From Rhodanobacteraceae bacterium (lineage in GTDB: Bacteria > Pseudomonadota > Gammaproteobacteria > Xanthomonadales > Rhodanobacteraceae), in contig JAICHS010000003.1 of NCBI GenBank assembly GCA_025924775.1, positions 1-33,714 on the forward strand: DNA of 33,714 nucleotides. Direction: 5' to 3'. Position numbers and translations under genes: made by a program. Positions 1 through 33,714 of the stretch are shown piece after piece. Within the stretch, counting starts at the first letter, position 1. Each line of letters opens with the position of its first letter. The notes beneath the pieces are model-generated. The model was not told the DNA's origin and did not search any database. It saw only the letters and a list, made by a program, of their open reading frames with translations.

Positions 1-261
1 ACCGGCCTCAACCGTGCCGCCAAGGCGCTGCCGCGGACAATGGCCAAGCCGGAACTGGTCGAAATGCCGAAGCCGACGCGGGTCCTGCGCACCGGCACCG
101 ACAACGGCGTGGTGGGCTTTGCGGCCCAGCCGGAAGCCGTGGCGATGCCTGCAATGGGGCGCAACGCGGTGGCCGTGCCGGCCGGCAAACCGGCCGCGGA
201 GGCGGCGGGCGTACCCGACTATCTGGACATTCCGGCGTTCCTGCGTCGCCAGGCGGACTAG
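1..261 (+). CDS. ftsZ: Cell division protein FtsZ, C-terminal fragment (5' truncated by window)
   Basis: Frame-1 translation TGLNRAAKALPRTMAKPELVEMPKP...VPDYLDIPAFLRRQAD ends in the FtsZ conserved C-terminal peptide (DYLDIPAFLRRQAD); followed by lpxC as in the dcw cluster. Confidence 0.95.
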   Translation, partial: TGLNRAAKALPRTMAKPELVEMPKPTRVLRTGTDNGVVGFAAQPEAVAMPAMGRNAVAVPAGKPAAEAAGVPDYLDIPAFLRRQAD

Positions 262-280
262 CGGATAGCCAGGGCCGCAA

Positions 281-314
281 GTGAACTGTCGGACTCCCGT
301 CCCCGACAGTTCAC
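281..314. repeat. Perfect 12-bp inverted repeat (GTGAACTGTCGG / CCGACAGTTCAC) just after ftsZ; possible terminator-like hairpin without T-run
   Basis: Arms 281-292 and 303-314 are exact reverse complements. Confidence 0.6.
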
Positions 315-340
315 GATGTTGCCGTGGGTGTGGCAAGCAA

Positions 341-550
341 CCATCCATGGTGCTTGAAGCCGGCCCAGCCGTCCTTGGCTGGTCGCTCACGCGGGCACGC
401 GATGCCACTGGCATCGCGTAAACGCCCGCCTTCGCCCCGGCAGTTCACGGGGCTGCTATGAACGTGAAAAGCTGTCATCCATGATGCTTGGCACCGGTCC
501 AGCCGTCCCTGGCTGGGTGCCCAGGCGTAAACGCCCGCCTTCGCCCCGGC
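341..550. repeat. Duplicated intergenic block (approx. 341-441 and 476-550) between ftsZ and lpxC
   Basis: GCGTAAACGCCCGCCTTCGCCCCGGC occurs exactly at 416-441 and 525-550; both copies are preceded by CATCCATGRTGCTTG...CCAGCCGTCCYTGGCTGG. Copy 1 also carries a 10-bp inverted repeat ACGCGATGCC-act-GGCATCGCGT (397-419). Confidence 0.85.
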
Positions 551-760
551 GGTGCGGGCGGATTTTCCATCTACGGGAACCCGGCCGCCTCCGACGCGGT
601 CACTGTCCACCGGGGGCGGCGTTCAGGTATTTCCACCCTGCGGGTGCGGACACCCGTCATATACCGGTTAACTAAACGCACGAGTCCACTTTATTCGGGC
701 TGTCAACCGTGATAGCATCGCCCACGTTTTAGCGTTTGCCTAACAGGATTCCAACGAAAA

Positions 761-1672
761 ATGATCAAGCAGCGCACGCTCAAAAACGTGATCCGCGCGA
801 CGGGCGTGGGCTTGCACACGGGTGAGAAGGTGTACATGACCCTGCGTCCCGCGGCGGCCAACACCGGCATCGTGTTCCGCCGCACCGACCTTCCGGAACC
901 GGTGATCATCCCGGCGCGTTGCGAACACGTGGGTGATACGCGCCTGTCCAGCACGCTGGTTCAGGATGGCGTACGGGTGGGTACGGTGGAGCACCTGATG
1001 TCGGCGATGGCTGGCCTCGGCATCGACAACGCCTACGTCGACTTGTCCGCGTCGGAAGTGCCGATCATGGATGGCAGCGCGGGGCCATTCGTGTTCCTGC
1101 TGCAGTCGGCGGGCATCGAGGAGCAGGCCGCGCCCAAGCGCTTCATCCGCATCAAGAAGCCGGTGAAGGTCGAGGACGGCGACAAGTGGGCCGAGTTCAA
1201 GCCGTTCGACGGCTTCAAGGTCGGCTTCTCCATCGAGTTCCACCACCCCATTTTCTCGCGCCGCGCCTCGCGTGCCGAGATCGATTTCTCCACGACTTCG
1301 TTCGTGAAAGAAGTCAGCCGCGCGCGCACCTTCGGCTTCATGCGCGACATTGAGATGCTGCGCGAAAAGAACCTGGCGCTGGGTGGCTCGATGGACAACG
1401 CCATCGTGCTGGACGACTACCGCGTGCTGAACGAGGACGGCCTGCGTTACGAGGACGAGTTCGTCAAGCACAAGATCCTCGACGCCATCGGTGACCTTTA
1501 CCTGCTGGGTCACAGCTTGATCGGTGCGTTCTTTGGCCACAAGTCGGGTCACCAGTTGAACAATCAGCTGTTGCGTGCCCTGCTGGCCGACAAGTCCGCG
1601 TGGGAAGAGGTCACCTTCGACGACCCGGCGCTGGCACCGATCTCCTACGCGCATCCTGCCCAGGCGGTGTAG
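761..1672 (+). CDS. lpxC: UDP-3-O-acyl-N-acetylglucosamine deacetylase
   Basis: [31 protein letters not shown]...[19 protein letters not shown]...[19 protein letters not shown]; LpxC motifs, downstream of ftsZ. Confidence 0.98.
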
Positions 1673-1673
1673 G

Positions 1674-1782
1674 TGCGGTCATTCCTGATCGCGGCTTCGT
1701 TGGGGCAATCCCACGGAGCGAGCCGCTTTCGGCGATGTGACTCCGGAACGGGCTTCCTGCCCTGACTTTTTGCGAGAGCCCT
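1674..1782 (+). repeat. Dispersed intergenic repeat, copy A
   Basis: TGCGGTCATTCCTGATCGCGGCTTCGTTGGGGCAATCCCACGG ... CCTGCCCTGACTTTTTGCGAGAGCC; matches copies B-E. Confidence 0.7.
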
Positions 1783-1887
1783 GCGATCAACCCCTGATCG
1801 CGGCTGCGTTGGAGCAATCCACGGGGTGGGCAACTCCGAGCGCGTGGCTCCGAACGACTTTCCTGTCTTGGCTTCTCGCAACGGCCG
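1782..1887 (+). repeat. Dispersed intergenic repeat, copy B (tandem with A)
   Basis: TGCGATCAACCCCTGATCGCGGCTGCGTTGGAGCAATCCACGG ... CTTGGCTTCTCGCAACGGCC. Confidence 0.7.
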
Positions 1888-2055
1888 TTTCGGTCGGGCC
1901 CGTTGACGCGTCCGTAGATCGTGGGTGTGCCTGTCCCCCGACAACTTTCCGGAATTGTGACTTTTCTCTGACTTTGGCCTGCGCGTCCGGCCCGCGGCGT
2001 GTTATAACGTCCGCTTCCGCCGGTGGAACGAGGGGGCGGTACCGGCCAGCGAGCG

Positions 2056-2550
2056 TCACGTGTCCGTCGGGTTGTCCGCCAGGGCGGCCAATTCGAGGAA
2101 CAGAGCCCGCAGGTCCGGATCGGAAACGGCCATGGCAGCCGCGCGTATGTGTTGCGCGGTCTGCGGAGAAGCTGGCCGCGGGGTGGCGGAGTCCTCGTTG
2201 GGTGCCTGGATCGGCATCACCTTGGTCGTGACGGAAGTCGCGGCCAGGCCAAGGCCGTGTACGGCCGCAAGAATGCCCGCCTGGTCCATGCGGGCACGGC
2301 TCGCCCAGACGGGCGACTCGACCAGCAGCAGGACGCGATCGTTGCGCAGGCCGGCATGACTGACGTGCTTGCGCAGTGGCATCGGCAACAGCGGAACAAT
2401 TTGTTGGCTCAGGCGGTCAACTTCGCGTGCCCGGGCCGTCAGGTCGGCGACCGGCGCGCATTGTGAAAGCGGCGTCGGGCCGCGGGTGTCGCGGGGCGGT
2501 AGCGGTCGGACAGGAGACAAACGACGATGATCCACGAGTGCAACTGACAT
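2056..2550 (-). CDS. dciA: DciA-like DUF721 protein (putative replicative helicase loader)
   Basis: MSVALVDHRRLSPVRPLPPRDTRGPTPLSQCAPVADLTARAREVDRLSQQIVPLLPMPLRKHVSHAGLRNDRVLLLVESPVWASRARMDQAGILAAVHGLG: DUF721-like; genomic position between lpxC and secA. Start chosen at the internal ATG (2548-2550). Confidence 0.75.
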   Translation of the reverse strand: MSVALVDHRRLSPVRPLPPRDTRGPTPLSQCAPVADLTARAREVDRLSQQIVPLLPMPLRKHVSHAGLRNDRVLLLVESPVWASRARMDQAGILAAVHGLGLAATSVTTKVMPIQAPNEDSATPRPASPQTAQHIRAAAMAVSDPDLRALFLELAALADNPTDT

Positions 2551-3481
2551 GGGCATGATACTGGTGGCCCGCTCGCAGCGGTGCGCGGTTTCGGATACGT
2601 GGCTGACCAACCGCCGCCAGGCGAACCGTCGGTTGCAATGGCGCCTGCTGTTGGGCGTGGCCCTGTGCATCGTCACCAGCGCTACGCTTGCCGTGTGGAT
2701 CGTGAGTCCCGGTAGCCGCACCTTGGCCAAGGTCGATTCCCTGCGCCAGCAGGTCGCCTCGCAGAAGGTCGAATTGCAGCAGGTACGCGACAACGCCCAG
2801 CAGGACATCAACCGGATGGCCATCAAGCTGGGTGAATTGCAGGCCGACTCCGCGCGCCTTGACGCATTGGGTCAGCGCTTGGTGGCGGCGGGCAAGCTGG
2901 ATCCCAAGGAATTCGATTTCAGCGAGTCGCCTGGCATCGGCGGCCCGGAAAACGCCGTCCCGCCCACCCGTTCGCTGCCATTCGACCTGACCGTCAGCAT
3001 GGAACAATTGGCGCAGCGGTTCGACAACCAGCAGAACCAGCTGGGCGTGCTGCAATCGCTGCTCACCGATCGCGAGGTCGCGGCCAGCCTGGTTCCCGCC
3101 GGCATGCCGGTGAATGACGGCTACGTTTCCTCGCCCTACGGTTACCGCATCGATCCGTTCACCGGGCGCCGGAGTTTCCACCCGGGCCTGGACATCGGGG
3201 TGCCGTTCGGCACGCAGGTGCACTCGGTCGCGGCGGGCGTGGTCACCTACGCGGGTGTGCGCGACGGCTACGGCAAGGTGGTCGAAATCGACCACGGCGA
3301 CGGCTACATGACGCGCTACGCCCACAACAGCAAGCTGCTGGCGCACGTGGGCGAGCACGTCCACGCGGGCGAGGTCATCTCGGATGCCGGCTCCACGGGC
3401 CGTTCGACCGGCCCGCACGTGCACTTCGAGGTCTGGCACGACGGCAAACTGGTGAACCCGATCGCGTACGTGCGCAGGTAG
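2549..3481 (+). CDS. M23 family metallopeptidase (LytM/NlpD-like), N-terminal TM and coiled coil
   Basis: C-terminus SSPYGYRIDPFTGRRSFHPGLDIGVPFGTQVHSVAAGVVTYAG...GPHVHFEVWHDGKLVNPIAYV is a canonical M23 domain; N-terminal TM LLLGVALCIVTSATLAVWIV. Alternative ATG at 2555. Confidence 0.93.
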   Translation: MGMILVARSQRCAVSDTWLTNRRQANRRLQWRLLLGVALCIVTSATLAVWIVSPGSRTLAKVDSLRQQVASQKVELQQVRDNAQQDINRMAIKLGELQADSARLDALGQRLVAAGKLDPKEFDFSESPGIGGPENAVPPTRSLPFDLTVSMEQLAQRFDNQQNQLGVLQSLLTDREVAASLVPAGMPVNDGYVSSPYGYRIDPFTGRRSFHPGLDIGVPFGTQVHSVAAGVVTYAGVRDGYGKVVEIDHGDGYMTRYAHNSKLLAHVGEHVHAGEVISDAGSTGRSTGPHVHFEVWHDGKLVNPIAYVRR

Positions 3482-3485
3482 ATTT

Positions 3486-3632
3486 TGCGGTCGTCCATGA
3501 TTGCGGCTTTGCCGAAGTGTGGGTGCAATGGGTGGCTTTGTGGGTCACCAGCACCGGAGCGCCCATCCATGGGCTGACTTTCCACAAAAGCCGCTCCGGG
3601 TGGGGGCGCCGACTCGCCGGACGCGTTGCCAC
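3486..3632 (+). repeat. Dispersed intergenic repeat, copy C
   Basis: TGCGGTCGTCCATGATTGCGGCTTTG ... CCATCCATGGGCTGACTTTCCACAAAAGCCGCTCC ... CGCCGACTCGCCGGACGCGTTGCCAC. Confidence 0.75.
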
Positions 3633-3750
3633 CCCCGCAACGGCTTGAAATCCGCCAAATTTGCCGCCATCACTAGGCGCGGGCGATGTGTCCTTTTATC
3701 ATGCCCGATTGACTTTCAACCGCAGCCCCGGAACCGCGAATCCCAGTCCG

Positions 3751-6513
<2,763 letters not shown>

Positions 6514-6660
6514 GAGCAGCGCGGTTTTTCGCGACGGCGACAAGCGTGCGGTTGACGCTGCGTTGCAGCCGCGCACCAATGGCTGGGCGGGTTGCGTTGG
6601 CGAAAGCCTGCGGGAACAACCCAAGGTCTTGTCGCCGGTGACCGCGCGGGCCGTGCGGAT

Positions 6661-7566
6661 TCAGCCCGTTGAACGGCCAGGACGAGCAGCAAGCGTTTTG
6701 CGGGGCCGTTGCGACTTCGCTTCGCGCTGCAACAGGTTTTGCTTGCGCGCGACGCCCCAGCGCCAGCCACCGAGGCTGCCGTCCGCGCGCACCACGCGAT
6801 GGCAAGGCACGATCAGCGCGAGCTTGTTGCTGCCGCAGGCGTGGCCGACGGCGCGGGCGGCGCCGGGCTCGCCGATGGCGCGGGCGACTTCGGCATAGCT
6901 TCGGGTTTCGCCGGCGGGGATGTGCGTCAGGGCCTGCCACACGCGCCATTGGAACGCGGTGGCGGTGACGTCCACGGGCGGCAGGCTTGGCGCTACGCGC
7001 GGGTTTTTCCGGTCGGAAAATTCGGCAGCGACGCGGTCCAGCACCGCCGCAAGCCACTCGTCGCGGCCGGCATCGACGCGCTGCAGCGTGGCCCCGGGAA
7101 ACTCCTCTCGCAATGCGGTCAGCAGGCGTGCATCGTCGTCGCCCAACGCCACCTCGCAGATGCCGCGCGTGGTCGCCGCCACCAGCACCCGGCCGAGTGG
7201 CGAGCGTGCCGTGGTGTAGCGAATCGCGATGCCCTTGCCACCTTCGCGATAGCGCGCAGGCGGCATGCCCAGCAGGCGGTCCGCGTGTTCGTACACGCGG
7301 CTGGGCGAGCCGAAACCCGCGGCATACACCGCGTCGGTCACGCTGTCGCCCTTGCGCAGTTGGGCCTTCAGGTCGGCAAACCGGCGCGTGCGCGCGTATT
7401 CGGCGGGCGACACGCCGAAGCGGCGCCGGAACCTGCGCTGCAGGTATGCGGGCGAAAGCCCGATGCTTGCCGCAAGTTCGCGCAGCGATGGCGCTTGCGC
7501 GCCGTGGTCGAGTTGTTCGCGGGCGCGTTCGAGTGGATCGGATCGTTTGCCGTTGGATGCGTTCAT
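6661..7566 (-). CDS. Ada-like AraC-type HTH + methylated-DNA--protein-cysteine methyltransferase, lacking the Ada N-terminal zinc domain
   Basis: HTH_AraC (LRELAASIGLSPAYLQRRFRRRFGVSPAEYAR) followed by MGMT domain with acceptor motif IVPCHRVVRADGSLGGWRWG. ORF extends to 7602; MNASNGKRSD start preferred. Confidence 0.9.
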   Translation of the reverse strand: MNASNGKRSDPLERAREQLDHGAQAPSLRELAASIGLSPAYLQRRFRRRFGVSPAEYARTRRFADLKAQLRKGDSVTDAVYAAGFGSPSRVYEHADRLLGMPPARYREGGKGIAIRYTTARSPLGRVLVAATTRGICEVALGDDDARLLTALREEFPGATLQRVDAGRDEWLAAVLDRVAAEFSDRKNPRVAPSLPPVDVTATAFQWRVWQALTHIPAGETRSYAEVARAIGEPGAARAVGHACGSNKLALIVPCHRVVRADGSLGGWRWGVARKQNLLQREAKSQRPRKTLAARPGRSTG

Positions 7567-7612
7567 GCGGCCATGTTGCGACGCCGGGCGCGCGGCCGCC
7601 ATCCGGATCTTG

Positions 7613-7894
7613 TCATTCCGGACGCGGCAGTTCGGCGCGTGCGCGTGGTGACACCACCGAGAATTCGCCCTCGATGATCGACGGGTCGGGCGTGGTTGAC
7701 GCGTGTCGTGACCGCCAGCGGCGCACGGCCAGTGTCAATGCGGCCACTGCCAGGACCGCGGCCCCCAGCACCAGGCCCGCCGTCGCCAGCACCGCCAGCA
7801 CGATCAGGCCACCCACGACCGCCAACACGCGCAGCAGTGGATGCCGGGGCAAGGGTGGAAAAATGAATTGGGCGCGCATCGGCTGGACCCGCAT
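7613..7894 (-). CDS. Small membrane protein of unknown function
   Basis: 93 aa ORF with two hydrophobic segments (LLRVLAVVGGLIVLAVLATAGLVLGAAVLAVAALTLAV). Confidence 0.55.
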   Translation of the reverse strand: MRVQPMRAQFIFPPLPRHPLLRVLAVVGGLIVLAVLATAGLVLGAAVLAVAALTLAVRRWRSRHASTTPDPSIIEGEFSVVSPRARAELPRPE

Positions 7895-7957
7895 GGCAGA
7901 ATGGCACCTTCAACCATGCGGCCGCGCGGCCGCGGAAACAAGTGCCGGGAGCCGCAG

Positions 7958-8299
7958 ATGGACATGACCGCCCTTGACCCGTTCCTGTGCCGCCTGGACG
8001 ACATTCCCGACGGTGGCGTGCTGGGCGTGGACCCGCCGGATCCGGAAGGCGAGCCACTGTTGCTGGCGCGCCACGGCAATTCCGTGCAGGCGTGGCTGAA
8101 CGTGTGCCCGCATGCGGGCCGCCGCATGGACTACGCGCCCGGGCTGTTCCTGGTGAAGGACGACAAGCTGACCTGCGCGGTGCATGGCGCCACCTTTGCC
8201 CTGCGCGAGGCCGGCCTGTGCGTGGCCGGCCCCTGCCGCGGGCAGTCGCTGGTCGCGGTGCGCGTGCAGGTGCGCGACGGCGTGGTGTCGCGCGCGTAA
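7958..8299 (+). CDS. Rieske-type [2Fe-2S] domain protein
   Basis: CPHAGRRMDY...CAVHGATFALREAGLCVAGPCRGQSL: CxH...CxxH Rieske ligands. Start ATG 7958 chosen. Confidence 0.9.
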   Translation: MDMTALDPFLCRLDDIPDGGVLGVDPPDPEGEPLLLARHGNSVQAWLNVCPHAGRRMDYAPGLFLVKDDKLTCAVHGATFALREAGLCVAGPCRGQSLVAVRVQVRDGVVSRA

Positions 8300-8386
8300 G
8301 GCATCAGCCGCGGCGTCCTCGTGTTTCCGCCGCTGCCCCTCTGAATGGATCGGGGGGATGGCTTCTGTGGATTGCGCGGTTGCGTG

Positions 8387-11300
8387 TCAGCCCACGAACG
8401 CGCGGGCGTTGCGGAAGATCCGCATCCAGGGCGAATCCTCGCCCCATTCACGCGGGTGCCAGCTCATCTGCGCGGTGCGGAACACGCGCTCGGGGTGCGG
8501 CATCAATATGGTCACGCGGCCGTCGGCGGCGGTGAACCCAGCCAGACCTTCGGGCGAACCGTTGGGGTTCAGGGGGAACACCTCGGTGGCTTTGCCGCGG
8601 TTGTCCACGAAGCGCACGCAGGCGGTGGCGCGGCCGGCCTTGTCACCATCGGCGAACACGGCGCGGCCTTCGCCGTGCGCCGTGACGATGGGGATGCGCG
8701 ATCCGGCCATGCCGCGGAACAGGATGGAGCCGGCGTCCAGCACTTCCAGCGTGACCAGGCGCGCCTCGTATTGTTCCGAAGCGTTGCGCTGGAACGTCGG
8801 CCAGTGCTCCGCGCCCGGAATGATGGATTTCAGTTGCGAGAGCATCTGGCAGCCGTTGCACATGCCGACTGCGAACTTGCTTTCGTCCGCGAAAAACGTG
8901 GCGAACGATTCGCGCAATTCGTCGTGATAGAGGATGGAGGCCGCCCAGCCGCGGCCGGCACCCAGCACGTCGCCGTAGGAAAAGCCGCCGCACGCCGCAA
9001 AACCCGCAAACTCCTCCAGCCGGTGGCGCCCTTCGACCAGGTCGCTCATGTGCACGTCGATGGCATCGAAGCCGGCGCGCGTGAACGCGGCCGCCATTTC
9101 CACCTGGCCGTTGACGCCCTGTTCGCGCAACACCGCAACGCGCGGGCGGGCACCTTTGGCGATGTACGGCGCGGCGATGTCATCGGCCGGATCGAATGAA
9201 AGCCTGGCGGTCAGCCCGGGATCGTCGTCATCGCAGCGCCAGTCACGTTCGGCGTCGGCGCTGGCGGGGTTGTCGCGCAGGCGTTGCATGGCATGGCTGG
9301 TTTCGTGCCACGCGCCCATCAGTTTCTGCCAGTTCCACTTGGCGACGGTTTCATCACCGACGTACAGTTTGATGCCGAGCTTGGCCTTGGGTCGCGCGAT
9401 CACGCGCGCCATGCCCGCCAGTCCGTGGGCCGCAACGATGGCGGCGAACGCAGCATGGTCGTCCGCGCGCACCTGCACCACCGCGCCGAGTTCCTCGTTG
9501 AACAGCGCGCGCAGCGCGCTGTCGGCCCAGTCATCCAGCACGATTTCGAGGCCGCAATGGCCCGCGAAGGCCATTTCCAGCAGCGTCACGATCACGCCGC
9601 CGTCGGAGCGGTCGTGGTACGCCAGCAACAGGTTTTGCGCGCAGGCGGCCCGAATGCCGTCGAACAGGTTGCGCAGGCGTGCAGGATCGTCGAAGTCGGG
9701 CGGCATGCCGCCGCCGCGTTCGTAGGCTTGCGTCAGCACCGATCCACCCAGGCGGTCGCGCCCGGCGCCGAGGTCGAGCAGCCAGAGCTCGGTGTCGCCG
9801 GCATCCATCCGCACTTGCGGCGTCAGCGTATTGCGCACATCGGCCACGCGCGCGAAGGCGCTGACGATCAACGACACCGGCGCGATGGTGCGCTGTTCGC
9901 GCTCGCCGTCGCGCCACAGCGTGCGCATCGACAGTGAATCCTTGCCGACGGGAATGGAAATGCCGAGCGGCGGACACAGCTGCTGCGACACCGCCTGCAC
10001 CGCGTCGAACAGCGCGGCGTCTTCGCCGGCGTGGCCGATCGCGGCCATCCAGTTGGCGGACAGCCGGACCTCGTCCAGTTTGGCCACCGGCGCCGCGATC
10101 AGGTTGGTCAGGGCCTCGCCCAGCGCCATGCGTGCCGAGGCCGCGCCATCCAGCACCGCGACCGGCGCGCGTTCGCCCATCGCCATCGCCTCGCCCGCGT
10201 AGCCCTCGAAGTCCGCCAGCGTCACCGCGCAGTCGGAAACCGGAACCTGCCACGGGCCGGCCAGCTGGTCACGCGCGCACAAGCCGCCCACGCTGCGGTC
10301 GCCGATGTGGATCAGGAACGCCTTGTCCGCCACCGCCGGCATCCGCAGCACGCGTTCGATCGCGTCGTCGAGGCCGATGCCGGTGAGGTCGGGAATGATG
10401 TCGAGCTGGGGCCTGACGCGGGTCGCGTCGCGCTGCATCCGCGGCGGCTTGCCCAGCAGCATCGCCAGGTCCATGTCGATCACTGTTTCTTTCCCTTCCC
10501 GCGCTTGCGGGGGAAGGGGCCCGGAAGGCAGATGGGGGGCAGTTTGCAAGCGCGAAACAATCAGGCGCTGTCCTTCCGTCGCCACTCCCACCGCTGCGAA
10601 CGGGCAACGCTCGCGCGCGCAGGTCGCGCGGAAGCGCTCGAGGTCGACGGGATGCACGCCCAGCACGTAGCGTTCCTGCGACTCGTTGCACCAGATCTGC
10701 ATGGGTGAAAGTTGCGGGTCGTCCGAGGGCACCGCGTCGAGGTCGATATCCCCGCCGACGCCCGAATCGTGCAGCAGTTCCGGGATCGCGTTGGACAGGC
10801 CGCCGGCGCCCACGTCGTGGATCGCGACGATGGGACTGGCCCCGCCGAAGGCGCAAGAGGCGTCGATGACCTCCTGGCAGCGCCGCTGCATTTCCGGGTT
10901 GTCGCGTTGCACCGACGCGTAGTCGAGCGCGGCGCTGGAAGCGCCGGCCGCCATCGATGACGCGGCGCCGCCACCCAGGCCGATCAGCATCGCGGGGCCG
11001 CCCAGCACGATCACGTGGTCGCCCGGCACCAGCTTGTTCTTTCGCACCAGCATCGGGCGGATGTTGGCGACGCCGCCGGCCAGCATGATCGGCTTGTCGT
11101 AGCCGTGGCGCATGCCGGGCGTGCCGGTCTCGAGTTCGAACGTGCGGAAATAACCCGCAAGGCAGGGCCGCCCGAATTCGTTGTTGAAACCGGCAGCGCC
11201 GAGCGGGCCGTCGCGCATGATCTCGAACGCGCTCGCGACGCGTGGCGGCAGCGGGCGTTCGGCTTCCCACGGCCGCGGCAGGTTGGGAATGCGCAGGTGC

Positions 11301-12295
11301 GATACCGAAAATCCCGTAAGGCCGGCCTTGGGCTTGCCGCCCCGACCCACCGCACCTTCATCGCGAATCTCGCCGCCGGAACCGGTGGCCGCGCCCGGCC
11401 ACGGCGAAATCGCGGTCGGATGGTTGTGGGTTTCCACCTTGATGGCGTAGGGGATGGCTTCCGGATGTGCGCGCCACGTGCCGTCGGCATCCGCGAAGAA
11501 ACGCGCACCTTCGGAACCTTCGATCACGGCGGCGTTGTCGTGGTAAGCCGACAAGGTGTACGCGGGCGACGCTTGGTGCGTCGTGCGGATCAGGTCGAAC
11601 AGGCTGGCCGTTTGCGGCGCGCCATCGACGCTGAAGCTGGCGTTGAAGACCTTGTGCCGGCAGTGCTCGGAATTGGCCTGCGCGAACATCACCAGTTCGG
11701 CGTCGGTCGGGTCGCGGCCGATCCGGGCATAGTTGTCGGCAAGGTAGTCGATTTCATCCGGCGCCAGGGCCAAGCCGAGTTCACCGTTGGCGCGCTGCAG
11801 CGCCGCTCCCGGGTCCGCGCCCAGCGCCACGTTGCCCAGTGGCCCCGCGTGGCCCGAGATGAAAATGCGCGCTGCGTCCGTCAGCTTCAGCAGCACGGAC
11901 TGCGTCATCGGGTCGTGCAACGCGGTTGCGACCGCCGCGAACGCAGGATCGGCTTGCGCGGGCAGGTGGTCGATCAGGAAGGCGGTGCCGCGTTCGACCC
12001 GCGCCACGGGGATGCCCACGTGATGCGCGATGTCGGTGGCCTTGGACGACCACGGTGACCGCGTGCCCAGCCGCGGCACCACCCACAGCGATGCGTCGGC
12101 GGGAGGGGCCTCGGTGGCGTCCAGCACTTCCGCGAGGCGCTTGTACAACGCCGGCGCCAGCGGCGACTGCGATTCGACGAAATACACGTGCCGTGCACCG
12201 CGCACGTGGATGTTTTTCGAGATGGCCGCAAGACGCTGGTTGAGGCGATCGAGGCGAAAATCCGACAGCGCACTGCGCCCGTCGAGGACGATCAT
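8387..12295 (-). CDS. purL: Phosphoribosylformylglycinamidine synthase
   Basis: 1302 aa; [51 protein letters not shown]-terminal glutaminase FGVCNGCQ-like [12 protein letters not shown]. Confidence 0.98.
10493..10541. repeat. REP-like double-hairpin element lying in frame inside purL
   Basis: CCCTTCCC(10493-10500)-GCGCTTGCGG-GGGAAGGG(10511-10518), then GCCCGGAAGGC and GATGGGG; encodes [16 protein letters not shown] on the minus strand. Confidence 0.7.
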
Positions 12296-12379
12296 GGCGA
12301 TGGCAACCGCGTCCGTGGTGGACCGCGAATTATATCAGCGGGCGCGCAGAGCCCCGCGTGGGTGCGGGCATCGCTGCGT

Positions 12380-12934
12380 TCAGAACGTCAGCCACCAGCA
12401 GTCGCCGGAACGGACGATGCCGAAATCGCGCGTACCCCCCGCGTCACCACCGGTGGACACGTTCAGGCCCGTGGGTGGCTGGGTGGCAGCCGGCGCAGTG
12501 GAAGCTGCGGCTGGCAGCGCGCCGGCGTTGAAATCCGGTGGCCTGGCCGCCGGGGTGAAGACGATGCCGGTCAGGGGCTGGCGCAGCCAGCGGGCCAGTG
12601 ACTGCAGCGTCGCGCGTGCGGAAGCCTGACCCGTGCCGCGCCACAGGACCAGCCCGGACAACTGGTTGACATCATGCGCGGCGAACGCGCCCGCAATGGC
12701 TTGCCGCAGCGCCTGCGGCGAAGCCGCACACACGCTGCCGGCGCCGCTGGCCGGGGAGGCTGACGGTGCGCCGCCTGGCGCGGGTGCCGGCGTGGCGCAG
12801 GGCTGGCCGGAAAACTCGGGTTCGCCGTGCGCGCCGATGCAGCGATGGATCGGTTGGGTGGCCTGCGCGTGGACCTGTGGCGCGCAGGCAAGCAGCGCGA
12901 ACAGGCACAGGCATTGCAAGGACAACGTACGCAT
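12380..12934 (-). CDS. Secreted protein of unknown function (DUF4124-like N-terminal motif)
   Basis: Signal peptide MRTLSLQCLCLFALLACAPQVHA followed by IHRCIGAHGEPEFSGQPC; rest unrecognised. Confidence 0.6.
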   Translation of the reverse strand: MRTLSLQCLCLFALLACAPQVHAQATQPIHRCIGAHGEPEFSGQPCATPAPAPGGAPSASPASGAGSVCAASPQALRQAIAGAFAAHDVNQLSGLVLWRGTGQASARATLQSLARWLRQPLTGIVFTPAARPPDFNAGALPAAASTAPAATQPPTGLNVSTGGDAGGTRDFGIVRSGDCWWLTF

Positions 12935-12958
12935 CGCCGCCAGTGTAGCCGGCGGGTG

Positions 12959-13813
12959 TCAGTTGCCGGCCACGGCGTCCAGGCGCTGCAGCATCGCCAG
13001 CGTCGCGCGCGCGCGGTTCAAGGTGTAGACGTGCAACCCCGGCGCGCCGCCATCCAGCAGGCGCCGGCACATGGCCGCCACCACGTCGGCGCCGAACGTG
13101 CGCACCGCCTCGGCATCGTCGCTGTAGGCGAGCATGCGCTTGCCGATCCAGCGCGGGATCTCCGCACCGCACATTTCCGAGAACCGGCGCAACTGCGCGA
13201 AGTTCGCGATCGGCATGATGCCCGGCACGATCGGGATTGTGACACCGGCTGCACGGGCATCGTCCACGAACCGGAAGTAGGCGTCGGCGTTGAAGAAATA
13301 CTGCGTGATTGCGCCGTCCGCGCCGGCCTCGACCTTGGCCTTGAAGTGCGCAAGATCCGCCTGCGCGTGGTCGGATTGCGGATGGCATTCTGGGTAGCAC
13401 GCCACCTCGATGTGGAACCAGCCGTCGTGTTCGTGGCGGATGAAATCCACCAACTCCGAGGCATAGCGAAAGTCACCCGGCGAAGCCATGCCCGAGGGCA
13501 GGTCGCCGCGCAACGCGACGATGCGCTTGCAGCCGAGTTCGCGGTAATCGTTCAGCAGCGCGCGGATTTCATCGCGCGAGCCGCCCATGCACGATACGTG
13601 CGGGGCGACTTCAAACCCGTGGTTCTCGCGCAATTCCCGCACCGTGCGTGGCGTGTGCGTGAGGGTGGAACCGCCGGCGCCGAAGGTGACGCTGACGAAT
13701 TCGGGCGCCAGCGCCTTCAGTTTCGGCAAGGCGCGGTCCAGTTGCGCGCGCTGCTCGTCGGTCTTGGGTGGGAAGAACTCCAGCGAGATCGGGGTCATCG
13801 GCATCCGGGTCAA
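12959..13813 (-). CDS. metF: 5,10-methylenetetrahydrofolate reductase
   Basis: PISLEFFPPKTDEQRAQLDRALPKLKALAPEFVSVTFGAGGSTL...; start ambiguous: TTG 13813, ATG 13804 or ATG 13798. Confidence 0.96.
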   Translation of the reverse strand: MTRMPMTPISLEFFPPKTDEQRAQLDRALPKLKALAPEFVSVTFGAGGSTLTHTPRTVRELRENHGFEVAPHVSCMGGSRDEIRALLNDYRELGCKRIVALRGDLPSGMASPGDFRYASELVDFIRHEHDGWFHIEVACYPECHPQSDHAQADLAHFKAKVEAGADGAITQYFFNADAYFRFVDDARAAGVTIPIVPGIMPIANFAQLRRFSEMCGAEIPRWIGKRMLAYSDDAEAVRTFGADVVAAMCRRLLDGGAPGLHVYTLNRARATLAMLQRLDAVAGN

Positions 13814-13815
13814 TA

Positions 13816-13833
13816 TATCTTTCCATCAAGATA
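13816..13833. promoter_or_regulatory. Candidate operator upstream of metF: TATCTT-tccatc-AAGATA
   Basis: Perfect 6-bp inverted repeat in an AT-rich patch immediately upstream of metF. Confidence 0.35.
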
Positions 13834-13866
13834 AAGAGAATGCTCGACGGATGCAACGCCCAAACC

Positions 13867-13894
13867 AAAACCGCCGGCTGGCGCCGGCGGTTTT
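13867..13894 (-). terminator. Rho-independent terminator candidate for fba
   Basis: AAAACCGCCGGC-TGGC-GCCGGCGGTTTT hairpin with U-tract, downstream of the fba stop on the minus strand (also bidirectional). Confidence 0.75.
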
Positions 13895-13965
13895 ATGTAG
13901 GACGGGTACAACCCGCCATTAATGCATGGACAGGCGGGTGCGCTGCGCGCTTCCCGCCCCCTGCC

Positions 13966-14976
13966 TTACGCGGCTTTCTTCCACTGGCCCAGTGCAGCCA
14001 GCCCGTTGTCGCGCGCGCGTTCGACCACGATCTTCTGTGCGGCGCCGAAGTTGCCCGCCATGTCCTTGGACCACAGGTGCAGCGCGGCCTGCTGCATCGC
14101 GCGGCCGTACGAGAACGACAGCGGCCACGGATGCGGGCCCAGGCGGTTCATGGCGTTCAAGTGCGCAGTGGCGTCCTCGTCGCTCTGGCCGCCGGACAGG
14201 AACACGATGCCCGGCAGCACCGCCGGTACCGTGGATTTCAGGCACAGGATGGTCGATTCGGCCACTTCCTCGAGGTCGGCCTGCTCGGGGCAATCCTTGC
14301 CGGATACGACCATGCTGGCCTTCAGGATCGTGCCTTCCAGCATCACGTTGTGCTCGTACAGCGCGCCAAACAGCGAGCGCAGTGTCGCTTCGGTGACCTC
14401 GAAGCAGGTTTCGATGTCATGGTCGCCGTCCATCAGCACCTCGGGTTCGACCATTGGCACCAGGCCGGCTTCCTGGCACAGCGCGGCGTAGCGCGCCAGC
14501 GCGTGGGTGTTGGCGTCGATGCAGGTGGAACTGGGCATGTCCTCGCCGATCGTGATCACCGCGCGCCACTTGGCGAATTCGGCGCCCAGCTTCACGTATT
14601 CCTCCAGCCGCCCGCGCAGCCCGTCGAGGCCTTCGGTGACCAGTTCGCCCGGAAAACCGGCCAGCGGCTTGGCACCCATGTCGACCTTGATGCCGGGGAT
14701 GATGCCGGCGTCCTTCATGATCTTGGTGAAGGGCACGCCCGCCTTGCTGGACTGGCGAATGGTTTCGTCATACAAGATTGCGCCCGAGATGTGCTGGGCC
14801 AGACCCGGCGCGGTCAGCAGCATTTCGCGGTAGGCGCGGCGATTTTCCTCGCTGTCGGGTACGCCGACGGCGTCGAAGCGCTTCTTGATGGTGCCCGAGG
14901 ATTCGTCGATCGCGATGATGCCCTTGCCCGGCGCGACCATGGCCTGCGCGACGGCTTCCATTTGATCGATGCTCAT
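13966..14976 (-). CDS. fba: Class I fructose-bisphosphate aldolase
   Basis: GKGIIAIDESSGTIKKRFDAVGV...GIKVDMGAKPL...EPEVLMDGDHDIE...FLSGGQSDEDATAHLNAMN; class I family. Start at MSIDQ (14976). Confidence 0.96.
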   Translation of the reverse strand: MSIDQMEAVAQAMVAPGKGIIAIDESSGTIKKRFDAVGVPDSEENRRAYREMLLTAPGLAQHISGAILYDETIRQSSKAGVPFTKIMKDAGIIPGIKVDMGAKPLAGFPGELVTEGLDGLRGRLEEYVKLGAEFAKWRAVITIGEDMPSSTCIDANTHALARYAALCQEAGLVPMVEPEVLMDGDHDIETCFEVTEATLRSLFGALYEHNVMLEGTILKASMVVSGKDCPEQADLEEVAESTILCLKSTVPAVLPGIVFLSGGQSDEDATAHLNAMNRLGPHPWPLSFSYGRAMQQAALHLWSKDMAGNFGAAQKIVVERARDNGLAALGQWKKAA

Positions 14977-15036
14977 GACAGTGTCCCGGTGGTGTCGGTG
15001 GGCCGGCAAGTATAGGCGAGTAGGGGATTATTTTTG

Positions 15037-15150
15037 TGCAATCGTCCCTGATGGCCGCGTCACTGCGCCCGAGGCCGCATCGAGAGCTAGCCTCGTGCTG
15101 CACCAGAACGGCCGTCCATGGCCTGACTTCTCACCAAAGCTGCTTCGCTC
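15037..15150 (+). repeat. Dispersed intergenic repeat, copy D
   Basis: TGCAATCGTCCCTGATGGCCGCGTC ... GCCGTCCATGGCCTGACTTCTCACCAAAGCTGCTTCGCTC. Confidence 0.7.
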
Positions 15151-15167
15151 GTACTGTCAGGAGATGG

Positions 15168-15605
15168 CTATCGATACCCTTGGGGGAAATCCTTGAGGAC
15201 GCAGGCATCGGTGATCCGCTTGCGCGCGGCCGGGTTGGCGGGCAGGTTGAACGGAACGATGAGGTAGGTGAACACCGGTTCGTGAACGGCGTTCTTGTCG
15301 CCGGGTGCGTAGTGCATGTCCTTGACCGCGCTGGCGGCGACGGTTTTCAGGTCGCCGGCCGGAATCGTCTTGCGCACCACGATGTCGCGGGTCACGCCGT
15401 CCGAGCCGACCATGTAGGTGACGGCGGCGCAGGTGGGTTTCTCGAGGTTCACGCCGCTGTTGGGCACGTCCACGTTGAGCGAGGTGTTGGTCATCACCCA
15501 GTAGCTGTTCAACTGGTCGGGTTGGACGACCTTGATGTTGGGGCCGACCGCGGCAAAGGCACTTCCCGCGACCAGGACACAAACGAGGCTGGCAAGGCGG
15601 TTCAT
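15168..15605 (-). CDS. Secreted protein with TonB C-terminal-like domain
   Basis: MNRLASLVCVLVAGSAFA signal peptide, then CAAVTYMVGSDGVTRDIVVRKTIPAGDLKTVAASAVKDMHYAPG (TonB_C-like). ATG overlaps the pyk stop codon (ATGA). Confidence 0.7.
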   Translation of the reverse strand: MNRLASLVCVLVAGSAFAAVGPNIKVVQPDQLNSYWVMTNTSLNVDVPNSGVNLEKPTCAAVTYMVGSDGVTRDIVVRKTIPAGDLKTVAASAVKDMHYAPGDKNAVHEPVFTYLIVPFNLPANPAARKRITDACVLKDFPQGYR

Positions 15606-17080
15606 CCCAGGTCCCTCAGGCTTTCGGCAATCCCGTCCGCGCCGACGCTCAGCAGCTTGAGCGTGTTGGTGCCGCCGCCGCGACCGGTGTGATCGCCATG
15701 CGTCACCAGCACGCGATCGCCCTCGGCCAGGTCGCCGCGCTGGAACAACTGCCGCACGGCCTCGCGGACCACTTGGCGCACACCCAGCGTGGGCGTGGCC
15801 CGGATGTCGAACGGCATCGGCTTGACGTCGCGCAACAGCACCATCCGCCGGCGCGCCTCGGCGCTGGGCGTAAGCGCGTAGATGGGCACCGCCGAGCGGT
15901 AGCGCGACAGCCATTGCGCGGTGGTGCCGGACTCGGTGAGCGCGACGATCGCGCGCACCGGCAACTGCGTGGCCAGGAACATCGCCGCCATCGCGATGGC
16001 CTGGTCGGTGCGGTCCAGCCGGTGCGTGTGCGTGGAAATGTCCTCGGCCGGCTCGAACTGGCGCTCGGCGCCCAGGCAGATGCGGCTCATCGCCGCCACC
16101 GCGACGTCGGGATGCTTGCCGGCCGCGGATTCGGCTGACAGCATCACCGCGTCGGTACCGTCGATCACGGCGTTGGCGACGTCCAGTACTTCGGCGCGGG
16201 TCGGAATGGGCGATTCCACCATCGACTGCAGCATCTGGGTGGCCGTGATCACGGCACGGTTGCGCACCAGGGCCTCGCGGATGATCTTCTTCTGCAGGCC
16301 GGGCAGTTCGGCGTCGCCGATCTCGACGCCCAGATCGCCGCGCGCGACCATCACGGCGTCGGAAGCGTCGATGATTTCCTCCAGCCTGTCGATGGCTTCG
16401 GCGCGTTCGATCTTGGCGACCAGCCAGGCATCGCCGCCGGCTTCGTGCAGCAGCTTGCGGGCTTCCTCGATGTCGGCGGCCGAACGCACGAACGATACCG
16501 CAAGAAAATCCGCCTTCAGTTGCGCCGCCAACTTGATGTCGGCGCGATCTTTGTCCGACAACGCGTCCAGTGACAACCCGCCGCCCCTGCGGTTGAGGCC
16601 CTTGCGGTCGGACAGCTTGCCGCCGATTGTGACCTTGCAATGGATCTGCGTGTCTGCGATCGACATCACTTCCAGTTCGACCAGACCGTCGTCCAGCAGC
16701 AGATGATCGGCGGGTTTCACGTCCACCGGCAGCCCGCGGTAGCTGACGCCCACGCGCGTGGCGTCGCCCGGCGCGGCGTCGGCGCTGCAATCCAGGGTGA
16801 AATCGGCGCCGGCTTCGAGCTGGACCGGGCCATTCGCGAACGTTTCGATGCGGATCTTTGGGCCCTGCAGGTCGGCCAGCACGCCCACTTCGCGCCCCAG
16901 CGCGGTCGCCGTGACGTAGGCGTCGTGCGCGCGTCTCAGGTGGTCTTCGGGCTTGCCGTGGGACAGGTTCAACCGGATGACGTCCACGCCCGCGCGCAGC
17001 GTGCGTTCGAGCACGCCAGGCGCGTCGGTGGCGGGGCCGAGGGTGGCGACGATGCGGGTGCGACGGGTTTTGGCGATCAT
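15602..17080 (-). CDS. pyk: Pyruvate kinase
   Basis: RRTRIVATLGPATDAPGVLERTLRAGVDVIRLNLSHG...MVARGDLGVEIG...ITATQMLQSMVESPIPTRAEVLDVANAVIDGTDAVMLSAESAAGKHP. Confidence 0.98.
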   Translation of the reverse strand: MIAKTRRTRIVATLGPATDAPGVLERTLRAGVDVIRLNLSHGKPEDHLRRAHDAYVTATALGREVGVLADLQGPKIRIETFANGPVQLEAGADFTLDCSADAAPGDATRVGVSYRGLPVDVKPADHLLLDDGLVELEVMSIADTQIHCKVTIGGKLSDRKGLNRRGGGLSLDALSDKDRADIKLAAQLKADFLAVSFVRSAADIEEARKLLHEAGGDAWLVAKIERAEAIDRLEEIIDASDAVMVARGDLGVEIGDAELPGLQKKIIREALVRNRAVITATQMLQSMVESPIPTRAEVLDVANAVIDGTDAVMLSAESAAGKHPDVAVAAMSRICLGAERQFEPAEDISTHTHRLDRTDQAIAMAAMFLATQLPVRAIVALTESGTTAQWLSRYRSAVPIYALTPSAEARRRMVLLRDVKPMPFDIRATPTLGVRQVVREAVRQLFQRGDLAEGDRVLVTHGDHTGRGGGTNTLKLLSVGADGIAESLRDLG

Positions 17081-17124
17081 GCCTTCACGCTAGCACGTTT
17101 GTTTGTGTGACCGTTTACTGGTGG

Positions 17125-17255
17125 TGCGATCGATCCCTGATCGCCGCTTCGCTGGAGCCCATCGCAACTTGGTGGCCCTGAAGCCGCCAGCTTCAGAACG
17201 TCCTTCCATGGGCTGACTGTTCACAACAGCGGCTGCGACCGACTCACGTTGCCAC
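17125..17255 (+). repeat. Dispersed intergenic repeat, copy E
   Basis: TGCGATCGATCCCTGATCGCCGCTTCGCTGG ... CTGAAGC-cgcca-GCTTCAG ... CTTCCATGGGCTGACTGTTCACAACAGCGGCTGCG ... CGACTCACGTTGCCACG. Confidence 0.75.
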
Positions 17256-17257
17256 GC

Positions 17258-17806
17258 CTAGAACCTGGGTTTTTCCGGCGCTTGCAGGTAACGGCTCACC
17301 GATACGCGGATTTCTTCGCGCGCGGCGGCCGCATCGCCCCAACCCATCACTTTCACCCACTTGCCGGATTCGAGGTCCTTGTAGTGCTCGAAGAAGTGCG
17401 CGATGCGGTCGCGCCAGTGCTGCGGGGCGTCGGCAATTTCGTGGATGTGCGCATAACCCCGGAACACCTTGTCGTTGGGCACGACGACCACCTTGGTGTC
17501 GTGGCCCGCCTCGTCGTCCATGTTCAGCATACCGACCGGGCGACAACGAATCACGGATCCCGCGACCAGCGGCAGCGGCAGCAACACCAGTGCGTCGGCC
17601 GGATCGCCGTCACCCGACAGCGTATTCGGGATGTAGCCGTAGTTGCACGGATAGCGCATCGGCGTGGACAGCACGCGATCGACGAAGATCGCGCCGGACG
17701 CCTTGTCCACCTCGTATTTGACGGGCTCGGCATCCTTGGGGATTTCGATGACGACGTTGACGTCGTCCGGCACGTCGCGGCCGGCGGTGACGAGATCCAG
17801 GCCCAT
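17258..17806 (-). CDS. ppa: Inorganic pyrophosphatase (family I, soluble)
   Basis: MGLDLVTAGRDVPDDVNVVIEIPKDAEPVKYEVDKASGAIFVDRVLSTPMRYPCNYGYIPNTLSGDGDPADALV. Start ATG at 17804-17806. Confidence 0.97.
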   Translation of the reverse strand: MGLDLVTAGRDVPDDVNVVIEIPKDAEPVKYEVDKASGAIFVDRVLSTPMRYPCNYGYIPNTLSGDGDPADALVLLPLPLVAGSVIRCRPVGMLNMDDEAGHDTKVVVVPNDKVFRGYAHIHEIADAPQHWRDRIAHFFEHYKDLESGKWVKVMGWGDAAAAREEIRVSVSRYLQAPEKPRF

Positions 17807-17862
17807 GGGTTTGTCCTCGCGAAAGCTGGCGATTTTACGCGAGTCACCCAAAATCGGGGTCA

Positions 17863-17945
17863 AAAACCGGGGTCAGAGTCAATTTTGTTTGAGGTAGTCA
17901 TGTTGCAGAAAGACTTTGCCCGATATTGACTCTGACCCCGGTTTT
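17863..17945. repeat. Palindromic REP/MITE-like element, intergenic copy
   Basis: AAAACCGGGGTCAGAGTCAAT (17863-17883) and ATTGACTCTGACCCCGGTTTT (17925-17945) are perfect 21-bp reverse complements; 41-bp centre. Confidence 0.92.
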
Positions 17946-17953
17946 GACCGGTT

Positions 17954-20083
17954 TCACTGCAGCTTGTTCCACAGGAAATCGTAGGTCAGCGCGTGCATGG
18001 TCGCCGCCTGCGCATTGTCCGCGCCGGCGCCGTGGCCGCCTTCGGTGTTCTCGAAGAACCACACGTGCTTGTAGCCCATCGCTTCCATTTTCGCCGCCAT
18101 CTTGCGCGCCTGCACCGGGCCCACGCGGTCGTCGCTGGTGGTGGTGTGGAACAACACGTCCGGATAGTGCATACCAGCCCTGACGTTCTGGTACGGCGAG
18201 AAGGTCTTGATGAAGGCCCACTGCGCAGGATCGTCCGGATTGCCGTATTCGGCCATCCACGACGCACCCGCGGAAAGATGCGAGTAGCGCTGCATGTCGA
18301 GCAGCGGGACTTCGCAGGAAATCGCGCCGTAGAGCTGTGGATACTCGGTGAGCATGTTGCCCATCAGCAAGCCGCCGTTCGAGCCGCCTTCGGCGCCGAG
18401 GTGCGCGGGCGAGGTGACGCCGCGCTTGATCAGGTCCTCGGCGACCGCGGCAAAGTCCTGGTAGGCCTTCGGGCGGTTGGCTTTCAGCGCGGCCTGGTGC
18501 CACGCCGGGCCGTACTCGCCGCCGCCGCGGATGTTGGCGATCACGTACACGCCACCGCGCTGCAGCCAGGCACGGCCGATCGAGCCCGAGTAGTGCGGCA
18601 GCAGCGAAACCTCGAAGCCGCCATAGCCGTATTGGAGCGTGCGGTTCTTGCCGTCCAGCTTGATGTCCTTCGGTGCGATCTCGAAATACGGCACGCGGGT
18701 GCCATCCTTGCTGGTCACGAAATGCTGGCTGACCTCGAACTTCGAGGCATCGAAGAAGGCGGGTTCCTGCTTGAGCTTCTTCGCGGGTTCGCTGCCCAGC
18801 ACGCCGCGTTCCAGCGACGGCGGATCGAGGAAACCGGTAACCGTCAGCCAGTATTCGTCGGAGTGATCCGGGGCGGTATCGACCACCGCGATGGTGCTGA
18901 ACTTCGGCGCGCCTGGAACTGCTTCATGTGTCCACGCGCCGTTGCCGGAGGCGGGCGGCGTCAGCACGTCGAGGCGGCTCTTCACGTCGTCCAGCACGTC
19001 CAGGATCACGTGGTGCTGCGTCCACGAATACCCGGCCAGCGCGGTGTGCGCGTCGGGCGTGAACAGCGCGGTGAAATCGCGTTTGCCGGCCATGAAGTCG
19101 TCGAAGTGCATCGCGATCAGCGCGCCGGCGGGCCAGGTCTTGCCACCCACCGTCCACGGCGACTTCGTCTCAACCACCAGCCATTGGCGATGCACGTCAG
19201 CGTTGGCGTCCTCCGGCACGTCGATCTTCACCAGCTTGCCGTCCTTCAGCAGGTACTCGTCGCCATGGAAGAAGTCCTTCTGCACGTTGACGAAGTCGCG
19301 CTCGAAACCCTGGGTGCGGTCGTGGTAGGCGGCGATCGCCAAGTCATCGGATTTGCCTGCGTACACCAGCTTGGCAGACGCCAATGGCATGCCGCGCGTC
19401 CATTCCTTGACGATGCGCGGGTAGCTGGACTTGGTCATCGAACCCGGCCCGAAATCGGTGCCGACGTAAACGTGGTTGGCGTCGATCCAGCCGATCTCGG
19501 TCTTGGCGACCGGTACGAAGAAGCCGCCCTTCACGAATGACTTGGATGGCAGGTCGAACTCGCGTACTTCCACGGCGTCGCCGCCGTCCGGCGACAGCGA
19601 GACCAGGCAATGCGCGTAATCGGGCCTCATGCATTGCGCGCCCTTGAACACCCACTTCTTGCCTTCGGCCTGATTGAGCGCGTCGATGTCCAGCACCGTT
19701 TCCCACGCGGGGGCGGCTTTCTCGTACTCGACCAGCGTGGTGCGCCGCCAGATGCCGCGCGGGTGCGTCTTGTCCTGCCAGAAGTTGTAGAGGTAATCGC
19801 CCATCCGGCTGACGTAGGGAATGCGCGCCTCGGAATCGAGCACTTCCAGGATCTCGCCGCGGGTCTTGTCGAACTCCGGCGATGCCATGAAGGCTTTTTT
19901 CGTGATGGCGTTCTGCGCGTGCACCCAGGCCATCGACCTGGCGCCGTGGATGTTTTCCAGCCACAGGTAGGGATCGTCCGTGGCCGCGCGAGTCGCGGTA
20001 TCGCCGGTTGCTGCGGGGGAGGTTGCCATTGCCATGCCTGAAATTACCATGCCGGAAGCCAGCGCCAGCCAGATCGCTTCCAT
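17954..20083 (-). CDS. Prolyl oligopeptidase family serine peptidase (S9)
   Basis: TDDPYLWLENIHGARSMAWVHAQN...YGYGGFEVSLLPHYSGSIGRAWLQRGGVYVIANIRGGGEYGPAWHQAAL...GAEGGSNGGLLMGNMLTEYPQLYGA; N-terminal signal-like segment. Confidence 0.95.
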   Translation of the reverse strand: MEAIWLALASGMVISGMAMATSPAATGDTATRAATDDPYLWLENIHGARSMAWVHAQNAITKKAFMASPEFDKTRGEILEVLDSEARIPYVSRMGDYLYNFWQDKTHPRGIWRRTTLVEYEKAAPAWETVLDIDALNQAEGKKWVFKGAQCMRPDYAHCLVSLSPDGGDAVEVREFDLPSKSFVKGGFFVPVAKTEIGWIDANHVYVGTDFGPGSMTKSSYPRIVKEWTRGMPLASAKLVYAGKSDDLAIAAYHDRTQGFERDFVNVQKDFFHGDEYLLKDGKLVKIDVPEDANADVHRQWLVVETKSPWTVGGKTWPAGALIAMHFDDFMAGKRDFTALFTPDAHTALAGYSWTQHHVILDVLDDVKSRLDVLTPPASGNGAWTHEAVPGAPKFSTIAVVDTAPDHSDEYWLTVTGFLDPPSLERGVLGSEPAKKLKQEPAFFDASKFEVSQHFVTSKDGTRVPYFEIAPKDIKLDGKNRTLQYGYGGFEVSLLPHYSGSIGRAWLQRGGVYVIANIRGGGEYGPAWHQAALKANRPKAYQDFAAVAEDLIKRGVTSPAHLGAEGGSNGGLLMGNMLTEYPQLYGAISCEVPLLDMQRYSHLSAGASWMAEYGNPDDPAQWAFIKTFSPYQNVRAGMHYPDVLFHTTTSDDRVGPVQARKMAAKMEAMGYKHVWFFENTEGGHGAGADNAQAATMHALTYDFLWNKLQ

Positions 20084-20182
20084 CGTGTGCCGCGGCGGTT
20101 GCGAGCCTCCGATGTTGACGGCTCGGGCCCGGTTGCACGTGACGGAGGGCAGGGCTGGTCGATGGCGGTGCCGCGGTGCCGC

Positions 20183-20210
20183 AAAAAAACGCCCCGCTTG
20201 CGCGGGGCGT
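20183..20210 (-). terminator. Rho-independent terminator of hppA
   Basis: Minus strand ACGCCCCGCGCAAGCGGGGCGT followed by TTTTTT (plus: aaaaaaacgccccgcttgcgcggggcgt), just past the hppA stop. Confidence 0.9.
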
Positions 20211-20232
20211 CAAATCCAACGGGATGACGCGA

Positions 20233-22287
20233 TCAGTGCAGCGACAGCAGCGGGATGATCAGCAGCGCCACGATGTTGATGATCTTGATCAGCGGGTTCA
20301 CGGCCGGGCCCGCGGTGTCCTTGTACGGGTCGCCCACGGTGTCGCCGGTGACCGCCGCCTTGTGCGCGTCGGAACCCTTGCCGCCGAAGTTGCCATCCTC
20401 GATGTACTTCTTGGCGTTGTCCCACGCGCCGCCGCCGGTGGTCATCGAAATGGCGACGAACAGGCCGGTGACGATGGTGCCGATCAGCAGACCGCCCAGC
20501 GCCTTGGGGCCGAGGATCAGGCCTACCAGGATCGGCACCACCACGGGCAGCAAGGACGGAATGATCATTTCCTTGATCGCGGAACGCGTCAGCATGTCCA
20601 CCGCTTTGTCGTACTGCGGTTTGCCGGTGCCTTCCATGATGCCCTTGATCTCGCGGAACTGGCGGCGGACTTCCTCCACCACCGCGCCCGCGGCGCGGCC
20701 CACGGCTTCCATCGCCATCGCGCTGAACAGGTACGGGATCAGGCCGCCGATCAGCAGGCCCACGATGACCTTGTGGTCGGACAGGTCGAACTGGAATGCC
20801 TGGCCGCCTGCGGCGGTGGTCAGGTTGTGGGTGTAGTCGGCAAACAGCACCAGCGCCGCCAGGGCCGCCGAGCCGATCGCGTAACCCTTGGTCACGGCCT
20901 TGGTGGTGTTGCCGACCGCGTCCAGCGGGTCGGTGACGCCGCGTACTTCGGCTGGCAGGTCGGCCATTTCGGCGATGCCACCGGCGTTGTCGGTGATCGG
21001 GCCGTAGGCGTCCAGCGCCACAATCATGCCCGTCATCGACAGCATGGCCGTCACCGCAACCGCGATGCCGTACAGGCCGCCGAACATGTACGAGAACCAG
21101 ATGGCGGCGCAAATAGCCAGCACCGGCCACGCCGTCGCCTTCATCGAAATGCCGAGGCCGGCGATGATGTTGGTGCCGTGTCCGGTCGTCGAGGCCTTGG
21201 CGATCTGCTGCACCGGCTTGTGGTTGGTGCCGGTGTAGTACTCGGTGATCCACACGATCAAGCCGGTCAGCACCAGACCGATCACGGCGCAGTAGAAGAG
21301 GTTGTTGCCGGAAGTGGTTACGCCCGCGTCGTCGGTCAGCCCCGCCGGGAACAGCGCGTGGGTGATGAACCAGAACGCGATCGCGGCCAACAGCGCCGAC
21401 ACGAACACACCGCGATACAGCGCGCCCATGATCGAGCCGCCTTGCTTGACCTTCACCACGAAGGTGCCGATCACCGAGGCGATAATGGAGGCCGCGCCCA
21501 GCACCAGGGGGTACAGCACGGCGTTGGGGTCGTTGGCGAAGGCGAGGCCGCCCAGCAGCATGGTCGCGACCACCGTCACCGCGTAGGTCTCGAACAGGTC
21601 GGCGGCCATGCCGGCGCAGTCGCCGACGTTGTCGCCCACGTTGTCGGCGATCACCGCCGGGTTGCGCGGATCGTCTTCGGGGATGCCGGCTTCGACCTTG
21701 CCCACCAGGTCCGCGCCGACGTCGGCGCCCTTGGTGAAGATGCCGCCGCCCAGGCGCGCGAAGATGGAGATGAGCGAGGAGCCGAAGGCCAAGCCAACCA
21801 GCGCGTGCAGGCCGGTTTCACCCGTGAGGCCGAAGGACTGCAGGACCAACCAGTAGCCCGCCACGCCCAGCAGCGCCAGGCCGACCACCAGCATGCCCGT
21901 GATCGCGCCGCCACGGAAGGCGACGTTCATGGCCTTGCTGATGCCGCCGCGCGCGGCTTCGGCCGTGCGCACGTTCGCGCGCACCGACACGTTCATGCCG
22001 ATGTAGCCGGTCGCACCCGAAAGGATGGCGCCTACCGCGAACCCGATGGCCGTCGGCCAGCTGATGAAGAATCCGACCAGGATCAGCAGCACGATGCCGG
22101 CGATGGCGATGGTGCCGTACTGGCGGTTCAGGTAAGCCTTGGCGCCTTCCTGCACGGCCTGCGCGATCTGCTGCATGCGCTCGTTGCCGGCCGGTTGCTT
22201 CATGATCCAGCTGGCGGAAATGATTCCGTACAGGATCGCCACGACCGCGCAGGCCAGCGCGATCCACACTCCATACTGTTGCAGCAT
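20233..22287 (-). CDS. hppA: Membrane-bound H+-translocating pyrophosphatase, apparently K+-independent type
   Basis: [77 protein letters not shown] carries Lys at the K+-dependence position. Confidence 0.97.
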
Positions 22288-22545
22288 CGGACAACCCCTT
22301 GTTGGATTGAATGAATGAAACTACGCGTGATCCGGAATGCCTTGCACCCCATCCGTGGCGCGGTCATCCGGTCGGCATCCTGCCTTCCCGATTGCATGGG
22401 CTGGCCGGAAAGCCGCGGCCGGCCACGCAACCCCCAACGGGTATCTGCGCAAGTATAACGCCACAGCGGCCGCCGGCCAGCTGCCGGGAGGGGCGGACCG
22501 GTCGGCCGGCTTGCGGTTGCAATTGCGGAAACGTAGGCTGGCGTG

Positions 22546-23355
22546 ATGGATACCACGAAATGGTCTGCGCGCCGGGCCGCATTCCGCAAGCTGCACGAGT
22601 CCGGCTGTTTCCTGATCCCCAACCCGTGGGATGTTGGCTCGGCCAAGTGGTTGGCGCACCGCGGGTTCAAGGCCCTGGCCAGCACCAGCTCGGGCTACGC
22701 GTTTTCACGCGGCCACGCGGATGGCGCGATCGGCGTGGACGAAGTGCTGCAGCACCTGGAGGAATTGGTGCAAGCCACCGGCCTGCCGGTCAACGCCGAC
22801 TTCGAGGATGGCCATGCCGGCGACCTGGAAGGTTTGCGCGCGAACGTGCGCCGCTGCGTCGCAACCGGCGTGGCCGGGCTTTCGATCGAGGACGCGGGCG
22901 CCCGCGACATGTATGACTTCGACACGGCGGTCGCCCGCATCCGCGCCGCGCGCAAGGCGATCGACGACACCGGCGAGAACGTGATGTTGATCGGACGCGC
23001 GGATGGAATCTTCCATGGTCAGGGCGACATGGGCGACATTACGCGGCGCATCGCGGCGTTTGCCGAGGCTGGCGCGGACTGCCTGTACGCGCCGGGCGTG
23101 GCAACGGCCGAGCAGGTTGCGGCGGTGGTCAAGGCCGCGGCGCCCAAGCCCGTGAACGTATTGCTGGGCCCGGCGGCGAAGCTCGGGTTCAAGGCGCTCG
23201 CCGGGCTGGGCGTGCGTCGCATCAGCGTCGGCGGCGCGCTGGCGCTGTCCGCGTGGGCGGGGTTCACCAAGGCGGTTGACGGCCTGGTCGACCAGCGTTT
23301 CGATGGTTTTTCGAGCACCGTCACGCACGCGGAACTCGGCAAGTTGTTTGGCTGA
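22546..23355 (+). CDS. Isocitrate lyase / PEP mutase superfamily protein
   Basis: FLIPNPWDVGSAKWLAHRGFKALASTSSGYAF...LPVNADFEDGHAGDLEGL...GVAGLSIEDAGARDMYDFDTAVARIRAAR. Confidence 0.9.
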   Translation: MDTTKWSARRAAFRKLHESGCFLIPNPWDVGSAKWLAHRGFKALASTSSGYAFSRGHADGAIGVDEVLQHLEELVQATGLPVNADFEDGHAGDLEGLRANVRRCVATGVAGLSIEDAGARDMYDFDTAVARIRAARKAIDDTGENVMLIGRADGIFHGQGDMGDITRRIAAFAEAGADCLYAPGVATAEQVAAVVKAAAPKPVNVLLGPAAKLGFKALAGLGVRRISVGGALALSAWAGFTKAVDGLVDQRFDGFSSTVTHAELGKLFG

Positions 23356-23396
23356 TCCGCGGCACCGCTGATCGGCAAACCGGTCCGCGGTTGCGC

Positions 23397-24686
23397 CTAT
23401 GCCAGGTCGAATGCGGGCAGTTTTTTCTTCACGGCGGCGTTCTTCAACGTGACGTATTCCGGCAGGCCGTCGCGGCCATACGGCGGCGGCGCCTCCCCGC
23501 GGATCAGCGGCGCGAGGTACTTGCGGGCAGCGGCGGTGATGTGGAAACCGTCCCGCGTGATGAACGACTTCGGCAGCCGCTTCTCGCGGTTGGCGATCGC
23601 ATCGAGCTGCGCGGTTTCGATTTTCCAGCGGTAGGGCGAATCGGCGGTGCGCCGGATCACCGGCATCACGGCGTTGGCGCCCGCCAGCGCCAGCTCCACC
23701 GCGGCCTTGCCGACCGCCAGCGCTTGGTCCAGGTCGGTTTTCGAGGCGATATGCCGCGCCGAACGTTGCAGGTAGTCCGGCATTGCCCAGTGGGTTTTGA
23801 GATTCAATTTGCCCCGCACCAGCCCCGCCAGCGCGGGCGCCACGCCGCCCAGCTGGGTGTGGCCGAAGGCGTCGGTGCCGGCGTGTGCGTCGGCGACGAA
23901 GGTGCCGTCGGCGTACTTGATGCCTTCACTGGCCGCGACGACGCAGCAGCCGACGCGCTCCACCGTTTGCCTGACACGCTCAAGAAATGCCTCGGCGTCG
24001 AACACGCGCTCGGGAAACAGGATGACGTGCGGTGCGTCGTCGCGGCCAACGCCGGCCAAGCCCGCCGAAGCGGCGATCCAGCCGGCGTGGCGGCCCATGA
24101 CCTCCATCACGAACACCTTGGTCGAAGTATCCATCATCGACGCGACGTCCAGCGCGCATTCGCGCAGGGACACCGCGGTGTATTTGGCGACCGAGCCGAA
24201 GCCCGGGGAGCAGTCGGTGACCGCGAGGTCGTTGTCCACCGTCTTGGGCACGCCGATGCAGCGGATGTCGTAGCCCATGGTCTTGCCGAGCTGCGACAGC
24301 TTCAGCGCGGTGTCGGCCGAATCGTTGCCGCCGTTGTAGAGGAACCAGCGGATGGCGTGCGCGCGAAAGACGTCGATCAGGCGCGCGTATTTCGCGCGGT
24401 CGTCCTCCAGCGATTTCAGTTTCACCCGGCACGAACCGAAGGCCCCACCGGGCGTGTGCCCGAGCGCCCGGATCGCGGCCGGCGATTCCCGCGTCGTGTC
24501 GATCAGGTCCTCGCGCAGCGCGCCCAGGATGCCGTTGCGAGCGGCGTACGCGGTGATCTTGTGGCGACGGCAGGTTTCGATGACGGCCGCGGCCGTGGCA
24601 TTGATCACGGCCGTGACGCCGCCCGACTGCGCGTACAATAACTTGCCCTTCGGGTTCGGGCGGGGGGATCTCGGAGTCGCGTGCAT
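23397..24686 (-). CDS. pfp: 6-phosphofructokinase, PPi-dependent type
   Basis: KLLYAQSGGVTAVINATAAAVIE...WFLYNGGNDSADTALKL...CIGVPKTVDNDLAVTDCSPGFGSVAKY: GGNDS (Asp at the G104 position) and PKTVDND (Lys) fit PPi-PFKs. Start at MHATP (24686). Confidence 0.92.
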   Translation of the reverse strand: MHATPRSPRPNPKGKLLYAQSGGVTAVINATAAAVIETCRRHKITAYAARNGILGALREDLIDTTRESPAAIRALGHTPGGAFGSCRVKLKSLEDDRAKYARLIDVFRAHAIRWFLYNGGNDSADTALKLSQLGKTMGYDIRCIGVPKTVDNDLAVTDCSPGFGSVAKYTAVSLRECALDVASMMDTSTKVFVMEVMGRHAGWIAASAGLAGVGRDDAPHVILFPERVFDAEAFLERVRQTVERVGCCVVAASEGIKYADGTFVADAHAGTDAFGHTQLGGVAPALAGLVRGKLNLKTHWAMPDYLQRSARHIASKTDLDQALAVGKAAVELALAGANAVMPVIRRTADSPYRWKIETAQLDAIANREKRLPKSFITRDGFHITAAARKYLAPLIRGEAPPPYGRDGLPEYVTLKNAAVKKKLPAFDLA

Positions 24687-24804
24687 GCAGGGTTCCGCGC
24701 CGGGCGTGGCGTTGACGGGGTGGTTGCGCAACCGCTAGCGTACCCCCCGCAACTCATTTTGCAATGAACGTACCGCGCGGGTCGCGCGGGTGAAAAGGAG
24801 ACGC

Positions 24805-25380
24805 ATGCGCATCGTATTGCTCGGCGCGCCCGGTTCGGGCAAGGGCACCCAGGCCAAGCGCCTGAAGGTGGAGCTTGGTGTCGCCCACATTTCCACTGGC
24901 GACCTGTTGCGCGCGGCGGTCAAGGCCGGCACGCCGCTGGGCGTCAAGGCCAAGGCCGTGATGGAAGCCGGACAGCTGGTTTCCGACGACATCGTGCTGG
25001 GCCTGTTGGAAGAGCGCCTCGCGGAGCCCGACACCAAGTCTGGTTTCATCCTCGATGGCTATCCACGCAACCTCGCGCAGGCCAACGCGCTGGATGCGCT
25101 GCTGACGCGTGTCGGGCAGCCGCTGGAAGCGGTGGTGAAGTTGAACGTGCCGGACGCCGCCATCGTCAAGCGCTGCGAGACCCGCTTCGAGCAGGAACAC
25201 CGCGCCGACGACAATCCCGAAACCGTGCGCAAGCGCCTTGCGGTATACGCCGAGCAGACCGCCCCGGTAGCCGATTTCTACGCCCAGCGCGGGTTGCTGA
25301 CCGAAATCGACGGCGTCGGCGCGATCGAGGCGATTGGCGACCGCGTGCTCGCCGCGCTGCGGTCACGTACGCGCGCCTGA
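24805..25380 (+). CDS. adk: Adenylate kinase (short-LID form)
   Basis: MRIVLLGAPGSGKGTQAKRL...HISTGDLLRAAV...GFILDGYPRNLAQANAL; RBS AAAAGGAG upstream of ATG 24805. Confidence 0.97.
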   Translation: MRIVLLGAPGSGKGTQAKRLKVELGVAHISTGDLLRAAVKAGTPLGVKAKAVMEAGQLVSDDIVLGLLEERLAEPDTKSGFILDGYPRNLAQANALDALLTRVGQPLEAVVKLNVPDAAIVKRCETRFEQEHRADDNPETVRKRLAVYAEQTAPVADFYAQRGLLTEIDGVGAIEAIGDRVLAALRSRTRA

Positions 25381-25382
25381 GC

Positions 25383-25943
25383 TTGCCTGCGTTCCTGGCC
25401 AACCTGGTCGGTATTTGCCGGTTCCGGCGTGGCCCGGAAGACATGCCGTATTCGCTGCCGCTGTTGCTCGGACTGCTGGTGGCGTGCGGTGCGTTGCAGG
25501 TGGGCTTCAACCTGTACAACGGAGCTTCGCCAGGCGTGGCCGTGGCTGTCCTGGTGGGCGGCCTGGGCCTGCTTGGGGCGCTGTACCTGCTGCTGCGCGG
25601 GCGCGACAAGGCAGCGCGCTTCGTGCAGACGACGACCGCGCTGGCGGCGGTGTACCTGGTGTTCGGGATCGTGATTGACGTCATGGTCAGCGCCTTGTCG
25701 CTGGAAGCCCTGAGCAAGCAGGTGCTGGCGCACCCGGACCACCCGCCCGCGCTCACGCCCGCGCAGACGTTGATGGTCCCAGTGGTGGTCGCGCTGGTGG
25801 TCTGGCAATTCTGCGTGTTCGTCGGCATCCTGCGCCGCGCGCTGGAGTTTCCGGTCGCGGGCGCCGTGCTGGCATTGCTGCTGTTGTTCGTGGTCGACTG
25901 GTTTGTCGCAAGCCTGGTGGCAAGTTTGCTGGGCGTGATCTGA
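25383..25943 (+). CDS. Integral membrane protein of unknown function
   Basis: Four or so hydrophobic segments (LPLLLGLLVACGALQVGFNLY, VAVLVGGLGLLGALYLLL, LMVPVVVALVVWQFCVFVGIL, VLALLLLFVVDWFVASLVASLLGV); lies between adk and mpl on the same strand. Start may be ATG 25443. Confidence 0.7.
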   Translation: MPAFLANLVGICRFRRGPEDMPYSLPLLLGLLVACGALQVGFNLYNGASPGVAVAVLVGGLGLLGALYLLLRGRDKAARFVQTTTALAAVYLVFGIVIDVMVSALSLEALSKQVLAHPDHPPALTPAQTLMVPVVVALVVWQFCVFVGILRRALEFPVAGAVLALLLLFVVDWFVASLVASLLGVI

Positions 25944-25957
25944 AGGGTCGCGGGCGC

Positions 25958-27391
25958 ATGCGTATCCACATCCTTGGTATCTGCGGCACCTTCATGGGCG
26001 GCATCGCCGCGTTGGCGCGTGGGCTTGGCGTCGAGGTGGCAGGCTCGGATGCCAACGTGTACCCGCCGATGAGCGACCAGCTGCGCGCGCTGGGGATCGC
26101 GCTTGAGGAAGGCTGGTCGGCCGAACACCTGAAGCCTGCGCCGGACCTGGTGGTCGTGGGCAACGCGCTGTCGCGCGGCAATCCGTCGGTCGAGTACCTG
26201 CTCAACCAGGGCCTGCCGTACGTTTCCGGCCCGCAGTGGCTGGGCGAGCACGTGCTGCGCGGTCGCGAGGTGTTGGCCGTCGCCGGTACCCACGGCAAGA
26301 CCACCACGTCCAGCCTGCTGGCGCACCTGCTGGACAACGCGGGCCTTGCGCCGGGCTTCCTGATCGGGGGCGTGCCCGAAAACTTCGGAGTGTCGGCAAG
26401 ATGGGGTCAGAGTGCCTTTTCCCGTGCGCCTCAAGCTGAACATCGTCGGTCGGTTGGGAAAGGGCACTCTGACCCCGGTTTCCCGGCCGCGCCATTTGTG
26501 ATTGAAGCGGACGAATACGACACCGCGTTCTTCGACAAGCGCTCGAAGTTCGTGCACTACCGGCCGCGCATCGCGATCCTCAACAACCTCGAATACGACC
26601 ACGCCGACATCTTCCCGGATGTCGCGGCGATCCAGCGCCAGTTCCACCACCTCGTGCGGACGGTGCCCGGCAACGGGCGGCTGATCGTCAATGCCGAGGA
26701 TGCACGGCTCGCGGAGGTGTTGGCGATGGGCTGCTGGACGCCGGTGGAAACGTTTGGCATCGACGCGGGCGACTGGCGCGCGCGCCTGTTGGAGCCCGAC
26801 GGGGCGGCGTTTGCCGTCACCCACCAGGGCCGGCCACTGGGCGACGTGCACTGGAACCTGCTGGGCCGCCACAACGTGATGAACGCGGTGGCGGCGCTGG
26901 CCGCCGCGCACGCCGCCGGCGTGGATCCGGCATCGCTGCTGCCGGCCTTTGCGACGTTCGCCAGCGTCAAGCGCAGGCTGGAGGCGCTTGGCGAAGTGGG
27001 CGGCGTGCGGGTTTACGACGACTTTGCGCACCACCCGACCGCGATTGCCACCACGTTGGCGGGCCTGCGCGCGAAGGTGGGCCATGCGCGGATACTGGTC
27101 GCGCTGGAGCCGCGCTCGAACTCGATGAAGGCGGGCGTGTACGTGGACGCGCTGGCGCCCGCGTTCGCCGACGCCGATCGCGTCGTGCTGTTGCAGCGCC
27201 CCGAGCTGCGCTGGGACGAACGCCGCGTGACGGCCGCGCTCGGCGGTCGCGGGGTGAGCGTGCCGAGCGTCGCGGAATTGCTGGACGTGCTGGCGCGCGA
27301 CGCGCGCGCGGGCGACCACGTGGTGTTCATGTCCAACGGCGGTTTCGAAGATGCACCCCGGCGGTTTCTCGACGCATTGCGCCACGGTTAG
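25958..27391 (+). CDS. mpl: UDP-N-acetylmuramate:L-alanyl-gamma-D-glutamyl-meso-diaminopimelate ligase, carrying an in-frame repeat insertion
   Basis: MRIHILGICGTFMGGIAALARGLGVEVAGSDANVYPPMS...VLAVAGTHGKTTTSSLLAHLL...FVIEADEYDTAFFDKRSKFVHYRPRIAILNNLEYDHADIF; closely follows E. coli Mpl except for ~25 extra residues before FVIEADEYD. Confidence 0.97.
   Translation: MRIHILGICGTFMGGIAALARGLGVEVAGSDANVYPPMSDQLRALGIALEEGWSAEHLKPAPDLVVVGNALSRGNPSVEYLLNQGLPYVSGPQWLGEHVLRGREVLAVAGTHGKTTTSSLLAHLLDNAGLAPGFLIGGVPENFGVSARWGQSAFSRAPQAEHRRSVGKGHSDPGFPAAPFVIEADEYDTAFFDKRSKFVHYRPRIAILNNLEYDHADIFPDVAAIQRQFHHLVRTVPGNGRLIVNAEDARLAEVLAMGCWTPVETFGIDAGDWRARLLEPDGAAFAVTHQGRPLGDVHWNLLGRHNVMNAVAALAAAHAAGVDPASLLPAFATFASVKRRLEALGEVGGVRVYDDFAHHPTAIATTLAGLRAKVGHARILVALEPRSNSMKAGVYVDALAPAFADADRVVLLQRPELRWDERRVTAALGGRGVSVPSVAELLDVLARDARAGDHVVFMSNGGFEDAPRRFLDALRHG
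26403..26476. repeat. Palindromic REP/MITE-like element, copy inside mpl coding sequence
   Basis: GGGGTCAGAGTGCCTTTTCCC (26403-26423) versus GGGAAAGGGCACTCTGACCCC (26456-26476): 21-bp inverted repeat with one mismatch; right edge CCCCGGTTT matches the 17945 copy. Confidence 0.92.
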
Positions 27392-27400
27392 ACTCCGGGC

Positions 27401-27991
27401 GTGAGGCGCCGCGAGATCCCGCTGTTTCCGCTCAACGCCGTGCTGTTTCCAGGCAGCACGTTGGGCCTGCGCATTTTCGAGGCGCGCTATCTCGACATGG
27501 TGCGCGAATGCGCGCGTGGTGACGGGCTGTTCGGCGTGTGCCTAATCATGCGCGGGCAGGAAGCCGGCGAACCCGCGCTGCCGGCCGCGGTCGGAACCCT
27601 GGCGCGCATCGTGGATTTCGACACCTTGCCCGACGGGCTGCTGGGGATCAGCGTCACCGGCGGTACGCGCTTTCGCGTCACGCGTTCGCGCATTCGCGGC
27701 AATGGACTGGTGATCGGCGAGGTGCGCCACTGGCCGGACGAGCCCGGCGTACCGGTGCCGGTGGAGTTCGCCCTGCTGCCCGCGATCCTCGAGCGGCTGG
27801 TCGAGCAGGCCGGCTTGTCGTGGCGCAACGGGCCGCGTGAGCGCTACGACGACGCCAGCTGGGTGGGGTTCCGGCTGGCCGAACTGTTGCCATTGGGGGA
27901 TGCCGAGCGCCAGCACTTGCTGGAGGTGACCGACCCGCTGGAGCGCCTGGCTGCGCTGCGCGATGCGATGCCGCGGTTCCAGAAGCCCTGA
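27401..27991 (+). CDS. LON peptidase N-terminal (substrate-binding) domain protein
   Basis: REIPLFPLNAVLFPGSTLGLRIFEARYLDMVRECARGDGLFGVCLI; GTG start. Confidence 0.9.
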   Translation: MRRREIPLFPLNAVLFPGSTLGLRIFEARYLDMVRECARGDGLFGVCLIMRGQEAGEPALPAAVGTLARIVDFDTLPDGLLGISVTGGTRFRVTRSRIRGNGLVIGEVRHWPDEPGVPVPVEFALLPAILERLVEQAGLSWRNGPRERYDDASWVGFRLAELLPLGDAERQHLLEVTDPLERLAALRDAMPRFQKP

Positions 27992-28127
27992 TTTACGCGA
28001 TCGTGCCCGCTCGCTGCAGCGTGGGCGGCGGGGTTCACACCAGGTTCGCGCGTCCAGCAACGTGACCGCGGCCATCCTCGGCCTTGGTCTCGACGGAGAC
28101 CTCTCCGATGGATCTTGTGTATGCTTT

Positions 28128-28154
28128 ACACATATACACATTTACTATATGTGT
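28128..28154. promoter_or_regulatory. Palindromic operator candidate ACACATATA-N9-TATATGTGT overlapping a probable promoter
   Basis: Perfect 9-bp arms (28128-28136, 28146-28154) in an AT-rich patch upstream of the 28210 CDS; TTTACA at 28125-28130 could be a -35. Confidence 0.55.
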
Positions 28155-28209
28155 GAAATGATGATGATGGTGGGGTCGCCAAACGGCGATATTGATCAGG
28201 AGACCCATC

Positions 28210-28866
28210 ATGAAACCGCTTTCCATCGCCTGTGCGCTTGCGCTAGGGCTGGCTTTTGCCGTTACCGCTCCCGCCGCGCTGGCCGAGCCTGCACAGGCTG
28301 CCGCGTCCGCCCCGGCCGCAGCACCGGCGGCTCCGCAGCTGCATGCCGCGCTGCGTTCGCTGTGGCATGGCCACATCGTCACCACGCGTGATTACGCGTT
28401 GGCCGTGCACGCTGGCAACAAGGCCGGCGAGAAGAAGGCCGCCGACGCGGTCGTTGCCAACGCCAAGCAGATTGCCGATGCCGTGGCCGGGTTCTATGGC
28501 AAGGATGCAGGCGCCGGCTTGCTGAAGCTGCTGGCCGGACACTGGGGTGGCGTGAAGGCGTTGACCGACACCACCAAGGCTGGCAACACGGCCGGTGAGC
28601 AGAAAGCCATGGACGCTCTGGCCAGCAATGCCACGGCGATCGCAAAATTCCTGGCCGGGGCCAACCCGAACTGGACCGAAGGTACCTTGCAGGGCGCTTT
28701 GATGATGCACGTCAACGACCACAAGACCCAGCTCGACGAGATGATGTCGAATGCGCCGGCGGCCGAACAGGCGAAGTCCTGGACCGGGATGCAGGACCAC
28801 ATGAACATGATTGCCGATGCGCTGTCCGATGGCATCGCCAAGCAGTTCCCGAACAAGGCGAAGTAA
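28210..28866 (+). CDS. Periplasmic/secreted alpha-helical protein of unknown function
   Basis: Signal peptide MKPLSIACALALGLAFAVTAPAALAEP; repeated LWHGHIVTTRDYAL / NPNWTEGTLQGALMMHVNDHKTQLDEMM / DHMNMIADALSDGIAKQFP pattern; RBS AGGAG before ATG 28210. Confidence 0.75.
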   Translation: MKPLSIACALALGLAFAVTAPAALAEPAQAAASAPAAAPAAPQLHAALRSLWHGHIVTTRDYALAVHAGNKAGEKKAADAVVANAKQIADAVAGFYGKDAGAGLLKLLAGHWGGVKALTDTTKAGNTAGEQKAMDALASNATAIAKFLAGANPNWTEGTLQGALMMHVNDHKTQLDEMMSNAPAAEQAKSWTGMQDHMNMIADALSDGIAKQFPNKAK

Positions 28867-28870
28867 CGCG

Positions 28871-29581
28871 ATGAAACACGCAAGTGCCCTGCGGCAACTC
28901 GGCGCCACGCAGCAGAAGCTGCTGCGCAAGCTGCTGTTGTCGCCGCAGGGCGCGACCGTGGAAGAGTTGTGCAAGACGCTTGGCATTACCCACAACGCGG
29001 TCAGGCAACACCTGGCCGCGTTGATGGCGCAGGGTTTCGTGGCGCGTGGCGAGTCGATACCCAGTGGCGGGCGTCCGCGCGCGTGCTTCGTGCTGCTGCA
29101 GGCGGGGCGTGAGCTGTTTCCGCGCAACTACGCGCTGATCGCCGGTGGCGTAATGGAGTACCTGTACGCGCATGCAGGTGTCCAGGCCGTGCAGGCGATG
29201 CTGGCCGAAATGGGCACGAAACTGGGCAAGGATGCCGCGGAGCGAATCGCCACCGCGACCGATACCGCCGAGGCTACGCACTTGCTGGCCGAGCAACTGG
29301 ACACACTGGGCTATGAAGCCCAGGTCGTCGAGGTTGATGGCCACACCGAAGTCGAAGCCTGGAATTGCGTGTTCCACTCGCTCGCCAAGGCTCATCCGGA
29401 CGTGTGCCGGTTCGACCTGGCTTTCATGAGTGCCGCGACGGGGCGCCCGGTACAACGCACCCAATGCATGTTGCACGGGGCGCCGGCGTGCCGGTTCCGG
29501 ATCGGCGTGAAGACCACGGAGCTGACCGGGGTGCCGGCCGTGGCGGGGCTGGCAACGAAGGATGATTCCCGCCCGGCGTGA
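28871..29581 (+). CDS. HTH transcriptional regulator, COG2345/SufR-like with C-terminal Cys cluster
   Basis: LLLSPQGATVEELCKTLGITHNAVRQHLAALMAQGFV HTH; C-terminal WNCVFHSLAKAHPDVCRFDLAFMSAATGRPVQRTQCMLHGAPACRFRI (C-x12-C-x19-C-x7-C). Confidence 0.8.
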   Translation: MKHASALRQLGATQQKLLRKLLLSPQGATVEELCKTLGITHNAVRQHLAALMAQGFVARGESIPSGGRPRACFVLLQAGRELFPRNYALIAGGVMEYLYAHAGVQAVQAMLAEMGTKLGKDAAERIATATDTAEATHLLAEQLDTLGYEAQVVEVDGHTEVEAWNCVFHSLAKAHPDVCRFDLAFMSAATGRPVQRTQCMLHGAPACRFRIGVKTTELTGVPAVAGLATKDDSRPA

Positions 29582-29702
29582 GTGCGCCCGCGGGTACGGG
29601 TCGTTGGCCGCGCGTGCGGGGCCGTTCGCCTTGCGATGGGGCGTATGTCAGCGCACGATAGTGCGCCTGCCGCCATAGCGGTCGTACTTTCCGGAAAGCC
29701 GC

Positions 29703-30125
29703 ATGAAATATCTGCACAGCATGGTGCGCGTGCGCGACCTGGCGACCTCGCTGCGCTTTTATTGCGAAGGGTTGGGCTTGCGCGAGGTGCGTCGCAAGGA
29801 CGTGCCGCAGGGCAAGTTCACGCTGGTGTTCCTGTCGGCACCGGACAGCCCCGATGCCGAGATCGAGCTGACGCACAACTGGGATTCAAGCGAGGCCTAC
29901 GGATCGGCCCGCAACTTCGGGCACCTCGCGTTCCGCGTCGATGACATCTACGCGATTTGCGCACACCTGCAGGCGATGGGCGTCGTGATCAACCGCCCGC
30001 CGCGCGATGGCCACATGGCGTTCGTGCGTTCGCCCGACCTGATTTCGATCGAGTTGTTGCAGCAGGGCGATGCGTTGCCGCCGGCGGAGCCGTGGAAGTC
30101 GATGGCAAATACCGGCGCCTGGTGA
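29703..30125 (+). CDS. VOC/glyoxalase I family protein
   Basis: [44 protein letters not shown]...IELTHNW...[22 protein letters not shown]. Confidence 0.9.
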
Positions 30126-30134
30126 GTCGTCAGG

Positions 30135-31421
30135 TCAGCCGCGCGCGGCGGCGAATCCGGCGCGCGCGGCTTCGAGTGTCGCGCCGATCACGGCATCGGT
30201 GTGTGCCGTGGACATGAATCCGGCCTCGAAGGTGCTGGGCGCGAAGTACACGCCGGCATCCAGCATCGCGTGGAAGAAACGCCCGAACGCGGCCCTGTCG
30301 CAGGCTGTCGCCTGCACGAAGGTCCGCACCGGCTCCGTGCTGAAGAAAATTCCGAACATGCCGCCCACGCGGTTGGCCGAAAACGGGACGCCCGCTTCGC
30401 GTGCGGCGGCGACCAGGCCGTCGCAGAGCGCCTGGGTCTGGAGCGACAGGCGTTCGTGGAAGCCCGGCTCGCGCACCAGGTCCAGCATCGCCAGGCCCGC
30501 CGCCATTGCGACCGGGTTGCCGGAAAGCGTACCGGCCTGGTAGATCGGCCCGGCTGGCGCGATTTGTTGCATCAGGTCGCGGCGGCCGCCGTAGGCGCCG
30601 ACCGGCATGCCGCCACCAATGATCTTGCCGAGCGCGGTCAGGTCGGGGGTAACCGCATACAGCTGTTGCGCGCCACCGGCCGCGACGCGGAACCCGGTCA
30701 TCACCTCATCGAAGATCAACAGGGCACCGTCGCGCGTGCACAGCTCGCGCAAGGTCTGCAGGAATCCCGGCCGCGGTGGCACGCAGTTCATGTTGCCGGC
30801 GACGGGTTCCACGATCACGCAGGCAAGGGTCTTGCCCATCTCGTCGAACAGCGCGCGCGCGGCGTCGATGTCGTTGTAGGGCAGCGTGATGGTGAGGTCG
30901 GCGAGCGCCTTCGGCACGCCCGGTGAATCCGGCACGCCCAGCGTCAAGGCGCCGGAGCCCGCCTTCACCAGGAACGAGTCGCCGTGGCCGTGGTAGCAGC
31001 CTTCGAATTTCACGAAACGGTCGCGTCCGGTCGTGCCGCGCGCCAGGCGCAGCGCCGACATCGTGGCTTCGGTGCCGGAATTGACGAAGCGCACCATCTC
31101 GACCGCGGGCATCAGCGCATGAATGGCCTCCGCCAGTTCGGCTTCCGCGGCGCACGGCGTGCCGAATGACAGGCCATTGCGCACCGCGCGCTCGACAGCC
31201 TCGCGCACGTGCGGATGGTTGTGGCCCGCGAGCATCGGCCCCCACGAGCCGACGTAATCGATGTAGCGCTTGCCCTCGACATCCCACAAATACGGGCCGT
31301 CGGCACGCGCCGCGATGAACGGCTCGCCGCCCACCGACTTGAATGCGCGTACCGGTGAATCCACGCCACCGGGGAGCACGTCCAGGGCCCGTTGGAAAAG
31401 CTCGTGATTGCTGCTCATCAT
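30135..31421 (-). CDS. hemL: Glutamate-1-semialdehyde 2,1-aminomutase
   Basis: [29 protein letters not shown]...[53 protein letters not shown]...[10 protein letters not shown]. Confidence 0.98.
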
Positions 31422-32107
31422 GGATTCCGTGTCTGGAACAGGGCCGCGAACCGCCGTGCCGCGGCGCGCACGTCGCGGGCGCTGAACACCGCCGAGACCA
31501 CGGCCAGGTAGTCCGCGCCGGCCGCAACCAGGGGTCCGGCATTTTCAGGGGTAATGCCACCGATCGCCACCAGCGGCAGGCCGAGGGATCGCGCGTCACG
31601 CAGCAGCGCCGGCGTGGCGTAGCGGGTGACGCGCTTGGTCGTGGTCGGAAAGAACGCGCCGAACGCAAGGTAGTCCGCGCCCGCCTGCGCGGCTTCGCGG
31701 GCGCGGGCCAGCGAGTCGTAGCAAGACACGCCAATGATCGCGTCGTCGCCCAGGCGTGCACGCGCAACCGCGACCCGTGCGTCGTCCTCGCCCAGATGCA
31801 CGCCCTCCGCACCGCTGGCGGCGGCCAGCTCGACATCGTCGTTGATGATCAGTGGTACCTCGAACTCACGGCATAGCGCGGCCAAGGCCCGCGCTTCGCG
31901 CAGGCGCCGATCGTCAGCGTGCGTCTTGTCGCGGTATTGCAGCAGCGTGCCCCCCCCCTCGAGCGCCGCGCGCACGACCGCCAGAAGATCGTCGCGGGGG
32001 CCGTCGGTGATGGCGTACAGGCCCGCAGTGAGCGTGATCAAAGGGCGGTGCGGATGCGTGGTTCGAAGGGGTGGCTGGAATTCAGGCACGGCGTGCGGTT
32101 GACCCAA
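31418..32107 (-). CDS. thiE: Thiamine phosphate synthase
   Basis: [46 protein letters not shown]...[22 protein letters not shown]...[33 protein letters not shown]; true start may be internal. Stop overlaps hemL ATG. Confidence 0.95.
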
Positions 32108-32112
32108 GTCAA
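32099..32112. promoter_or_regulatory. FNR/Anr-like box TTGAC-ccaa-GTCAA upstream of rubredoxin
   Basis: Perfect 5-4-5 palindrome, one base per half-site from TTGAT-N4-ATCAA; 70-83 nt upstream of ATG 32182. Confidence 0.4.
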
Positions 32113-32181
32113 GGCTCCACTTTCATGCGGAGGCACAACTTGCGACAATAGGCCCATTCTCTCATTGCGTCACGTCCTGCC

Positions 32182-32379
32182 ATGAATGCTGCTGCCGAAA
32201 CCGTTGTCTACCGCAAGTTCATGTGCGTGGTCTGCGGCTTCATCTACGATGAGGAAGCCGGGCTGCCGGAAGAAGGCATCGAGCCTGGCACACGCTGGGA
32301 AGATCTTCCCGACACCTGGACATGCCCGGACTGCGGCGTGACCAAGGACGACTTCGAGATGATCGAGGTCGACGACTGA
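32182..32379 (+). CDS. Rubredoxin
   Basis: [50 protein letters not shown]; two CxxC knuckles. Confidence 0.97.
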
Positions 32380-32712
32380 GGGTTGCCGCGGCCTCTGTGT
32401 GGGCCGGCCCTGCAGGTGCCCTAGCCGAAGATGCAGCAACTTTGCCCAGTGGCGCAACCCCGCGTCCGCGCATCGGCGAAATACCGGATACCGTTTTCGC
32501 GACCGGCAGGCCCGGCTGTCACTTCGTTGCCCCAATTGCGTCATGCCGTGTACATGCCGGTGTGCTTGCATGGAAGCGTTGGACGTTCGGGGAGATGCGC
32601 ACATGCGCGAATTCGTGCCGTTTGATGATCGCTGGTTCGACGACGAGCCACCGGGTCCGCTGGTGCCGCTGCGCGCCAGTTTCACCTGTCTGCGCGACCC
32701 GGACGGTGTGTT

Positions 32713-33180
32713 TCACTGGGTACCCGCGGACACGTTGGAAAACGTGGCGGCATCGCCCTTGCGGACGCCCAGCCGGGCCGTGGTGCCGGCATTGAGTTCC
32801 AGCACATAACGCGCGGGCGCGTGGCTTGGATACAGCTTGCACGGATCGGCTTTGCACGGCTGGGCATCGGCCTGGATGGCCACCAAGTGGCGTCCGGCGT
32901 CGAAGTACAGGATATCCAGCGGGATCAGGGTATTCTTCATCCAGAACGTCCGTGGCGCCTCGTCCTGGAACACGAACAGCATGCCGTGGTTGGCGGGCAT
33001 CGATGTCCGTTCCATCAGGCCATGCTCCTGCTCCGCGGGCGTGGTCGCCAGTTCCACGCTGAAAGCATGCCCGCCCAGGGTGACGCGGGGCGTGTCTGGC
33101 GTGGTGGCCGGTCCGGCACAAGCTGGACACGCCAGCACGGCCGCGAGCAGTGGTGCGCCAAGCAGGGAAATCGTTCGCAT
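32713..33180 (-). CDS. DUF192 family secreted protein
   Basis: MRTISLLGAPLLAAVLACPACAG signal peptide, then VELATTPAEQEHGLMERTSMPANHGMLFVFQDEAPRTFWMKNTLIPLDILYFD. ORF extends upstream to 33249; start at MRTIS preferred. Confidence 0.9.
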   Translation of the reverse strand: MRTISLLGAPLLAAVLACPACAGPATTPDTPRVTLGGHAFSVELATTPAEQEHGLMERTSMPANHGMLFVFQDEAPRTFWMKNTLIPLDILYFDAGRHLVAIQADAQPCKADPCKLYPSHAPARYVLELNAGTTARLGVRKGDAATFSNVSAGTQ

Positions 33181-33333
33181 CGGAGCCGCCTTGGTCGGGT
33201 GAAAACCGCAGTGTAGCGCGCTGTTCGCGCAGGCTCTTCCAAAGTGCAATCGATCGGGCTATCCTTATCGGCCCGCGCGACGCAAAGCGTCAAACGGGAA
33301 GTTTCCGGGCTGCAAAAACTTTTCCGAAAGTTG

Positions 33334-33361
33334 TTGACAGGGTCCGAAAGCTCGTTACAAT
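33334..33361 (+). promoter_or_regulatory. rRNA operon promoter P1: TTGACA-N16-TACAAT, AT-rich upstream region
   Basis: TTGACA 33334-33339, TACAAT 33356-33361, followed by GGGCGGCT; A/T-tract (gcaaaaacttttcc) just upstream as a possible UP element. Confidence 0.8.
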
Positions 33362-33583
33362 GGGCGGCTCACGTGACGAAATGTCCGTGATGCGGAACCG
33401 CAAGGTGACGCACCGCAAAGTTCCTTGACAGTGTGCACAGGTGACTTGTGTGGGCGGCTTGCAGGTGGATGAAAGTTCATCGATGCAAGACGTCCAAACT
33501 TTGAAACAGTGATTCAGCGATGAATTGCAGTTCAGGGTTCGGACTCTCAGAAGTATAGGCAGCCTTCGGGTTGTCGAAACCTT

Positions 33584-33714
33584 AAGTGAAGAGTTTGATC
33601 CTGGCTCAGATTGAACGCTGGCGGCATGCCTAACACATGCAAGTCGAACGGCAGCATGAGAGAGCTTGCTCTCTTGATGGCGAGTGGCGGACGGGTGAGG
33701 AATACATCGGAATC
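33584..33714 (+). rRNA. rrs: 16S ribosomal RNA, 5' end (truncated by window)
   Basis: GAAGAGTTTGATCCTGGCTCAGATTGAACGCTGGCGGCATGCCTAACACATGCAAGTCGAACGGCAGC...GGCGAGTGGCGGACGGGTGAGGAATACATCGG. Confidence 0.98.

Follow-up and report, generated by a model that had tools for sequence, protein, structure and literature searches.

The mpl gene of a Rhodanobacteraceae bacterium contains a palindrome that is read through in frame, which raises the question of what this sequence is, how it came to lie inside a conserved enzyme and why it is kept there. We analysed a 33,714-nucleotide stretch (contig JAICHS010000003.1, positions 1 to 33,714; hereafter the window) of this genome, G000, whose relevant features are as follows.

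25958..27391, forward strand: mpl, murein tripeptide ligase, 477 aa, frame unbroken across the insert (TIGR01081, fold match 3hn7)
26381..26401, forward strand: NFGVSAR, conserved left edge of the mpl loop (alignment)
26402..26494, forward strand: mpl loop, 31 residues (W149-P179) replacing the usual 6, with residues 153-175 predicted to be disordered
26403..26476, forward strand: 74-bp hairpin element of the GGGGTCAGAGT..ACTCTGACCCC family in mpl (pairing, folding, BLAST, copy comparison)
26403..26423, forward strand: left arm of the mpl hairpin, GGGGTCAGAGTGCCTTTTCCC (arm pairing)
26456..26476, forward strand: right arm of the mpl hairpin, GGGAAAGGGCACTCTGACCCC (arm pairing)
26477..26481, forward strand: GGTTT, remnant of an outer arm (AAAACC / GGTTTT), the left outer arm being absent in mpl (flanks of other copies)
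26495..26521, forward strand: FVIEADEYD, conserved right edge of the mpl loop (alignment)
17869..17939, no strand assigned: second window copy of the GGGGTCAGAGT-family element, outside any long open frame and nested in further GGGGTCA / TGACC arms

The product matches the NCBIfam model TIGR01081 for mpl with 621 bits (cut-off 389), with fold matches to 3hn7 and 1p3d. Its span from SAR to FVIEADEYD comprises 31 residues as against the usual 6, thus 25 extra, and the frame is open throughout the insert with a net change of 75 nt; of 80 gammaproteobacterial mpl loci, 78 had a readable loop, which was short in 70. The initial annotation of this stretch, made from the letters alone, had described a palindrome read through directly before FVIEADEYD and some 25 surplus residues, and both points are borne out here. 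It had also placed the palindrome in an 'essential-core' region: the insert does lie in the conserved core of the protein, but E. coli can do without Mpl, which is a recycling ligase, so the term can mean no more than that.

The arms of the mpl hairpin pair with one wobble and enclose 32 nt. Compared with shuffled sequence, folding gave z-scores of -6.4 as RNA and -5.4 as DNA, with 0 of 200 shuffles equalling it; together with the dispersed copies described below, these scores rule out a chance palindrome. When known structured RNAs were considered, the sole match was a sub-threshold miRNA (25 bits, where the gathering score is 69), of a kind that any long hairpin may give, and a search for a plasmid relative of the window found none. 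An assembly artefact of the fragmented genome was rejected because isolates (Rhodanobacter thiooxydans LCS2, L168; Rhodanobacter sp. Root480, L172) and single-contig genomes (G003, G014) also have inserts at this site.

Dispersed copies of the palindrome were indeed found in its own genome, where 78 BLAST and pattern matches correspond to some 22 hairpins, each 69-75 nt long. Their outer 11 bases (GGGGTCAGAGT ends) are nearly constant, while arm positions 12-15 and 19-20 vary yet remain complementary, revealing covariation across the hairpins; the centres resemble one another no more than shuffled sequences do. Most copies have extra outer arms, AAAACC/GGTTTT, of which the mpl copy retains only GGTTT on the right side. 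Copies lying in frame inside genes were identified in mpl, nadE, ctaA, icmF and a MutT-ThiE ORF; a hydropathy test of frame choice across the six in-gene copies gave P of about 0.07, which is suggestive only. A literature search with the arm sequence found no paper on the GGGGTCAGAGT element. The icmF-like ORF (697 aa, minus strand; L009, G000:C355) holds two separate in-frame copies, one of which sits between the B12-binding and GTPase regions, and further copies lie immediately upstream or at the beginning of conserved genes that resemble recQ (L007), pyrB (L013), recR (L023) and ribD (L026). In the mpl gene of G223 (L079) and at window positions 17840-17960, hairpins are enclosed by additional arms with the same sequence (GGGGTCAAAATCGGGGTCAGAG..), giving the impression of palindromes that grow symmetrically or land inside one another.

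The genus offers a candidate for the enzyme that moves such hairpins, since a PF01797 (Y1_Tnp) match is present in 7 of its 16 genomes. In G008 (L136) and G009 (L144), the transposase gene lies between inverted GGGGTCAGAGT and ACTCTGACCCC on both sides. The other transposase of G009 (L137), whose product matches a REP-associated tyrosine transposase model below the curated cut-off, is preceded by GGGGTCAGGTTCACTTTTCC, the arm of that genome's own mpl insert, with only this flank readable as the contig ends before the far side; the flanks of the G004 transposase (L138) are GGGGACGGAGG, the class present in mpl of G002. A search of the genome that contains the window, about 96% complete, gave no Y1_Tnp gene, which leaves present-day mobility in that genome without support. 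The terminal inverted repeat (TIR) motif of TIRYT genes is GGGGWSAS according to Di Nocera et al. (2013, PMC3733652); GGGGTCAG fits it, while GGGGACGG of the G004 class fits incompletely.

As GGGGTCAGAGT ends flank Y1_Tnp genes in two congeners, the window element belongs with the RAYT/TIRYT-associated hairpin repeats, as a REPIN-like TIR repeat, and not with the Rickettsia palindromic elements (RPEs). Like the 'TIRtrons' of PMC3733652, it has inverted ends flanking an HUH tyrosine transposase, an end motif that GGGGTCAG satisfies and dispersed, often dimeric copies (about 22 hairpins in G000, with 13 perfect GGGGTCAGAGT hairpins in G008 and 9 in G009); the intragenic cases of that paper are, however, GTAG and CGTC REPs, and Rhodanobacteraceae seem not to be treated there. 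With REPINs (Bertels and Rainey 2011, PMC3116915) it shares an inverted doublet forming one hairpin, compensatory arm changes, a linked transposase and a spacer that is variable in sequence but near-constant in length (71 bp in REPINs, 69-75 in the window element). It differs in that REPINs are mostly extragenic, whereas several copies of this family lie inside genes, and in that its single arm is not a GTAG-tagged palindrome, GGGGTCAGAGTGCNNTTTCG having no GTAG tag and not being self-complementary by inspection. The initial annotation had likened the insert to RPEs, here compared by description, and the likeness is one of behaviour: both are palindromic DNA lying in frame in conserved genes (here mpl, nadE, ctaA, icmF and the MutT-ThiE ORF), RPEs being read as 20-50 extra residues. 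The kinship does not hold, as the window element has random centres in place of a conserved sequence coding a conserved peptide, different ends, an association with a tyrosine transposase and a free-living gammaproteobacterial host, and here one site is common to unrelated element families.

That common site emerged when the mpl loop was read in relatives. Among the 15 congeneric genomes with mpl, 14 have a filled loop and only G005 an empty one. The inserts comprise GGGGTCAGAGT (G000, G008), GGGGTCAGGTT (G009, G015), GGGGACGGAGG (G002) and GGGACTGGGGATTGGGG (G011) classes, with CCCTC..CCCTCTCCC-type composites in the remaining filled congeners; other Rhodanobacteraceae genera contain the same classes plus one more, CACCGTCGG, so that at least five unrelated repeat classes occupy the loop. 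In all, 89 mpl genes were read, of which 63 are filled and 26 empty, a sample skewed towards filled loops because nearly all full-length matches but only some two-piece ones were read. A tree from which the loop was excluded requires at least 34 changes of its content and at least 11 switches between the filled and empty states, and sister pairs with good support have different loop content. The picture of a single landing, unique to this lineage, must thus be abandoned, as same-site inserts are common across Rhodanobacteraceae; nor are the extra residues conserved, since relatives have different palindromes or none.

Every one of the 63 inserts is open in the mpl frame, whereas stops occur in the +1 frame of 33 and the +2 frame of 23, and no internal stops were present in the mpl matches listed by the family-wide search. 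Counted to the EADEYD motif, inserts range from 17 to 75 residues. Mean folding z-scores were -7.7 for the GGGGTCAG class and between -2.5 and -5.6 for the remaining named classes; the unclassified inserts folded no better than chance. Neither a target duplication nor a within-species pair of empty and filled alleles was seen at the insert sites. In another family of the order (G048, L052), the mpl match spans 1455 nt, longer than usual, and may contain an insert outside Rhodanobacteraceae.

The inserts are linked to the repeats of the genome that carries them. Of 16 congeners, 4 have perfect GGGGTCAGAGT hairpins outside mpl, and these are the very genomes with a GGGGTCAG element in mpl, a coincidence with a chance of 1 in 1365 were the two independent. 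The GGGGTCAGGTT class of G009 is present in six perfect copies, including one in mpl and one in ctaA. Within 400 kb sampled from G003, the classes seen in its mpl and nadE loops turned up at 6 and 7 places, respectively, and neither the G000 nor the G002 element was encountered; this sample gave no additional in-gene copy of either class that was convincing, the four open frames detected looking antisense or spurious. The GGGGACGGAGG pattern used in these searches missed the G002 mpl copy, whose spacer exceeds the allowed gap.

Two other enzyme genes behave in the same manner. The nadE loop contains GGGGTCAGAGT in G000, G008 and G009, a GGGACCAGGGAC-like element in G013 and G002 and GGGAATGGGG in G003 and G014, and has no evident element in G001, G004 and G005. 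Part of the spacer is common to the G000 and G009 nadE inserts, which indicates that insertions can persist through speciation. The nadE loop of G006 (L158) holds ATCAGCGTCTGACCC, which looks like a decayed GGGGTCAG element, although the genome yielded no intact copy. In ctaA, the loop is filled by GGGGTCAGAGT (G000, and G008 by coordinates), GGGGTCAGGTT (G009, G015), CCCTCTCCC (G002, G007, G012) or GAGGGGCGAGGGG (G011), and is empty in G001, G006, G010 and G014. All three in-gene sites tested (mpl, nadE and ctaA), which were picked because G000 is filled there and are biased to that extent, have therefore been re-used by unrelated elements. Such re-use at 3 of 3 sites would be improbable were tolerant sites numerous, so these are probably few and close to saturated.

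Where the insert lies in the protein was mapped on an AlphaFold2 model of the window Mpl (46 sequences), which has a mean pLDDT of 88.6. Residues 153-175, corresponding to the insert, are the sole segment with pLDDT below 50, the rest of the protein being at about 90. The original proposal is upheld to the extent that a dispersed palindromic element sits in a loop adjoining EADEYD and was kept as coding sequence. In the solved Mpl structures from Psychrobacter (3hn7) and Neisseria (3eag), the corresponding loop is moderately extended as well, suggesting that tolerance of length is general here, whereas the palindromes are not. The net change of 75 nt and the absence of a stop in frame suggest that the insert is translated as a disordered loop, which would leave the enzyme working.

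Taken together, this analysis is best explained, with a probability of roughly three in four, by hairpin elements that insert widely and by selection that keeps in-frame copies in a few tolerant, nearly saturated loops. The window feature would then be a non-autonomous hairpin repeat with inverted GGGGTCAGAGT ends and a disposable centre, presumably mobilised as single-stranded DNA by a tyrosine transposase of RAYT/TIRYT type, of which one copy would have entered mpl between SAR and FVIEADEYD. Such hairpins, along with unrelated palindromic repeats, would insert widely in Rhodanobacteraceae genomes, and purifying selection would clear most in-gene insertions while sparing in-frame ones in mpl, nadE, ctaA and a few more loops; because so few loops are spared, these would be filled repeatedly by the active element of each lineage. 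Part of the 34 content changes could reflect exchange of the loop by recombination between relatives.

The main rival to tolerance is that the loop is a target at the DNA level, with new elements directed to, or converting, a palindrome already there. Near-saturated occupancy in the genus (14/15), the replacement of unrelated classes by one another between sisters, the nested hairpins (L079 and window 17840-17960) and REP dimers inside other palindromes, published in PMC3733652, would all suit such targeting. We nevertheless consider it unlikely, as the classes have no obvious common sequence, three different genes behave alike, insert-free loops of unrelated sequence coexist and the longer Mpl loop of Psychrobacter and Neisseria points to general tolerance. 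A more far-reaching reading, also unlikely, is that the loops of mpl, nadE and ctaA serve as genuine exchange sites, into which unrelated palindromes preferentially insert or where they replace the resident one; if true, core enzymes of this family would have loop sequence supplied, and regularly swapped, by mobile DNA.

Tolerance was also weighed against retention for a function, be it a role of the translated loop or an mRNA hairpin at which ribosomes slow down as they begin the central domain. In its favour, most inserts fold strongly and inserts are common, but with 26 of the 89 mpl genes empty, a congener's among them, with sequence, length and class varying freely and with unclassified inserts folding at chance level, this is improbable. 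Least credible of all is the absence of the insert from the protein through translational bypass or splicing. Hairpin inserts in genes do resemble the bypassed elements of yeast mitochondria; a skipped insert, however, need not keep the frame or avoid stops, yet 63 of 63 do, a conservation of frame that makes skipping unlikely, and neither a splicing domain nor a conserved junction was seen.

In-frame palindromes of this kind are less rare outside Rickettsiales than first supposed: PMC3733652 reports in-frame REPs from Opitutus, Thauera, Stenotrophomonas, Xanthomonas and others, adding 20-30 residues and known in several phyla. It also describes the closest parallel, intragenic REPs in recB of Xanthomonas campestris and X. 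oryzae, where different REPs occupy about the same site; that case concerns two species and one gene, as against dozens of genomes, at least five classes and three genes here. Scattered in-frame REPs are thus published, whereas turnover at one site among many families on such a scale is unreported in the literature searched, and no report of one loop filled by many unrelated classes across a family was found in the searchable literature, outside which most subscription journals lie. A single enzyme loop in one family thereby records dozens of content changes among unrelated mobile hairpins, with further genes alike, and amounts to an experiment of nature, replicated across the phylogeny, that can show which protein loops accommodate 20-60 arbitrary residues. 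With it one can ask directly if mobile hairpins are guided to such loops or only sifted by selection.

The window also contains a second dispersed repeat of ~51 nt (..CCATGGGCTGACTTTCCACAAAAGC..) at 3548-3598, 15097-15147 and 17187-17237, the copies being 76-78% alike. Two pairs of direct repeats, 416-444 / 525-553 and 1684-1711 / 1793-1820, each have a start-to-start spacing of exactly 109 nt.
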